From the NCBI GenBank assembly GCA_017430965.1, contig JAFRLX010000153.1, positions 1 to 61,835 on the forward strand: a DNA stretch of 61,835 nt, in the 5' to 3' direction. Shown here piece by piece: positions 1-61,835 of the stretch. The position numbers and the translations under genes are program-made. The stretch comes from Clostridia bacterium. Its GTDB lineage: Bacteria > Bacillota > Clostridia > Oscillospirales > Acutalibacteraceae. The stretch's first letter is position 1; the number at the start of each line of letters is the position of its first letter. The notes under the pieces are model-generated. The model saw nothing but the letters and a program-made list of their open reading frames with translations, was not told where the DNA came from and did not search any database.

Positions 1-102
1 CATCATTAGGCGTCAGCCTTAACGCTAATTTTTTCTTTGTTCTAACAAAAAATCTGCCGATTTTCAGTGCTTTGCAGTTTTTGCTAAGGGATTTTATTCG
101 AA

Positions 103-159
103 TAAGTGAGAAAAATTTTCTTGCATACTTTGTGTATTCAATGGAATTTTTCTCGCTTA
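103..159. repeat. 57-nt imperfect palindrome downstream of gdhA
   Basis: Two 26-nt arms (103-128 and 134-159) are inverted copies of one another with about five mismatches, around a 5-nt centre (129-133). The outer arm reads TAAGTGAGAAAAATT on one side and the complement of TAAGCGAGAAAAATT on the other. Neither strand has a T-run after it, so it is not a standard intrinsic terminator. It may be a transcript-stabilising stem for gdhA or a short folded repeat. No gene is seen in 1-239. Confidence 0.6.
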
Positions 160-202
160 GGCGGATAGAAGCGCGCCGCAAAAACCAAACATTCTATATA
201 TC

Positions 203-229
203 AACCGCCCCAACCGTCGGTGGTTTTTA
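203..229 (+). terminator. possible plus-strand terminator converging on gdhA
   Basis: AACCGCC at 203-209 can pair with GGTGGTT at 219-225, with one G-U pair, and is followed by a short T-run. It would end a transcript entering from the left edge. The stem is only 7 bp, so this is weak. Confidence 0.3.
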
Positions 230-239
230 ACATCAAGCC

Positions 240-1583
<1,344 letters not shown>

Positions 1584-1660
1584 TTACATAACACCTCTTT
1601 TTGTTTTTTTATTGCTTTTTCTATCCCCCATACAATGAAGAAGAATAAAATAACAAAAAA

Positions 1661-1689
1661 ATAATACTACAATTCCAAGCATAATGCAA
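1661..1689 (-). promoter_or_regulatory. sigma-A promoter of gdhA
   Basis: On the minus strand TTGCAT (1684-1689) and TATTAT (1661-1666) are separated by exactly 17 bp. They lie about 80 nt upstream of the gdhA start, leaving an AT-rich leader. Confidence 0.7.
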
Positions 1690-1710
1690 GGTTTTTTGCA
1701 AGACAAAAAC

Positions 1711-1748
1711 AAAAAACTTGCAAAAAAAGTAGTTTTTTGCAAGTTTTT
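1711..1748 (-). terminator. terminator of the nusA-infB-ribF operon
   Basis: Arms 1711-1727 and 1733-1748 (core ACTTGCAAAAAA / TTTTTTGCAAGT) form a long stem with a 5-nt loop, flanked by A- and T-runs. It sits between the last gene of the long minus-strand operon (stop at 1768) and the gdhA promoter. Its symmetry could make it work on both strands. Confidence 0.75.
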
Positions 1749-1767
1749 ATGCGTTTGTTGAATGTTA

Positions 1768-2448
1768 TCACTTTTTTTCATTCAAATTTGCAAGAATTTC
1801 TTTCACATTTTTGACTGCGGGCACCCCGGGTGTTGCCTGCCCCGCAAAGGAACCGTAGTCCACCCAAACCGCGTGCATCCCCGCGCCGAGTGCGCCCTGA
1901 ATGTCGTTGAGGGGGTGGTCGCCCACAAACAGCGACTGTTCCGCCGTGACACCGAGCTGCTTCATTGCATACTCGAAGATGCCTTTGTCCGGCTTCCAAA
2001 TGCCGATATCATCGGACACCACCGCCATATCAAACAGGTCTCGGATGCCGGCGCTGTCAAGCTTCGTGTTTTGCAAAAGAGAGTTGCCGTTGGTGACCAT
2101 GCCGAGCAAATAGCCGCGCCGCTTGAGCTCTTTAAGTGTTTCCACACTGCCCTCAAGCATCACCACGCGCTTGCCGAAATTGGTGTTGAAATCCTCCACC
2201 AAAACCTCCAGTGCGGGGGCATCCTTCCAGCCCCACAGCTCTATCATTTCCGGCCAATATGCCTCGCGCGATTTATACCCGCCGTCAACATGCTCTTCCA
2301 TTTCATCCATGCGCTTTTCCTTTTCTTCTCCCTGAATTGCGGGGAAATAGCGCGAAAGAAAATCATCACAGTACAGGCGGTAAGCGCCTGCTCTGGATTG
2401 GAGCGTATCATCAAAATCAAAAAATACCGCTTTAACTTGTTCCCACAT
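1768..2448 (-). CDS. HAD-superfamily hydrolase
   Basis: A 226-aa phosphatase-like protein of the HAD family, subfamily IA. Motif I is FFDFDDT near the N-terminus, motif II is the MVTNG segment, and motifs III/IV are the KPDKGIF and VGDHPLNDI segments. The substrate is unknown; family members hydrolyse small phosphometabolites. I chose the ATG at 2448, preceded by AAAGG, over a TTG 18 nt upstream. The gene overlaps the end of ribF by 17 nt and is the last gene of the operon. If it acts on a flavin or nucleotide intermediate next to ribF, the sequence alone does not show it. Confidence 0.88.
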   Translation of the reverse strand: MWEQVKAVFFDFDDTLQSRAGAYRLYCDDFLSRYFPAIQGEEKEKRMDEMEEHVDGGYKSREAYWPEMIELWGWKDAPALEVLVEDFNTNFGKRVVMLEGSVETLKELKRRGYLLGMVTNGNSLLQNTKLDSAGIRDLFDMAVVSDDIGIWKPDKGIFEYAMKQLGVTAEQSLFVGDHPLNDIQGALGAGMHAVWVDYGSFAGQATPGVPAVKNVKEILANLNEKK

Positions 2449-3295
2449 TTTCCTTTGCCCTTTCAATATCCTCTAAAACCTGCTGCTGCAAAGCATCGAT
2501 ACTTTCAAATGTTTTTTCCGGGCGGATAAAGCGCAGCAATTCAATGCGCGCGCTCTGCCCGTAAACCTCTTTATCAAAATCAAACACATGGGTTTCACTG
2601 CGAAAGCTGTCGCTGCCGATGGTGGGGTTTGCGCCGATGTTGCTCACCCCTCTGTAGACCTGAGCGCCGATGGTGACCCGCACGGCATACACACCCGCCC
2701 GCGGTTTGACCTGCCCCTCCCCGAACCACTGGTTAAGGGTAGGAAAGCCCAATTTCCTGCCAAGCCTTTTGCCTTTGACAATTTCTCCTTCATAAAAGAA
2801 GGGGTAGCCGAGCATGGCGTTTGCCTGCTCCACGGCGCCGCTGCCGAGGCACTGCTTAATGCGGGTGGAGCTGATGGGTGCGCCGCCGTAGCGAATCGGT
2901 TCCGCCACAATCAGTTCTATGCCGCTGCTTTCACACAGCTGCCGCAGCAATGCCACATTGCCCTGCCGCCGCTGACCAAAGCTGTAGTTGTAGCCGCAGC
3001 ACAGCACCTCTGCCCGATAGCGCCGGCACAGGGTTTCTTCAAAAAACTGTTCCGGCGGGTCATCTTTATGGGCTTCAAAGTCCAGATACTCACAGCACCC
3101 GATGCCGCTTTGCAAAATCTTCTTTTGTGTTTGCGCGGGCGTGAGAATTCTGCTAAAGGGTTTTCCCTCCAGCGCTTCGGCAGGGTGCTGCCGAAACAAC
3201 AGGCAGACAGACTCCTCAAACCGTGCCGCATTTTGCAGCACAGCCTTGTGAGCAATATGTACGCCGTCAAAATTCCCTAATGCAATCGCTTTCAT
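2432..3295 (-). CDS. ribF: bifunctional riboflavin kinase/FAD synthetase
   Basis: The enzyme phosphorylates riboflavin to FMN and adenylylates FMN to FAD. The N-terminal FAD-synthetase domain shows GNFDGVHIAHKAVL close to the start and SSTRIKQCL further on. The C-terminal riboflavin-kinase domain shows GFPTLN and VYGQSARIELL. At 287 aa it is slightly shorter than the typical 300-315. I chose the ATG at 3295, which begins MKAIALGNFDGVH, because the 16 residues upstream are not family-like. It follows truB after an intercistronic repeat element and is translationally coupled to the HAD gene. Confidence 0.95.
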   Translation of the reverse strand: MKAIALGNFDGVHIAHKAVLQNAARFEESVCLLFRQHPAEALEGKPFSRILTPAQTQKKILQSGIGCCEYLDFEAHKDDPPEQFFEETLCRRYRAEVLCCGYNYSFGQRRQGNVALLRQLCESSGIELIVAEPIRYGGAPISSTRIKQCLGSGAVEQANAMLGYPFFYEGEIVKGKRLGRKLGFPTLNQWFGEGQVKPRAGVYAVRVTIGAQVYRGVSNIGANPTIGSDSFRSETHVFDFDKEVYGQSARIELLRFIRPEKTFESIDALQQQVLEDIERAKENVGTS

Positions 3296-3316
3296 GAAGA
3301 TTCTCTTTCTATTCGT

Positions 3317-3412
3317 TGAAGCACGCTTCACCGGCGCGCACAATGCAGTTCACCTTCGCTCAATGAACGGTCGCCGCGCACTGTGTTGCCGCCTTTTATG
3401 CCGCATTTCGCA
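3317..3412. repeat. heptad/palindrome intercistronic element, truB/ribF copy
   Basis: Just after the truB stop codon (3413-3415) the minus strand reads TGCGAAATGCGGC and then AAAGGCGGCAACACAG. It also contains a perfect TGAAGC-AC-GCTTCA palindrome (3317-3330). The 13-mer CTGTGTTGCCGCC at 3381-3393 recurs exactly at 5343-5355 in the rbfA/nrnA element, showing that both belong to one family. This is the most degenerate copy; no target duplication is evident. Confidence 0.5.
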
Positions 3413-4306
3413 TTAATTGCTCAACACTTTCTTTGCTTTCATCACACCGGCTTGCATGTCTGCTTCCCCCAGCCCCAAGAAGCAATCCTCCGGGTCAAAA
3501 ATGCGGTACAAGCCCGCGGTGTAATTGCCCTTGAGCCTGTCCAGTGCCAGCTCTCCGCCGTTGGAGAAGCGCACTGCCTGTTTTTGGCTGACATAGACTG
3601 CCGGGTAAAAGGAAAGAGCATCCTCAATCGGGATAATGCGCTTTTCCAAATGCCCTTGGGCAGCATACTCCGCCACTTCCTCCATACTGTAGCAGGCAGC
3701 AAGCTTAAAGCCGCTGCCTTCGGTTCTGCGCAACCCCGCCAAGCACGCGCCGCAGCCGAGCTTTTTGCCGATATCATCGGCAAGGGTGCGGATGTAGGTG
3801 CCTGCCGAGCAGGCAACATCTAAACAGAACTCCTGTGCGCTCTCGTCAAAAGAGTCGATGTGCAGCGCATAGATTTCCACCTCGCGCTCTTCCCGCTCCA
3901 CGGTTTCGCCTTTGCGCGCAAGCTCATACAGGCGCACGCCGTCCTTTTGTACGGCGGAATACATCGGCGGCAGTTGTCGAATTTTTCCTAAAAAACAGTT
4001 GACCGCCTCGTCTAACTCGGGGCGGGTGACTGTTTGTGCACAACGCGTGAGAATCTCGCCCGTTGTGTCTAATGTATCGGTTGTAAAGCCCAGCTGGATA
4101 ATGGCAGTATAGCGCTTATCCTTGCAGGGCAAATAGTCTAAAAAACGGGTCGCGGAGCCAATCAGTATCGGCAGCACCCCGGTTGCCATCGGGTCCAGCG
4201 TGCCGGCGTGCCCGATTTTTTTCATGTTTAATATTTTTCTCATTCTTGCCACGGCACCGAAGGAAGTGATGCCTGCGGGCTTGTCGATGGGAAGTATGCC
4301 TGTCAT
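3413..4306 (-). CDS. truB: tRNA pseudouridine-55 synthase
   Basis: TruB converts U55 of the tRNA T-loop to pseudouridine. The 297-aa protein has the family N-terminus GILPIDKPAGITSF and the catalytic motif HAGTLDPMATGVLPI, with the nucleophilic Asp in LDP, followed by SATRFLDYL. Length is normal and a short PUA-like C-terminal tail is present. Its ATG overlaps the stop of the preceding DHH gene, so the two are translationally coupled. A repeat element separates it from ribF. Confidence 0.96.
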   Translation of the reverse strand: MTGILPIDKPAGITSFGAVARMRKILNMKKIGHAGTLDPMATGVLPILIGSATRFLDYLPCKDKRYTAIIQLGFTTDTLDTTGEILTRCAQTVTRPELDEAVNCFLGKIRQLPPMYSAVQKDGVRLYELARKGETVEREEREVEIYALHIDSFDESAQEFCLDVACSAGTYIRTLADDIGKKLGCGACLAGLRRTEGSGFKLAACYSMEEVAEYAAQGHLEKRIIPIEDALSFYPAVYVSQKQAVRFSNGGELALDRLKGNYTAGLYRIFDPEDCFLGLGEADMQAGVMKAKKVLSN

Positions 4307-5253
4307 TCCAATTCCTCTGCGACCACTGCAATAAACTTTTCTTTAAACTGTTCCAAGGTGCCCTCAAAGCGGCAGCCCGCTGCATTGGTATGCCCGCCGC
4401 CGCCAAATGCTTGGCAAATCGCGGAAGCATCCATCGGCGGTCTTGTGCGCACCGATGCCTTCCAGGTTCCGTTGGTGCGCTCTCGGATGGTAATGCCCGC
4501 CATCACACCCGCCACTTGGCGCGGCAAGGCGGCAATGTATTCGCACTCATCCTCACTGGTGCCGGTTTGCCGGTACATTTCCTGGGTGATGACCGCAATC
4601 GCCAGGCGGTCCTCCAGGTGATATTCCATTTTTTCCAGCAGGCGGCGCTCCAATTCAAGCTCTCCTCTGGTTTTCATTTCAAACATCACTTCGTTAATGT
4701 TTTCCGTGTCGGCACCGAAATCCTTCATCACGCCTGCAATGTAAAATGTGCGCGCCGTGGTGTTTCTGAACTTAAAGCAGCCGGTATCGGTGGAAATGCC
4801 GGTATAAATGCAAGAGGCTATTTTTTCATCAATTTCCGCCCCTAAGTGTTTAATGATATAGTACACAATCTCGGCAGCTGCGGCACTGTCCTCTTCCAAG
4901 CAGGTATCCTTTGCAAAAAAAGTGTGGGAGGGGTGGTGGTCAATTGCCAGAGCAATGTTACCGCTGTACTTCTCGCGCAAATCATCGCCGAGCAATTCCT
5001 CGGTAGCGATATCCACCGCCATCACAAACTGCTCTTCAAACGCCTGCTTTTGCAAGCCTTCCCACAAGTAAGCATACTTCGGGTGCACCGGGTCATTGTT
5101 TAAGAAGTTGACCTTTTTACCAAGGGAGCGCAACGCGCGCTGCAAAGCCACCGCCGAACCGAGCGTGTCGCCATCGGGGTGGAAATGCGTTAATATGGTA
5201 ATGTTATCCTTTTGTGCCAATAATTCGGCGACCTGTTTTGGATTTAAGTTCAT
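4303..5253 (-). CDS. nrnA: DHH/DHHA1 phosphoesterase, NrnA-type oligoribonuclease/pAp phosphatase
   Basis: A 316-aa protein of the DHH family. Motif I is LTHFHPDGDTLGSA near residues 20-33, motif III is AIDHHPSHT, and the DHHA1 domain ends in FGGGGHTNAAGC. NrnA proteins degrade 2-5-nt RNAs and dephosphorylate 3'-phosphoadenosine 5'-phosphate. Position between rbfA and truB is the standard Firmicute arrangement. A GAGG ribosome site precedes the ATG at 5253. The exact substrate (nanoRNA, pAp or cyclic dinucleotide product) cannot be decided here. Confidence 0.9.
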   Translation of the reverse strand: MNLNPKQVAELLAQKDNITILTHFHPDGDTLGSAVALQRALRSLGKKVNFLNNDPVHPKYAYLWEGLQKQAFEEQFVMAVDIATEELLGDDLREKYSGNIALAIDHHPSHTFFAKDTCLEEDSAAAAEIVYYIIKHLGAEIDEKIASCIYTGISTDTGCFKFRNTTARTFYIAGVMKDFGADTENINEVMFEMKTRGELELERRLLEKMEYHLEDRLAIAVITQEMYRQTGTSEDECEYIAALPRQVAGVMAGITIRERTNGTWKASVRTRPPMDASAICQAFGGGGHTNAAGCRFEGTLEQFKEKFIAVVAEELE

Positions 5254-5285
5254 GTTTTCCTCGTTCAGTTATGTGTGAAGTTTGG

Positions 5286-5370
5286 AGTGCGGAGGTTGAA
5301 GTTGCGGCGGCAAGTCTTTGCCCTGCTTGGTGATGCAATCCGCTGTGTTGCCGCCCTTCAGTCCGCATCA
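5286..5370. repeat. heptad/palindrome intercistronic element, rbfA/nrnA copy
   Basis: Inverted arms lie at 5286-5313 (TGCGGAGG...TGCGGCGGCAA) and 5348-5370 (TTGCCGCC...CCGCATCA), and the right arm overlaps the rbfA stop codon (5368-5370). It shares the 13-mer CTGTGTTGCCGCC with the truB/ribF copy. The unit would form one imperfect hairpin in the operon mRNA. Confidence 0.55.
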
Positions 5371-5718
5371 ATCTGTCGGCTGATTGTCTTTTAAGATTTG
5401 GTCAATTTTCATGCCGATTTCTATGCTGTTGTCCGCCACAAAGTGTAACTCGGGCGTTTTTCTTAAATGCAGTGCTTTGGATACATGGTTTTTGACATAG
5501 CCCTCGGCATTTTTGAGCGCCTTCACCGCCTGCTTGGCGGTATCCAGCCCCTCCAATGCGCTGACATAGACCTTTGCATAGGAAAGGTCGCCCGAAACAT
5601 CCACGCGCACAACCGTAAGCATTTTGCCGGCAACGCGCGGGTCTTTGAGCTCGCAAATCACACTGATAATCGCTCTCTTGATATCCTCTGCCACTCTATC
5701 CTGCTTATATCCGGCCAT
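5368..5718 (-). CDS. rbfA: ribosome-binding factor A
   Basis: RbfA binds the 30S subunit during late maturation of the 16S rRNA 5' end. The 116-aa protein shows the family's N-terminal VAEDIKRAI, the segment KDPRVAGKMLTVVRVDVSGDLSYAKVYVS, and the C-terminal LRKTPELHFVADNSIEIGMKI. Length is normal. Its ATG overlaps the infB stop (TAATG), implying coupled translation. Confidence 0.96.
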   Translation of the reverse strand: MAGYKQDRVAEDIKRAIISVICELKDPRVAGKMLTVVRVDVSGDLSYAKVYVSALEGLDTAKQAVKALKNAEGYVKNHVSKALHLRKTPELHFVADNSIEIGMKIDQILKDNQPTD

Positions 5719-8165
5719 TAATCTCTATACTCCTCTGTGATATATGCCTCGAAAATGTCGCCTTCTTTAATGTCGTTGTAATTTTCAAGACCGATACCGC
5801 ACTCATAGCCCTTGACGACCTCTTTGACATCGTCTTTAAACCTGCGCAAGGAAGAAATGCTCGTTTCCGTGATAATGATACCATCGCGCACTAAGCGGAT
5901 TTTGGCATCTCTGGTGACCTTGCCGTCCTGCACATAGCAACCGGCAATGGTACCGATTGCGGAAATGGAAATGGTCTGCCTGACCTCGGCTCTGCCGATA
6001 TCCACATCCCTGTACTTGGGCGCAAGCATTCCCTTCATTGCCTGCTTGATTTCATCAATGCAATCATAAATGATGCGATAGGTTCTGATATCCACATTGT
6101 CTCTCTGCGCGCTGGCAGCCGCGACGGCATCCGGGCGCACATTAAAGCCGACAATAATGGCGTTGGAAGCATTGGCGAGCATCACATCGCTCTCGGTAAT
6201 CCCGCCGACAGCGCCGTGAATGACATTGACCTTCACTTCTTCATTGGTCAGCTTCAGGAGATTTTGGGTAACGGCTTCCACCGAACCCTGCACATCTGCC
6301 TTGACAATGATTTTGAGTTCTTTCTTTTCGCCCTCTGCAATGGTTTCAAAGAGGTTATCCAGGCTGACTTTGTTTTGTGCATCAAAGATTGCCTGTTTTT
6401 CTTCCTGCTTTCTCTGCTCAACCAGCTCTCTTGCCAGCTTTTCATCGGTAACGGCATCAAAGATGTCGCCGGACTTCGGCACTTCGCCCAAACCCATGAC
6501 CTCAACCGGTACGGAGGGGCCGGCTTCTTCGAGTTGCTTGCCGTGTTCATTGGTCATCACGCGCACTCTGCCGACTGCGGTACCGGCAACCACAATGTCA
6601 CCGGTGTGCAGGGTGCCCTTTTGCACCAGGAAGGTGGCAACGGGGCCTCTGCCCTTGTCGAGCTGCGCTTCAATGACAACGCCCTTCGCCTGCCTGTCGG
6701 GATTGGCTTTCAGCTCTGCCATATCCGCCACCAAAATGATGGTGTCCAGCAGTTCGGGCAAGCCCTCTTTTGTCTTGGCGGAAACGGGAATACAAATCAC
6801 ATCGCCGCCCCACTGTTCGGGAACGATATCGTGCTCTGTCAGCTCATTGAGCACTTTGTCGGGGTTTGCCCCCGGCTTATCCATTTTGTTGATTGCCACA
6901 ATAATCTGCACCTCGGCAGCCTTGGCATGGTTAATGGCTTCCACGGTCTGCGGCATCACACCGTCATCCGCCGCCACAACGATAACGGCAATATCCGTTG
7001 CCTTTGCGCCTCTGGCTCTCATAGCGGTAAACGCAGCGTGACCGGGTGTGTCTAAGAAGGTGATGTTCCTGCCGTTGACCTTCGTGCGGTAAGCACCGAT
7101 GTTTTGGGTGATGCCGCCGGCTTCGCCTGCGGTGACATCCGTGTGGCGGATGGCATCCAAAATAGAGGTTTTACCGTGGTCAACGTGACCCATGACAACC
7201 ACAACCGGGTCGCGCGGCTGCAGGTTTTCTTCCACATCCTCGGTGTCATCAATAATCTGCTCTTCAATCGTGACAACGACTTCCTTGTTCACCTTCACAT
7301 GCAGCTCTTCCGCTACGATGGATGCGGTGTCAAAGTCAATCACATCATTTTGTGCCGCCATCACGCCGAGGGACATCAGCTTTTTAATGACCTCGACAGC
7401 GGTAATCTTCATCTTGAGCGCAAGGTCGGCAACCGTGATTTCATCCGGAATGCTGATTTCGAGCTTTTTCTTCTTTCTCTCAAGCTCCAAGCGCCTCATT
7501 CTCTGCGCTTCGGTCTCTCGCTTACCGGACTGGCGGTGAATGCCCTGCTTGCCCTTGTATCTCTTGTCGGCCTTCTTCTTTAATTTCTGCTTGGTGGAGG
7601 AGGTGCGGTCATTGACATGGCGGGAAGAGCCGAACTCTTCAAACCTCTCATCATACTTGGAAAGGTCCACATTGGATGTGCGCGTGTCCACGGTTCTGAG
7701 TTCGCCCTTGGTCTTGGCTTTAAATTGGTTTTCTTTCTTTTCCTTTTTCTTGAACGGCTGGGGATCCGATGGCTTGTAAACAACGGGCTTTTCGGAGTCT
7801 TGCACCTTTTTGCCCTTCTTATTCTTCTTGGATTTGCTCTCCGCCGGTTTTTTGGGCGCAGCAGCCTCCTGTTTTTCTTCTTTCGCTTCGCTCTTTGCGG
7901 CTTCTTTCGCCTTATCGGCTTTCTTTGCCGCTTTGGCGGGCGCTCCTTCCTCGACAGGTTTTGCCGTTTTAAAGTATTCGTTAAAATCCTTTACTGCAAA
8001 TTCTGCCGTGAGTTTGTCGAAAATGTAGTCCAGTTCCTGCTCGGTGAGAACAGAAACGCTCTTTTTCGGCTCCTCGGAAATTTCACCCACAAGCGCAATA
8101 ATTTTTTTGCTCTCGAGCGAAAAATCTTTACTGATTTCATTAATCTTATGCTTTACATTAGCCAT
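5718..8165 (-). CDS. infB: translation initiation factor IF-2
   Basis: IF-2 is the GTPase that positions fMet-tRNA on the 30S subunit and promotes subunit joining. The 815-aa protein has a charged, Lys/Glu/Ala-rich N-terminal region (residues about 70-230), an IF2_N motif near 235-285, and the G domain: G1 GHVDHGKT at 326-333, then DTPGHAAF and NKMD. Domains II-IV follow. Translation starts at ATG 8165 behind GGAGG and overlaps the end of ylxQ. The N-terminal linker shows simple-sequence composition typical of this factor. Confidence 0.98.
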
Positions 8166-8487
8166 TCGTATCAGCCTCCTCCATGATGTTTGTCATTGCC
8201 GAAGCAAACGAACTGTCGTTTACGCTCACAACCCCAACCTTGTGCGGCAATGCGTGACCTATGTCCTCCATCGTTTCGTTAATTCGAATTAGTGTTGCGC
8301 TGCTTTTTTGAAAAGCAAGCTCGCGGCGCATTTCTCTTTCCAGCCGTTCGGAGGCATCGGCGGCAAGCAGCACCAATACCGCTTTTCTTTTGCCGATTGC
8401 TTCCATAACCGCATCGTGCCCGAGAGAAAGTCTCCCGGCTTTTTTGGCAAGCCCCAAAAGGGATAACAGTTTATTCGTCACAATCAA
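8158..8487 (-). CDS. ylxQ: L7Ae-family RNA-binding protein YlxQ
   Basis: A 109-aa small protein of the L7Ae/L30e/S12e fold, which binds kink-turn RNA. The order ylxR-ylxQ-infB is diagnostic. Visible family features are [18 protein letters not shown] at the N-terminus and the [10 protein letters not shown] strand-loop. The longest reading starts at a TTG (8487); a GTG two codons later (8481) is an alternative and the ribosome site does not decide. It overlaps ylxR by 17 nt and infB by 8 nt. Confidence 0.9.
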
Positions 8488-8740
8488 TCGCCTGCCTTAA
8501 TGATTGGTAAATCTCCTCCGGTATCTCGGTAGAAAGAGACCTTGCTATGCGCTTGGTTTTTATCGCTTTTTCCAGGCAACGCGCGTTGTTGCAAATATAT
8601 GCCCCTCTGCCGTTGGCTTTTCCTGTTTTGTCCAGAAAAATCTCGCCCTGCTTGGTTTTTACCACGCGAATCAGCTCTCTTTTGTCCTTGCTGACATTGC
8701 AGCCAAGGCAAAGCCGTTCGGGTATTTTCTTTTGCTTCAA
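8471..8740 (-). CDS. ylxR: YlxR family RNA-binding protein (RnpM-type)
   Basis: An 89-aa basic protein of the YlxR family, recently linked in Firmicutes to RNase P modulation (RnpM). The paired-cysteine start RLCLGC and the GRGAYIC loop are clear, followed by CLEKAIKTKRIARSL. The start is a TTG at 8740 behind AGGTGAG. The fixed position between nusA and ylxQ supports the call. Confidence 0.92.
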   Translation of the reverse strand: MKQKKIPERLCLGCNVSKDKRELIRVVKTKQGEIFLDKTGKANGRGAYICNNARCLEKAIKTKRIARSLSTEIPEEIYQSLRQAIDCDE

Positions 8741-8758
8741 CTGCTCACCTGCTCCTTG

Positions 8759-9991
8759 TTATTCTTCGTTGGTTTCTTCCGCACTTTCTTCCGCTTCCGG
8801 CTCTGCTGCGGGTTCCTCTGCTACGGGTTCCTCTACTGCGGCTTCTGCCTCTGCTGCCGCTTCGGCTTCTGCTTCGGCTGCTTCTGCTGCCGCAATTTCC
8901 GCCTCTAATGCAGCGGCCTTTTCGTTTTCGATTTCTTCATAGAATACCGATTCCGGTTTGATGTCGATTTTCCAACCGGTCAGCTTGGCTGCCAAGCGCG
9001 CATTCTGCCCCTTGTTGCCGATTGCAAGCGAGAGCTGGTTATCCGGCACGGCGGCTCTGCATTCCCTAGCGCCGTTCGGTGCCACCAAAACCTCGGTAAC
9101 CTCTGCGGGTGCGAGCGCTGCACTGATGTATTCGGCAGGGTCCTCACTATACTGAATAATGTCAATCTTTTCGCCGCCGAGCACATCCACAATGGTGTTG
9201 ACTCTTGCGCCCTTCGGACCGATGCAGGCACCGACCGGGTCAATATCCTCATTGGCTGCCCAAACGGCAATCTTGGTGCGGCTGCCCGCCTCGCGCGAAA
9301 CGCTTTTGATTTCCACTTCGCCCTCAAAGATTTCGGGCACTTCTCTTTCAAAGAGCCTTCTGACAAACCCGGGGTGTGTTCTGGAAATCATCACCTTCGA
9401 ACCGCGCTCATCGTCTCTGACATCCACAATGTATACCTGAATGTGCTGGCCTTCTCTGAAGCTTTCACCGGGCACCTGCTCCTTCTTGGGAAGCACGGCA
9501 TCGCCGCCGGCAATTTCCAAGGAAACATTGCCCTTAATCGGGTCAATTCTTGCCACCTTGGCACTGACAATTTCCTGCTTCTTAGAGCGGAACTCCTCAA
9601 TCTGGCGGCTTCTCTCCGCTTCGCGGATGCCCTGGCGAATAACATGCTTTGCGGTCTGCGCGGCAATTCTGCCGTACTCGGAAAGTTCAATGGTTTTATT
9701 GACAAAGGAACCGAGCTTTGCTTTTTTGTCGATTTTCTTGGCATCCTCCAAAAGAATTTGTGCACCGGGCTCGGTGATTTCCTCAACCACTTCAAGCTCT
9801 GCCCAAATGGAAATGGTGTGCTTCTCGGTATCGATATGGCACTTCACCACTTCTCTATCCTTATTGTTGCCGCCGTAATTCTTGCGCATTGCCGCCGCTA
9901 AAGCTGCTTCAATTTTTGTGAAAAGATACTCTGTAGAAATATTCTTTTCTGCCGCAAGCGCATTTACTGCTTCAAAAAATTCGCTGTTCAT
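8759..9991 (-). CDS. nusA: transcription termination/antitermination factor NusA
   Basis: NusA binds RNA polymerase and nascent RNA to control pausing and termination. The 410-aa protein has the N-terminal polymerase-binding domain, an S1 domain, and two KH domains that include CIGPKGARVNTIV and AIGNKGQNARLAAKLTGWKIDI. After about residue 360 there is an extra 45-residue tail made almost only of Ala and Glu, beyond the usual Firmicute end. Its ATG overlaps the rimP stop (ATGA). Confidence 0.97.
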   Translation of the reverse strand: MNSEFFEAVNALAAEKNISTEYLFTKIEAALAAAMRKNYGGNNKDREVVKCHIDTEKHTISIWAELEVVEEITEPGAQILLEDAKKIDKKAKLGSFVNKTIELSEYGRIAAQTAKHVIRQGIREAERSRQIEEFRSKKQEIVSAKVARIDPIKGNVSLEIAGGDAVLPKKEQVPGESFREGQHIQVYIVDVRDDERGSKVMISRTHPGFVRRLFEREVPEIFEGEVEIKSVSREAGSRTKIAVWAANEDIDPVGACIGPKGARVNTIVDVLGGEKIDIIQYSEDPAEYISAALAPAEVTEVLVAPNGARECRAAVPDNQLSLAIGNKGQNARLAAKLTGWKIDIKPESVFYEEIENEKAAALEAEIAAAEAAEAEAEAAAEAEAAVEEPVAEEPAAEPEAEESAEETNEE

Positions 9992-10473
9992 TGCTCGTTT
10001 CCTCCAAAATCATCCAACCGCACATAAGCGGTGTCTTTTTTATTGATACAAATTGTTTTTTCTTCCTCTGCCTGCAGGGTAACGGTGCCGCCCTCATAGC
10101 CGGCAAGCACCCCGGCAAACTCGCGTTGCCCGTCAATCGGGCGAATGAGCTTGAGTTTGACTTTCTGCCCCAGCATTTGTTCAAAATGCTCCGGCCTGAC
10201 AAGCTCTCGTTCCACGCCGGGAGAACTGACCTCCAAAATGTAGGCATTCGGTATAAAGTCTCCTTCATCCAAAGGTTTGTCGAGCGCATGGCTCATCTCC
10301 ACGCAATCGTCAATTCCCACACCGCCTGGCTTATCGATAAACACGCGCAAATACCAATCGCTGCCTTCTTTCAGATAACGAATATCCCAAACGCAAAGGC
10401 CGAGCGTTTCGGCAAGCGGTGCGGCGATGTCCCAAACGCGCGCAACCGTGTTGGGCTTTTTATTTGTCGCCAT
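9988..10473 (-). CDS. rimP: ribosome maturation factor RimP
   Basis: RimP assists 30S assembly. The 161-aa protein shows LGLCVWDIRYLKEGSDWYLRVFIDKPGGVGIDDC and YILEVSSPGVERELVRPEHF, the family's two signature blocks. I chose the ATG at 10473, with GGAGG about 8 nt upstream, rather than an in-frame start 24 nt earlier. It is the first gene of the nusA-infB operon. Confidence 0.95.
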   Translation of the reverse strand: MATNKKPNTVARVWDIAAPLAETLGLCVWDIRYLKEGSDWYLRVFIDKPGGVGIDDCVEMSHALDKPLDEGDFIPNAYILEVSSPGVERELVRPEHFEQMLGQKVKLKLIRPIDGQREFAGVLAGYEGGTVTLQAEEEKTICINKKDTAYVRLDDFGGNEQ

Positions 10474-10520
10474 AGTTGTTTTTCCTCCAAAGACCATTGA
10501 GCTATGGTTTTACTCTCGGG

Positions 10521-10556
10521 CTTAAAAAGTGGAGAGCAGGTTGTGACCTACTCTCC
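10521..10556 (-). promoter_or_regulatory. leader hairpin of the rimP-nusA operon
   Basis: In the leader, GGAGAG-t-AGG pairs with CCT-g-CTCTCC (10531-10556), followed on the minus strand by CTTTTT. This is terminator-like and lies between the promoter and rimP, so it may act as an attenuator of this NusA-encoding operon. The pairing is seen; the function is inferred. Confidence 0.45.
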
Positions 10557-10583
10557 ATGTTTAACTTACTAATGAACAGTGCT

Positions 10584-10612
10584 ATTGTAGCACAGTGTCT
10601 AATTATTGTCAA
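10584..10612 (-). promoter_or_regulatory. sigma-A promoter of the rimP-nusA-infB operon
   Basis: On the minus strand a perfect TTGACA (10607-10612) and TACAAT (10584-10589) are separated by 17 bp, about 110 nt before rimP. The same stretch (10474-10656) holds no other gene. Confidence 0.85.
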
Positions 10613-10656
10613 GTATTATTTTTTATATATAATAGCTACCCGCCATCGGCGCCTTC

Positions 10657-11916
10657 TTACGATTTGATTTTTTTCCAATATTCCGCCGCTGCCTGTTCCA
10701 ACTTGTTTTCGCAGGGCGTATAGTAAACGGCATCCTTGAGAACATCCGGCAGGTACTGCTGCTCCACCCAATGGTTGGGGAATGCGTGCGGGTACAAATA
10801 ATTCTGCCCCTTCGGCACATCGCCCTCCCCGTCATAATGCTTGTTTTGCAGTTGGCGCGGAATCGGTCCGCTTTTGCCGGCGCGAATGTCGGCAAGCGCG
10901 GCATCAATCGCCGCGGCACCCGCATTGCTTTTCGGGCTGGTCGCCACCAAAATCACCGCATCCGCCAAAGGGATTCTCGCCTCGGGAAGCCCCACCTGCA
11001 GCGCCGTATCGACCGCAGCTTTGACAATGGGGATAATCTGCGGATAGGCAAGCCCCACATCCTCGCTCGCACACACCACTAAGCGGCGGCAGGCGCTCGG
11101 CAAATCTCCCGCTTCGAGCAGGCGCGCCAAGTAGTGGAGCGCTGCCTGCGGGTCGGAGCCGCGCATGCTCTTTTGGTAGGCGGACACAATGTCATAATGC
11201 TCCTCGCCCTCTTTATCGTAGCGCATAGCGGATTTCTGTGCCAGAGCTTCAGCCGTTTGCAGCGTGATTTCACACTTGCCGCCCGCCTTCGCGCTTGCCA
11301 GGAAACAGTTTTCCGTCGCATTGAGCGCTTTTCTGGCATCGCCGCCGCAGCCGGTGGCAAGCTTTTTCACCACAGCATCTTCACAGCGAATGGTAATGCC
11401 GTTTTCTTTTTCCAACACTTCTAAGCCTCTGCGGATAATCGGCTCAATGTCCTGTGCACCAATCGGCTTGAATTCAAACACGGTCGCTCTCGACAAAATA
11501 GCGGAATAAACGTAAAAATACGGATTTTCCGTGGTCGAAGCAATCAGGGTAATGGAACCGTTTTCCATAAACTGCAGAAGTGACTGCTGCTGCCGCTTAT
11601 TAAAATATTGTATCTCATCCAAATAGAGCAATACCCCATCGGGCGCGAGCATGGTGTCCAGTTCATCGACAATTTCTTTAATGTCTTTTGTCGATGCCAT
11701 GGTGCCGTTTAACTTGTGCAGGCGCTTATTGGTCTTTGCCGCAATGATTTCGGCAACCGTGGTTTTGCCGATACCGGAGGGACCGTAAAAAATCATGTTG
11801 GGGATATTGCCGCCTTCAATAATGTTGCGCAGCGGCATATTCTCACCCAAAATGTGTGCCTGCCCGCACACCAGGCTGATATCGGTCGGTCTGATTCTGT
11901 CTGCTAACGGTCGCAA
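10657..11916 (-). CDS. rarA: replication-associated recombination protein A (MgsA/RarA AAA+ ATPase)
   Basis: A 419-aa AAA+ ATPase related to clamp-loader subunits that acts at stalled forks. Walker A is GPSGIGKT (residues 45-52) and Walker B is LLYLDEIQYF, where many homologues read DEIHRF. The sensor segment is IASTTENPYF and the C-terminal domain has the family blocks RGSDPQAALHYLARLLEAGD and SCRRLVVCASEDVGLAYP. The start is TTG at 11916 behind AAAGGAG. It follows nth after a 278-bp repeat element. Confidence 0.95.
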   Translation of the reverse strand: MRPLADRIRPTDISLVCGQAHILGENMPLRNIIEGGNIPNMIFYGPSGIGKTTVAEIIAAKTNKRLHKLNGTMASTKDIKEIVDELDTMLAPDGVLLYLDEIQYFNKRQQQSLLQFMENGSITLIASTTENPYFYVYSAILSRATVFEFKPIGAQDIEPIIRRGLEVLEKENGITIRCEDAVVKKLATGCGGDARKALNATENCFLASAKAGGKCEITLQTAEALAQKSAMRYDKEGEEHYDIVSAYQKSMRGSDPQAALHYLARLLEAGDLPSACRRLVVCASEDVGLAYPQIIPIVKAAVDTALQVGLPEARIPLADAVILVATSPKSNAGAAAIDAALADIRAGKSGPIPRQLQNKHYDGEGDVPKGQNYLYPHAFPNHWVEQQYLPDVLKDAVYYTPCENKLEQAAAEYWKKIKS

Positions 11917-11933
11917 TGTTTATCTCCTTTCAG

Positions 11934-12229
11934 TCGACAAATAAGAATTTGCGGAGCCCTTGCGGCTCCCGAATCCTTATTTGTAATGCGGAATTCGGAA
12001 TGCGGGATGCGGAATTAAAGGTGGCAAGGCTACGCCTTGCATTGTAAAGATTTCTCGGCAAGCTCGAAATGACAATTCTTTAGCTATTACAAGGATTTTT
12101 ACGCACGTGTAATACCTAATTGCTCTTAAAATAGAGCGTAGCGGAACGAGTGCGAGTGCCTCGCCCGATAATTCCGAACTCCGAATTCCGAATTGCAGAG
12201 CAAAACTCGTTTTGCTCTGCTCGACAAAT
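11934..12229. mobile_element. 278-bp MITE-like heptad element with 9-bp target duplication
   Basis: The direct repeat TCGACAAAT occurs at 11934-11942 and 12221-12229, bracketing a 278-bp unit without a gene. Inside are GGAATGC-type heptads (11985-12016) and their inverted counterpart (12170-12194), a hairpin at 11938-11983 with core GGAGCC/GGCTCC, and a perfect 12-bp stem GCAGAGCAAAAC at 12195-12220. After the left heptads comes AAAGGTGGCA and another hairpin (GCAAGGC-TAC-GCCTTGC). The 13-mer ATTCCGAACTCCG (12171-12183) recurs at 19962-19974. It lies directly after the nth stop codon and ahead of rarA, both on the minus strand. Confidence 0.65.
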
Positions 12230-12231
12230 CC

Positions 12232-12876
12232 TTATTTGACTTTCTTCATACACACCTCATTGAGTGCGCAATCTTCGCACTTGGCTTTGCGCGCCGAGCA
12301 CAGCGCCCTGCCGTGGAGCACAATGCGGTGGCAAAAGTTGGAGCTCTCACTCTCGGGAATTAACTTGCGCAGCTGCATTTCAATTTTCAGCGCCGGGTTG
12401 CTCTCACCCTGTTTGACAGAGCACAGACCCATGCGCTGTGAAATGCGAATCATGTGCGTGTCGACCACATAGCCGTCCTTACCGTACACATCCCCGCAAA
12501 TGAGGTTGGCAGTCTTTCTGCCCACACCGGGAAGTTTCACCAATTCCTCGATGGAATCGGGCACGGTGCCGCCATAATCACTGCGAATCATTTGGCACAG
12601 CGCCAGGATATTTTTAGATTTGGAATTGTAAAAGCCGCAAGAGTGAATATAGGTGCCGATTTCTTCGGCGGTACTCTCGCAAAAGGCATCCAAATCCGGA
12701 TAGCGTTCAAATAAAGCAGGAGTTACCTTGTTGACCCGTTCATCCGTGCACTGGGCGGAGAGCACCACTGCAATGAGCAGCTGCAGCGGGTCGCTGTACT
12801 GCAGGGAACACAGCGCATCCGGGTACATTTCTTTCATTTTTTCCACAATGAGGGCGGCGCGTTCTTTCTTTGTCAT
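12232..12876 (-). CDS. nth: endonuclease III
   Basis: A DNA glycosylase/AP lyase for oxidised pyrimidines. The 214-aa protein has the helix-hairpin-helix LPGVGRKTAN with the catalytic Lys (K121), the catalytic Asp in VVDTHM (D139), and a C-terminal 4Fe-4S motif C-X6-C-X2-C-X5-C. Length is standard. Its ATG overlaps the stop of the NUDIX gene, and a repeat element sits between its stop codon and rarA. Confidence 0.97.
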   Translation of the reverse strand: MTKKERAALIVEKMKEMYPDALCSLQYSDPLQLLIAVVLSAQCTDERVNKVTPALFERYPDLDAFCESTAEEIGTYIHSCGFYNSKSKNILALCQMIRSDYGGTVPDSIEELVKLPGVGRKTANLICGDVYGKDGYVVDTHMIRISQRMGLCSVKQGESNPALKIEMQLRKLIPESESSNFCHRIVLHGRALCSARKAKCEDCALNEVCMKKVK

Positions 12877-13424
12877 AGCGTTCCTTCTCTTTTCATTTCA
12901 TTTAATTTCATGATGATGGCAATGCTCTTTCCGTCTTTGAGGGTGCCGTCCATCACCATATTGACTGCATCCTCTAATTTGATTTTGAGCACTTCAATAA
13001 ATTCATCCTTATCTAAGTGCTGTTTGCCAAAGCGCAAACCCTTTGCCGCAAACAGGTAGATTTTTTCATTGCAGTAGCCGCAGGTGGGGTAAAAAACGCC
13101 TAAGTCAATCATTTGCTCTGCCGTGGCACCGGTCTCTTCTGCCAACTCGCGCCTGCCGGCGGCTTCCACATCGGCATGTTCGCCGCTTTCCAGTTTTCCC
13201 GCAGGCAACTCCAGCATCACTTCTTCATAGGCATAGCGAAACTGCCGAATAAAAATCAGTTCCCCCTCCTCGGTAAGCGGCGCCACGCAAACTCCGCCGT
13301 TGTGGTCGATGATGTCGCGCGTGGCAAGCTGCCCGTCAGGACAGCGCACGCGGTCTATGCGAAAGCGCAAAATGTTGCCTTGGTGTGTTTCCATATTTTC
13401 CACAAATTCTTCTCTTAAATCCAT
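12873..13424 (-). CDS. NUDIX hydrolase, ADP-ribose pyrophosphatase type
   Basis: A 183-aa cytoplasmic NUDIX protein that probably hydrolyses ADP-ribose or related nucleoside diphosphate sugars. The Nudix helix is present as GKLESGE...RRELAEETG, with about two more residues than the canonical spacing between GE and REL. The LIFIRQFRYA segment before the box is typical of the ADP-ribose group. I chose the ATG at 13424, which has GAGG 6 nt upstream, over one 18 nt earlier. It is the first gene of the NUDIX-nth-rarA operon. Confidence 0.88.
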   Translation of the reverse strand: MDLREEFVENMETHQGNILRFRIDRVRCPDGQLATRDIIDHNGGVCVAPLTEEGELIFIRQFRYAYEEVMLELPAGKLESGEHADVEAAGRRELAEETGATAEQMIDLGVFYPTCGYCNEKIYLFAAKGLRFGKQHLDKDEFIEVLKIKLEDAVNMVMDGTLKDGKSIAIIMKLNEMKREGTL

Positions 13425-13465
13425 AGTGACCTCATTTGACAATTTTTTTACCGGATATCTCCATT

Positions 13466-13494
13466 ATTCTATCATACTTTGCGCCGCATTTCCA
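13466..13494 (-). promoter_or_regulatory. promoter of the NUDIX-nth-rarA operon
   Basis: On the minus strand TGGAAA (13489-13494) and TAGAAT (13466-13471) are 17 bp apart, about 40 nt before the NUDIX start. The -35 box matches only four of six positions. Confidence 0.5.
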
Positions 13495-13532
13495 TATCAT
13501 TTCATATAGATTATTTTTCGGAGGTTCGTAAC

Positions 13533-14186
13533 ATGTTTATGTCAGCTCTTTGGGATACCGTTTTTTCGCTCAATGACCGCTATGAAAATGCCGAGGTGTT
13601 TTTAATTGATAACCACATTCCCGCCCTGCGCTTCGGTCACGCGGACAAGCCTGTGGTCTTTGCCGGCGGTTTCGGCGCGGCGGAGTGGCAATCCGGCGTA
13701 CTGCTGCTGCAATTCTTTGAACACCTGCTGTTTGATGCCGACCATGGCAAAAGCATGGCGGGAATTGCGGTCAGAAAAGCGTTTAAAAAACGCTCCGTGG
13801 TGATTATCCCCACCGTTTGCCCGCCAAAGATGGCGGTAGAGGAACCGCTGCACATCGAGGACCTTTCCCCGCTCGCCAAATACCTCTCTTTTCACCCGGC
13901 AGGCATGCTCGTGTGCCTCAACGGTGCCGACGGTGCAATTTATGCCCCCGCCTCCAATGAACTGCTGCCGTTTGAAAGCGAAACGGTGGAAAAAATTCTT
14001 TGCGCCTGCTCCAACCTCCCCGCCGGCGAGAAAAGCCGCTTGGTCGGTGCCCGCTTTTGTGCTTGGGCAAGCCAAAAAGCGCTGTTGCCCTCGTTTGTGA
14101 TTTCTCCCGCCTCTCTGGAAGCTTCCGCCATAGCGCACACTTACCGGGCGCTTGAAGAAACCTTTGCCGTTGCCGCCTTGCTTTAA
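13533..14186 (+). CDS. degenerate M14 zinc-carboxypeptidase-like protein
   Basis: A 217-aa protein that aligns by eye with M14 peptidases (gamma-D-glutamyl-diaminopimelate peptidases) but lacks their zinc ligands. The HxxE site is replaced by G48-A-A-E51 in FAGGFGAAEWQSGVLLLQF. The IIPxxNPDG block reads IIPTVCPPK (91-99), and the third ligand block LHSG reads LNGADGAIYAPA (N130). A pseudoenzyme, perhaps binding peptidoglycan peptides or scaffolding, is inferred. No signal peptide is seen. The ATG at 13533 has GGAGG 7 nt upstream. It is divergent from the NUDIX operon and precedes metY. It could also be an unrelated family. Confidence 0.55.
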   Translation: MFMSALWDTVFSLNDRYENAEVFLIDNHIPALRFGHADKPVVFAGGFGAAEWQSGVLLLQFFEHLLFDADHGKSMAGIAVRKAFKKRSVVIIPTVCPPKMAVEEPLHIEDLSPLAKYLSFHPAGMLVCLNGADGAIYAPASNELLPFESETVEKILCACSNLPAGEKSRLVGARFCAWASQKALLPSFVISPASLEASAIAHTYRALEETFAVAALL

Positions 14187-14230
14187 AGGTTTTGCGCGCA
14201 AGGCTGACGCCCTTTCAAAGTAAAAAAAAC

Positions 14231-14258
14231 TTGATAATCACTGATTTTGTGTTATACT
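14231..14258 (+). promoter_or_regulatory. promoter of metY-metA
   Basis: TTGATA (14231-14236) and TATACT (14253-14258) are 16 bp apart, some 37 nt before the metY start. The leader is too short for a SAM riboswitch or T-box. Confidence 0.65.
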
Positions 14259-14295
14259 ATGTTTAATCTATTTTTTAAAGAGAAGGGGCAGTATT

Positions 14296-15573
14296 ATGAA
14301 ACGCCATATTGAAACCGATTGCGTGCAAGGCGCATATGAGCCGAAAAACGGCGAGCCGCGCGTGATTCCGATTATTCAAAGCACAACGTTTAAGTATGAA
14401 TCGAGCGATGAAATGGGCGAGCTGTTTGACCTCAAAAAGAGCGGCTATTTTTACTCGAGATTGCAAAACCCCACCTGCGATTTGGCAGCGGCAAAAATTG
14501 CAAAGCTTGAAGGCGGTGTAGGGGCAATGCTCACCGCAAGCGGACAAGCCGCCAGCTTCTATTCCATATTCAATATCGCTCACGCAGGAGACCACATTGT
14601 CAGTTCCTCCGCAATTTACGGCGGCACCTTTAACCTGTTTAATGTGACCATGCGCAAGCTTGGTTTTGATTTTACTTTTGTTTCCCCGCGCGCAAGCAAA
14701 GAGGAATTGCGCGCTGCAATCCGCCCGAATACCAAGGCGATTTTCGGCGAAACCGTTTCCAACCCGAGCTTAGATGTTCTGGATATCAGCGCCTTTGCCG
14801 AAGTGGCACACGAAAACGGTATTCCGCTGATTATTGACAACACCTTTGCCACACCTGTTATGTGCCGCCCGATTGAATTCGGTGCCGATATTGTCATCCA
14901 TTCCACCACAAAATACATGGAAGGGCATGCCAGCACTATCGGCGGTGTCATTGTCGACAGCGGCAATTTTGACTGGGCGCAAAACGACAAATTCCCCGAG
15001 TTAACTCACCCGGATGAAAGCTACCACGGTGTGGTGTATACCGATACCGGCAAGGGTGCCTACCTGCTCAAGCTGGTGGCACAGCTGCAAAGAGATTTCG
15101 GTGCGGTGCAGTCCCCGCAAAATGCTTTCCTGCTCAACTTAGGGCTCGAAACGCTTCACCTGCGCATGCCGCGCCACTGCGAGAATGCCAAAAAGGTGGC
15201 TGCATATTTAAAGCAGAACGACAAAATCACTTGGGTGAAATGTGCGATGCTCGAAGATGATGAGCAGTATGCACTCGCCAAAAAGTATATGCCCGACGGC
15301 ACCTGCGGCGTGGTTTCCTTCGGTATCAAAGGCGGCAGAGAGGCAGCCGTGAAGTTCATGGACTCTCTCAAACTTGCCGCGATTGTCACCCACGTGGCAG
15401 ATGCCAGAACCTGCTGCCTGCACCCGGCTTCCACAACCCACCGCCAGCTGACAGACAAGCAGTTGGAAGAATGCGGTGTCAGCCCCGATTTGATTCGCTT
15501 CAGCGTGGGAATTGAAAATGCCGACGACATTATTGCCGATATCGAGCAGGCACTCAACCGTGCACAAGCATAA
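14296..15573 (+). CDS. metY: O-acetylhomoserine sulfhydrylase
   Basis: A 425-aa PLP enzyme of the Cys/Met-metabolism family that forms homocysteine from O-acetylhomoserine and sulfide. The PLP lysine is K206 in IHSTTKYMEGH, and SAIYGGTFNLF and DNTFATPVMCRP are family blocks. The length of about 425 aa matches MetY better than the roughly 380-aa MetB/MetC. The ATG at 14296 follows GAAGGGGCAG. metA lies 88 nt downstream, giving a complete homoserine-to-homocysteine step. Confidence 0.93.
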   Translation: MKRHIETDCVQGAYEPKNGEPRVIPIIQSTTFKYESSDEMGELFDLKKSGYFYSRLQNPTCDLAAAKIAKLEGGVGAMLTASGQAASFYSIFNIAHAGDHIVSSSAIYGGTFNLFNVTMRKLGFDFTFVSPRASKEELRAAIRPNTKAIFGETVSNPSLDVLDISAFAEVAHENGIPLIIDNTFATPVMCRPIEFGADIVIHSTTKYMEGHASTIGGVIVDSGNFDWAQNDKFPELTHPDESYHGVVYTDTGKGAYLLKLVAQLQRDFGAVQSPQNAFLLNLGLETLHLRMPRHCENAKKVAAYLKQNDKITWVKCAMLEDDEQYALAKKYMPDGTCGVVSFGIKGGREAAVKFMDSLKLAAIVTHVADARTCCLHPASTTHRQLTDKQLEECGVSPDLIRFSVGIENADDIIADIEQALNRAQA

Positions 15574-15661
15574 CCAGCCTTTCAGTAGAACGATAGCCGC
15601 GGCAGCGCGAAGGGCGGCACCGCCGAAGATTTCGCGCTGAGCATGCCGCATTGGAGACCCT

Positions 15662-16621
15662 ATGCCGATTAAAATTCCCGATAATTTACCTGCAGTCAAG
15701 CAGATGGAAAAAGAGAATATATTTGTGATGACCACACAGCGAGCGACCACGCAGGAAATTCGCCCGCTGAAAATTCTGCTACTCAATTTGATGCCCACTA
15801 AGGTGGAAACCGAAACCCAGTTGGTGCGGCTGCTGGGCAACTCCCCCCTGCAGGTAGAAATGGAGCTGCTGCAAACCGCTTCGCACACGGCTTCCCACGT
15901 GTCCGAGCAGCATATGATTGACTTTTACAAAACCTTTGACCAAATTCGGGAAAATAAGTATGACGGCATGATTATCACCGGTGCGCCGGTAGAGCGGCTG
16001 GCGTTTGAAGAAGTCGAGTATTGGGATGAACTGTGTGAAATCATGGAGTGGACCAAGTCCCATGTCACGAGCACGCTGCACATCTGCTGGGGTGCACAGG
16101 CGGCACTGTACTACCACTACGGTATTGAAAAGCAGGAATTACCCGAAAAACTTTTCGGTGTCTTCAAGCACAAGGTCGAGCACAAGCGCTCTATCCTGTT
16201 CCGCGGGTTTGATGATGAGTTTGATGTGCCGCACTCGCGCTACACCACCTTCCGCAGAGAAGATGTGGAGAATATCCCCACTTTAAAAATTTTAGCTTCC
16301 TCCGAGGAAGCCGGGGTGTTCTGCATTTCCACCAAGCGCGGCAGGCAGATTTTTGTGACCGGTCACTCGGAATACGATGCCGATACGCTGAAAAACGAAT
16401 ACCTGCGCGACAAAAAAGCAGGGCTCGGTACCGCCATCCCCAAAAACTTCTTCCCGGCGGACAACCCCTCCAATAAGCCGGTGGTGAGCTGGCGTTCCTG
16501 TGCCAATCTGTTCTACTCAAACTGGCTCAACTACTTTGTCTATCAGGCAACGCCGTATGACTTGTCCGATATCAAAGAATTAAAGCGCCATAAATTCCGG
16601 CGCCCGAAAAAATCCAAATAA
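15662..16621 (+). CDS. metA: homoserine O-acetyltransferase of the MetA family
   Basis: A 319-aa protein of the MetA (HTS) family that acylates homoserine. The catalytic residues are visible: C142 in LHICWGAQ, H235 and E237 in VTGHSEYD. Residue 111 is Glu (TGAPVERL), which in characterised MetA proteins favours acetyl-CoA over succinyl-CoA, so acetyl transfer is predicted despite the succinyltransferase family name. This fits the MetY neighbour. GGAG lies 8 nt before the ATG. The gene ends at a strong terminator. Confidence 0.95.
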
Positions 16622-16630
16622 TAAAAATGA

Positions 16631-16660
16631 CCTTTGGCAATGTGTTGCCAAAGGTTTTTT
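16631..16660 (+). terminator. intrinsic terminator between metA and tadA
   Basis: A perfect 10-bp stem CCTTTGGCAA-TGTG-TTGCCAAAGG (16631-16654) is followed by TTTTTTATTTTTT. It ends metY-metA and also overlaps the convergent tadA stop codon. Confidence 0.95.
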
Positions 16661-17111
16661 ATTTTTTCTCTCTTAATTTTTTGAAAAACTCCTGCAGCAG
16701 GGCGCGACTCTCATCCGCCATCACGCCCGCAATCACTTCCGGTTTGTGGTTGTACGGCATTTCAAACAGATTGGTCACACTGCCGGTGCTGCCCGCTTTC
16801 GGGTCGCTTGCCCCGTAAATGAGTGTTTTAATGCGCGCGTTGATAATCGCCCCCGTGCACATCGGGCACGGCTCTAATGTCACATACAAATCGCACTTGT
16901 GCAGCCGCCACCCGCCCAAGGTTTTGCAGGCGTTATCTATTGCCTCTATTTCGGCGTGGTACAGCGCGTTTTTGCCGCGCTCTCTGCGGTTTCTGCCGGT
17001 GCCGACAATTTCTCCGTCACAGACCACTACCGCACCAATCGGGACTTCCTCTTCCTGCGCCGCCTCCTGCGCCAGGCGCAGCGCCTCTCTCATATATTTT
17101 TCATCCATCAC
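16659..17111 (-). CDS. tadA: tRNA-specific adenosine deaminase
   Basis: TadA deaminates A34 to inosine in tRNA-Arg(ACG). The 150-aa protein has the zinc site HAEIEAID and PCPMCTGAI plus the family segment EVPIGAVVV. It lies opposite metA and overlaps the CPBP protease gene upstream by 4 nt. Length and motifs are fully typical. Confidence 0.95.
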   Translation of the reverse strand: MMDEKYMREALRLAQEAAQEEEVPIGAVVVCDGEIVGTGRNRRERGKNALYHAEIEAIDNACKTLGGWRLHKCDLYVTLEPCPMCTGAIINARIKTLIYGASDPKAGSTGSVTNLFEMPYNHKPEVIAGVMADESRALLQEFFKKLREKK

Positions 17112-18538
17112 AGTTTACCGATATATTGCAGCGTAAGAAAACCGATAATCACAAAGCTGATAATCATAGGGGCATTGATGAAAAAGGCAACAAACTTCTG
17201 CCCCTTGCTCAGAAGGGCGGCTTCCTCACCCGCGATATCTCCTTCGCTCTTGCGGAAAAACGCCTTGTCTGTTAATAACAGCACCACAAAGCAGGCAATG
17301 CCCGCAAGCGAAACAACGCCCACAATGCTGTAATACAAAATATTGACAGCGGTTTCCGACATCACTTCGCTCAAATAACTCATCAATACACTAAAGCCGT
17401 TATTTAAAAAGTGCAAAATCACGCCTATCCATAAGCTGTCGCACTTAATCGCCAAAAAGGCAAAACAGGCGCCCACAATCAGTGCAAACGGTGCCTGCAC
17501 CAAATTGCCGTGCATGATGCCGAAAATCACGCTCGAAGCAATGATGGCAAATGCCATACCGTACTTTCTGCAGGGCTGCAAAATCACGCCGCGAATGGCA
17601 AATTCTTCCAGCAGTGCCGGCATCACCGCCGTGCTGAACAATGTAATAATCAAAGCAAAAACCGTTTTCGGCTGCGCCAAAGCATCACTCTGCTGCGAAA
17701 GCTTTAAGCCCAGGGCTTCAAACAGGGCAATCATCAGGTTAATGATAATATTTGCCGCCACGCAAACCGCCGCACCGATGGGGATGCACAGAAGGGCGCG
17801 CTTCGGATTCATTTTCTTAAACGGAAAAAAGTTTACCTGCTTATCCCTTGCCCGAATTAAAAAGGACACAATCAAAAACGGGAAAAACATATAGATAAAC
17901 GATGCCACAATGGAAAACGCCGCACTGAAGACCGGGTTTTCCGTATAGAGCGTATATAACCCGGGAATGGTCATTGCCATCGATACAACCGTGTTAAACA
18001 CCAAAAACAAAATCACCGCCAGGCCGGACATATTGCCCAGGTAGCGCAACGATTTTTTTGCCTTTTCCACCTTTAGGCGCTTTTCATACTCCTGCTGCGC
18101 CAAGGCGGGGTTGCCGTAATAGGGATTGTTCGGATAAATCGGGTAGCCGTTGGGGTAAAACCCGCCCGCTGCATTGGCTGCCGGCACCTGCCCCGGCATA
18201 GCGCGGTAAGCAACTGCCGGTTGCGTGGGCGGTACCGCAGCGGCGCTTTGATTCGAGGGTGCCCGGTACTGTACCGGTGTCTGCACCGGCTGTTGTGCCT
18301 GCTGCCACTGTGTCTGCGGCTGCGGTTGTGCCGCTTGCTGCCACTGTGCCTGCGGTTGCAGCTGCGCGGGCTGCTGCCACTGTGCTTGCGGTTGCGGCTG
18401 TGCCGGCTGCTGCCAATAGGTCGGTTGTGCCGCCGGCTGTGCTGCGGGCATCACCGGTGCCTGTGCAGGCACTGCATACGGCTGAGCCGCTTGTGCATTG
18501 TTTTGGCTATTGAATTGTGGCCGGTTATTTTGATTCAT
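17108..18538 (-). CDS. CPBP-family intramembrane glutamic endopeptidase with Q/P-rich N-terminus
   Basis: A 476-aa membrane protein. Residues 1-150 are rich in Gln, Pro and Ala, with three 13-residue repeats of the type PQAQWQQPAQ. From about residue 165 there are roughly eight hydrophobic segments carrying the CPBP (Abi/Rce1) motifs: EEFAIR, then FGIMHG, then HFLNN. Such proteases cleave within the membrane and can act in surface-protein processing or self-immunity; the substrate here is unknown. The cytoplasmic repeat extension is unusual. It has its own promoter and is translationally coupled to tadA. Confidence 0.88.
   Translation of the reverse strand: MNQNNRPQFNSQNNAQAAQPYAVPAQAPVMPAAQPAAQPTYWQQPAQPQPQAQWQQPAQLQPQAQWQQAAQPQPQTQWQQAQQPVQTPVQYRAPSNQSAAAVPPTQPAVAYRAMPGQVPAANAAGGFYPNGYPIYPNNPYYGNPALAQQEYEKRLKVEKAKKSLRYLGNMSGLAVILFLVFNTVVSMAMTIPGLYTLYTENPVFSAAFSIVASFIYMFFPFLIVSFLIRARDKQVNFFPFKKMNPKRALLCIPIGAAVCVAANIIINLMIALFEALGLKLSQQSDALAQPKTVFALIITLFSTAVMPALLEEFAIRGVILQPCRKYGMAFAIIASSVIFGIMHGNLVQAPFALIVGACFAFLAIKCDSLWIGVILHFLNNGFSVLMSYLSEVMSETAVNILYYSIVGVVSLAGIACFVVLLLTDKAFFRKSEGDIAGEEAALLSKGQKFVAFFINAPMIISFVIIGFLTLQYIGKL
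18299..18415 (-). repeat. 39-bp in-frame tandem repeat in the CPBP gene
   Basis: Three tandem, slightly diverged 39-bp units encode residues about 42-80 (PQAQWQQPAQ-like). In-frame repeats of this kind can change copy number by slippage. They are coding and not a CRISPR array. Confidence 0.75.
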
Positions 18539-18588
18539 ACTGTCTCCACATGATGATTTCTAATACTATTCTTATGATTAATGATAGT

Positions 18589-18617
18589 ATTATACTACGA
18601 TTGCAGGGCTTTTTCAA
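18589..18617 (-). promoter_or_regulatory. sigma-A promoter of the CPBP-tadA operon
   Basis: On the minus strand TTGAAA (18612-18617) and a perfect TATAAT (18589-18594) are 17 bp apart, 50 nt before the CPBP start. Confidence 0.8.
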
Positions 18618-18645
18618 ATATTTCCTTGCTTTTCGGCTTTGAACA

Positions 18646-18682
18646 TAAAATAAGGGCTGTGAAACCGTTAATTCCACAGCCC
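18646..18682 (-). terminator. terminator after icd
   Basis: GGGCTGTG / CACAGCCC (18675-18682 and 18654-18661) form an 8-bp stem with a 13-nt loop, followed on the minus strand by TTATTTTAT. It ends the citrate-to-2-oxoglutarate operon. Confidence 0.8.
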
Positions 18683-18695
18683 CGAAGTATCTCGA

Positions 18696-19847
18696 TTATA
18701 AATTCTCCAATGTCTCCATCATATACTCTGCAAACTCGGCACAGGTAGCGCCGCCGTCTCTGCCGGTAATCACTACCTTCTTTTCGGTTTCGTTACAAAT
18801 TGAAAGCGCTTTGCTGAGTTTGTCCGCTTTGTCGGTATAACCGATGTGGCGCAAGAGCATTTCGCTCGCCTTAATCATGGAAGAAGGGTTGGCATACTTC
18901 GCTCTGCCGGTTTCGAGCATGCGCGGTGCGGAACCGTGAATGGCTTCAAACATGGCGTATTTGTCACCCGCATTGGCGCTGCCAGCCGTGCCGACACCAC
19001 CCTGAATTTGTGCAGCTTCGTCCGTGATAATGTCGCCGTAAAGATTCGGCAGCACAAAGACCTGGAATTTGCTTCTGGAAGCCTTATCGACCAGCTTTGC
19101 GGTCATAATATCAATGTACCAGTCCTCGGCTTCAATCCCGGGGTAATCCTTTGCCACTTCATGGCAAATGGCGGTAAATTTACCGTCTGTTTTCTTCATG
19201 ATATTGGCTTTGGTCACAATTGCCACATAGTTTTTGCCGTTGTTCTTGGCATACTCAAAAGCGGCTCTTGCAATTCTCTCGGTGCCAAGGTCGGTCGTGC
19301 ACTTAAAATCCACTGCCAGGGTGCCGGGAATTTCCACACCTCTCGAACCGAGCACATATTCGCCCTCCGTGTTCTCTCTGAAGAAAATCCAATCGATGTT
19401 TTCCTCGGGCACACTGACCGGACGGATGTTGGCATATAAATCCAGTTCGCGGCGCATTGCCACATTGGCGCTCTCCAAGGTGCCGCCGTGCGGTGTGGTG
19501 GTCGGGCCCTTCAAAATGACATGGCACTTCTTGATTTCGGCGAGAACATCCTCGGGAATCGCCTTGTGTTGCGCCATTCTGTTTTCAATGGTCAACCCCT
19601 CAATGTTGCGAATTTCCACTTTTCCGGCTGCCACTTCCTCTTTCAAAAGGAATTCCAGCACCCTTGCCGCCTCGGCGGAAATAATCGGACCGATGCCGTC
19701 GCCGCCGACCACGCCGATAATGATTTTGTCCAAATGGGCAAAATCGGTAATTTCGCGGTTCTCCGCCATGTGTTTACATCTTGCTGTCTGTTCTTCTAAA
19801 ATGGTTCTGAATTGTTCTACACAATTATCAATATATTGATTACTCAT
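18696..19847 (-). CDS. icd: isocitrate dehydrogenase, isocitrate/isopropylmalate family
   Basis: A 383-aa beta-decarboxylating dehydrogenase predicted to oxidise isocitrate to 2-oxoglutarate. Family blocks are GDGIGPIISAEA near residue 50, ENTEGEYVLGSRG, the lysine helix TKANIMKKTDGKF, and LYGDIITDEAAQIQGGVGTAGSANAG. The aconitase and citrate-synthase neighbours argue for isocitrate rather than isopropylmalate. NAD is the likely cofactor but this is not proven. An intercistronic repeat element separates it from acn. Confidence 0.9.
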   Translation of the reverse strand: MSNQYIDNCVEQFRTILEEQTARCKHMAENREITDFAHLDKIIIGVVGGDGIGPIISAEAARVLEFLLKEEVAAGKVEIRNIEGLTIENRMAQHKAIPEDVLAEIKKCHVILKGPTTTPHGGTLESANVAMRRELDLYANIRPVSVPEENIDWIFFRENTEGEYVLGSRGVEIPGTLAVDFKCTTDLGTERIARAAFEYAKNNGKNYVAIVTKANIMKKTDGKFTAICHEVAKDYPGIEAEDWYIDIMTAKLVDKASRSKFQVFVLPNLYGDIITDEAAQIQGGVGTAGSANAGDKYAMFEAIHGSAPRMLETGRAKYANPSSMIKASEMLLRHIGYTDKADKLSKALSICNETEKKVVITGRDGGATCAEFAEYMMETLENL

Positions 19848-19860
19848 TTTTATTTCCTTC

Positions 19861-19992
19861 CTTCAATAGTTTGGAGTGTGAAGAGTGGAGAGTGGAGTTG
19901 TGGTGGCAGCGCATCGCGCTGCATTTTAATGTGCCGCTTGCGGCACCACCTTTCATTCCGCATTCCGAACTCCGCATTCCGCATTCTTCAAT
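19861..19992. mobile_element. heptad/palindrome element, acn/icd copy, with 7-bp target duplication
   Basis: CTTCAAT flanks the unit at 19861-19867 and 19986-19992. GGAGTG-type heptads (19873-19900) face an inverted GGAATGC array (19955-19986). Inside are two hairpins: GCAGCGC-ATC-GCGCTGC (19906-19922) and GTGCCG-CTTG-CGGCAC (19931-19946). The minus-strand motif GGAATGAAAGGTGG matches GGAATTAAAGGTGG of the nth/rarA copy, and ATTCCGAACTCCG is shared exactly. Confidence 0.62.
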
Positions 19993-20022
19993 TCACAAAG
20001 GTTATTCTCCCTTTGTGAATTG
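19989..20022 (-). other. perfect hairpin spanning the acn stop codon
   Basis: CCTTTGTGAATTG (20010-20022) lies in the last codons of acn and has an exact inverted copy just after the stop (19989-20001). The 8-nt loop holds the TAA stop. There is no T-run, so it is not a typical terminator; it may protect the upstream mRNA or affect termination. Confidence 0.7.
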
Positions 20023-21927
20023 CAGCAGTCCGCCGGCTTTCAAAATTGCCTTTTGCCTGTCGGTATAGTAGCACTTGAGCTGATATGTCTTGCGGGTGGT
20101 TTTGTCGACAAGTGTGATTTCGCCCTTGTCCATTCCCTCAAACACATTTTCCAATACCAGGCGGTCGCCCTGACCGATAAAGGTATAATCCTCTTCATTG
20201 GCGAATACGAGCGGCATAATGCCTGCATTAATCAGGTTTGCCGCATGAATTCTGGCAAAGGATTTGGCGATAACGGCTCTCACACCCAAGTACAGCGGTA
20301 CCAATGCCGCATGCTCTCTGGAAGAACCCTGGCCGTAGTTACTGCCGCCGATTACAATGCTCTGCCCTGCCTTTTTCGCTCTCTCGGGGAACTTTGGGTC
20401 ACACACAGCAAAACAGAACTGTGAGAGGTACGGAATATTGGAGCGGTAGGGCAAAATCTTTGCGCCTGCCGGCATAATGTGGTCGGTCGTAATGTTGTCG
20501 CCTACTTTCAGCACGCATTCCGCTTTCATGGTATCCGTGACAGGGTTGGCATTCGGGAAAGGCTTAATGTTCGGGCCTCTAAGTACCTCCACTTCCGCTG
20601 CCTGTTCAGGGCTTGCAGGCTCAATCACCGCAGTATCATCAATAAAGAACTTGCGCGGCATATTCACACTGAGCTTTTTGCCGAAGGTGGTGGGGTCCGT
20701 AATGTAACCTGTCAGGGCGCTTGCAACGGCTGTTTCCGGGGAAACCAGGTAAACCTGTCCGTCTGCCGTGCCGCTTCTGCCTTCAAAATTGCGGTTGAAG
20801 GTGCGCAGCGACACACCGGCGCTGTTCGGGCTGAAGCCCATGCCGATGCACGGACCGCAGGCACACTCGAGCAACCTTGCACCGGAAGCCAAAATGTCGC
20901 CTAACGCGCCGCAGTCGGATAACATCCTGAGCACCTGCTTGGAACCGGGGGCAATGGAAAGGCTCACATCGGCAGACACGGTCTTGCCTTTGAGCATTGC
21001 CGCTACCTTGAGCATATCCAAAAGAGAGGAGTTGGTGCAGGAGCCGATGCAAACCTGGTCACACTTCACATCGCTTAAAGAGTCAACCGTGACCACATTG
21101 TCGGGACTGTGCGGGCAGGCAATTAAAGGTTTGAGCTCGGAGAGATTGATGTCGATAATTTTGTCGTATTCGGCATCCTCATCGCTCTTTAATTCCACCC
21201 AATCTCCCCCTCTGCCTTCGGCTTCGAGGAATTTTTTGGTGATTTCATCCGAAGGGAAGATAGAGGTTGTCGCACCAAGCTCGGTACCCATATTGGTAAT
21301 GGTCGCTCTCTCGGGAACGGAAAGGGTTTTGATACCTTCGCCGCCCCACTCGATGATGGCGCCCACGCCGCCCTTTACAGAGAGCCTGCGCAGGATTTCC
21401 AAACTCACATCCTTGGCACTGACAAAGGGGCGCAGCTTTCCGCTCAAATTCACTTTATACATTTTCGGCATGGTGATATAGTAAGCACCGCCGCCCATGG
21501 CAACTGCCACATCCAAACCGCCGGCACCCATTGCCAGCATGCCGATACCGCCGCCGGTGGGGGTATGGCTGTCGGAACCGATCAGTGTTTTGCCCGGTAT
21601 GCCGAAGCGCTCTAAATGCACCTGGTGGCAAATACCGTTACCGGGGCGCGAGAAATAAACACCGTGCTTTTTGGCGACCGAGCCGATATAGCGGTGGTCA
21701 TCCGCATTCATAAAACCGCATTGCAGTGTGTTGTGGTCAATATACGCTACACTGCGCTCGGTTTTCACGCGCGGAATACCGATGGTCTCAAACTCCAGGT
21801 ATGCCATTGTTCCGGTTGCATCCTGCGTGAGCGTTTGGTCAATGCGCAGCGCAATTTCTTCGCCGACCTTCATCTCACCTTCCAACAGGTGTGCTTGAAT
21901 GATTTTTTGTGCAATTGTCAAACCCAT
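20002..21927 (-). CDS. acnA: aconitate hydratase
   Basis: A 641-aa 4Fe-4S enzyme that isomerises citrate to isocitrate. Cluster cysteines are seen in CIGSCTNSSLLDM and CACGPCIGMG. The C-terminal swivel domain carries VIGGSNYGQGSSREHAA. Length matches the single-chain aconitases of clostridia and archaea rather than the roughly 890-aa AcnA/AcnB. Its ATG overlaps the GntR stop (TAATG). It takes the product of the upstream citrate synthase and feeds icd. Confidence 0.95.
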   Translation of the reverse strand: MGLTIAQKIIQAHLLEGEMKVGEEIALRIDQTLTQDATGTMAYLEFETIGIPRVKTERSVAYIDHNTLQCGFMNADDHRYIGSVAKKHGVYFSRPGNGICHQVHLERFGIPGKTLIGSDSHTPTGGGIGMLAMGAGGLDVAVAMGGGAYYITMPKMYKVNLSGKLRPFVSAKDVSLEILRRLSVKGGVGAIIEWGGEGIKTLSVPERATITNMGTELGATTSIFPSDEITKKFLEAEGRGGDWVELKSDEDAEYDKIIDINLSELKPLIACPHSPDNVVTVDSLSDVKCDQVCIGSCTNSSLLDMLKVAAMLKGKTVSADVSLSIAPGSKQVLRMLSDCGALGDILASGARLLECACGPCIGMGFSPNSAGVSLRTFNRNFEGRSGTADGQVYLVSPETAVASALTGYITDPTTFGKKLSVNMPRKFFIDDTAVIEPASPEQAAEVEVLRGPNIKPFPNANPVTDTMKAECVLKVGDNITTDHIMPAGAKILPYRSNIPYLSQFCFAVCDPKFPERAKKAGQSIVIGGSNYGQGSSREHAALVPLYLGVRAVIAKSFARIHAANLINAGIMPLVFANEEDYTFIGQGDRLVLENVFEGMDKGEITLVDKTTRKTYQLKCYYTDRQKAILKAGGLLQFTKGE

Positions 21928-22565
21928 TATTGTACCTCCTCCAATAATCTGCTTTTTGCATGCTTGGCGTGCTCTGTGCCAAGCTGTTCTGCAAGCGCCA
22001 CATCATGTGATTTGAGCGCTTGTAATATCTTCTTGTGTTCTTCGCCGCTTTGAATGGCTCTCGGGCGGCTTTTGACCGAGATTTCGCGGTAGCGCGCCAT
22101 CTTGCGGTGCAGCTCGGTTAAAGTCTTTCCGTAAATGCGTGAGCCGCAGTGCTTATAAATCGTGTAATGGAATTCGGAATCCATGGAACTGATTTTTTCA
22201 CTGTCGTTTTCCTTGATATAAAAATCCTGCATCTTCATAATATCTTCCAATTCCTTGATGCCTTCTTCCCGGATATTCCGTGCCGCCAGCGCCATAGCCC
22301 TGCCTTCAATCGCGATGCGGATATCGACCAGGTCCAGAATGTCCTGTTGCGAAAACCCCAGCACAACGATTTTCTTGCCGGTGCTTTCGACCAAATCCTC
22401 CTGCTCGAGCATCGCAACGGCTTCTCGAATCGGGGTTCGGCTGACACCGTATTTGGCGGAAAGCCCCAACTCGGTTAACTCGGTACCGCCGGGGATTTCC
22501 TCGGTAATAATCGCCTGCTCCATAATTTTAAACACTTGGTGGGCAAGGGAAAAGCTTTTATCCAT
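21927..22565 (-). CDS. GntR-family (FadR/FCD type) transcriptional regulator
   Basis: A 212-aa repressor-type protein. Residues about 10-75 form the winged helix with the GntR signature LSAKYGVSRTPIREAVAMLEQEDLVE. The rest is an all-helical FCD ligand domain with the metal-site segment DSEFHYTIYKH. It lies between (Re)-citrate synthase and aconitase and is coupled to acn, so it probably controls this operon in response to citrate or another carboxylate. A matching palindrome TTGTATACAA lies at 24092-24101. Confidence 0.92.
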   Translation of the reverse strand: MDKSFSLAHQVFKIMEQAIITEEIPGGTELTELGLSAKYGVSRTPIREAVAMLEQEDLVESTGKKIVVLGFSQQDILDLVDIRIAIEGRAMALAARNIREEGIKELEDIMKMQDFYIKENDSEKISSMDSEFHYTIYKHCGSRIYGKTLTELHRKMARYREISVKSRPRAIQSGEEHKKILQALKSHDVALAEQLGTEHAKHAKSRLLEEVQ

Positions 22566-22609
22566 TTTTTCCTCCCGTCAATTCTATCCTCATTACTTTT
22601 AACTTTTTA

Positions 22610-23998
22610 TCAGCTGTCCTCCTCGACTGCCTCAAAGCGGCCGGGTGCCAGTTCTTCTATTTTGTCGGTGATTTCCTTTACGGCAAGGCTGGTAACGCGC
22701 CCCGCTTCATAGATTTCATCCACCCACTCTTTGAGCGCAATGACAAGTTCATCATTCTTTGCGACCTGTTCTTCCTCTTTCAGGTGGAAGTGGTCGTTAA
22801 TCCAGTAGGCAATGCCGGCAAGCCCCGATGTTTTGGAAATCAGAACAGTGGCGGCTCTGCCTAAAATCTTTTCGGTATTAAAAATGTTGTAGATTTCCTG
22901 GTCCTTTAATAAACCATCCGCGTGAATACCGGCTCTGGTGACATTAAAATCTCTGCCGATAAACGGCGCGGAGGTGGGAATTTGATAGCCGATTTCGTGT
23001 TTGAAATACTCGGCAATTTCCGTAATCACCTGCGGGTTCATGCCGTCAAACGAGCCGCGCAGAGAGGCATATTCAAACACCATTGCCTCCAGCGGCACAT
23101 TGCCGGTTCTCTCTCCGATGCCCAACAGCGAACAGTTCACCGCACAGGCACCATACAGCCACGCCGCAGTTGCATTTGAAACCGCTTTGTAAAAATCATT
23201 ATGCCCGTGCCACTCGAGCATTTCACTCGGCACACCGGTGAAGTGCTGCAAGCCGTAAATAATGCCCGGCACACTGCGCGGCAGCGCCGTGCCGGTAAAC
23301 GGGACACCGTAGCCCATTGTGTCGCAGGCGCGAATTTTAACCGGGATGCCGGCGTCTTCCGAAAGCTCCTGCAGTGCCGTGACAAACGGCAGCACGAAGC
23401 CGTAAAAATCTGCTCTGGTAATGTCTTCCAAATGGCAGCGCGGCACCAGTCCCGCATCAAACGCATCTTTGACAGTCGCCAAATACATCTCCAGCGCCTG
23501 CTTTCTGTTTTTGCCCAGCTTTTTGAAAATATGATAATCCGAACAGGAAACCAAAATGCCGGTTTCGCGAATTTCCAAATCCTTGACCAGCTGAAAATCC
23601 TTTTTGCTTGCGCGAATCCAAGTGGTTATTTCAGGAAAACGCAGGTTCTTTTCGCGGCACAATTCCAGCGCACGGCGGTCCTTCTCACTGTAGACAAAAA
23701 ACTCGGTTTGCCGAATTCTGCCATAGGGTCCGCCCAGGCGCGACATCATCTCGTACATGTCGGCAATTTGCTCTGCCGTGTACGGGTTCACCGACTGCTG
23801 CCCATCGCGAAAGGAGGTGTCCGTAATCCAAATTTCCTCCGGCATGCTAATCGGCACACGGCGGTGGTTAAAGGCAATTTTCGGCACCTCATCATAGCTG
23901 AAAACATCGCGGTATAAATTCGGTTCCGCTACATCATCGAGCACATACTTGCCCGAGGTTTGCTCTAACAGATTTGTTTTTGGTGATAATTCAACCAT
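22610..23998 (-). CDS. (Re)-citrate synthase, homocitrate-synthase-like
   Basis: A 462-aa protein of the DRE-TIM metallolyase family (isopropylmalate/homocitrate synthase group). The start of the barrel reads WITDTSFRDGQQS, the metal-binding HxH is EWHGHNDFYKAV, and a conserved block is LGIGERTGNVPLEAM. The family contains the (Re)-citrate synthase of Clostridium kluyveri, which condenses acetyl-CoA and oxaloacetate. Position at the head of a GntR-acn-icd operon makes citrate the expected product. No classical citrate synthase is in the window. Homocitrate synthase is the main alternative. GGAGGTG precedes the ATG at 23998. Confidence 0.82.
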   Translation of the reverse strand: MVELSPKTNLLEQTSGKYVLDDVAEPNLYRDVFSYDEVPKIAFNHRRVPISMPEEIWITDTSFRDGQQSVNPYTAEQIADMYEMMSRLGGPYGRIRQTEFFVYSEKDRRALELCREKNLRFPEITTWIRASKKDFQLVKDLEIRETGILVSCSDYHIFKKLGKNRKQALEMYLATVKDAFDAGLVPRCHLEDITRADFYGFVLPFVTALQELSEDAGIPVKIRACDTMGYGVPFTGTALPRSVPGIIYGLQHFTGVPSEMLEWHGHNDFYKAVSNATAAWLYGACAVNCSLLGIGERTGNVPLEAMVFEYASLRGSFDGMNPQVITEIAEYFKHEIGYQIPTSAPFIGRDFNVTRAGIHADGLLKDQEIYNIFNTEKILGRAATVLISKTSGLAGIAYWINDHFHLKEEEQVAKNDELVIALKEWVDEIYEAGRVTSLAVKEITDKIEELAPGRFEAVEEDS

Positions 23999-24091
23999 TT
24001 TTTCACCTCCGAATATATTTCACTGCACCTGGCGTGCACCGGTTCTCGGTTTTTATCGCAATCATCCTTGCGCAAGTTTTATATTGTATAA

Positions 24092-24101
24092 TTGTATACA
24101 A
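24092..24101. promoter_or_regulatory. probable GntR operator
   Basis: The perfect palindrome TTGTATACAA fits the GntR consensus yGTM-KACy. It is embedded in the AT-rich promoter region about 95 nt upstream of the citrate synthase start, with a related half-repeat ATTGTATA at 24083-24090. The regulator encoded in the operon is the obvious ligand. Confidence 0.55.
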
Positions 24102-24168
24102 TAATACAAAAAAAGTCAATGAAAATACGCCTATATTTTATTTTTATTAATTACATAAGAATTAATAA

Positions 24169-24197
24169 TTGCAATTTAACATCGAATATGCTACACT
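24169..24197 (+). promoter_or_regulatory. promoter of the corrinoid adenosyltransferase gene
   Basis: TTGCAA (24169-24174) and TACACT (24192-24197) are separated by 17 bp, ending 18 nt before the start codon. The spacing to the ribosome site is tight, so the leader is very short. Confidence 0.55.
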
Positions 24198-24215
24198 CAT
24201 TGAGAGGTGAACTGT

Positions 24216-24728
24216 ATGGAAGATGCAAAAGTGCATATTTATCACGGCAACGGCAAGGGCAAGACCACTGCCGCTATCGGCTTGGCAATCCGCATGCTCG
24301 GTGCCGGCAAAAAGGTGTGTTTTTGCCAGTTTTTAAAAGACGGTGCCAGCAGTGAAATCAAGCCCCTGAAAAGTTTTAAAAACTGTAAAGTGATGTTTTA
24401 CGGCGAACCCCTCAAATTCATTCAACTGATGAGTGAAAAAGAAAAAAAGACCTGCAAAATCATCGAAACCCAGCTCTTTGCCAGAGCGTGTGACACCGAG
24501 TGCGATTTGCTGGTGCTTGATGAAGTGCTGGACTTAATTGACTATGGGATTTTAGATGAACAGCTTCTCTTCTATTACTTAGATAACCGTGAAGATACCG
24601 AGGTCGTTCTCACCGGCAGAAACCCTTCCCAAAAGCTCAGGAGGCGCGCAGACTACATTACCGAAATGCGCTGTATCAAACACCCGTTTGAGGAGGGCTG
24701 CATTGCCCGCGAAGGGGTGGAATTTTAA
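24216..24728 (+). CDS. cobO: cob(I)yrinic acid a,c-diamide adenosyltransferase
   Basis: A 170-aa P-loop protein of the CobA/CobO/BtuR family that adenosylates corrinoids using ATP. The N-terminal P-loop is GNGKGKTTAAIG, then CFCQFLKDG, the metal-binding LLVLDEVLDLID, and VVLTGRNPSQKLRRRADYITEM. I chose the ATG at 24216 behind GAGAGG rather than a GTG 9 nt earlier. No other corrinoid genes are near, so it may serve cobalamin salvage. Confidence 0.92.
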   Translation: MEDAKVHIYHGNGKGKTTAAIGLAIRMLGAGKKVCFCQFLKDGASSEIKPLKSFKNCKVMFYGEPLKFIQLMSEKEKKTCKIIETQLFARACDTECDLLVLDEVLDLIDYGILDEQLLFYYLDNREDTEVVLTGRNPSQKLRRRADYITEMRCIKHPFEEGCIAREGVEF

Positions 24729-24782
24729 CCTTTTTTCAAATGATAGTTTGCCGCATGTCGATTTTTCGAAAGGAGAGAAAAT

Positions 24783-25910
24783 ATGCGCACATCAAAGGAG
24801 AATCTAATGTCTTCTAAGAAGTCGCGACAAAGCAATATTGAACTATTGAGAATCATTTCTATGCTGATGATTCTTTCTTGTCATTTTTTCTCACACGGCA
24901 ATTTTAATTTTGAAAATAACATATGGTCTGTTCCGGCTGTTTGGTCATATGTTATTCAACTGGGAGGAAAACTCGGCGCTGCAACTTTTGTCTTTATTAC
25001 CGGTTTTTTCTTAATTCATGACACAACCATTTTTAATTTTAAAAAAATTGCCAGGTTTTGGGGGCAGATTTTCTTTTATTCCATTACCTTTTATTGTTTA
25101 AATTCTTTTTTGACTGCCGAATTCAGTATTGTCAATTTAATCAAATCATTTTTCCCCCTGACATTTCAGATTTGGTGGTTTGCAAGCACATATTTTGTTT
25201 TATTCCTGCTACATCCATTTATAAATAAATTATTGCTGCAACTGAACAAGCGTTCCTTTCAAACCCTCATTTGCTTACTTGTTTTTATGTGGATTATTAT
25301 TCCCACATTTTTATTTTCTTCTTATCAATCGAATAGCTTATTAACATTTATCACTATTTATTGCATTGCAGGATATATCAGGTTATACGGTTTAAGCCCC
25401 GCGCTCAAAACAAAGCATTTCTTCTTTGTTTTTTGTTTTTCTTGTTTGATAATCTATGCATCTAATATCGCAATAAGATTACTCAGTAATACGTTCTCAT
25501 TTTTTGAAGGCAAGGAATACTTCTTTTATGAAATGAATAAATTGCCGCTATTGATCGCTGCTTGCAGTTTATTTATGATGTTTTCAAGAATCAATCTTTC
25601 CTATAACAAAACCATTAACTTGCTTGCACGTGCAAGCTTTGGTGTATATCTGATTCATGACTATCCGTCGGTTAGAGACTTTCTGTGGCTCGACCTTTTT
25701 AAAAACAACTCCTATGCTCGCACTTGTTTATTGATTCCTTATTCCATCGGTGTTGCAATCCTTGTATATATTACCTGCTCACTGATAGACTTGCTGCGAC
25801 AATGTAGCATCGAAAAAGTATATATATTGTTGACCGATAAACTGATTGCTCGCTTCTCACCTTTCACCAAAAAACTATATAATAAATTCTTACACTTTAT
25901 ATTCGGTTAG
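24783..25910 (+). CDS. acyltransferase family 3 membrane protein
   Basis: A 375-aa integral membrane protein with about ten hydrophobic helices. The family start reads QSNIELLRIISMLMILSCHFFSHG, where the His is the expected catalytic residue. Such proteins O-acylate surface sugars. It lies on the opposite strand to the polysaccharide locus, convergent with the next acyltransferase, and is visibly more AT-rich than the genes to its left. An alternative ATG at 24810 has an equally good AAGGAG site. Confidence 0.88.
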   Translation: MRTSKENLMSSKKSRQSNIELLRIISMLMILSCHFFSHGNFNFENNIWSVPAVWSYVIQLGGKLGAATFVFITGFFLIHDTTIFNFKKIARFWGQIFFYSITFYCLNSFLTAEFSIVNLIKSFFPLTFQIWWFASTYFVLFLLHPFINKLLLQLNKRSFQTLICLLVFMWIIIPTFLFSSYQSNSLLTFITIYCIAGYIRLYGLSPALKTKHFFFVFCFSCLIIYASNIAIRLLSNTFSFFEGKEYFFYEMNKLPLLIAACSLFMMFSRINLSYNKTINLLARASFGVYLIHDYPSVRDFLWLDLFKNNSYARTCLLIPYSIGVAILVYITCSLIDLLRQCSIEKVYILLTDKLIARFSPFTKKLYNKFLHFIFG

Positions 25911-25988
25911 TGTTATATCAGCCTTAGATAATCTAAAAACATAATTGTTTTGATATAATGAAAGGCACTTTCCTTTTAGCTGTTAGCT

Positions 25989-27101
25989 TTATCTTCTAAA
26001 CAGCTTTTGTTCGATTTTAAAGTACGCCTTCCGACCGATTCGGTAGACGCGTTCACTGACTTTTTCGGTTACTTTTTGTAAGCTCAGTCGATACAAAATC
26101 GCGGCAATCACCGAAACAATAAACAGAACAGCCGCATACAGCAATATCCATGCCCACACCTGCCGCGGCTTGCAATTGGTATACATAAATTTCCAAACAT
26201 AAGTCAAATAATAATGGCGATTAATGTAGTTGCCGTGAATCAGGTAAATGAGAAGGGACAGAGCGGAAACGGAATTGATTATTTTATTGTGAAATTTGAA
26301 ACTGCTCGCTAAAAACACCAGCGAGATTGCCATCACAATAATGACCGGGTTCTTAATCACATTCCAGTACAGCAGCCAACCGTCGTGCAAAGAAGTTTTT
26401 AGTGTCACAAACCAGGTGACTGCCAGCTGCAGCAAAAAGGCGACCGCGCTGACAATAAAAATAATCGCATTCTTTTTTTGATTGGCGGCAAATGATTCCC
26501 GGTACCTTTTGATATATGTCACGATAAAATAGACGGCTATCCAAAGAATCAGGTAGGAATAATAATACCGGTCTTCAATTACATTGTTTACAACAATGTA
26601 AAGAAAAGAAAGCACGAAAGCAATCCTCAAATGTCTGCTGCGCCCTACTTTATTGATAATCACATTCAAACCGGGAAATAACAGATAAAACAGCAGGTAG
26701 CAAGTCATGTACCAATAGTTTTCGAAGGTAACCGGCAGCAGCGATTTTATCACAAGCTTTCCGGAAACAAAATTTGCTTTTGTCAGCAGAGGCACCAACA
26801 CAAACAGCACTGAGATAAGCCAAATATCCATTACCATATGGATAACTTTCTGCTTTTTCGAGTTCGTTTTGTCTGCCAGAAACCACGCGGAGCTGACAAA
26901 AAAGATGAGGTTGCCGACATTGCCGCAATGCTTGAATACCAATAACACAAACATCTGCCCGCTCATATTTGCGGCAGTAAACTCTAAGTGTGCAAAATCC
27001 AGCCATGCCTGTGTCACATGGTGAATCATAATCAAGAAAATGGCAATGATTTTTAGCAGCTCAATGCCGGAGGAGCGAAGCGCATAATCTTTTTTCAGCA
27101 T
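25989..27101 (-). CDS. acyltransferase family 3 membrane protein
   Basis: A 370-aa polytopic protein with the family start SSGIELLKIIAIFLIMIHHVTQAW and about ten membrane helices, ending in a basic tail. It resembles the following gene (27132-28316) closely enough to suggest a tandem duplication: GIELLKIIAIFLIM against GVELLKVIAIFLIM, and a similar C-terminus. It probably O-acetylates a repeat unit of the polysaccharide. It is the last gene of the locus. Confidence 0.88.
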   Translation of the reverse strand: MLKKDYALRSSGIELLKIIAIFLIMIHHVTQAWLDFAHLEFTAANMSGQMFVLLVFKHCGNVGNLIFFVSSAWFLADKTNSKKQKVIHMVMDIWLISVLFVLVPLLTKANFVSGKLVIKSLLPVTFENYWYMTCYLLFYLLFPGLNVIINKVGRSRHLRIAFVLSFLYIVVNNVIEDRYYYSYLILWIAVYFIVTYIKRYRESFAANQKKNAIIFIVSAVAFLLQLAVTWFVTLKTSLHDGWLLYWNVIKNPVIIVMAISLVFLASSFKFHNKIINSVSALSLLIYLIHGNYINRHYYLTYVWKFMYTNCKPRQVWAWILLYAAVLFIVSVIAAILYRLSLQKVTEKVSERVYRIGRKAYFKIEQKLFRR

Positions 27102-27131
27102 ATGGTTGTTCCCTTTCCCTCGATGGGGTGT

Positions 27132-28316
27132 CTATTCCTCTTTTACACTGCCAACAGGCTCTTTGTGTTCCTGCAGCGGCTCAAAGGCTTGGCTTTTCTT
27201 TGTTTTGATAAGCTTGTTCTCTATTTTAAGATACGGCTTTCGCAACACCGCCAAAATCCAAACAGAAAATTTTTGTGTCAGTTGCTGTAATGTAAATTTA
27301 TACAGAGTAGCGGCAACAACGGATGCGACAAACAAAACTGCCGCCAACAGCAGCGCCCATGCCCAAATGGTATGCGCACCGAATCTGTCACAAACAAACT
27401 GCCACATATATTTGCGATAATAGGTTCTGAAAATAATGTTTTCGTGGATGATATAAATCAAAAAAGATAAGCTTGCAATATAGTTAATAACAGCACTTTT
27501 AAAGTGCAGATTTCTTCCCACATTTAATGCCGCGATTGCCATAACAATCACAATCGGGTTGTTGACCCGCAACCAGCGCAGCAGCCAAATATCATCCAAA
27601 TGCCATTTTCGTGCAACAAACCAAGTGCCTCCCACAAGGGCAATCAACGCCAAAAATGCTCCGCAAAGCACAAGCACATTGCGCTTTTTATTGTCACAAT
27701 ACTGCCCTTGGTATTGTTTCATGTATGCAATGATAAAGTAAATTGCCACCCAAACAATCAAGGCGGAATAATAATATTTCGCTTTGAGTGAAAAATTATT
27801 AATCACAATATACAAAATGCATAAGACGATGATGGCTCTCAAATGCGTTCTGCGCTCCATGCTGCCAAGTAACTTATTTAAAAACGGAAACAGCATATAA
27901 AACACTATGTAGCAGGTGATGTACCAGTTGTTTTCAAAGGTGGTCGGAAATACCGAGCGCAGCACCAGTTTCGAGGTAAGATAGTCTGCCTTTGTTGCCA
28001 AAGGAATGATGAGATATAACACGGATATCACACAGTTATCTAACAAAAGCTGCACAATTTTCTGTTTTCTGGATACGCGTTTGTCCAACAAAAACCACGC
28101 AGAACACGCAAAAAAAGTCAGGTTTCCGATGGTTCCGCAATACCTGAAAATCACCAATATAAACTGCTGTGCATTCATTGAATCCACCGAGAGCGTGTCC
28201 ATGAAGCCAAACCATGTTTGCGTTAAATGATTGAGCATAATCAAAAAAATCGCAATCACTTTGAGCAGCTCTACGCCGGATTCTCTTTGTAAATAACCCT
28301 TCTTCTGCAATTCCAT
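27132..28316 (-). CDS. acyltransferase family 3 membrane protein
   Basis: A 394-aa polytopic acyltransferase. Translation most likely starts at the ATG 28316 (MELQKKGYLQRESGVELLKVIAIFLIML), which follows AAGGGGAAG; the 41 residues upstream are out of family. It is a probable paralogue of 25989-27101. It is the only one of the pair with an extended Lys-rich cytoplasmic C-terminus. Confidence 0.88.
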   Translation of the reverse strand: MELQKKGYLQRESGVELLKVIAIFLIMLNHLTQTWFGFMDTLSVDSMNAQQFILVIFRYCGTIGNLTFFACSAWFLLDKRVSRKQKIVQLLLDNCVISVLYLIIPLATKADYLTSKLVLRSVFPTTFENNWYITCYIVFYMLFPFLNKLLGSMERRTHLRAIIVLCILYIVINNFSLKAKYYYSALIVWVAIYFIIAYMKQYQGQYCDNKKRNVLVLCGAFLALIALVGGTWFVARKWHLDDIWLLRWLRVNNPIVIVMAIAALNVGRNLHFKSAVINYIASLSFLIYIIHENIIFRTYYRKYMWQFVCDRFGAHTIWAWALLLAAVLFVASVVAATLYKFTLQQLTQKFSVWILAVLRKPYLKIENKLIKTKKSQAFEPLQEHKEPVGSVKEE

Positions 28317-28335
28317 ACTCTTCCCCTTTTGCGCT

Positions 28336-29508
28336 TTATTCTGCCTCGAATAAATGAAACTCGCTGTAGAGAGCTTTGCGCTCTGCCGCGGTTTCCACTG
28401 TCTTTTTGGTGTCAAGCTGCCTCTTGCCCGCCAACACATTTTTTACATAATCGGCTATTACTCCCGCTTTGGACTTCTGCTCTGAAGCGGCTTTTTTGGC
28501 AAGTGTTTTGCGCGCTTGCTGCAAGGCAGAGGTGTTTTTGACTGTGCCTTCCCCCCTGTCGGCAATATATTTGATTTGCCCTTTGCGGTCACTGTCTTTT
28601 TTGCCGAAATTTCCGGATGCCATGATGTCACACATCATTTTTTCTAAAAAATTATCCTCTGCGCCGCCTTGCCACGCCTTCTCGGGTGCGCCTAAATAGC
28701 GGTGCGCACAAAGGCTTAACTGCTGTGCAAAGCGCCATAAACCGCAGGCTTTTAATGGTTCTTCAAACAGCGCACAAAATGCTTCATTTGTCAAAGAGGA
28801 TTCAAACACCGCCCAGTCGCACAAGTGCCGCAAACCGATGCCCTCTTTTGTCATGTGAGCAATGGTGTGCAAGAGCAGTATCATGCCGTGGTGAAATGTG
28901 TCCGGAATCTGCACTTTTCCCTGCCCGATATCAATTATCTCAGCGGTCTCAATCAAATCATCCATCACCTGTTGCGCAATTTTTTGCCCGATGGCATCGC
29001 GCGGCACATCGCCAATGCGCCGGTGTAATTCCAACAAAACACCGCCTTTTTGATAACCCGCATGCCTGCCTTCATTCTCTACGCATTCAAACCCTGCTTG
29101 CTGCAGCACACTTTCACAGCGCGCAAAATCGGCAGGGTGCACATATACATCCACATCCCCTGCCACGCGCAGTTCCGGCTGCGGATAATAGAGCGACGAA
29201 GCCAAGCCCTTAAAAGTGACATAGGGAATCTTTTCTTTTTGCAACAAGCGGTGCAGTTCGGCGTGTGCGTAATTGAGGCTAACGGTGGTTGCCAGACTGC
29301 GGCGCGCCAATTTCTCGGCTTTTTGCAGCAACACTTCATCTGCCACATGCGCTTTGGAAACCGAAAACACCAAGGGGAATGCCTTGTGCACATTGGCTTC
29401 CCGATACAGTGCCTTCCAGTCGGAACAGGAAATATTCACTTCTTTTTGAAACAGCGCTTTGGAGAGCAATTCCAACAGCTCTGTTTGCGTTGCGCTTAAT
29501 TCTTGCAT
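28336..29508 (-). CDS. uncharacterised nucleotidyltransferase-family protein
   Basis: A 390-aa protein resembling the family of uncharacterised nucleotidyltransferases (PF14907-type) found in polysaccharide and peptide clusters. The core reads VTFKGLASSLYYPQPELRVAGDVDVYVHP, where GDVDVYV supplies the paired acidic residues of the fold. The middle is His-rich (HLCDWAVFE). The C-terminal 80 residues are charged and lack similarity to the neighbour. The acceptor is unknown. It is adjacent to a second, divergent copy. Confidence 0.75.
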   Translation of the reverse strand: MQELSATQTELLELLSKALFQKEVNISCSDWKALYREANVHKAFPLVFSVSKAHVADEVLLQKAEKLARRSLATTVSLNYAHAELHRLLQKEKIPYVTFKGLASSLYYPQPELRVAGDVDVYVHPADFARCESVLQQAGFECVENEGRHAGYQKGGVLLELHRRIGDVPRDAIGQKIAQQVMDDLIETAEIIDIGQGKVQIPDTFHHGMILLLHTIAHMTKEGIGLRHLCDWAVFESSLTNEAFCALFEEPLKACGLWRFAQQLSLCAHRYLGAPEKAWQGGAEDNFLEKMMCDIMASGNFGKKDSDRKGQIKYIADRGEGTVKNTSALQQARKTLAKKAASEQKSKAGVIADYVKNVLAGKRQLDTKKTVETAAERKALYSEFHLFEAE

Positions 29509-29509
29509 T

Positions 29510-30640
29510 TTATTCTTCCATTTGTTTCAATCGTTCATTTTCCGCTTTGAGCCTGCCTGCTTTCGTCAAGCCGCGCAGGCATCTGAAAATCATCAAAAAC
29601 GGAATCGCAATCCCTGTTTTGTATGCCCGAGGAAATTCCCGCTTACAGTTATTGAGGTTAAAAACGCGTTTGAACCAATACTTTGTTCTGCCTTTGGCGG
29701 AAAAGTCGGTTTCACCGGTCAGGTTTTTCATTTGGATTTTGGCGGCTTGTTCGAGTGTGCCGTAGGCTCCCGAATCAAAATAGAACTCCAAAACAGCTTC
29801 CTGCTCGGCAGTAAACTGCTCCCTCTCACCGCCAAATGCCGTTTGCGCCAACTGCCGCATTTGCTTTTCAAAGTCTGCCGCATCTATTTTTTTGAGTTCC
29901 GCCTCTATATACGCCTCATCTACCTGTTGCGTCTTTGCTTTATTGTAAATATAGATATCCAGCAAATTGCGAATGCCCACGCCGTTATCGTGGTAATGGC
30001 GGTAAATATGAGAAACCATAAAAACATAAAAATCTTCATCCGAAAAATGATAGCCGTAGCGATTGTCCTCATCTTTGAGCAATCTGCTTTTGACATCTTT
30101 ATAGTAATCATATAAAACCGGGTTATTGCTGTAGTATAAAGAGCGGTGCATTTCAAAATTAAAACAAGGCTCCTTCTCGTATTCCATCACATGCCCGGAG
30201 TCGCCTTGTTTTCTGATGTAGCCTTCGGCAAGCATAAACTGCTCCACCTTCTCTTCAAATGCTTCATCAAAGAGAATGTCATTATCGGCAAACTCGCGCA
30301 ATTCCGGCTTGGGGTAAAACTCTTTTAATACAATCCCTTTGAGTGGCATATACCAAATGCCGTTTTCTTCCAAAAAGGCAAGGATTTTTGTGCGCTCGGC
30401 AGCAAAGTTCATGTCGCGATAGAGCGCTTTCATCTGCTCCTGCTGCCATGTGGCAAACAGTTGCGCATTTTCCTTGATGTGCTCTGTCAAAACGCAAGCA
30501 ATAAGCGCGGTGATTTTATGCTCTTTACAAAGAGCGTAAAGAGCATTCAAATCCATCGCATCTATTCTGTTTTTACTTGCCGTTTCCCCGTTTGCCGCAC
30601 AGGCAAGCAGGTACAGCACATCATTATAAAGCGTTTTCAT
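29510..30640 (-). CDS. uncharacterised nucleotidyltransferase-family protein
   Basis: A 376-aa paralogue of the next gene with the same core: YMPLKGIVLKEFYPKPELREFADNDILFD. The acidic pair is DNDILFD. It also shares the helical region around HIYRHYHDNGVGIRNLLDIYIY. Tandem occurrence inside a capsule-type locus suggests that both modify a sugar, lipid or protein intermediate by nucleotidyl transfer. The function is not established. Confidence 0.75.
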   Translation of the reverse strand: MKTLYNDVLYLLACAANGETASKNRIDAMDLNALYALCKEHKITALIACVLTEHIKENAQLFATWQQEQMKALYRDMNFAAERTKILAFLEENGIWYMPLKGIVLKEFYPKPELREFADNDILFDEAFEEKVEQFMLAEGYIRKQGDSGHVMEYEKEPCFNFEMHRSLYYSNNPVLYDYYKDVKSRLLKDEDNRYGYHFSDEDFYVFMVSHIYRHYHDNGVGIRNLLDIYIYNKAKTQQVDEAYIEAELKKIDAADFEKQMRQLAQTAFGGEREQFTAEQEAVLEFYFDSGAYGTLEQAAKIQMKNLTGETDFSAKGRTKYWFKRVFNLNNCKREFPRAYKTGIAIPFLMIFRCLRGLTKAGRLKAENERLKQMEE

Positions 30641-30673
30641 GCCTCATTGCCTTTTCTGTTATTGCGCATTCAG

Positions 30674-31264
30674 TTAAAAATCTCTCTCATTGAATGTCAT
30701 ATAATCCAATAGTATATACCCTAATATGCCAAAAATGCATCCCAATGTGTTATGAATGATATCATCGGTTTCCACAAAGCCCAGTTTAAAGATAAACTGT
30801 ACGAGTTCTATCAACAAACTCAATGCTGCGCTCATGGCAATAATCGGCCATTTTTTTTGGTTGATTTTTTTGGTATCTATTAAGCAGTATAAAAAACCAA
30901 TCGGGTAGAAAAACGCCACATTCATAATCACTTCACGAATTTTATCCCGGTTGCCTTCCGCTATCATTTTGTAAGAATGGAAGGGGATTAAACTTACCCC
31001 GAACGAAGTAGAGTCAATATCTCTATTGAGTATGGCAGAGTAAATCACCATTGCAAGATAAATGAAGAATGCCGTGATGGCAATAATTTGAAATGTTTTC
31101 TTTTTGCGCTTCATATAGTGCTTCATCAGCAAAAAGCCGAGGGATATGACAAAAATCATAATTGCCAGCGTAATATAATCCCAAGAGTACATATAAAACA
31201 TTTTTCCGGCATAATAGGTTATCTTATATAATATGCCTTTTAATGTAAAAATAATGTTATTCAA
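30674..31264 (-). CDS. VanZ-like membrane protein
   Basis: A 196-aa protein with five hydrophobic segments and the VanZ-family pattern: NRDIDSTSFGVSLIPFHSY, then REVIMNVAFFYPIGFLYCLI, then ELVQFIFKLGFVETDDIIHNTLGCIFGILGY. VanZ homologues affect glycopeptide sensitivity or surface-polymer handling; the activity is unknown. The start appears to be TTG at 31264 with AAGGAG 7 nt upstream, not the ATG at 31291. Confidence 0.82.
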   Translation of the reverse strand: MNNIIFTLKGILYKITYYAGKMFYMYSWDYITLAIMIFVISLGFLLMKHYMKRKKKTFQIIAITAFFIYLAMVIYSAILNRDIDSTSFGVSLIPFHSYKMIAEGNRDKIREVIMNVAFFYPIGFLYCLIDTKKINQKKWPIIAMSAALSLLIELVQFIFKLGFVETDDIIHNTLGCIFGILGYILLDYMTFNERDF

Positions 31265-31375
31265 GTTATACTCCTTTTTGAAAACCCGCATTCAAGAGCC
31301 TTGAATGGAAGTAATGCAAATCTTTATTTTTACCATCGGTTAAATCCGGACTTTACTTTCCTCATTTCAACCCGT

Positions 31376-32395
31376 TTAGCGATTGCCGTACATTTTCTCG
31401 TAATAGTTTTGGTATTCACCGGAAATGATGTTTTCCCACCAGGGCTTATTGTCCAAATACCACTGAATGGTCTTTTTTATGCCGTCCTCAAACTTGGTTT
31501 CGGGCAGCCAGCCGAGTTCATTGTGAATCTTGGTCGGGTCAATGGCATAGCGCATGTCGTGCCCTTTGCGGTCAGTGACATAGGTGATTAAATCTTCACT
31601 CTTGCCGAGCTCTTTGCAAATGAGTTTGACAATGTCAATATTGCGCATCTCGTTGTGCCCGCCGATGTTGTAAACCTCACCGACTCTGCCCTTGTGAATA
31701 ATCAAATCTATCGCTTTGCAGTGGTCTTCCACATAGAGCCAATCGCGCACATTTAAGCCTTCCCCGTATACCGGCAGCGGCTTGTCCGCCAGCGCATTGG
31801 CAATCATCAGCGGAATCAATTTCTCCGGAAAATGGTAGGGCCCGTAGTTATTCGAACAGCGGCTGATGCTCACCGGCAAGCCGTAGGTGCGGTAGTATGC
31901 CAGCACCAACAGGTCCGCGCCCGCCTTGGAAGATGAATAAGGAGAAGAGGTATGAATCGGCGTTTCTTCGGTAAAGAGCAAATCCGGTCTGTCGAGCGGC
32001 AAATCGCCGTAGACTTCATCGGTAGAGACTTGGTGATAGCGCGTAATGCCGAATTTGCGGCAGGCATCCATAAGTACCTGCGTGCCTAAAATGTTGGTTT
32101 TTAAGAAAATGCCCGGGTCTTCAATCGAGCGGTCTACATGAGATTCCGCCGCAAAATTAACCACAATGTCGGGCTTTTCTTCTTCAAAGAGTGTTTCCAC
32201 TGCCGCTTTATCGCAAATGTCGGCTTTAACAAAGCGAAAGTGCGGATTGTTCATCACCGATTCCAGCGTGGAAAGGTTGCCGGCATAGGTCAGCTTATCC
32301 AAACAAATAATCCGATAATCGGGATATGTCTTCAACATGTGGAAAATGAAGTTGGAACCGATAAAGCCGGCGCCGCCGGTTACGATGATTGTCAT
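31376..32395 (-). CDS. rmlB: dTDP-glucose 4,6-dehydratase
   Basis: A 339-aa extended SDR that makes dTDP-4-keto-6-deoxyglucose. Signatures are the NAD motif GGAGFIGSNF, the STDEVYGDL block, the YSSSKAGAD catalytic tyrosine/lysine pair, and RCSNNYGPYHFPEKLIPLMI. RmlA is at 36165, but RmlC and RmlD are not in the window, so the final sugar could be a 4-keto-derived deoxysugar other than rhamnose, or the genes lie elsewhere. Confidence 0.95.
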   Translation of the reverse strand: MTIIVTGGAGFIGSNFIFHMLKTYPDYRIICLDKLTYAGNLSTLESVMNNPHFRFVKADICDKAAVETLFEEEKPDIVVNFAAESHVDRSIEDPGIFLKTNILGTQVLMDACRKFGITRYHQVSTDEVYGDLPLDRPDLLFTEETPIHTSSPYSSSKAGADLLVLAYYRTYGLPVSISRCSNNYGPYHFPEKLIPLMIANALADKPLPVYGEGLNVRDWLYVEDHCKAIDLIIHKGRVGEVYNIGGHNEMRNIDIVKLICKELGKSEDLITYVTDRKGHDMRYAIDPTKIHNELGWLPETKFEDGIKKTIQWYLDNKPWWENIISGEYQNYYEKMYGNR

Positions 32396-32452
32396 AATGA
32401 TACCTCTTTCCGGTTAATTCTAAACCATTTGTAAATGAAGAATGTAAAAATG

Positions 32453-33685
32453 TTAGTCTCTGCAGAACAAATCCCTTGTGTAGACTTTTTCTTTTACATC
32501 CTCTAAGCAGCTGTCGTAGCGGTTGGCAATAATGACCGTGCACTGGTTTTTAAACGCCTGCAAATCATTGACCACGCGGCTGCCGAAGAAAGTCGTACCG
32601 TCTTGTAAAGTCGGCTCATACACAACCACTGCTACACCCTTTGCCTTGATTCTTTTCATAATACCTTGAATGGAGCTTTGGCGGAAATTGTCGGAATTGG
32701 ATTTCATCGTCAGGCGATAGACACCGACCGTGATTTCCTTTTCCATATTCAAGTCATATTCACTACTTTGCACATAGGCACCCGCTTTTTCGAGTACCCT
32801 TTGGGCAATAAAATCTTTTCTTGTGCTGTTGCTTTGCACAATCGCGCTAATCATGTTTTGCGGCACATCGTCATAATTCGCAAGCAGCTGTTTGGTGTCC
32901 TTGGGCAAGCAGTAGCCGCCGTAGCCGAAGCTGGGGTTGTTATAATGGTTCCCGATTCGCGGATCTAAGCAAATCCCCTCAATGACGCTGGCAGCATCCA
33001 GCCCTCTCATTTCCGCGTAAGTATCCAGTTCATTAAAATAAGAAACACGCAGTGCCAAATAGGTATTGGCAAAGAGTTTAACCGCTTCCGCCTCGGTGAA
33101 GCCCATGGTCAGAACCGGCACATCTTTTTTCTCCGCGCCCTCGACAAGCAGTGCCGCAAAGGTCTGTGCCTCCGCCAGCTGCGATTTGTCCGACGGGTCA
33201 GTACCCACAATAATGCGGGAAGGATATAAATTATCATATAGCGCTTTCGTTTCTCTTAAAAACTCCGGGCTGAAGAGAATTTTATCGGTATTGTATTTCT
33301 TTCTCACCGCCTCGGTGTACCCTACCGGAATGGTGGACTTAATCACCATGTAGGTATTCGGGTTATACTGCATCACGGTTTCAATGACTGATTCAACGGC
33401 AGAAGTGTCAAAAAAGTTTTTCTGACTGTCGTAATTTGTCGGTGCCGCAATGACAACAAAATCTGCATCTTTGTAAGCTGCTTGCGCATCCAAAGTTGCT
33501 ACTAAGTTGAGCTCTTTCTCGGCAAAAAACTTTTCAATATATTCATCCTGAATCGGTGAAATTCTTTGATTAATTAAATTGACCTTTTCTTCAATAATAT
33601 CCACTGCCACCACTTCATGGTTTTGTGCAATTAACGTGGCTATCGACAAACCGACATAGCCCGTTCCGGCAACAGCAATTTTCAT
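32453..33685 (-). CDS. ugd: UDP-glucose 6-dehydrogenase
   Basis: A 410-aa NAD-dependent dehydrogenase that oxidises UDP-glucose to UDP-glucuronate. It starts [14 protein letters not shown] and has the catalytic cysteine in [10 protein letters not shown]. Next to it is a UDP-glucuronate-type epimerase, giving uronic acid precursors. Length is typical of the short bacterial form. Confidence 0.94.
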
Positions 33686-33722
33686 GTTAATCTATTCCTC
33701 CTTAGGGTGTGCAATTTTCTTT

Positions 33723-34793
33723 TTATTTTGTTTGGTAAAAGGCGGCATACCACTCGGCAAAGCGGCGCAACCCTTCTCTGAGCGAGGTTTTCGGTTTAAA
33801 GCCGAAGTCTCTTTCCAAACCGGTAGTATCGGCATAGGTAATCGGCACATCGCCGGGCTGCATCGGCACCAATTCTTTGTGTGCTTCAAAGTCATAATCT
33901 TCCGGTAAAACGCCTGCGCGAATCAACTCCTCTTGCAGAATCTCCACAAACTCCAACAGGTTTTCGGGAGAATGGTTGCCGATGTTATAGAGTGCATAGG
34001 GCGGGAGCGGCAAGCCGTCTTCCCCGGTTTCCTTCGCCGGCGCTTTTTGCATTACGCGGTGAATGCCCTCAACAATATCATCCACAAAAGTAAAATCTCT
34101 TTTACAATTGCCGAAATTAAAAATCTTAATCGTTTCACCTTTTATAAGCTTATTGGTAAAACTGAAATACGCCATGTCGGGTCTGCCTGCAGGACCGTAA
34201 ACGGTAAAGAAGCGCAGCCCGGTAGACGGGATATTATATAACTTGCTGTAAGCGTGCGCCAGCAATTCATTCGACTTTTTGGTGGCGGCATAGAGCGACA
34301 CCGGGTTGTCCACCTTGTCTTCGGTGGCATAGGGCACCTTTTTGTTCGAGCCGTAAACGGATGAGCTTGAGGCATACACCAAATGCTCCACCGGATAGTT
34401 GCGGCACGCTTCCAAAATGTTGTAAAAGCCGATAATGTTGGACTGAATGTACACATCGGGGTTGGTAATCGAGTAGCGCACCCCTGCTTGGGCTGCCAGA
34501 TTGACAACTACCGCCGGTTTATGTGTCTTAAACAGCTCTGTTATGCATTCATTTTGACAAATATCGCCTTTGACAAATTCAAAGCGATGCTCTGTGCCTG
34601 CCGCCAAGGCTTCTATCTGCTCTAAGCGGTATTCTTTTAAAGATACATCGTAATAATCATTCATATTATCAATCCCGATAATATGAAGTTTTTTGTACTG
34701 CCGCAGCAGCTCCATAATAAGGTTTGCGCCGATAAAACCGGCTGCCCCCGTAACAAAAATTGTTTTGCCTTCTAATTGGATATTTTGCTTCAT
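33723..34793 (-). CDS. NAD-dependent epimerase, UDP-glucuronate 4-epimerase type
   Basis: A 356-aa extended SDR. The NAD site is VTGAAGFIGANL, and the block QAGVRYSITNPDVYIQSNIIGFYNILEACR with SSVYGSNKKVPY is characteristic of CapI-like UDP-glucuronate 4-epimerases. The product would be UDP-galacturonate. It directly follows the step made by Ugd. A role with a different UDP-sugar is possible. Confidence 0.85.
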   Translation of the reverse strand: MKQNIQLEGKTIFVTGAAGFIGANLIMELLRQYKKLHIIGIDNMNDYYDVSLKEYRLEQIEALAAGTEHRFEFVKGDICQNECITELFKTHKPAVVVNLAAQAGVRYSITNPDVYIQSNIIGFYNILEACRNYPVEHLVYASSSSVYGSNKKVPYATEDKVDNPVSLYAATKKSNELLAHAYSKLYNIPSTGLRFFTVYGPAGRPDMAYFSFTNKLIKGETIKIFNFGNCKRDFTFVDDIVEGIHRVMQKAPAKETGEDGLPLPPYALYNIGNHSPENLLEFVEILQEELIRAGVLPEDYDFEAHKELVPMQPGDVPITYADTTGLERDFGFKPKTSLREGLRRFAEWYAAFYQTK

Positions 34794-34864
34794 GTTCTCA
34801 CCTGGAAATGTATTTTTCTCTATAAAGTTTTCTGTTGATTAAATACGGCGTCTGCCTGTTTATT

Positions 34865-36163
34865 CTAACGAATTCCTATTTTCTCTAATGCTTCCGGTAG
34901 CGACTTTACCCGATAATCCGCCTGCGCGGTAAACTGCTCTTTTTCCGTAGCGGCATCACTTGGAATGAGGATGGTTTTCACGCCGGCATTGCATCCGGTT
35001 TGCACATCGCGGTATGTATCACCGATAAAGAAAGATTGGCTCAAATCAATATGATACTTTTTCACCAGAGCATCAATCATCCCGGTTTTCGGCTTCCTGC
35101 AATCGCAGTCAATTTTCAGCTCCTTGCGCTCGCCTTCATAACCGCTGTCGGGGTGGTGCGGGCAGTAAACCAAGTCATCAACATAGCAGCCTTGATTCCC
35201 CAGCAGGGTATACAGGCGCTTGTGAATGCGCTCGAGAGTTTCCGGCGTGCAATCACCTCTGGCAATCACCGGCTGATTGGTGACAACCAGCGCCAGGTAA
35301 TCGGACTGATTGATTGCCGCCAAAGCTTCCGGCACACCGGCAATCAATTCGATTTGCTCCGGTTTTGTAATCAACCCTTTGAAAACATTTAGTGTACCGT
35401 CGCGGTCTAAAAAGATTGCCTTTTGCCGGCGGGAAAGATTGCCGGCGGCAACTCTGCCGCTTTCAAATTCCCTCTGTGCGATTTCCAGCCGGTCGGGGGT
35501 GCCGACATCTTTGACATACTCGGGCGAACCATACGCATAAACCGGCTTGCCTTCTGCCAAAAGGGCAGCGATGACATCTTTTTCCAGCGCCAGCTTTTCC
35601 GGCGCGCGAAAGCGCTCCAAAATCTCCACAGAAAACAGCACAATTCCGGCGTTGACACAGTTTTCATAATCGCCGGTGCGCGGGTTCTCTTTGAAATCGA
35701 ACTGCAGCACTCTGCCGTGTGCATCTTTGACCACGATATCCGAATCACAGGGGTGGGAATTCGGGTGCACAAACAGGGTGGCAATCGCCCCTTTCTGCCG
35801 GTGGTAGGCATACATTCTTTGCACATCCACATCTGCTACCAAGTCGGCATTCATCAATAAAAAGTCATCATTAAGCAAGGCTTTTGCATAAAAGAGCGCC
35901 CCCGCCGTGCCGAGCGGTCCCTCTTCGCGCACAAAGGATATTTTTGCACCGTAGCGGCTGCCGTCGCCCAACCGGTTGACAATGTGTTCCCCTAAATAAC
36001 CGACACAAACGACAATGTCCGTAACCCCGTTGGCAACCAAATTTTCAATCATGTGTTCTATGAGCGGTCTGCCGCAAAACGGCACCATCGGTTTCGGTAT
36101 TTTGTCGCCTGTTACAGAGGAAAGCCTTGTGCCCTTGCCGCCCGCCATAATTACTGCTTGCAT
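34865..36163 (-). CDS. heptose-1-phosphate guanylyltransferase/HAD phosphatase fusion
   Basis: A 432-aa two-domain protein. Residues 1-225 are a nucleotidyltransferase (MAGGKGTRL, then IPKPMVPFCGRPL, MNADLV and KDVGTPDRL) of the HddC type. Residues 245-430 are a GmhB-like HAD-IIIA phosphatase (FLDRDGTLN, TNQPVIARGDCT, zinc-loop CPHHP...CDCRKPKTGM, IGDTYRDV). Together they suggest formation of GDP-D-glycero-alpha-D-manno-heptose. Isomerase GmhA and kinase HddA are not in the window, so another sugar phosphate cannot be excluded. Confidence 0.85.
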   Translation of the reverse strand: MQAVIMAGGKGTRLSSVTGDKIPKPMVPFCGRPLIEHMIENLVANGVTDIVVCVGYLGEHIVNRLGDGSRYGAKISFVREEGPLGTAGALFYAKALLNDDFLLMNADLVADVDVQRMYAYHRQKGAIATLFVHPNSHPCDSDIVVKDAHGRVLQFDFKENPRTGDYENCVNAGIVLFSVEILERFRAPEKLALEKDVIAALLAEGKPVYAYGSPEYVKDVGTPDRLEIAQREFESGRVAAGNLSRRQKAIFLDRDGTLNVFKGLITKPEQIELIAGVPEALAAINQSDYLALVVTNQPVIARGDCTPETLERIHKRLYTLLGNQGCYVDDLVYCPHHPDSGYEGERKELKIDCDCRKPKTGMIDALVKKYHIDLSQSFFIGDTYRDVQTGCNAGVKTILIPSDAATEKEQFTAQADYRVKSLPEALEKIGIR

Positions 36164-36164
36164 G

Positions 36165-37070
36165 TTAAAACACTTCGCCTTCTATCAAATCGCCTAAATA
36201 TTTTCCGTAAGAAGAAACATTGTATTTTCTGGCGGCTTTAATCAAGCTCTTCGATTGCTCTAAAAGCTGCTCGGAACTAATCCAGCCCTTGCGCCAGGCA
36301 ATTTCTTCGGGCGCAGAAACAATAATGCCCTGCTGCTTTTGCATGGTGCGCACAAAGTCGGAAGCCTCAATCAAGCTGTCCATTGTGCCGGTGTCCAGCC
36401 ACGAAAAGCCGCGCGAAAGAAAGCTGACATCCAAATCGCCGCACTCCAGGTATTTATTGTTTAAATCCGTGATTTCCAACTCTCCGCGCGGGGACGGTTC
36501 TTGGTGTTTGGCAAACTCCACACAGCGGTTGTCATAAAAATACAGCCCTGTCACCGCCCAGTGCGATTTCGGTTTTTGCGGCTTTTCTTCAATAGAAACA
36601 ACCTTGCGCTCTTTGTCAAATTCGACAATGCCGAAGCGCTCCGGGTCATCCACATGGTAGCCGAACAAAGTAGCTCTGTGGTTAATTTCGGCATTTTCCA
36701 CTGCTTTTTTTAATATGCTGCTAAAGCCGGCGCCGTAAAAAATGTTATCTCCCAGCACCATGGCACACGCATCGTTCCCGATAAATTCCTCTCCGAGAAT
36801 AAATGCCTGCGCAAGTCCGTCCGGCGTCGGCTGCACTTTGTAAGAAAGTGAAATACCGAATTTGCTGCCATCCCCGAGCAACTTTTCAAAATGAGGCAAA
36901 TCCTCGGGTGTGGAAATGACTAAAATATCGTGGATACCTGCCAGCATTAAGGTGCTCAGCGGATAGTACACCATCGGTTTGTCGTAAATCGGCAACAGCT
37001 GTTTCGAGGTCACCATAGTAATCGGGTACAGCCTTGTTCCGCTGCCGCCGGCAAGAATAATACCTTTCAT
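36165..37070 (-). CDS. rmlA: glucose-1-phosphate thymidylyltransferase
   Basis: A 301-aa enzyme making dTDP-glucose. The N-terminus is [18 protein letters not shown], followed by [32 protein letters not shown] and RKGWIS. I chose the ATG at 37070, preceded by AAGGAAG, because 46 further upstream residues are out of family. It overlaps the stop of the flippase gene by 4 nt. Confidence 0.95.
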
Positions 37071-38578
37071 GCTTTTCTTCCTTTTATCTTTTCTATTGCC
37101 AGTTGAATGGCAAACTTCGCCGTTTCGATATCCAGCAATGAAGCTACTCCGAAATAAATGATAAAGGTCGCTGCCGTGTAAGGAACCGCCCAAAGAAAAA
37201 CTTTCCAATAAGAGCTTAAATCCAATATTATAAATCTACTTAAAAACTGAACGATTACAAAAACAACAATATTGGCGATCCATCGCTTATAGGCAATCCA
37301 CACACTTCGTTGGAGAATTTTTTTGTTTGCATAGATAATGATGTCGTTTGTTCGGTATAAAAGCGCAGCAATTGTGCCGAATAAAACGCCGTAAATACCA
37401 AAATACATCACACTGATAATGGAGACGGAAATGTTGATGATTGCTTCAATAATAGAACGATACTGTGTTTGTTTAAAATGCTCTGCAAAACCAATCACAT
37501 TATTGGGCGCATTTCTTCCGCTGGAGAGCAGACCGATAACCGCGAATAAGTAAGGTAAATACTGATTGATATAGTCAATATCATTTACCCCTTTCGTGTA
37601 CAGTTTCATAAACGGTAAGATAAAGAAGGTCGTCACGGAATACAGCGCAAAGGTTAGTGCCAGATAATACACTTCATAGCAGTCATATAGCTTGATAAAT
37701 CGTTTTTTGTCCGAATGGAATGTTTGCCCCAACAAAAAAACCACACTGCCGGAAACCGTTACCTGCGCCGTGTTTATCATGGTATAGAACAAATTGTACA
37801 TCGCATAGACACTTACCGTTTTTAATCCGCAAAAAATGGATAAAACAATATTGTCCGTGTTGTTAAATATCAGGCCGCTGACTTGATGCACCAATACATT
37901 TTTACTTTGTGAAATCGCTTTTGTGTTCGGTGTAACCTTTAGGTCAATCCACTGATAATGCTTGCGAATATACCACAAAATATAAATCATCTGAATCAGG
38001 CTGACGGCCATCGCAATTGCCTGCACAAAAACAACATCAAACCCAAATGTCATCAAAATGATTTTCATCACATTTTTGAAAACATTTGTGAACATCGTCA
38101 ATGAGGTTTTGATATAGCTTTTACCCTCTGCTTGTAAAAGCAAAAAGTATTTTGCCTGGAAAAAATAATTGATAACATTGCCCAAGCCGTTAAAAATGAT
38201 GACTAAAACAATGGTGGAAAGCGGAAGGTCGGTTTTGACAATGAGCGGGTAAGCAATAGAGAAAATCAGTATTGCCACCAAATAGAGCAAACCTGTTCTG
38301 TGATAATACTTATTGGTCGCCGCTAAAACCGCATTGGTGTCATCCTTGCCTTTTGTGGCAATTGTCTTATACAGCGCCTGCACCGTTGCCGTGCCGACAC
38401 CCGCCTCCAAAAGCGCGACATAGGAATAGACTTGTGTGACGGAATTGAGCAGACCGTTCGTTTCCGAACCGTAGCTGGTCAATACCAGTCGCGGTACAAG
38501 AATACCCAACAGAATGGTTAACGCTTCACTTGCAAAGCCTAAAACTAAATTGTATTTGATTTTCTTGGTGTTTTTCAA
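37067..38578 (-). CDS. polysaccharide flippase, Wzx/MATE-like
   Basis: A 503-aa protein with about 12-14 hydrophobic segments beginning [25 protein letters not shown]. Length and topology match oligosaccharide flippases of the MVF superfamily that move undecaprenyl-linked repeat units across the membrane. It complements the EpsG-type polymerase at 55804, arguing for a Wzx/Wzy-type pathway. Confidence 0.87.
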
Positions 38579-38600
38579 TAATATACTCTCCGACTTTTGC

Positions 38601-39608
38601 TTATTTGCCTAATAACTTTTTCAATCTCGTTTTCATAATACCGGCATTCAGCATACAGCAAACAGCTGTTGCCAAAAGGAATATGCCGATTTTTATTAAC
38701 ACTGCAATGCTGTCATTTTGCTCTAAATCATACGGAAGGAAGCGCAATAACGGCGCAATTATCATATTGTGCGTTGCAAAAATAAATAATGAATTTCTGC
38801 CGATATATGTCAAAACCTTTGTCGGGGGAAGAATTTTGCAAAACGCAATCACCGCAACAATTGCCGCCAGCGCAGATGCAAAAAAGACAAACATATTACC
38901 GAATTGGTTGTAAAACAAATCGATACCACTAATTTCCCGCACATTAAGATAATTGATTGCCAAATAAAGTGCTGTGCTCGCAAAAAACACAATCCATCGG
39001 GCTTTTTGATGAATATGTTCCAACACACCGTATGCCCGGGCTAAATACCCTGCCAACATAAACGGAATTGCCACCAAGCAAAGGTCCGCATTCCAGGGCA
39101 ATGCTTTATTGACAAAACGATAGTAAGCATATGCCAAACACACCATACCGGCTGCCGTTGCAAATAGAAATATCTTCTTATTCTTTACCAACCGAACTAT
39201 TATATATAAAGCGCATTCGCTTAGAAACAAGCAGGTTAAAAACCAAATCGGCTTCATGCGTATTTGCAAGCCGTATTGCAGCACAACTTTGAACGCACTT
39301 TGCACACTTAATGTTCCGTCTATGCACAAAAAGCACCAGTCATAGACCATCCACATCACGGAAAAAACGGCATAAGGCAATAACAGCGCTTTTACTTTCT
39401 TTGTCAGGAATGTTTTTAAGTCCGGCTGTTCTTTCTTAAAAAACAAATAGCCGGAAATGAAGAAGAAAATGGTCACTTCAAAAGGACCGACAGCATATTT
39501 TTGCACAAGCGGCACTTTTGCATGGCAAAGCACCACTGCCAAAATGCCAATAGCTCTGGCAGTGTCCACCCAGTCAATTCTTTTTTGTAAAGCACTGCCT
39601 TGTGTCAT
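38601..39608 (-). CDS. acyltransferase family 3 membrane protein
   Basis: A 335-aa integral membrane protein with the family start RIDWVDTARAIGILAVVLCHAKVP and the FFISGYLFF segment. About ten membrane helices are seen. It is predicted to O-acetylate the polysaccharide. It is less like the 25989/27132 pair and closer to the fucose/glucan-acetylase-like branch. Confidence 0.87.
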   Translation of the reverse strand: MTQGSALQKRIDWVDTARAIGILAVVLCHAKVPLVQKYAVGPFEVTIFFFISGYLFFKKEQPDLKTFLTKKVKALLLPYAVFSVMWMVYDWCFLCIDGTLSVQSAFKVVLQYGLQIRMKPIWFLTCLFLSECALYIIVRLVKNKKIFLFATAAGMVCLAYAYYRFVNKALPWNADLCLVAIPFMLAGYLARAYGVLEHIHQKARWIVFFASTALYLAINYLNVREISGIDLFYNQFGNMFVFFASALAAIVAVIAFCKILPPTKVLTYIGRNSLFIFATHNMIIAPLLRFLPYDLEQNDSIAVLIKIGIFLLATAVCCMLNAGIMKTRLKKLLGK

Positions 39609-40747
39609 TTCTTCCTCGCCAAATGTGCCGCTAACAACTTGCTGCGCGCCCTTTCCGAAAGGGGCTTTTTTTCTAACAATTGCTCACACGCTGCGTAGCC
39701 GCCGGTTGAAAACGCATCAAAAAACGCCTGTCTTTTGGCTTTATCATGCTTCTTCGGCTGCTTGTTTTCGCTGCGGGCAAAACGCTCGCTGTCTACTTCC
39801 GACAATATGAGCTTCTCTTTCACCGCTTCTAAGAGCTGCCGCGCTTTTTCGCTGCGGCAAATGACGCATGAAACGCCGTTTTTAGGCTCTTTTTCCGTGA
39901 TGTATTTCTGCACACCGTAAAAATCACCTAAGGAAATATCTGCCCGGCTGAAATTAACGCTGTAACGGCACTCTAAACAAGACGGTCGAATCGACCAATT
40001 CTTTCCCATAAAGGTTTTATAACTGTCGCCGCCGAATTCACAGTGGCTTTTGCCGTTTTCAAAAGTAATCGCGGTTGTGTAATAATCCCAGCCGTAGCGC
40101 TTATCTTTAAAATTAATGCTTTTTATTTTTGCGTGATACTTTTCTTCTAAGTGCTTCAGATAAGCTTTGTACACCTGCGGGCTCGGCACCCCGTAACACA
40201 GCACTTCGCAGCAAATCAACGCTTCATACTCTTTTTTTAAGTAAGCTTTTAAGCCTGCAATTTGGCAAGGTGTGCCGGAAAAGAGCACCGCTGTGCCTTT
40301 TTCAAGCAACGCTTTTGCGGCGCTATAGATGCCTGCCGTATCGCTCTGCACATATTTTGAGCGCCTGAACGCTGCCGCTTCCTCTTTTGTGGTCGCAAGG
40401 CTGTGCACCACGCGAAAATCCTCACCAAACGCCGCACCGATAACCGTGCCGCCGGCGGCTAACACCTGCTCTGCCAAGAGAGAGAATATCCCGCCCGAAG
40501 AACTGTTGTCCCGCAGCGCAGGCTCCTTGCTCCAAGCTGCGTACACAGAATAGTCGGTACTCTCCTCAATCCGGTTAAAAGTGCAAACAGTTTCGCACTG
40601 CTTGCAGTGTATGCACAGCTGTGTTTCAATTTGCGGGTACCAAAAGCCCTGTGCGTCGCTTACATAGCGCATTGCCTGCGCAGGGCAACTATCGGCACAG
40701 GCTTTACAGCCGCAGCATTCTTTTTTTTCTTGAGTGGTAAAATACAT
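39605..40747 (-). CDS. coenzyme F420 hydrogenase/dehydrogenase beta-subunit-like iron-sulfur protein
   Basis: A 380-aa protein starting with two ferredoxin motifs, CCGCKACADSCPAQAM and CIHCKQCETVC, followed by the FrhB-type domain (SSGGIFSLLAEQVL, FSGTPCQIAGL, CEVLCYGVPSP and CLECRYSVNFSRADISLGDF). In polysaccharide loci such proteins accompany pyruvyl transferases and are thought to be redox partners or reductases; the substrate is unknown. The start is ATG 40747; the 27 residues upstream lack the motif. Confidence 0.88.
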   Translation of the reverse strand: MYFTTQEKKECCGCKACADSCPAQAMRYVSDAQGFWYPQIETQLCIHCKQCETVCTFNRIEESTDYSVYAAWSKEPALRDNSSSGGIFSLLAEQVLAAGGTVIGAAFGEDFRVVHSLATTKEEAAAFRRSKYVQSDTAGIYSAAKALLEKGTAVLFSGTPCQIAGLKAYLKKEYEALICCEVLCYGVPSPQVYKAYLKHLEEKYHAKIKSINFKDKRYGWDYYTTAITFENGKSHCEFGGDSYKTFMGKNWSIRPSCLECRYSVNFSRADISLGDFYGVQKYITEKEPKNGVSCVICRSEKARQLLEAVKEKLILSEVDSERFARSENKQPKKHDKAKRQAFFDAFSTGGYAACEQLLEKKPLSERARSKLLAAHLARKK

Positions 40748-40748
40748 C

Positions 40749-41855
40749 TTATTCCGCAAAATCCTTAATGGTATCCCACACCAGCTTATCCGGTCGCAAA
40801 TGGTTTTGATAATAGTCGTGATTGGCAACCATCATGTTTTCCAATAATTGCCTGTCCTCTAACAGAGCAACCGCCTTTTCCACACAAGTTTCAATGCTGT
40901 CATAAGTGTAGAAATTTACGCCTTCTTCCAAGTAATCGGGAGTCTGATAAAAAGGTTTTTCTGTAATAATGGCTCTGGCAGCTGCCAACTCTTCACCGAA
41001 ACTGAAGTTCCAGCAATGGTGTGTGCCTTGTGTGTTGACACAGATTTCCGCACTCTGGAGATTGCGCGTATAATCTTTACGGCTTGACATATTCACACCG
41101 CCGACCAAATCGGGGCAATACTTTTCGGAAAAAGCATCCGGTGCCACGCCGCCGATAAAGCTTGCACCCAATTCTTTTTTGAGCGTTCGCACAAGCCCAG
41201 CTCTAAGCGCGGAAACCTCCTCGTACTCGGCACTTTTGGTGCGAATGCGCTCTTCCACATCCGTTCCGTCCAAATCGGTGTTAACGCTGCTGTAACCCGA
41301 GGCAATCGCAGGGTCCCACAGTCGGGTGTAGAAAAACACTTTCGGCTGCGCACCGACAATCGGCTGTGCCTCAAATTCTTTGATATGCCAATTCTGCTGT
41401 GCATTCTTTACAAAAGGCAGTTTTCTCAGTAAGCGCTTTGCTTCGGAGGTGTCACCACGCAAAATGCTGCCAAATGCAATCTTGTTCAGCGGAGAGCTGC
41501 TGCAGGTGACTCGATAGCGCGGGGCAAGCACTTTGATTTTCGCTGCATTGCGAAAGCCCCGGTGAAACTCTTCTCGAATACTTGCCTTATAATAAATATC
41601 TACATTGTCCAACATCTCATCAATTGCCGAAAATGTCGGAAAATTATTATATCCGTCCGTCAAATCATAAATCACTCTTTTTCCGCCGATAAGCAGTTCA
41701 ATGATGGCGCTGTGATAAAACTCTTTGGCTAACTGCGGCTTTTCGGAAAACGCAAATGTCACTTTGCCTTGCTTTTGCAACAGCGTAAACCCTGCCACAA
41801 TTTGCTCCATATACATCGAGTGCTTATCTGCCACATTTAAAGTGCACTGTATCAT
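40749..41855 (-). CDS. glycosyltransferase-like protein of the polysaccharide locus
   Basis: A 368-aa soluble protein without a clear family motif. The layout resembles a GT-B glycosyltransferase: an N-terminal segment (MYMEQIVAGFTLLQKQGKVTFAF), a linker, then PKVFFYTRLWDPAI and a C-terminal NTQGTHHCWNFSFGEELAAARAIITEKPFYQ that looks like a nucleotide-binding Glu/Gly loop. Its 4-nt overlap with the GT2 gene supports a role in chain assembly. The sugar is unknown. Confidence 0.55.
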   Translation of the reverse strand: MIQCTLNVADKHSMYMEQIVAGFTLLQKQGKVTFAFSEKPQLAKEFYHSAIIELLIGGKRVIYDLTDGYNNFPTFSAIDEMLDNVDIYYKASIREEFHRGFRNAAKIKVLAPRYRVTCSSSPLNKIAFGSILRGDTSEAKRLLRKLPFVKNAQQNWHIKEFEAQPIVGAQPKVFFYTRLWDPAIASGYSSVNTDLDGTDVEERIRTKSAEYEEVSALRAGLVRTLKKELGASFIGGVAPDAFSEKYCPDLVGGVNMSSRKDYTRNLQSAEICVNTQGTHHCWNFSFGEELAAARAIITEKPFYQTPDYLEEGVNFYTYDSIETCVEKAVALLEDRQLLENMMVANHDYYQNHLRPDKLVWDTIKDFAE

Positions 41856-42790
41856 TTGCTGTTCCTCCCGCCAAACTTGGAATATACTTGAAAGAAAGAT
41901 AAAAACACCTTTTCTTTTTTGGTCGCTTCTACGGGCTCACTCAACTGCGCTAACAGCGCACAAACAAGCCCTTTGTCGATTTTTTCGTTTCGGTGCTGAT
42001 AAATGGATTTTAACAACTCTATAATCAGCGCATTTTTGCGATTTTTGATGCGCGTTAATTCGCTTTCGGGAAATTTGTCTTTTTCAAAGTCATAAATTTC
42101 ATCCCAAACGCTGACTCTGTCTAAAAAATTATCGGTTGAAAAGGTGCCCATGATGCTTGTCTGCCGCTGCCTGTAATAATATAAGGGCTTTGGGACAATG
42201 ACCAATTTTTCAACTTTATCGGCGATTTTATACATCGTGCGGGCATCCTCATAAAGTTTTCCCTCCGGATACCGAACTTGTGCAAACAATTCTCTTTTGT
42301 AAACCTTATTACATGCACTAAATTCATGGTACACACGAAGTTTTGCGCTCTCCCCTTCAAAAACAGTAGTTTCTTTTTCCGGCATTTGCCGCACAGAATA
42401 TTGTTCCGAATTATAATAGTTGTAATAATCACATACTGCTGCATCAGCCCCACTGCTTAGAAGTTCATGCATCAATATTTCATACATTTGAGTATCAACA
42501 AAATCATCGCTGTCAACAAAACCGAGGTATGCGCCATTTGCACGCTCAATTCCATAATTTCTTGCAGAAGATAATCCGCCGTTCAGCTTGTGGTAAACTG
42601 TTACGCTCTTATTATCCGAGGCAATTGTATCACATATTTTACCGCTATTGTCGGTTGAGCCATCATCCACAAGTATGATTTCCGTGTTTTGGTAAGTTTG
42701 ATGCAGCAAAGAATGGATACATTCCTCTATAAACTCTTCTACATTATAAACCGGCACAATAATGCTTAACAACGGTTCATTTAATCCCAT
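41852..42790 (-). CDS. glycosyltransferase family 2
   Basis: A 312-aa GT-A enzyme: LSIIVPVYNVEEFIEECIHSLLHQTY at residues 8-33, VDDGSTDNS, and the metal-binding GFVDSDDFV. It transfers an unknown sugar to the growing repeat unit. It overlaps the pyruvyl transferase gene upstream by 14 nt. Confidence 0.93.
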   Translation of the reverse strand: MGLNEPLLSIIVPVYNVEEFIEECIHSLLHQTYQNTEIILVDDGSTDNSGKICDTIASDNKSVTVYHKLNGGLSSARNYGIERANGAYLGFVDSDDFVDTQMYEILMHELLSSGADAAVCDYYNYYNSEQYSVRQMPEKETTVFEGESAKLRVYHEFSACNKVYKRELFAQVRYPEGKLYEDARTMYKIADKVEKLVIVPKPLYYYRQRQTSIMGTFSTDNFLDRVSVWDEIYDFEKDKFPESELTRIKNRKNALIIELLKSIYQHRNEKIDKGLVCALLAQLSEPVEATKKEKVFLSFFQVYSKFGGRNSK

Positions 42791-43895
42791 TTTCCGCTTC
42801 CTCCAAGCAATTTAACAAATACTTTTTTGCGTGCTTAATATGGCTGTTTAATTGAACCGATACGGGTTCATAATCAATTGGTGTTGTGAAATCCGGCTCT
42901 TCTGTAGCACTGCAATCAAGTCGCCTGTTTTCTAATCCGATGGATGCCAACAAATCGGTAAGCCTTGAATTTAAGCCGCCTCGACTGACAACCCAAACTT
43001 TTTTTTGAAAAATGAGTGAAAAAGATAAGCCGTGAAATGAGTTGGTAATAACCATTTCTGCATTAAATACAAGTTCTGCAAAGGTTCTCGGTCCGACTTG
43101 GTGAAAACTCTTATCGGCAAAGGCACACTTTGAGGAATTCACACTGTAAATTTTCAGACCTGTTTTTTTTGCGGCATTCAAAATAGTGCTTTGAATGGCT
43201 TCATTGCCCTCAAAAAAGTAAACAAGCATATACTTTTCGTCGGTTTTTTTCAGTTCTAACGCACTTTCCCACTGCTCTGCGTTTAGTAAATAAACAGGGT
43301 CAATACAAACGCTTACCCCCGAAACGCCCATTCGTTCCAGTGCTTTTTTTGCGGTTTGCTCCCTTACGGAAATCGCTTGGAAATGAGCCAGCCTGTTTTT
43401 AAACATTTCTTCTAACGCTTCCGGCACCGTGTCGGTCCCCAAGCTTGCCGCATAACTCATTAAATACTTTTTTTGAATAAATTCGCCGAAAAAGGCAGGG
43501 TCCTTTCCGTTTTCAAAAGAGGGGTTCCAAATCTGGTCACTGCCGCATATTAAAACATCACAACTGCAGTTTTTTAATGTATCATGATTAAAAAACCTCT
43601 CTTTTGTTAAATGCAAATATTCCTTTGTAAAAAAATCAAAAGCCTTTTTTCTTTTTAAAAACCGTATTTTAGCGGGCAGTTTAAGTGTGATATAAAGTGT
43701 TTTTGTTAAGAAATTCTTATTCCATTTGGGGTTACCCACATCAAAAAACTGATATCTGTCATACAAATACCACGGGTTATAATCTACAATCTCATTTTGG
43801 TAGCCATGTTCTGTTATAAAGGTTTGCAAGGCATAAGCCTGCAAAGATGCCCCATGATTATACACATTATGGCAGGTGATTGTTTTAATATCCAT
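42777..43895 (-). CDS. polysaccharide pyruvyl transferase family protein
   Basis: A 372-aa protein of the CsaB/WcaK family that adds pyruvate ketals from phosphoenolpyruvate to surface sugars. Visible blocks are ITCHNVYNHGASLQAYAL, CGSDQIWNP, MSYAASLG, SVREQTAKKALE and the C-terminal VITNSFHGLSFSLIF. The FrhB-like iron-sulfur protein three genes downstream is a common companion. Confidence 0.9.
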   Translation of the reverse strand: MDIKTITCHNVYNHGASLQAYALQTFITEHGYQNEIVDYNPWYLYDRYQFFDVGNPKWNKNFLTKTLYITLKLPAKIRFLKRKKAFDFFTKEYLHLTKERFFNHDTLKNCSCDVLICGSDQIWNPSFENGKDPAFFGEFIQKKYLMSYAASLGTDTVPEALEEMFKNRLAHFQAISVREQTAKKALERMGVSGVSVCIDPVYLLNAEQWESALELKKTDEKYMLVYFFEGNEAIQSTILNAAKKTGLKIYSVNSSKCAFADKSFHQVGPRTFAELVFNAEMVITNSFHGLSFSLIFQKKVWVVSRGGLNSRLTDLLASIGLENRRLDCSATEEPDFTTPIDYEPVSVQLNSHIKHAKKYLLNCLEEAENGIK

Positions 43896-44972
43896 TTACA
43901 CACTCTCATTCGTTTTTGCTCTGAATAAAGCAGTTATTTTATCTAATGCGAAAGAAATCAACATCTCTGCATATGATGCCGCTACACACAGCACTAACAT
44001 AAACAAAACAATTAGTACCGGATATTTTGCTTTCCACACTAAGCCTATAAACAATACGGATAAGAAAAACATATGTGTGAGCCAAATATTGGTGGAGTGC
44101 TTTCCCAAAAATAAAAATAATTTCTGAACAAACACCGGTTTTTTGATTAAATTAAAACTCAAAAATACCACTACGGCAGCCGGATAAATTAAAACTGCTT
44201 TTTCTAACAGATTAATCACAACAAACATGATGATTACCCCGACAATAATGCCCGCATTGATCCAGTTTTTTCTGTTGCTGTTTTGGATGCGCTCTCCGAG
44301 CACTTCAAAGATATTGGCTTTGCACAAAAACGCTCCAATCCAGAAAAACGGCAATACATGTATTAAATTAAGTATCTCTGTTTTAATAAACTCAAACACT
44401 GTATTATGAAAGGTAATATCCGTCAATTGGAACTTTCCTGCCAAATACCAGCCGGCGCTCATGGCAAGGCACAAAACGACACCGAGATAAGCATTTATCT
44501 TTTTTACCGGGAAGAGGAGCACCCCTGCCGGTATGAGCAACAAGATGATATAAGTCTTTAAGTACCACCATGTCCCGTTATAGCTGTGTAAAAGTACGAT
44601 GCTCTTTAAGAAATTCCAAATGCCGCCAGGAATTCTGCCTTCCGTGTCAAAGAATATTCCTAACAGACAAAACATCGCCAGGATAATCCAGTAATTCTTA
44701 AGCAGCTTCAGTATCCTTTTGCCTCTCAGCTTAAAAGAGCTTCTGTTTTTTTGAAACATCAAATACTGCGCATAACCGGCACACATGGAGTAGAGCGGCA
44801 CACAGATTTCACAAAAAAATCCAATCCAATAAACAAAAGGTTTTTCACTGTTTATCCATAGTAGCGGCTGGCACACAACATCCGAGCCCAAGCGGCAAAA
44901 CAAATGCAGACAAACCATAGATAATATGGCAAGCCCTCTTGTCATGACCGCTTCTTCTTTTCCATACTTCAT
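43896..44972 (-). CDS. acyltransferase family 3 membrane protein
   Basis: A 358-aa integral membrane protein with EEAVMTRGLAILSMVCLHLFCRLG at the start and about ten hydrophobic segments. It is predicted to acylate a sugar hydroxyl. It abuts the pyruvyl transferase gene with no gap. Confidence 0.87.
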   Translation of the reverse strand: MKYGKEEAVMTRGLAILSMVCLHLFCRLGSDVVCQPLLWINSEKPFVYWIGFFCEICVPLYSMCAGYAQYLMFQKNRSSFKLRGKRILKLLKNYWIILAMFCLLGIFFDTEGRIPGGIWNFLKSIVLLHSYNGTWWYLKTYIILLLIPAGVLLFPVKKINAYLGVVLCLAMSAGWYLAGKFQLTDITFHNTVFEFIKTEILNLIHVLPFFWIGAFLCKANIFEVLGERIQNSNRKNWINAGIIVGVIIMFVVINLLEKAVLIYPAAVVVFLSFNLIKKPVFVQKLFLFLGKHSTNIWLTHMFFLSVLFIGLVWKAKYPVLIVLFMLVLCVAASYAEMLISFALDKITALFRAKTNESV

Positions 44973-44973
44973 A

Positions 44974-46173
44974 CTATTGTTTCTCCGCCAATTCCCATAT
45001 CTTTTGTATGCCGACAGTGCCGCTGTAATCTCTCTTTGCAGTGTTTACAATCAGTTGCTCTCTGAGTTGTTTGTTCTCTATAACTGCTTTTATTCCCTCT
45101 GCTATGCCTTCATTGTTTTGTTCGCAAATATAACCGTCGACCCCTTCTTCCACTTGGCTGCTTGCCGTTTTGTAGCGGGTAATCATTACAGGCTTACCGA
45201 GGATTTGCGCTTCGGTCACGGTCACCGCCTTCGCTTCATAGCGGGAAGGCTGCGCGTAAATGTCGCACGCTTTGATATAGGGATAAGGATTTGTTTTCTT
45301 GCCGAGGATAATAACGGTATCCTCCGTCCCCGCTTCGGCTATTTTTTCTTTTATCAGTGCTTCATCTTGACCGTAACCAATCAGGTACCACCGCAGGGAA
45401 ATCCCCTGCTCTTTAAGCTGCTTGCAAACTGCCGGAATGTTATCAAAATTCTTTGCTGTGCAGAACCTGCCGACAGAGAGAATGTTGCTGCCCTCAAATG
45501 CCGGCATTTCTTCACTTACATCAAACGCCTCGGCTTGTGCGCGCACAAACTCTGCGGAAATGATGTTTTCTATGACAAACGTTTTCTCTTTCAGTGTGGG
45601 GTAAACCGAATCAAAAGAAGCCTTCGCTTGCTCGCTGACACAGGCAATGTAATCTAACCCTGCCCACATTGGCAGAGTAAAACCGGTGTCCGGCTTTTCA
45701 TTAGCATTGCTATAATCGGTATGCGCCCAGCCGATTTTAAAATCGGCATCCACCTTATTTTCCAAATAATAGTGCGGTCCGAAAAAGCCGAGGGCGATAT
45801 CATAATGTGCTTTTAAAGGTTTGGCAATTTTCGAAACTGTTTTTTTGCAAATGGTAATATTCAGCGACTCCGTTTTGGTGCGCTTTGCTCTGAAATCACC
45901 GATAATTTTTGAAAAAAGGCGAATAAAACCAATCAAAAAATGTCCTTTTTTAAATAAAGACACTATCGGGTAATTGACCAAAGAAAAACATTTTTGTTCC
46001 GGCAAAAGGTTTGCCTGCGGATTGATGAGCGGCATCAACTCTCCGGTATGAGCAAACAAAAACAAATCCACTTCATACCGCTCGTAATCTATGCTGTTTA
46101 AGAGCCCTAACAGTGCTCTTTCCACCCCACCGATTTCCATGCCGGGACCAATCACCAAAATCTTTTTTTTCAT
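44974..46173 (-). CDS. glycosyltransferase family 4
   Basis: A 399-aa GT-B enzyme. The N-terminal acceptor loop is IGPGMEIGGVERALLGLL; the nucleotide-sugar domain contains NILSVGRFCTAKNFDNI and the EX7E region in QPSRYEAKAVTVTEAQILGKPVM. It is separated from the next glycosyltransferase by only one base. Confidence 0.93.
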   Translation of the reverse strand: MKKKILVIGPGMEIGGVERALLGLLNSIDYERYEVDLFLFAHTGELMPLINPQANLLPEQKCFSLVNYPIVSLFKKGHFLIGFIRLFSKIIGDFRAKRTKTESLNITICKKTVSKIAKPLKAHYDIALGFFGPHYYLENKVDADFKIGWAHTDYSNANEKPDTGFTLPMWAGLDYIACVSEQAKASFDSVYPTLKEKTFVIENIISAEFVRAQAEAFDVSEEMPAFEGSNILSVGRFCTAKNFDNIPAVCKQLKEQGISLRWYLIGYGQDEALIKEKIAEAGTEDTVIILGKKTNPYPYIKACDIYAQPSRYEAKAVTVTEAQILGKPVMITRYKTASSQVEEGVDGYICEQNNEGIAEGIKAVIENKQLREQLIVNTAKRDYSGTVGIQKIWELAEKQ

Positions 46174-46174
46174 A

Positions 46175-47302
46175 CTATTTCCAATTCTTTAAGTAAAAAT
46201 CTTGTAACCATGCTGCTGTTTTATCACTTGTAAAGCCTGCAGTTTTTACCGCTTGTTGTGCTTTTTCGCTTTCTAATCTGCCCGACACTTCCAAGCACTT
46301 TTTCGCCCAAGTTTGAGCATTTTCTTCTAAACTCACACGCGTAACTATCCCGGCGCCAACATCTGCTTCCTTTGGTATGACAAGCTCGCTTGCCACACAC
46401 GGCAAACCATTCGCCTGTGCTTCTATAAGAACTATACCGAGCCCTTCAAAGCGAGATGGCATTAAAAACACATCCAGTGCATTAATAATGCTATTTACAT
46501 CTTCTCTCACTCCTAAAAACAGTACGCTGTCTGTCAATCCCTTTTCTTGGACAAGTTTTTCCATCATGTGTTTTCTGTCCCCATCACCTATAAGTACCAG
46601 TTTACTGTCGGGAACATCACTATGAATAAAATGAAACGCTTGAATGATTAATTCGTGGTTTTTTTCTCTCGTAAATCTTGCAACATTGCCTATTACCCGT
46701 GTGGAATCGCCTGCGCCAAATGCACGACGCCATTTTTCGCGCTGCTCTGAATCGAACGCAAACTTTTCAACATCTATACAATTATTGACAACAAACGCTC
46801 TTTTGTTATCAATTTTAATGTTCAGGCGCTGTTCAATCGCATCCGTTGAACAGCCGAATAAAAAATCGGCATATTTTTTTATGAAGCGAACATTAAAAAA
46901 ACTGATAATTTTTCTTAAAGGATTGGATGCAAAGTAAGTTGAATGAGAATGAACGATGGTTTTCAAATGAAAATTTCTCTTTGCAATGCGCGCCATATAT
47001 CCCGAGTGCGCAAATTGGTGAATATGAACCATTCTATATTCATTATGTTGTTTTAAGAATTGTTTTAACTCTTTAAAAAATGCAAACGGTTGACGGTAAA
47101 ATCTTTTATCGGCTTGATATATTTTGCCGCCAAGTGACAAAATCTCATCATCAAATGCACCGGGCTGATTTGAATAATTATATACTAAAAAATCAAACTG
47201 AACTTTGCTGCGGTCTGTGTTTCGGTACAACTCCATTATCAAATTTTCTGTTCCGCCGCGATTCATTGCCCCGACAATATGTAATACTCTAATTTGTTCC
47301 AT
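46175..47302 (-). CDS. glycosyltransferase family 4
   Basis: A 375-aa GT-B enzyme: VGAMNRGGTENLIMELYR near the N-terminus, then VIGNVARFTREKNHELIIQAF, and the donor-site PSRFEGLGIVLIEAQANGLPCVAS. The acceptor is unknown. It is the second of two adjacent GT4 genes and probably adds a consecutive residue of the repeat unit. Confidence 0.94.
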   Translation of the reverse strand: MEQIRVLHIVGAMNRGGTENLIMELYRNTDRSKVQFDFLVYNYSNQPGAFDDEILSLGGKIYQADKRFYRQPFAFFKELKQFLKQHNEYRMVHIHQFAHSGYMARIAKRNFHLKTIVHSHSTYFASNPLRKIISFFNVRFIKKYADFLFGCSTDAIEQRLNIKIDNKRAFVVNNCIDVEKFAFDSEQREKWRRAFGAGDSTRVIGNVARFTREKNHELIIQAFHFIHSDVPDSKLVLIGDGDRKHMMEKLVQEKGLTDSVLFLGVREDVNSIINALDVFLMPSRFEGLGIVLIEAQANGLPCVASELVIPKEADVGAGIVTRVSLEENAQTWAKKCLEVSGRLESEKAQQAVKTAGFTSDKTAAWLQDFYLKNWK

Positions 47303-47351
47303 TTACTGCTCTTCTTTAATAATTATTTGATAGTCGTGTTTTTTCACTATA

Positions 47352-48176
47352 CTATTCCTCTTTTGAATGTGTTTGCCATTTTCTGTAAGCCAGCACTGCT
47401 TTAGAGGGAACAAGTGATTTAAAAAGCACCTTTAGCGCTTCCATCACTATCCACCACTTTGGGAATCCTAACAATTTATACCCAAAGCGTGTTGTTTGGA
47501 AAATACTCCATCTGACTTTGAATGTTCTGCGCTTAATGGCATTAATATCTTCTCTTACCCAATAAAGCGGTTCCTCCATATTGGCGCCTTTATACCCTGC
47601 GGCAAAGAAACGGAACCACAAATCATAATCCTGTCCTCTTTCTGTACGCTTGGCAACCGTATAACCGCCAAGTGCATCATACATACTCTTGTAGGTCATT
47701 ATTGTGGCATGGTTAAACGGCACATCGTGCCTTAATGTGTACTTGTCCGGATACGGCGGTTTTCTGTCGACCATGCCTTTGCCCTCTTCGCTAAAGCGTT
47801 GCATCGCTGTGCTTACGAGCTGAATATCCGAATGTTCTTTTAAAAACGCAATCTGTTTTTCAAAGCGGGTCGGTTCGCTCAAGTCATCCCCGTCCATGCG
47901 GGCGACATATTCTCCGTCGGCATATTCCAGGCAGTGGTTCAAGGAAAATGCAAGCTTGGAATTCACATCATTTTGAATGACGATAAATTTATCGGGATAT
48001 TTCTCTTGATACCCTTTAACAATCGCAAGTGTACCATCCGTGGAGCAGTCATCGCAAATCACAAACTCCCAATTCGTGTAAGTTTGAGCCACAATAGAGT
48101 CAATGCTCTCGGCAACCGTGTTTTCACAATTATATACCGCCATGATGACGGAAATTTTATCTTTAATTATCTCCAT
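47352..48176 (-). CDS. glycosyltransferase family 2
   Basis: A 274-aa GT-A enzyme: KISVIMAVYNCENTVAESIDSIVAQTY, CDDCSTDGT, and ARMDGDDLS as the metal-binding motif. It ends with GYKLLGFPKWW and a basic tail, as in capsule glycosyltransferases that act at the membrane. The sugar is unknown. Confidence 0.94.
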   Translation of the reverse strand: MEIIKDKISVIMAVYNCENTVAESIDSIVAQTYTNWEFVICDDCSTDGTLAIVKGYQEKYPDKFIVIQNDVNSKLAFSLNHCLEYADGEYVARMDGDDLSEPTRFEKQIAFLKEHSDIQLVSTAMQRFSEEGKGMVDRKPPYPDKYTLRHDVPFNHATIMTYKSMYDALGGYTVAKRTERGQDYDLWFRFFAAGYKGANMEEPLYWVREDINAIKRRTFKVRWSIFQTTRFGYKLLGFPKWWIVMEALKVLFKSLVPSKAVLAYRKWQTHSKEE

Positions 48177-48184
48177 CTGCTTTC

Positions 48185-49072
48185 CTACGCATCAATGTTA
48201 ATCCAATCACCGAGCCGTCGCTCCCATTCATCCGGATGGTAGGGCCAAAACCCGCCGCCCTCAAAAAAGGTATACTCACCTAAATAGAGTTTTCCTTCCA
48301 CTTCATACAAGTCAATTCTCACAAACTTAATGCCCTCGGAAAGTTTCGCGGCTAACTCCCACATTTCATCAAACTTTTCCGGTTTTGCAATCGGCTTGTC
48401 GGAATAGGGGTCTGTATTATAGATTTTTAATCGGTTAAATTCCCTGTCAAAATGGTCAATCGTACAATCGGTTGCCCTGTCTTTCACAACAAACATCAGT
48501 TTCGGCTCACCGTTAAAACAAAAGAACTTGTAATCTTCCAAATCCTCCTGTCCATCCGGCTTCATGTATTTTTCTGCCAGTATGCACGGCTTGACATTTT
48601 TGTACGGATACTCTCTGCCGAAATAAAATGCATTCATCTTTAGCCGATTTTCAAAAAACTTTTTGAATTCTGCATGATTGATAGCGGCTTTGTCTGTCAC
48701 TATCTTCACACTCGCGGAATCATGATTACACTTTAATACGAATTTTTCGGGTAAAGCATCAAAATCAATATCATCATAATGCTCCCAGTGCCCGAGCATC
48801 TCAAAGCAGATATCCTCTCCGAGTTTTTTCTTGACAACTTCGTGAAGTTTCACCTTGTCCACATAATCGGTATACTCTTCTTTTTTATCATGAAGCTTTA
48901 ACCAATTTTGCTTATCACAAAAAGTAGTGGGGTTCTTAAGGTTTAACTTTTTACCGGTTTTAATCCGAAACACCATTTTGATATACGGCTTATCCGGAAT
49001 AAAGCGCGTGAAAAAATATATCAAACGCAGTCTGCGCTCTCTATCTTTGAAAACGGCTTTATAATCTATCAT
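48185..49072 (-). CDS. TupA-like ATP-grasp ligase
   Basis: A 295-aa protein of the TupA-like ATP-grasp family, named for teichuronopeptide synthesis in Bacillus, where an amino acid is linked to a uronic acid polymer. Signatures are NPTTFCDKQNWLKLHD, FVLKCNHDSASVKIV, EYPYKNVKPCILAEKYM, and the C-terminal IKFVRIDLYEVEGKLYLGEYTFFEGGGFWPY. I chose the ATG at 49072 because 52 residues upstream are out of family. A second copy lies at 51368. Confidence 0.87.
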   Translation of the reverse strand: MIDYKAVFKDRERRLRLIYFFTRFIPDKPYIKMVFRIKTGKKLNLKNPTTFCDKQNWLKLHDKKEEYTDYVDKVKLHEVVKKKLGEDICFEMLGHWEHYDDIDFDALPEKFVLKCNHDSASVKIVTDKAAINHAEFKKFFENRLKMNAFYFGREYPYKNVKPCILAEKYMKPDGQEDLEDYKFFCFNGEPKLMFVVKDRATDCTIDHFDREFNRLKIYNTDPYSDKPIAKPEKFDEMWELAAKLSEGIKFVRIDLYEVEGKLYLGEYTFFEGGGFWPYHPDEWERRLGDWINIDA

Positions 49073-49073
49073 C

Positions 49074-50048
49074 TTACAAATTCTCCTTATACCACTCAAT
49101 CGCGGCTTTAATGCCTCTGTCGAAACTCCAATCGGGGTCATAGCCGAGCAGTTCTTTTGCCTTACTAATGTCGGCATTTGAGTGTTTGATGTCGCCTTTT
49201 CTGTCGGGACCGAAGTTGGGTTCAACATCCACGCCGAGGGCTTCGGTTAAACCGTAGTAAATATCAATGAGGTATTCCCTGCCGCCGTAGGCGATGTTAA
49301 AGGCTTGCCCTGCCGCTTCGTGCGGTGCCAGGCACGCTTTGAGGTTTGCTTCAATCACATTTTCGATGTAAGTAAAGTCGCGGCTCTGCTTGCCGTCGCC
49401 GTTAATGGTCGGCACCTCACCGTCAAGCAGCTGCTTAATAAACTTCGGAATCACTGCAGCGTAAGCGCCGTTGGGGTCCTGCCGCCTGCCGAAGACATTG
49501 AAGTAGCGGAGACCGTAAGTATCTAACCCATAGTGCATGGTGTACTGCTTCGCCCACTCTTCATCACAACGCTTGGTGAGCGCATAGGGAGAAAGCAGGT
49601 TGCCCTCTACTCCCTCTTTTTTCGGGAGTTTCGGTTCATCGCCGTAAACGGAGGAAGACGAGGCATACACAAATTTTTTCACGCCCTGCTGCCTTGCCGC
49701 TTCCAGCATATTCAAAGTGCCTTGAATATTGTTGAGGCTGTAAAACAGCGGCATTTCAAGGCTGCGCGGCACACTTCCCCAAGCGGCTTGGTTGAGCACA
49801 TAGTCCACACCCTCGCAGGCTTTCATGCAAGTATCAAGGTCTTTGATGTCGCCCTTAATAAATTCATAGTTCGGATTCTCTAAAAATAAATCCACATTTT
49901 CCTGCTTGCCGGTGGAGAGGTCATCGAGCGCACGCACCTTATAGCCTAAATTTAAAATTGCCTCGCACAGGTTCGAGCCGATAAAGCCCGCCGCACCTGT
50001 GACTAAAAACAAACTGTCTTTTTCAAATCTAACTTCCGAATATCCCAT
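49074..50048 (-). CDS. UDP-N-acetyl-hexosamine(uronate) 4-epimerase, WbpP/TviC type
   Basis: A 324-aa extended SDR. NAD site VTGAAGFIGSNLCEAIL, and the WbpP-specific block AAWGSVPRSLEMPLFYSLNNIQGTLNML with ASSSSVYGDEPKLPK, SPYALTK and YFNVFGRRQDPNGAYAAVIPKF. Together with the WbpA/TviB-like dehydrogenase at 53358 it would convert UDP-GlcNAcA to UDP-GalNAcA, the precursor of Vi-type polymers. The ligase genes on both sides would act on such an acid. Confidence 0.9.
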   Translation of the reverse strand: MGYSEVRFEKDSLFLVTGAAGFIGSNLCEAILNLGYKVRALDDLSTGKQENVDLFLENPNYEFIKGDIKDLDTCMKACEGVDYVLNQAAWGSVPRSLEMPLFYSLNNIQGTLNMLEAARQQGVKKFVYASSSSVYGDEPKLPKKEGVEGNLLSPYALTKRCDEEWAKQYTMHYGLDTYGLRYFNVFGRRQDPNGAYAAVIPKFIKQLLDGEVPTINGDGKQSRDFTYIENVIEANLKACLAPHEAAGQAFNIAYGGREYLIDIYYGLTEALGVDVEPNFGPDRKGDIKHSNADISKAKELLGYDPDWSFDRGIKAAIEWYKENL

Positions 50049-50064
50049 ATCGTCTCCTTACCCT

Positions 50065-51327
50065 CTACTTGCCAATAACTTCCTTAATGGCAGCCGCCAC
50101 AATTTCCAAACCTTTTTGCAAAAGCGCATCCTCAATCACAAGCGGCGGCATAATTTTTAAGACCGCGCCATTTCTGCCGGCTGCTTCACAAATCAACTTG
50201 TTTTCAAAACAGGTTTCGATAATGCGCTCGGTAATATCGGCTTCAAATCCCGAAAAATCGATGCCCCAAATGAGCCCTAAGCCGCGCATTTCCAGCCTGT
50301 CATCAAGCGGCAAAATCTCTTTGGTAATAAAGTCTTCCACAAGGCTGCCTTTTCTTTTGGTTTCGGCTTCCACATGGTTTTCCAACAGCCAATCAAACGA
50401 AGCTTTGCCTGCTATAAAGGAGAGTTGATTGCCCCTGAAAGTACCGTTGTGCTCAGCCGGTTTCCAAATATCCAAATCCTCTTTGAGCAGCACTATTGCC
50501 AGCGGCATACCCATGCCGCCGATGGATTTTGACATTACAACCATATCCGGAACAATTCCGGCGCGCTCAAAGGAGAAAAAGTCACCTGTACGGCAGCAAC
50601 CGACTTGAATATCATCAATAATCAGTAAAATGTCGTTTTTGTCGCAAAATGCTCTCACTTCCTGCAAGAACTCATTGCTAAAGGGTCGAATCCCGCCCTC
50701 TGCCTGCAATGTTTCCATCACCACTGCTGCGGGCTTTTCCACACCGGAGTGGTCATCATCCAACAGCGTTTGCATATAGGCAATCACATCCAGCCCTTCA
50801 AACATATAGGGTGCCGGAATATGTGTAACATCATTTAAACTGACACCTGCTCCTCTACGCGCGTACATCTCGGAAGTAAGAGAAAGCGCCCCTAATGTCA
50901 TACCATGAAAGCAGCCCATAAAAGCAAAAATATTATCTCTGCCCTTATTTTTTCTGGCAAGTTTTATCGCGGCTTCCACCGCATTGGTGCCGGTCGGACC
51001 GCAAAACTGAATTTTGTAATGAAGCCCGCGCGGTTCAATAATCTTTTGTTCTAAGGTTTCAATAAACTCTCTTTTGGGAGCCGTAAACATATCTAAGGCG
51101 TGAATAATACCATCGGTCGCAAGGTAATCGACCACCTTTTGCTTGATGTAGGTATTGTTGTGCCCGTAATTTACAGCTCCTGCACCACAAAAAAAGTCGA
51201 TATATTCTTTGCCGTCTTCATCCGTGATAGTTGCGTCTTTTGCATTCACAAACACTTTCGGAAAATGTCTCGAATAAGAACGCACTTCCGACTCATACCT
51301 TTCAAAGCTTTTTACACTATCTTTCAT
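50065..51327 (-). CDS. class III aminotransferase, diaminobutyrate-2-oxoglutarate (EctB) type
   Basis: A 420-aa PLP enzyme. It starts SFERYESEVRSYSRHFPKVF and continues EYIDFFCGAGAVNYGHNN and IIHALDMFTAPKREF, an EctB-like beginning. PLP lysine is K267 in VVMSKSIGG, and GPTGTNAVEAAIKLAR binds the cofactor phosphate. EctB makes L-2,4-diaminobutyrate from aspartate semialdehyde. No ectA or ectC is present, so ectoine is not the purpose; diaminobutyrate is more likely a building block for the surface polymer. Confidence 0.87.
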   Translation of the reverse strand: MKDSVKSFERYESEVRSYSRHFPKVFVNAKDATITDEDGKEYIDFFCGAGAVNYGHNNTYIKQKVVDYLATDGIIHALDMFTAPKREFIETLEQKIIEPRGLHYKIQFCGPTGTNAVEAAIKLARKNKGRDNIFAFMGCFHGMTLGALSLTSEMYARRGAGVSLNDVTHIPAPYMFEGLDVIAYMQTLLDDDHSGVEKPAAVVMETLQAEGGIRPFSNEFLQEVRAFCDKNDILLIIDDIQVGCCRTGDFFSFERAGIVPDMVVMSKSIGGMGMPLAIVLLKEDLDIWKPAEHNGTFRGNQLSFIAGKASFDWLLENHVEAETKRKGSLVEDFITKEILPLDDRLEMRGLGLIWGIDFSGFEADITERIIETCFENKLICEAAGRNGAVLKIMPPLVIEDALLQKGLEIVAAAIKEVIGK

Positions 51328-51367
51328 TTTTACCTCCCAAAAATGATTTTGCTTATAATGCCTCTTT

Positions 51368-52327
51368 TTATTTTCTACTCTCCGACATTATCTTTTCGTA
51401 TAGTTCCAAATTGTAATTCGGTTGGGGCAAAATAATGCCTGCCCCCAGCTCTTTGTCCATTGAATCCGGATTGAATTTGAAAAAGCCGCTGCCGCCAAAA
51501 AAGGTTAATTCTCCGAAAACAATACTGCCATTACATGCATAAAAATCCACCCTGACCATCGGAAACGGTTTAGACAGCTCCTTAGCAATTTCAATCATTC
51601 TCTTTTGCAGTTCTCCAAATTCAAACCCTGCCAGGTTATTCTCTTCAAGCGAATCGCCAAAATTCAGCGGCTTGCCGTCGGTATCCACATACACCCTCTT
51701 GTGGTTGGTACTTCGATTTTGGTCTATTTGCATAAATGCAGGCTTGCCGTTCATACAAATTATCTTATAATCACGCAATTCGCCGGAATCATCTTCCAAA
51801 TATTTCTCAATCACTATTCTCGGTTTTTGGCTTTCATAATTCCACTCTCTTCCAAACCAATATAAGTTTTGTTTCATCCAACTTTTCATGATTTTTTTCC
51901 AGATGTGCCAGTTAACCTGCGTTTTGTCTTTGACAATCAAATTCCACCCACTACCGTGCGCTGCTTTTAAAACGAAGCGTTCCGGCAACGTAGCAACATC
52001 AATATCGTCCACATTGTCGTAAACTGCAATAAGCTCATTTAACATCCAACCATAGCCATTGTCTTCCAAATATTTACGAACCTCATATTTATCCGACACA
52101 ATAGGCATTAATTCATTGCGATAAAACAACTTTAACCACTGCAATTTTTCGGTATATCTCGTCGGATTTGCAAGATTAAGTTCTTTCCCGCAATACTTTT
52201 TATACATTTTACAGATAAAAGTATAATCGTCATACCTCTTAAGTTGTGCCTTTGCGTGAAGTCGCCAGCATTCTAAGCGGATATAATTTAGTTCCGGCGT
52301 ATGTTTTATTATTTCTTTAAAACTCAT
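51368..52327 (-). CDS. TupA-like ATP-grasp ligase, second copy
   Basis: A 319-aa protein related to the ligase at 48185 but clearly diverged: NPTRYTEKLQWLKLFYRNELMP, FVLKAAHGSGWNLIVKDK, REWNYESQKPRIVIEKYLED, and FPMVRVDFYACNGSIVFGELTFFGGSGFFKF. The acidic metal-binding residues of the ATP-grasp fold (VDFY, GELTF) are kept. Two ligases suggest two acylation sites or two amino-acid donors. It sits between the EctB-like and the opine-dehydrogenase-like genes. Confidence 0.87.
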   Translation of the reverse strand: MSFKEIIKHTPELNYIRLECWRLHAKAQLKRYDDYTFICKMYKKYCGKELNLANPTRYTEKLQWLKLFYRNELMPIVSDKYEVRKYLEDNGYGWMLNELIAVYDNVDDIDVATLPERFVLKAAHGSGWNLIVKDKTQVNWHIWKKIMKSWMKQNLYWFGREWNYESQKPRIVIEKYLEDDSGELRDYKIICMNGKPAFMQIDQNRSTNHKRVYVDTDGKPLNFGDSLEENNLAGFEFGELQKRMIEIAKELSKPFPMVRVDFYACNGSIVFGELTFFGGSGFFKFNPDSMDKELGAGIILPQPNYNLELYEKIMSESRK

Positions 52328-52345
52328 ATCTACTCCGTTTTTATT

Positions 52346-53308
52346 CTATCTGTTTTGAAATTCAATAATTCTTTTGTCTTTTATAATTCCTTTTTCGACC
52401 TCAACTGAGTTAATAAGAACATCATTTAACTTATCTTCAATAATCATATCGATATACTTAGCCACTGATTTGGAGATTGAAATCGTAGTTGTTCTATAAA
52501 ACAGCGATGGCGTGTGGTCTACCGCATAATGAAGTACGCCCTCTGTTTCATAAATCGGTTTTTCTATCGTTGTCGGTACACATGTTTCTATACCTCCATT
52601 TTTATCGCAGCTTATATCAATAATCAAACAATTCTGCTTGCATTTTTTCCACTCTCGCAAGTCTTTTCTATATATAATGTGATCTTCTCTGCTTGTATCC
52701 CACAAAATCGCATTTACAACAACATCATAAATACTCAACTCTTTTTTAAATAAATGTTCCATATTTCGTGAGTAAACAGTTACATCTGCACCAAGTAAAG
52801 TGAGAATTTTCAAGGCACCGTTAGAGACATTTCCCCTGCCAAGCAATGCCACTTTAGTGTTATAGGGCATAATGCCAAAACATTGAAATGCATGCATAAT
52901 AGCGGCTTCTCCGGCAATTTCATTATTGCGCCAAAACACATGTCTTTCATCATCAAACATATCTTCCCAGCAAATTGCTGTTAATTTGTTTGAGATGAGT
53001 TTATTTGTAATTTCTCGATTCTGAACAGCGTGTACCCATCCAAATACTGTTTGGTTTTTTAATTTATTTAAATATTCTGCATCTCCAACTTTAGGATCGC
53101 AAATAATGTCACATTGCAGTATTTCATCTCGTGATAGTATTCTACAACCCAAATCGCGATAATCATCATCAGAATAACCTAAATTCCTTCCATAACCGCT
53201 CTCGATACAAATGAAGGTCTTATTCTTGATGCTATCTATATCAGGTGGCAAAATGGCTCGCCGATGCTCATTCTCTTTTGAACTCATAATAAACCCAACA
53301 GTTTTCAT
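52346..53308 (-). CDS. N5-(carboxyethyl)ornithine synthase-like dehydrogenase
   Basis: A 320-aa protein of the alanine dehydrogenase/transhydrogenase superfamily that resembles CEO synthase: MKTVGFIMSSKENEHRRAILPPDI, then CWEDMFDDERHVFWRNNEIAGEAAIMHAF, VALLGRGNVSNGAL and YAVDHTPSLFYRT. CEO synthase reductively condenses pyruvate with the side-chain amino group of ornithine or lysine. Next to an EctB-like enzyme the amino donor could be diaminobutyrate. Start at ATG 53308. The gene is noticeably AT-rich. Confidence 0.8.
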   Translation of the reverse strand: MKTVGFIMSSKENEHRRAILPPDIDSIKNKTFICIESGYGRNLGYSDDDYRDLGCRILSRDEILQCDIICDPKVGDAEYLNKLKNQTVFGWVHAVQNREITNKLISNKLTAICWEDMFDDERHVFWRNNEIAGEAAIMHAFQCFGIMPYNTKVALLGRGNVSNGALKILTLLGADVTVYSRNMEHLFKKELSIYDVVVNAILWDTSREDHIIYRKDLREWKKCKQNCLIIDISCDKNGGIETCVPTTIEKPIYETEGVLHYAVDHTPSLFYRTTTISISKSVAKYIDMIIEDKLNDVLINSVEVEKGIIKDKRIIEFQNR

Positions 53309-53357
53309 ACTTTTCTCCTTATTTGCAACGATTTGTTTAGTATTGATAATATTTTTA

Positions 53358-54674
53358 CTACAAACGCCAATAACTGTAGCCGACATCCTCATATTCTTTC
53401 CTATCCAAAATACCCTTTACATCAATGAGTATTTTCTTGCCAGAGGTATAAAGTGCATCAATATCGCTCATTTGAAGGCTCTTAAATGCTTCGTGGGCAA
53501 CGGCGAGAACAATGGCATCCATCTCTTTAATCTGAGCCATATCGGCAAACTCCACACCATAGAGCGCTTTTGCCTCTGCCTTGTCGGCAATCGGGTCGGC
53601 AATGACAGGCTCAATGCCGTATTCTTTGAGTTCATTCACAATGTCAATAATTTTGGTGTTTCTTGTGTCCGGACAATCTTCTTTAAAAGTAAAGCCCAAA
53701 ATTGCCACCTTGGCGCCCTTAACTGCTTTGTCGGCAGCGATGAGTTTTTTGACTATGTTTTCGGCAACATACTTGCCCATATCATCATTAATTCTTCTGC
53801 CGGAAAGAATAATCTGGCTGTGGTAACCGAGCATTTCCGCTTTGTAGGTTAAGTAGTAGGGGTCTACACCGATACAATGCCCGCCGACCAAACCGGGGAA
53901 GAACTTTAAGAAGTTCCACTTTGTGCCTGCCGCTTCCAAAACCGCTTTGGTGTCAATGCCCATCTTGTTGAAGATAATCGAGAGTTCATTCATAAAAGCG
54001 ATATTGATATCTCTCTGGCTGTTTTCAATGACTTTGGCGGCTTCCGCAACTTTAATCGACTCGGCTCTGTGCACACCGGCATCCACCACAATCTCGTAGA
54101 CCTTAGCAATCACATCGAGGCTCTCTGCATCCATACCGGAAACAATTTTGGTGATGGTATTAAGTCGATGCACCTTGTCACCGGGGTTGATTCTCTCGGG
54201 GGAATAACCGACCTTGAAATCCACACCGCACTTGAGTCCGGATTCCTTTTCCATAATCGGCACGCAGTTGTCCTCTGTCACTCCGGGGTACACGGTAGAT
54301 TCAAATACCACAATGCTGCCCTTGGTCAGGTTTCTGCCCACTATTGTGCTCGCACCCTCAACCGGTGTCAGGTCCGGGGTGTGGTCGTCATTGACCGGGG
54401 TCGGTACCGCGACAATGTGGAATTTGGCGCGCCGCAAATCTTTCTCATCCGCCGTAAATTCCACCGTTGTGGTTTTGATGGCGTCATCCCCAACTTCGTT
54501 GGTCGGGTCAATACCGGCTTTGTAGGTTTCAATCTTCTTTGCATTTAAGTCAAAACCGATAACATTGACACCTCTTTTGGCAAATTCAATCGCAATCGGC
54601 ATCCCGACGTAGCCGAGACCGACTAAAGATATATTTTCTCTTTTGGCAATAATTTCCTCATACAAATTTTTCAT
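53358..54674 (-). CDS. UDP-N-acetylhexosamine 6-dehydrogenase, WbpA/TviB type
   Basis: A 438-aa nucleotide-sugar dehydrogenase: NISLVGLGYVGMPIAIEFAKRG, VVFESTVYPGVTED, SPERINPGDK, and the catalytic cysteine in FPGLVGGHCIGVDPYYL. The longer form and the PERINPGD block favour UDP-GlcNAc over UDP-Glc. It overlaps the next glycosyltransferase gene by 4 nt. With the WbpP-like epimerase it gives UDP-GalNAcA. Confidence 0.9.
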   Translation of the reverse strand: MKNLYEEIIAKRENISLVGLGYVGMPIAIEFAKRGVNVIGFDLNAKKIETYKAGIDPTNEVGDDAIKTTTVEFTADEKDLRRAKFHIVAVPTPVNDDHTPDLTPVEGASTIVGRNLTKGSIVVFESTVYPGVTEDNCVPIMEKESGLKCGVDFKVGYSPERINPGDKVHRLNTITKIVSGMDAESLDVIAKVYEIVVDAGVHRAESIKVAEAAKVIENSQRDINIAFMNELSIIFNKMGIDTKAVLEAAGTKWNFLKFFPGLVGGHCIGVDPYYLTYKAEMLGYHSQIILSGRRINDDMGKYVAENIVKKLIAADKAVKGAKVAILGFTFKEDCPDTRNTKIIDIVNELKEYGIEPVIADPIADKAEAKALYGVEFADMAQIKEMDAIVLAVAHEAFKSLQMSDIDALYTSGKKILIDVKGILDRKEYEDVGYSYWRL

Positions 54675-55807
54675 TGTGCTTTTTCCTCCAAGGTTTTGTT
54701 CATCATTTCGATATATGCTTGTGCCACCAACCGGCGGTCAAATTCTTTTTCCATTTTTTCTCTGCCGCGCTTACCCATTTCGACTTGTTTCTCATAGGGT
54801 GTGCAGATGAATTTTTCGATGGCTTCTTCAAGGGACCCGGCATCTTTGACTTCACAACCGAAACCGGTTACACCCTCTTCAAATGCTTCGATGCAACCGT
54901 GAATATTGGTTGCAATCACCGGCCTGCCGGTTGCCGCAGCTTCCAGGAGCACATTTGCCATTCCCTCATGATAGGTCGGGTGAATGAGACAGTTGCAGGT
55001 TTTTTCTATCTCGTGCACTTCCTCCTGCAGCAATCTGCCATGGTAGATAATAACACCTTCCGCATTTAACTTATCTATCATCGGGGAAAGTGCTTCTTCC
55101 TCATACCAGCCGATGACATGGAATTCTGTGTGCGGATATTTGCGCTTGATGTTTTGCGCCGCCTCAAAAAACTCGTTGTAGCCCTTGTCGGCTCTCACGC
55201 GCGAAACAAACACAAAGCGTGTCCTGCCGTCATTGGGTGGAAACGGCTCATATTTTTGCTTCTCCAAATTCACACCGGAGCCGGGCAAAATATATGTCGG
55301 GGTGCTGTCTTTAATCACACCCAAGGCTTTGAGCTTGTCCCTGTTTTCCACATTTTGGAAGAAAACGCAGCTGCTTTTGCGGTAGCCGATTTTCTGTAAC
55401 TTCAGTATCAGAGTGGAAAGCAAGCCTTTATTTTGCAAAATGCTCCCCAAGCCGGTGACATTGTTCAAGTACGGTGTTTTGGTTTGTTGGCACGCGATGC
55501 TCGCGTAAATGTTCGGCTTGACCGTATAGGTGAGCACAATATCCGGCTGAAATTTTTTTATCAGCGTTTTGCAGTCTTTGATAAATCTTAAATCCTGCAA
55601 AACATCCGTGCCGTGCCGGCTGACATTGACATTCACTACCCGACAGCCGAGGCTCTCAATGCTTGCGGTGTTCTCCGCAAGCGGGTAGCAAACGGTCACT
55701 TCAAAGCCTTCCTCAATAAAAGCCTTTACAATTTCGCGCCGAAAATGTAAGATGGTGCCTTCATCGTTTGCAATAATTAATATCTTTTTCATCTTTTCTC
55801 TCATCAA
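54671..55807 (-). CDS. glycosyltransferase family 4
   Basis: A 378-aa GT-B enzyme: ILIIANDEGTILHFRREIVKAF, then TYTVKPNIYASIACQ and NVTGLGSIL typical of the WcaL/CapM-like branch, and CLIHPTYHEGMANVLLEAAATGRPVIAT in the donor domain. Probably the second sugar added after the initiating transferase. The first five codons include a second in-frame ATG (55792). Confidence 0.93.
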   Translation of the reverse strand: MMREKMKKILIIANDEGTILHFRREIVKAFIEEGFEVTVCYPLAENTASIESLGCRVVNVNVSRHGTDVLQDLRFIKDCKTLIKKFQPDIVLTYTVKPNIYASIACQQTKTPYLNNVTGLGSILQNKGLLSTLILKLQKIGYRKSSCVFFQNVENRDKLKALGVIKDSTPTYILPGSGVNLEKQKYEPFPPNDGRTRFVFVSRVRADKGYNEFFEAAQNIKRKYPHTEFHVIGWYEEEALSPMIDKLNAEGVIIYHGRLLQEEVHEIEKTCNCLIHPTYHEGMANVLLEAAATGRPVIATNIHGCIEAFEEGVTGFGCEVKDAGSLEEAIEKFICTPYEKQVEMGKRGREKMEKEFDRRLVAQAYIEMMNKTLEEKAQ

Positions 55808-56964
55808 TGCAGGTAGGGTATATCAGCGTTTCTATCCATTATGCCGCCAAACAGGTCGGTGGTGTAAACACCGCTGTCCTGCATCTGCAAGTGGAAATAC
55901 ACGAAGTACAGTATAACACACGCAACGAAAACGGGCCCTTTCGTGTGCTTGGGCAGCACATGTTTTAAAATAAACGGTAACAGCAAAATGGTAAACACAT
56001 CTGTGTAAATCGGTAGTCTTCCGATAAAGATGCCGCTTGTTACCACACCGACCGCATAGAGACCTGCGGTGATTAACGACATATTTACCATCACATTCAC
56101 ATAGCGGTTTTCATACGCCGCAATCTCTTTTTTAAACACAAACGCCAGTGCCGGTGTGACCATGGAAACCAGGAATCGAAAAACATTTACACCATCGTCT
56201 TTTGCAAAGTTTTCCGCCACATTATACTCCGTGTAGGTGTCGTCTAAAATGCCGACAAACTGATTGGGGAAAATTAATACCACCGCCATCGTTGCCAGGA
56301 TACAGGCATAAATGCCATAGCTCCAGTTCTTCATGTGGACAATAAAGTAAATCGGCACCAATATCCACGCGGTTTTGTGAATGAAATACATAATGAAGAT
56401 GAGAATCAGAAACTTTACTAATTTCTTTTCAATGATTAATCTCCAACATGCAAAGACAATAGATGCCACCAAAAACTGCCGAATGCCGTTAAACAGCCAG
56501 TAAAAATACAAGCCGGTCATAAAAAGGTAAAAACTTAATACAACATCATCGGAGTATCGGCTGATACCGTAATAAAAACACACACCGGAAATAATCGCAA
56601 TCGTGGCGATGTACATATGCCAGGTAAACCCGAGCCGCTTTAAGATGATTTGAAACACTTCAAACAGCGGCGCTTTTTCCTGCCCGGATTCAAACAGATA
56701 GCTCCAATTGAACTCTGTGCCCATCTCAATATAAGAGCGCACATAGCCCGCTGTATCTACCACACCGTTGCGAATCGCCGCCCAGAAGATTAAGTACCCC
56801 ATCATCACAAAGGTGAGAACATACACGACACCGGGGCGCCTCTGCTTAGTCGATCCTGTCGCCTCAAGCAAGCTATACTGCGGTTTGCGCAAATTAATAA
56901 CCAGTGCGCAAATGCCGCACACTAACAAGCATGTGTAATATACCCATATATAAGTCGGTTTCAT
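55804..56964 (-). CDS. EpsG-family O-antigen/exopolysaccharide polymerase
   Basis: A 386-aa protein with about 11 hydrophobic segments and EpsG-type features: FWAAIRNGVVDTAGYVRSYIEMG and a large periplasmic loop, then FLMTGLYFYWLFNGIRQFLVASIVFACW and FHKTAWI-like YFIHKTAWILVPI. It would polymerise flipped repeat units. Its start overlaps the transketolase stop. Confidence 0.88.
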   Translation of the reverse strand: MKPTYIWVYYTCLLVCGICALVINLRKPQYSLLEATGSTKQRRPGVVYVLTFVMMGYLIFWAAIRNGVVDTAGYVRSYIEMGTEFNWSYLFESGQEKAPLFEVFQIILKRLGFTWHMYIATIAIISGVCFYYGISRYSDDVVLSFYLFMTGLYFYWLFNGIRQFLVASIVFACWRLIIEKKLVKFLILIFIMYFIHKTAWILVPIYFIVHMKNWSYGIYACILATMAVVLIFPNQFVGILDDTYTEYNVAENFAKDDGVNVFRFLVSMVTPALAFVFKKEIAAYENRYVNVMVNMSLITAGLYAVGVVTSGIFIGRLPIYTDVFTILLLPFILKHVLPKHTKGPVFVACVILYFVYFHLQMQDSGVYTTDLFGGIMDRNADIPYLH

Positions 56965-57896
56965 TAAATAATTTCTTCCTTTACTTTCTTGGCGATTTGC
57001 TCTGCGTTCATGCCATAGAGGGAACGCAGGTAGTTTTGATTACCCACTGCTGTGCAATATTCATCGGGAATCCCGATTTTGATGAGCTTCACTTTTGCAC
57101 CGAGGTCGGTAATCACTTCCGACACCGCGCTTGCAAAGCCGCCGAGAATATTGTGCTCCTCCACCGTGACAATGGTGTCATACTGTTCGGCGCACTTGGC
57201 AATGGTCTCTCTATCAATAGGCTTAACGGTATGGAAGGAATACTGTGCCACACCGATACCGTCCTTTTCCAGCAGGTCTGCCGCGGCAGTTGCTTCTTCC
57301 AAAATAGCACCGGTCGAGAAGACGGCAATTTTCTTTTGTGCACCTTCTTGCGGCGCTCTGACTTGCAGAGCTTTGCCGATTTGGAAGTTCTCAATTTTCT
57401 CGTGAACCTTCTTTTCGCCGCCTCTGCCAAGGCGCAGGTAAACCGTGCCGGGCGTGTGAATAATCGCTTTGACCGCTTCCGCCGCTTCGGTCGGGTCACC
57501 GGGGCACACCACAGTCACGCCGGGAAGTGCGCGGATAATCGCAATATCATCCGTCGCCTGGTGACTCATGCCGAGTGAACCGTACACAAAGCCGCCGCCC
57601 ACGCAAATAATTTTGACATTCGCTTTCATATAAGCGCAGTCGTTACGAATTTGTTCCACACACCTGAGTGTCGGGAAATTGCCGATGGAATAGGTGAACA
57701 CGGTTTTGCCGCACAGCGCCATGCCCGCCGCAATGCCGGTCATGCTCTGCTCGGCAATGCCGGCATTGGTGAATTGGTTGGGCAGCTGCTCGTAAAACGG
57801 TTTTAATACCCCGAAGCCCAAGTCGCCGGTAATGAGTTCAATATCTTTATTCTTTTTCGCTTCTTCAATCAGCGTTCTTATTACTGTATCGCGCAT
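56964..57896 (-). CDS. transketolase C-terminal section
   Basis: A 310-aa polypeptide corresponding to the pyrimidine-binding and C-terminal domains of transketolase: ELITGDLGFGVLKPFYEQLPNQFTNAGIAEQSMTGIAAGMAL, and TVEEHNILGGFASAV. It pairs with the TPP-binding N-terminal section at 58488-59432; split transketolases of this kind are common in capsule loci and probably make a special ketose or branched sugar. The two halves are separated here by a four-helix-bundle gene on an inserted element. Confidence 0.93.
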   Translation of the reverse strand: MRDTVIRTLIEEAKKNKDIELITGDLGFGVLKPFYEQLPNQFTNAGIAEQSMTGIAAGMALCGKTVFTYSIGNFPTLRCVEQIRNDCAYMKANVKIICVGGGFVYGSLGMSHQATDDIAIIRALPGVTVVCPGDPTEAAEAVKAIIHTPGTVYLRLGRGGEKKVHEKIENFQIGKALQVRAPQEGAQKKIAVFSTGAILEEATAAADLLEKDGIGVAQYSFHTVKPIDRETIAKCAEQYDTIVTVEEHNILGGFASAVSEVITDLGAKVKLIKIGIPDEYCTAVGNQNYLRSLYGMNAEQIAKKVKEEII

Positions 57897-57931
57897 AATT
57901 CAAATCCTTTTGCGCATAGCGCAATCAAATT

Positions 57932-58468
57932 AGGAATGAGGAGTGAGGAATGAGGAATGGATGGCGGGACACCCGCACCCGTTTTTATTCCTACGCCTCA
58001 ATTCCAAAAATTCAGTTTTCTTGTTTATCTTTCAGTGTCTTTGTTGATGCAGATAGTATTCTCTTGATTTCCGAGCAAGAATCAGTTAAAGTATCATACC
58101 GCTCTTTATCAAGATAATTTGTTTCGAATAATAACTCTAACCAATATAAAGTTTCATTGCATTCTTTCAACGCAATATAAAGTTTATTTAATAAATCCTT
58201 TTCACTGCTGGCATATTCACCTTCTGCAATATTTGCTCCTATACTTGTCCCGCTTCTGAGCAATTGTTTAGAAAGAACAAACTCTTTTCCGGTTTCGGTT
58301 AAGAATTTATAAGTGCTTACTATGGCTATAGCAAATTGTATACTTTTCCTTTTTGCAATGTTTTCTTTTTTTACCATATTTTCACGAGTTCCTAAGTTTT
58401 TATTCTATCATTCGGGTATGGGCGGAGCCCATCCTCAATTCCTCTTTTCTCTTTCCTCTTTCCTCATT
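57932..58468 (-). mobile_element. heptad-flanked element carrying a four-helix-bundle gene, between tktN and tktC
   Basis: Four AGGAATG-type heptads at 57932-57959 face an inverted, more purine/pyrimidine-biased array at 58433-58468. Each array is followed inward by GGATGG and a short GC hairpin (GCGGG-ACA-CCCGC at 57964-57976; ATGGGC-GGA-GCCCAT at 58418-58432) and then ACCCG. Outside lie two more palindromes: TTGCGC-ATA-GCGCAA at 57910-57924 and a 15-bp stem at 58472-58505. The architecture matches the gene-less elements at 11934 and 19861. No clear target duplication was found. Confidence 0.6.
58012..58377 (-). CDS. four-helix-bundle protein of the 23S rRNA intervening-sequence (S23/IVP) family
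   Basis: A 121-aa soluble, all-helical protein with the family core LSKQLLRSGTSIGANIAEG followed by SSEKDLLNKLYIALKECNETLYWLELL and CSEIKRILSASTKT. Members occur inside 23S rRNA intervening sequences of Leptospira and Coxiella, and the Avd accessory proteins of diversity-generating retroelements share the fold. The biochemical role is unknown. No reverse transcriptase or template repeat is nearby. The gene interrupts an otherwise adjacent transketolase pair and is bracketed by inverted heptad arrays, so it is probably the cargo or the mover of a mobile element. Confidence 0.9.
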   Translation of the reverse strand: MVKKENIAKRKSIQFAIAIVSTYKFLTETGKEFVLSKQLLRSGTSIGANIAEGEYASSEKDLLNKLYIALKECNETLYWLELLFETNYLDKERYDTLTDSCSEIKRILSASTKTLKDKQEN

Positions 58469-58471
58469 TAT

Positions 58472-58505
58472 CCGAGTTGGCGAGAATTTATTCTCGCCAA
58501 CTCGG
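58472..58505 (-). other. perfect 15-bp hairpin spanning the tktN stop codon
   Basis: TTCTCGCCAACTCGG (58491-58505) is in the last codons of tktN, and its exact inverse, CCGAGTTGGCGAGAA, follows the stop (58472-58486). The 4-nt loop contains the TAA. There is no T-run on either side. It parallels the hairpin over the acn stop codon. Confidence 0.8.
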
Positions 58506-59432
58506 GTGCCATGTTGCACTCGTGGTATGGTCGTTGTAAATATCCGCGCCCTCGGGAACCGGTGTGGGGTTCTCAATGCCATTCGGTGTATACGGGTCTT
58601 CTACACCGGCGGGTTTGATTTTGTGCAATTCATTGACCGCCAAATCATATTCCCACCCGTCGTGCGGGAAGCGGTAGTGCCACAAAATATCAAACTCCAT
58701 AAACTCAATGCCGAAACCTTTTTTGGTGTTGGCAATGATGACTTTCGGTTTTTCGTTATCAAATTCTTTCTTGAAAGCTTTGTCTAACTCGTTGTGGTCG
58801 TTGCCGTTGATGCTCACGACATTCCAACCGAAGGCTTCCCACTTTGCTTCAAAGTCACCGAGCGCCACGGTCTTCTCACAGAAGTCCATGCTCTGCATCA
58901 TATTGTGGTCGACAATCGCGGTGAGGTTCTTGAGGTCGTTATGCGCGGCAAACATCGCCGCTTCCCACACCGAGCCTTCATCGCACTCACCGTCACCGAG
59001 CACCACATAAACTTTATAATCCTTGTGGTCTTTGAGCCCGGCATATGCCATGCCTGCCGCCACGGGCAACCCGTGCCCGAGCGAGCCGGTCGACAAATCG
59101 ACCCCCGGCACATGGTGGCTCACATGCCCGGAAAGGCGAGAACCGTTTTGGTAGTGAGTCTTTAATTCTTCTGTTTCAAAAAATCCGCTCTCGGCAAGCG
59201 CCGCATACACACTTGCACCTGCGTGCCCTTTGGAAAGAATAAACCTGTCGCGGTTTTCGTCCTTCGGGTTTTGCGGGTCTACGCGCAGCACCTCGGCATA
59301 GAGCTTGCCCATCACATCGGCAACGCTCAAAATGGATGCCAGGTGGGAACCGCCGGAAAGGTGTGTCATTTCCACGCCGTGTCTTCTGATTTTCCACGCT
59401 AATTGTTCGCTGGTCATGTTCTTCTTCATCAT
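58488..59432 (-). CDS. transketolase N-terminal section
   Basis: A 314-aa TPP-binding half: LSGGSHLASILSVADVMGKLY, SKGHAGASVYAALAE, STGSLGHGLPVAAGMAYAG and the TPP motif GDGECDEGSVWEAAMFAAHNDLKNLTAIVDHN. Works as a heterodimer with the C-terminal section at 56964. Its last codons form one arm of a perfect hairpin that includes the stop. It overlaps the sugar-transferase gene by 4 nt. Confidence 0.93.
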   Translation of the reverse strand: MMKKNMTSEQLAWKIRRHGVEMTHLSGGSHLASILSVADVMGKLYAEVLRVDPQNPKDENRDRFILSKGHAGASVYAALAESGFFETEELKTHYQNGSRLSGHVSHHVPGVDLSTGSLGHGLPVAAGMAYAGLKDHKDYKVYVVLGDGECDEGSVWEAAMFAAHNDLKNLTAIVDHNMMQSMDFCEKTVALGDFEAKWEAFGWNVVSINGNDHNELDKAFKKEFDNEKPKVIIANTKKGFGIEFMEFDILWHYRFPHDGWEYDLAVNELHKIKPAGVEDPYTPNGIENPTPVPEGADIYNDHTTSATWHPSWRE

Positions 59433-60115
59433 ACGGTGACACTCTCTTTTTGTTCTTTTTGTTGTTCTTCTTTTTGTTTTTGATAGTTATCTACAATTTC
59501 CTGTATTTCTGCAGGTAATTTTTGCGAATGTGTAATGACTTTATACACTGTCCAAAAGATGCATTTTATATCACCAAAAAAACTGTTATGATAGCGATAA
59601 TATAACTGCAGTTCCAGCTTCAGGGGTCTGACTTGTTCCAAATAAAAACTGTCGGGGTCTTCCGCATCGGTAAATCCTTTAAACTGCTCAAAATTTGTCA
59701 TGGATGCCCAATCGGTAATACCGGGCTTTAAATCTAAAATCGGCATTTCCCTTTGCGTGTACATGTCAACATAATATCTCAGTTCCGGTCTGGGCCCTAC
59801 AAAAGACATGTCTCCTTTTAGCACATTAATCAGCTGCGGCAATTCATCTAATTTTGATTTGCGAAGAAAGTGTCCCATTTTTGTAATGCGGTCATCTTTG
59901 TCGCCGACATTCCACTTGCCTTTGCCTTCACAGTCGGGAATCATACTTCTGAACTTAAAAATTCTAAATGTTTCTCCATGCAGCCCGACACGCTCTCCTC
60001 TAAAAAACACACCTCCGGGAGAGTCTGTGACAATCAGGATTGCTAAAACCGCCATTAATGGTGAAAGCAATATTAAGCCGAAAAAACTGAATATAATATC
60101 AAAAAATCTTTTCAT
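59429..60115 (-). CDS. initiating undecaprenyl-phosphate sugar transferase
   Basis: A 228-aa membrane-anchored polyisoprenyl-phosphate hexose-1-phosphate transferase (WcaJ/PglC-type bacterial sugar transferase). One N-terminal membrane helix (FFDIIFSFFGLILLSPLMAVLAILI) is followed by GVFFRGERVGLHGETFRIFKFRSM, LRKSKLDELPQLINVLKGDMSFVGPRPEL and DLKPGITDWASM. It loads the first sugar phosphate. A Gln/Lys/Glu-rich tail follows. Confidence 0.95.
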   Translation of the reverse strand: MKRFFDIIFSFFGLILLSPLMAVLAILIVTDSPGGVFFRGERVGLHGETFRIFKFRSMIPDCEGKGKWNVGDKDDRITKMGHFLRKSKLDELPQLINVLKGDMSFVGPRPELRYYVDMYTQREMPILDLKPGITDWASMTNFEQFKGFTDAEDPDSFYLEQVRPLKLELQLYYRYHNSFFGDIKCIFWTVYKVITHSQKLPAEIQEIVDNYQKQKEEQQKEQKESVTV

Positions 60116-60126
60116 TCCGTCACCTA

Positions 60127-60891
60127 CTACATGTTTGCTCCGTCAACCGGAATATTTGTTGCCTGCATAAAGGAGGATTTGTCACTTGCCATAAATACAA
60201 CTGCGTTTGCAATTTCCTCCGGTGTTCCAAAACGGTTCGCCGCTTGGTGGTGTCTCAAAAAGTCCTCAACACGCGGATGCCCTTCTTGAATAAACTTATC
60301 CCAATAACTGCCTTCAAAAGCAACCGCGCCGGGCATTACGGAGCACATTAACACACCGGTGGGTGCGAGTTGTCTGCCGACAGTCGTGACATATGCGTTT
60401 AAAAATGCTTTCGCCGAGGCATATAAAGGGTTGCCTCTGAGCATAACGGCTGAAATGGAAGAGATATGTATCACGCGCCCGCTTCCTCTTTCAATCATAG
60501 GCGGAATGAGAACACTGTTCATATCAATCGCCGCTAATGCATTAAACTTTAAAGCATAGTTCCAATCCTCGGCACCGCCCAAATGATTTCTGCTCACCAG
60601 AGAGCCTCCGACATTATGAACCACGATATCAAAAACGCCGTATTTATCCAATAAGCTTTGCGCCAGCGCTGTGGTGTCTTCTTCCATAATATCGACAACT
60701 TCATAGGAAAAGGAAGCAGCGCCGTTTTGTATGGCTTCTTCTTTGACTTCCTTTAGCAAAGCTTCCGAACGCGCAATCGCAACAATGCGGCATTGTTCGG
60801 CTGCAAAGCCATTGACTATTCCTCTTCCGATTCCTTTGCTTGCACCGACAATCAATACATTTTTTTCTCTTAAACCCAAGTCCATCTTCAA
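60127..60891 (-). CDS. short-chain dehydrogenase/reductase
   Basis: A 254-aa classical SDR: VLIVGASKGIGRGIVNGFA, VHNVGGSL (for NNAG), the Ser in IHISSISA, and YASAKAFLNAYV with the catalytic Tyr-Lys. C-terminal DGANM is typical. It is the first gene of the locus behind a strong promoter. With the transketolase pair it may reduce a ketose or 2-keto sugar intermediate; the substrate is unknown. Confidence 0.9.
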   Translation of the reverse strand: MKMDLGLREKNVLIVGASKGIGRGIVNGFAAEQCRIVAIARSEALLKEVKEEAIQNGAASFSYEVVDIMEEDTTALAQSLLDKYGVFDIVVHNVGGSLVSRNHLGGAEDWNYALKFNALAAIDMNSVLIPPMIERGSGRVIHISSISAVMLRGNPLYASAKAFLNAYVTTVGRQLAPTGVLMCSVMPGAVAFEGSYWDKFIQEGHPRVEDFLRHHQAANRFGTPEEIANAVVFMASDKSSFMQATNIPVDGANM

Positions 60892-60939
60892 CCTCGCGAA
60901 TTTTGTATTAATTTATTTTTTAATTAATTAACTTTTTTT

Positions 60940-60968
60940 ATTATATTATTTATTTATATATAAGTCAA
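60940..60968 (-). promoter_or_regulatory. sigma-A promoter of the polysaccharide locus
   Basis: On the minus strand TTGACT (60963-60968) and a perfect TATAAT (60940-60945) are 17 bp apart, 49 nt before the SDR start. It appears to serve the whole downstream cluster, as no other intercistronic gap is longer than 115 nt except around the inserted four-helix-bundle element. Confidence 0.85.
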
Positions 60969-61118
60969 TAGTGCAAATAATAACAAATAGTACCAATTTC
61001 CCCTTTTTTATACTTTTTTGTAAAAAATAAGACTTATCGGTGACAAAACGGGCATAGTCCGCTTGCACACAGATAAATCCAATGCAGCGATGTTTGCGAT
61101 TATTTTTCACATTTTGTG

Positions 61119-61147
61119 TTGACAAAGCATAAATTGTGTGGTATAAA
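61119..61147 (+). promoter_or_regulatory. sigma-A promoter of the small gene at 61231
   Basis: A perfect TTGACA (61119-61124) and TATAAA (61142-61147) are 17 bp apart. The transcript has a leader of about 75 nt with a hairpin at 61208-61226. Confidence 0.8.
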
Positions 61148-61207
61148 TGTTTTGTGATTTTTAAACACATACGGTCGTTTTGCAAATATCCTAAACCAAA
61201 GGAAAGG

Positions 61208-61226
61208 GCGAGCATCAGCTGCTCGC
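61208..61226 (+). promoter_or_regulatory. hairpin between a ribosome site and the start codon at 61231
   Basis: GCGAGCA-TCAGC-TGCTCGC (7-bp stem) lies between GGAAAGGG (61201-61208) and ATG 61231. Folding would shorten the ribosome-site-to-start distance from over 20 nt to a few nt, or could hide part of the site. Function inferred. Confidence 0.5.
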
Positions 61227-61230
61227 GGTA

Positions 61231-61455
61231 ATGAAAATGACACAGTATAAAATTGTCCGTAAAGAAGAAAGGACTTTTATTTTTGCCGAGGAATGTGATT
61301 TTACTTCACAAATCGAAATTGACACATCGCTTTTTGCGCCGGATGGGTTAGTGGCATTTCTGCGCGAGAATGATGTGCACCCCGAGCACTTGCAGAATGT
61401 ATACGACGACTTACTTTACCTAAAATTGTGCGAGGTTGGCAAAGGAAATATTTAG
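61231..61455 (+). CDS. hypothetical 74-residue protein
   Basis: Small, acidic, soluble protein, not recognised. It has no signal peptide or membrane segment. A beta-rich start (YKIVRKEERTFIFAEECDF) is followed by a helical, acidic second half (EHLQNVYDDLLYLKLCEV). Support for being real: a near-consensus promoter, a structured leader and clean ending. An ATG two codons later is an alternative start. It is divergent from the polysaccharide locus. Confidence 0.6.
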   Translation: MKMTQYKIVRKEERTFIFAEECDFTSQIEIDTSLFAPDGLVAFLRENDVHPEHLQNVYDDLLYLKLCEVGKGNI

Positions 61456-61493
61456 AATTTCTTGCATATTTTAGTAAATTATAAGATAAGCTG

Positions 61494-61519
61494 TAAAAAA
61501 ACTCTCATGCTTTGAGAGT
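61494..61519 (-). terminator. minus-strand intrinsic terminator
   Basis: ACTCTCA / TGAGAGT (61501-61507, 61513-61519) with a 5-nt loop, followed on the minus strand by TTTTTTT. It faces leftward and would end a transcript from the structured region at 61600-61690 or beyond the window; it also lies downstream of the plus-strand small gene but lacks a T-run in that direction. Confidence 0.65.
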
Positions 61520-61602
61520 AAATAAAGTCAAAAATTCAGTTCAAACAGAGAAAACAGGGGTATTTTTTCGACACCTTTTTCCAAATCGCAATCGCCGACA
61601 TA

Positions 61603-61690
61603 GTGCCCGACGGGAGTCGAACCCAAACAGCCTGGCGCTTAATCTTTTTGGCTATTTTTCTCGCTTTTTCTTTGCTTGGCGCCAGCCAAG
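61603..61690 (-). ncRNA. tRNA 3'-end-like sequence with hairpins; structured RNA or tRNA remnant
   Basis: On the minus strand GGGTTCGACTCCC (61612-61624) looks like a tRNA T-arm, followed by GTCGGGCAC (acceptor-like, 61603-61609). No matching 5' acceptor, D-arm or anticodon arm is found within 90 nt upstream. Instead there are CTTGGC-GCCA-GCCAAG (61675-61690) and a CTGGCGC/GCGCCAG pair (61632-61638, 61679-61685). It could be a tRNA fragment, an attachment-site remnant, or part of an unrecognised RNA. Confidence 0.35.
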
Positions 61691-61835
61691 CGGCATCAAA
61701 TGCAAAAAAACTATCTCAAAAATCTTTAAGCGACAGGTGCGTGCAGTTTATATCTGCCTGTTTTTTGTTAAGACAAGGCAAAACGGTGAAGGAATGCTGT
61801 CGCATTGCGAGGCGTTTTAACGCAGTATTGGCTCA

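Follow-up and report, generated by a model that had tools for sequence, protein, structure and literature searches.

Inverted heptad arrays bracketing an S23 gene in a transketolase gap: an element resembling rRNA intervening sequences, outside rRNA and probably slowly mobile

The S23 gene and its flanks in the tktN-tktC gap

The window, as we call the whole stretch of DNA analyzed here (61,835 nt; contig C15 of draft genome G000, which has 167 contigs), contains the genes for the two halves of transketolase, tktN and tktC, separated by 591 nt. Within the gap lies a gene of the S23, or 23S_rRNA_IVP, four-helix-bundle family, bracketed by two inverted arrays of 7-nt units (heptads), which we refer to as its arms (Table 1). 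This arrangement, proposed in a first-pass annotation made from the sequence alone, was borne out by gene calls, by family matches to PF05635 and TIGR02436, and by repeat search, and a direct reading gave the same order of GGATGG, GC hairpin, and ACCCG inward of each array. A GGGCGGGACACCCGCACCCG-type hairpin module similar to this inner module comes after the arrays in congeners. The palindromes placed outside both ends are also present, with the qualification that the one on the tktN side consists of the 3′ end of tktN and an inverted copy of it. PF05635 was the sole Pfam match of the S23 gene, and no transposase gene was found in the element. The S23 relatives in the PDB, 2rld and 2gsc, each have five chains as deposited, and a Xanthomonas S23 structure is cited as pentamer support in a Coxiella study (PMC4990558).

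Table 1. Features of the transketolase locus and two gene-less elements, in window coordinates
Feature	Position	Strand	Basis
S23 / 23S_rRNA_IVP four-helix-bundle gene, 121 aa	58012..58377	-	PF05635, E 6.4e-31; TIGR02436, E 4.4e-34
Host gene tktN, transketolase N-terminal half	58488..59432	-	gene calls and family match
Host gene tktC, transketolase C-terminal half	56964..57896	-	gene calls and family match
Heptad array, 4 units of AGGAATG type (AGGAATG AGGAGTG AGGAATG AGGAATG); downstream arm in gene orientation	57932..57959	+	
Heptad array, looser and inverted; upstream arm; gene-strand reading AATGAGGAAAGAGGAAAGAG...	58439..58469	+	
Inner module: GGATGG, hairpin GCGGG-ACA-CCCGC, ACCCG	57959..57981	+	read in sequence
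Inner module: GGATGG, hairpin around 58418-58432, ACCCG	58413..58434	-	read in sequence
Palindrome, perfect 16-nt arms; tktN 3′ end plus its inverted copy	58472..58505	.	repeat search and congener comparison
Small palindrome TTGCGC-ATA-GCGCAA preceding tktC	57910..57924	.	read in sequence; hairpin in predicted fold
W1, gene-less inverted-heptad element, AATGCGG type, behind nth	11935..12238	.	
W2, gene-less heptad element, GAGTGGA / GGAATGC arms, behind acn	19867..19985	.	

Period-7 runs number eight in the window, against a mean of 0.28 and a maximum of 2 in 40 first-order Markov simulations. Read on the gene strand, the RNA of the gap folds at a predicted -171.1 kcal/mol, compared with -126.8 kcal/mol (SD 7.0) in 20 shuffles (z = -6.3), and in the predicted minimum-energy fold the two arms pair around the S23 gene and the palindromes form separate hairpins. 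The whole window returned no Rfam match at the gathering score, by which we excluded a known structured RNA or intron. A phage or defense gene was likewise excluded, PHROGs and PADLOC having given no match.

Heptad arms around S23 genes across phyla

S23 genes of many phyla are commonly accompanied by heptad arms that are inverted and polar. The co-occurrence of S23 genes with heptads, which the first-pass annotation had suggested checking, was examined in 90 S23 loci from the same phylum as the window (set 1) and in the best 80 of at least 591 confirmed loci (set 2), for which an S23 peptide motif was the sole criterion and whose contigs represent many phyla, including one contig labeled as a Methanophagales archaeon; flanking arrays were frequent in both. 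With flanks below 90% of the bin length excluded from bin counts, period-7 runs occurred in 80 of 176 set 1 flanks at <200 nt from the gene, in 3/174 at 200 to 400 nt, and in 8/169, 3/165, and 8/152 in further bins out to 1500 nt. The corresponding counts among the best 80 of at least 591 were 69/154 and 2/151, followed by 8/148, 12/140, and 15/133 in the farther bins. The Fisher values (2e-22 and 4e-25) overstate independence, because S23 loci share ancestry. Among the same 176 set 1 flanks at <200 nt, periods 6 and 8 to 12 were each found at most four times, and there was a mild rise at period 4 (84/176) and period 5 (18/176).

An array was present on at least one side at 51/90 loci of set 1 (within 450 nt) and at 49/80 of set 2 (within 400 nt; best 80 of at least 591), and on both sides at 29/90 and 25/80, respectively; a tandem array was absent at the other 31/80 of these cross-phylum loci. 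Where tandem arrays were lacking, a 7-mer often recurred at least five times near the S23 gene (31 of 68 loci with full flanks, versus 3 of 56 control bins), and 122 of 159 S23 loci have either the tandem or the repeated-7-mer form, 11 of 170 loci having been left out of this count for a short flank. In the latter form, seen beside the S23 genes of L002, L004, L037, L039, L041, and L044, 7- to 8-mers are spaced by small hairpins of varying sequence.

Control regions gave a different picture. None of 58 tktN flanks had a period-7 array, nor did all but 1 of 524 windows across 29 tkt loci, and among flanks of DUF559 genes the count was 1/49 (25 loci, five weak ones, L267 to L271, having been dropped from 30), the lone exception adjoining an S23 gene on its contig. 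This last count rules out, as a rule, that DUF559 is a second regular cargo of heptad arms. The DUF559 genes (L201, L245 to L266, and L272 to L274) have distinct flanking palindromes of their own, of the CTCCCTTGTGTAAAGGGAGGTGGC ... TGACGGAGGGATTGT type. We also observed that many S23 genes are only a few hundred bases away from the end of a contig (for example, G211:C30, G211:C25, G138:C126, and G201:C40), a position to be expected if S23 sits in repeats at which assemblies break.

The two arms of a locus belong together. At the 53 of 170 loci with both arms called within 300 nt, the mean match was 18.5 for a locus's own arms inverted, 6.9 for its own arms direct, and 5.6 for arms inverted to other loci; inverted beat direct for own arms at 47 of 53 loci, and the own partner arm was the single best of all partners at 33. 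Read from the outside toward the gene (99 loci, one array each), AG exceeded CT in 76 arrays and CT exceeded AG in 8, with 15 ties. Symmetry of an inverted repeat would not by itself dictate which way the arms are polarized with respect to the gene, so the gene and its arms act as a single unit. The heptad sequence varies from one S23 locus to another; rotation-aligned heptads share a common motif, with an AG core in set 2 (best 80 of at least 591) and A[A/G]T in set 1, and in each set none of 100 column permutations scored as well. At the 111 loci with same-strand neighbors, S23 was codirected with both in 98 and opposed in 13, and neighbors lay on different strands at 33 further loci (5 rRNA loci and 21 loci without a called neighbor on both sides were removed, and genes in this count are crude longest frames). 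Outer hairpins of at least 10 bp were found just outside the arrays in 16/149 cases versus 1/147, 2/146, and 0/146 farther out, and some of them resemble ordinary terminators.

Five of the 170 S23 loci, all from set 1, lie within 23S rRNA. All five have a called array, two of them on both sides, and the S23 frame is broken or partial in two. With cmscan, 23S rRNA was found to surround L108 as well as the additional fetched copies L275 and L277; two identical-copy comparisons for element ends were discarded because the copies were rRNA operons. Since arrays are present at 5/5 of the 23S rRNA loci, rRNA intervening sequences (IVSs) seem to be one subset of a broader type, the S23-heptad element.

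Cyanobacterial plasmids provided eight S23 loci, fetched from 30 matching records, of which seven were examined, the eighth (L285) being a near copy of L284. Heptad arrays flank S23 on both sides in all seven, and S23 is opposed to both neighbors in two (L358 and L360). Among these plasmid loci (L357, L361, and L358), two records have S23 between cas6 and cas4, and one has it between genes for subunits of ribonucleotide reductase. The Calothrix plasmids AP018208 and AP018209 (L284 and L285), which come from one strain, have a common 3.6-kb block with phage-type integrase and S23 genes, and the S23 gene of L284 is flanked by GGGTGTA heptad arms.

Site occupancy changes between related species

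Seven genomes of the genus were sampled, five of them with this tktN. The first-pass annotation held that tktN and tktC normally abut, which is false in the four congeners that have the pair (G448, G449, G450, and G452): heptads and a hairpin fill gaps of 93, 90, and 121 nt in G448, G450, and G452, and heptads and a DUF559 gene occupy 639 nt in G449 (L201). It advised a search for strains in which tktC directly follows tktN; in these four the gap, though not closed, never carries S23 (0/4), and for this reason we reject the idea that the gap is an ordinary spacer in which the gene is resident. Elsewhere in the same operon, S23 is present at site A in G449, G450, and G452, G448 having only an array and a hairpin there, and at site B, behind a ugd-like gene, in 4/4 congeners but not in the window. 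At both sites the arm sequence differs between some species and the inverted partnership is kept. The window S23 is 63 to 69% identical to the site B copies, and a move of S23 out of site B into the tkt gap was therefore an appealing idea, but the clade support was 0.24 and we dropped it. S23 matches per genome number 4, 8, 9, 8, 7, 9, and 2 in the seven genomes, fragments counted. The annotation had named two results that would speak against mobility, namely, S23 genes of relatives lacking such flanks and a gene-bearing gap conserved in all relatives; neither was seen, since S23 flanks are frequent and site occupancy varies between species.

Selection on S23 was assessed in 27 genus pairs with a synonymous distance of 0.05 to 1.5, a sample of genes other than that of the window. 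In the 11 closest pairs (dN ≤0.11), dN/dS was 0.01 to 0.23, and close S23 pairs in the genus are thus under purifying selection; the remaining 16 pairs, at 0.29 to 1.05, are near saturation.

The pace of turnover can be gauged in Flavobacterium, where a gmk-S23-nadD query had matches in 146 of 150 genomes. Of 30 loci fetched, 29 have gmk and nadD (L398, without nadD, was left out), and S23 is present in 18/29, a sample that leans toward S23 presence because the query contained S23. On the gmk-nadD host tree five S23 changes are needed, four of which are forced by well-supported branches (at least 4 gains or losses). S23 also partly tracks the host genes at this site (r = 0.38; Mantel, 2/2000), so movement here is slow: S23 turnover is real but not fast. 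The S23-less gmk-nadD gaps (L388, L391, L393, L396, L397, and L399) often contain an inverted repeat of another kind, ~110 nt long and of the CGCAGAGATTCGCAAAG type.

Small heptad elements lacking the gene are numerous in the genus. With queries that include host flanks, full or partial matches in the seven genomes number 46, 66, 63, 58, 35, 42, and 5 for W1 and 39, 59, 49, 49, 6, 20, and 2 for W2. At the W1 site, G451 and G453 have no element and G449 has a heptad element of a different kind; at the W2 site, G449 and G451 have other arrays, whereas almost nothing is present in G450. Among the displayed W1 and W2 copies, no consistent target duplication was seen by eye, nor any base-precise recent insertion. 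The first-pass annotation had taken such small elements for gene-less, nonautonomous copies of the S23 element. Their many matches through the genus fit that view, and their ends are common within each family, but their heptads are unlike those of the S23 element and one arm of an element may differ from the other, for which reason we regard "nonautonomous copies" as a plausible reading of these sequences. Array density is no higher where S23 is present, at 5 runs per 400 kb in S23-positive versus 9 per 400 kb in S23-negative genomes of the family (20 + 20 stretches of 20 kb), seven of the latter nine coming from a single stretch, L355 (G011:C48:20001-40000), in a genome 79% complete without an S23 match. 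The arrays of L355 are dense, inverted, and of the TGACAGT type. The numbers of S23 and element matches in the seven genomes are weakly correlated (rho = 0.56 and 0.53; P ≈ 0.2).

In the genus, hairpins over the stop codon of the preceding gene consist of that gene's own 3′ end and an inverted copy. Examples are the palindrome at the end of tktN in the window and those at L202 to L204, L226 to L232, and L312 to L315. Both arms of these hairpins change together between species and pairing is kept. Such a hairpin follows tktN in four of five genomes, including three of the four congeners, with sequences other than the window's. Behind the ugd-like gene it is found at 4/4 occupied sites and 0/1 element-free sites, and behind acn at 6/6 (one nearly empty) and at 0/1 without the element; nth, with a hairpin at just 1/4 occupied and 0/2 empty sites, is a misfit for a strict rule. 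These palindromes may be made by insertion, preferred by insertion, or kept by selection.

Explanations and relation to known systems

The reading that we favor, and judge fairly probable, is that the gap contains one copy of a widespread, small, and probably selfish element, namely, S23 between inverted arrays of ~3 to 5 imperfect heptads, and that the IVS of 23S rRNA is the same kind of thing. The element would be read from the host transcript, and its arms would pair so that the S23 message is enclosed by a stem, which RNase III might cut in the way reported for IVSs of rRNA. The S23 ring protein may recognize AG-containing heptads, perhaps with one 7-nt unit per subunit of a pentamer, and might thereby assist its own element in being copied into intercistronic sites or in persisting there. 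Gene-less array elements could be helped by S23 in the same way, and the copying enzyme would be encoded outside the element. A broader proposal, which we offer tentatively, is that S23-heptad elements form a bacteria-wide class of transposase-less mobile elements in which each subunit of the pentamer binds one AG-containing heptad of the element, as RNA or single-stranded DNA, and a borrowed polymerase or reverse transcriptase, directed by S23, does the copying, with IVSs, many intergenic arrays, and hairpin-spaced 7-mers as its products.

Other explanations need to be weighed against this one. The arms might be mutational by-products, built and homogenized at any inverted repeat by 7-nt slippage and template switching, with S23 as a passenger. 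The arms of orthologous elements do vary together from species to species, and arrays are also found where S23 is missing. A paper on TAACTGA repeats reports heptads to be the most frequent class of repeat in most genomes and proposes polymerase slippage as their cause (PMC4679880). Yet arrays cluster at <200 nt from S23 and not at tktN or DUF559, even though DUF559 has inverted repeats, and they keep one polarity with respect to the gene, which leaves us to consider a by-product origin unlikely. It is also rather improbable, in our view, that the unit is a cassette for regulation or RNA stability, in which the stem and stop-codon hairpins tune the operon, S23 binds its own leader, selection keeps the whole, and absence means loss. 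Such a cassette would suit the co-orientation of S23 with the operon, the gene-end hairpins that keep pairing though both arms change, the terminator-like look of several outer hairpins, and the partly vertical inheritance in Flavobacterium. It sits poorly with the fact that, within a genus, S23 occupies several positions in a single operon, with the other repeats or the DUF559 gene found at the tkt site in congeners, and with elements in rRNA.

We give little credence to a MITE-like derivative of an insertion sequence, mobilized by a transposase in trans and having picked up S23. W1 and W2, to which most genomes of the genus have numerous matches, full or partial, and whose ends are common within each family, are what such a derivative might look like, but end sequences vary between S23 loci, so that terminal inverted repeats are not kept across them, the displayed copies show no consistent target duplication by eye, and S23, rather than a transposase, is the only recognized gene of the element. 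Returning to the selfish-element reading, if it is true, two old puzzles meet in it: the function of S23 ("four helix bundle") proteins and the origin of intergenic heptanucleotide repeats.

Several known systems share single traits with the S23 element. REP/RAYT systems combine GTAG- or CGTC-tagged palindromes with a Y1 transposase, whereas the gene of the window element is S23. Diversity-generating retroelements have a reverse transcriptase with template/variable repeats nearby, and their accessory protein Avd, a pentamer with a four-helix-bundle fold, acts as partner of that enzyme; the S23 element, in contrast, carries no reverse transcriptase gene, and an NCBIfam search assigned the window S23 to TIGR02436 and listed no Avd model. 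In TRAP, the tryptophan RNA-binding ring, every subunit binds a spaced NAG triplet in RNA, to which a pentamer on AG-containing heptads is an analogy, with no homology claimed. The STRR of cyanobacteria are tandem intergenic heptanucleotide repeats, and the window element resembles both them and the TAACTGA repeats in that imperfect units of 7 nt stand in tandem between genes. In marine Beggiatoaceae the TAACTGA repeats, as far as the text consulted describes them, are chiefly direct and have no described tie to S23, whereas the S23 element has two inverted, polar arrays bracketing a gene (PMC4679880). The same text raises the possibility that the mobile element is a protein, as yet unidentified, that binds the repeats (PMC4679880). 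S23 would be a concrete candidate for such a heptad-binding protein.

The closest relatives of the S23 element are the rRNA IVSs of Coxiella, Leptospira, and others. Many IVSs, but not all, carry an S23/23S_rRNA_IVP open reading frame, and RNase III removes them without ligation. The likeness comprises an S23-family open reading frame, complementary ends that form a stem, and sporadic presence, all of which the window copy has, the stem in the predicted fold. The view of the first-pass annotation that the two are the same kind of element is upheld by the shared protein family, by the pairing of the ends in that fold, and by the arrays at the 23S rRNA loci. In the Coxiella IVS, tandem GACAGAT heptamers that vary in number by strain precede S23p, a 28-bp terminal stem is cleaved by RNase III at the first repeat, and S23p is argued to be unexpressed and decaying; older ideas that the IVS open reading frame served mobility are also cited there (PMC4990558). 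A heptad array in one IVS had thus been published (PMC4990558); for the general association of heptad arms with S23, a search of a limited library found no earlier paper. The window copy differs from rRNA IVSs in lying between protein-coding genes, tktN and tktC, rather than in an rRNA helix, and gene-less array elements are spread through the same genomes. Because of this location we class it as IVS-like rather than as an IVS: an object outside rRNA that is probably a slow mobile element, which partly supports the earlier reading of the locus. If the selfish-element reading is correct, the intervening sequence of 23S rRNA would mark one of the sites at which a general element has landed, an element that interrupts operons in many phyla.
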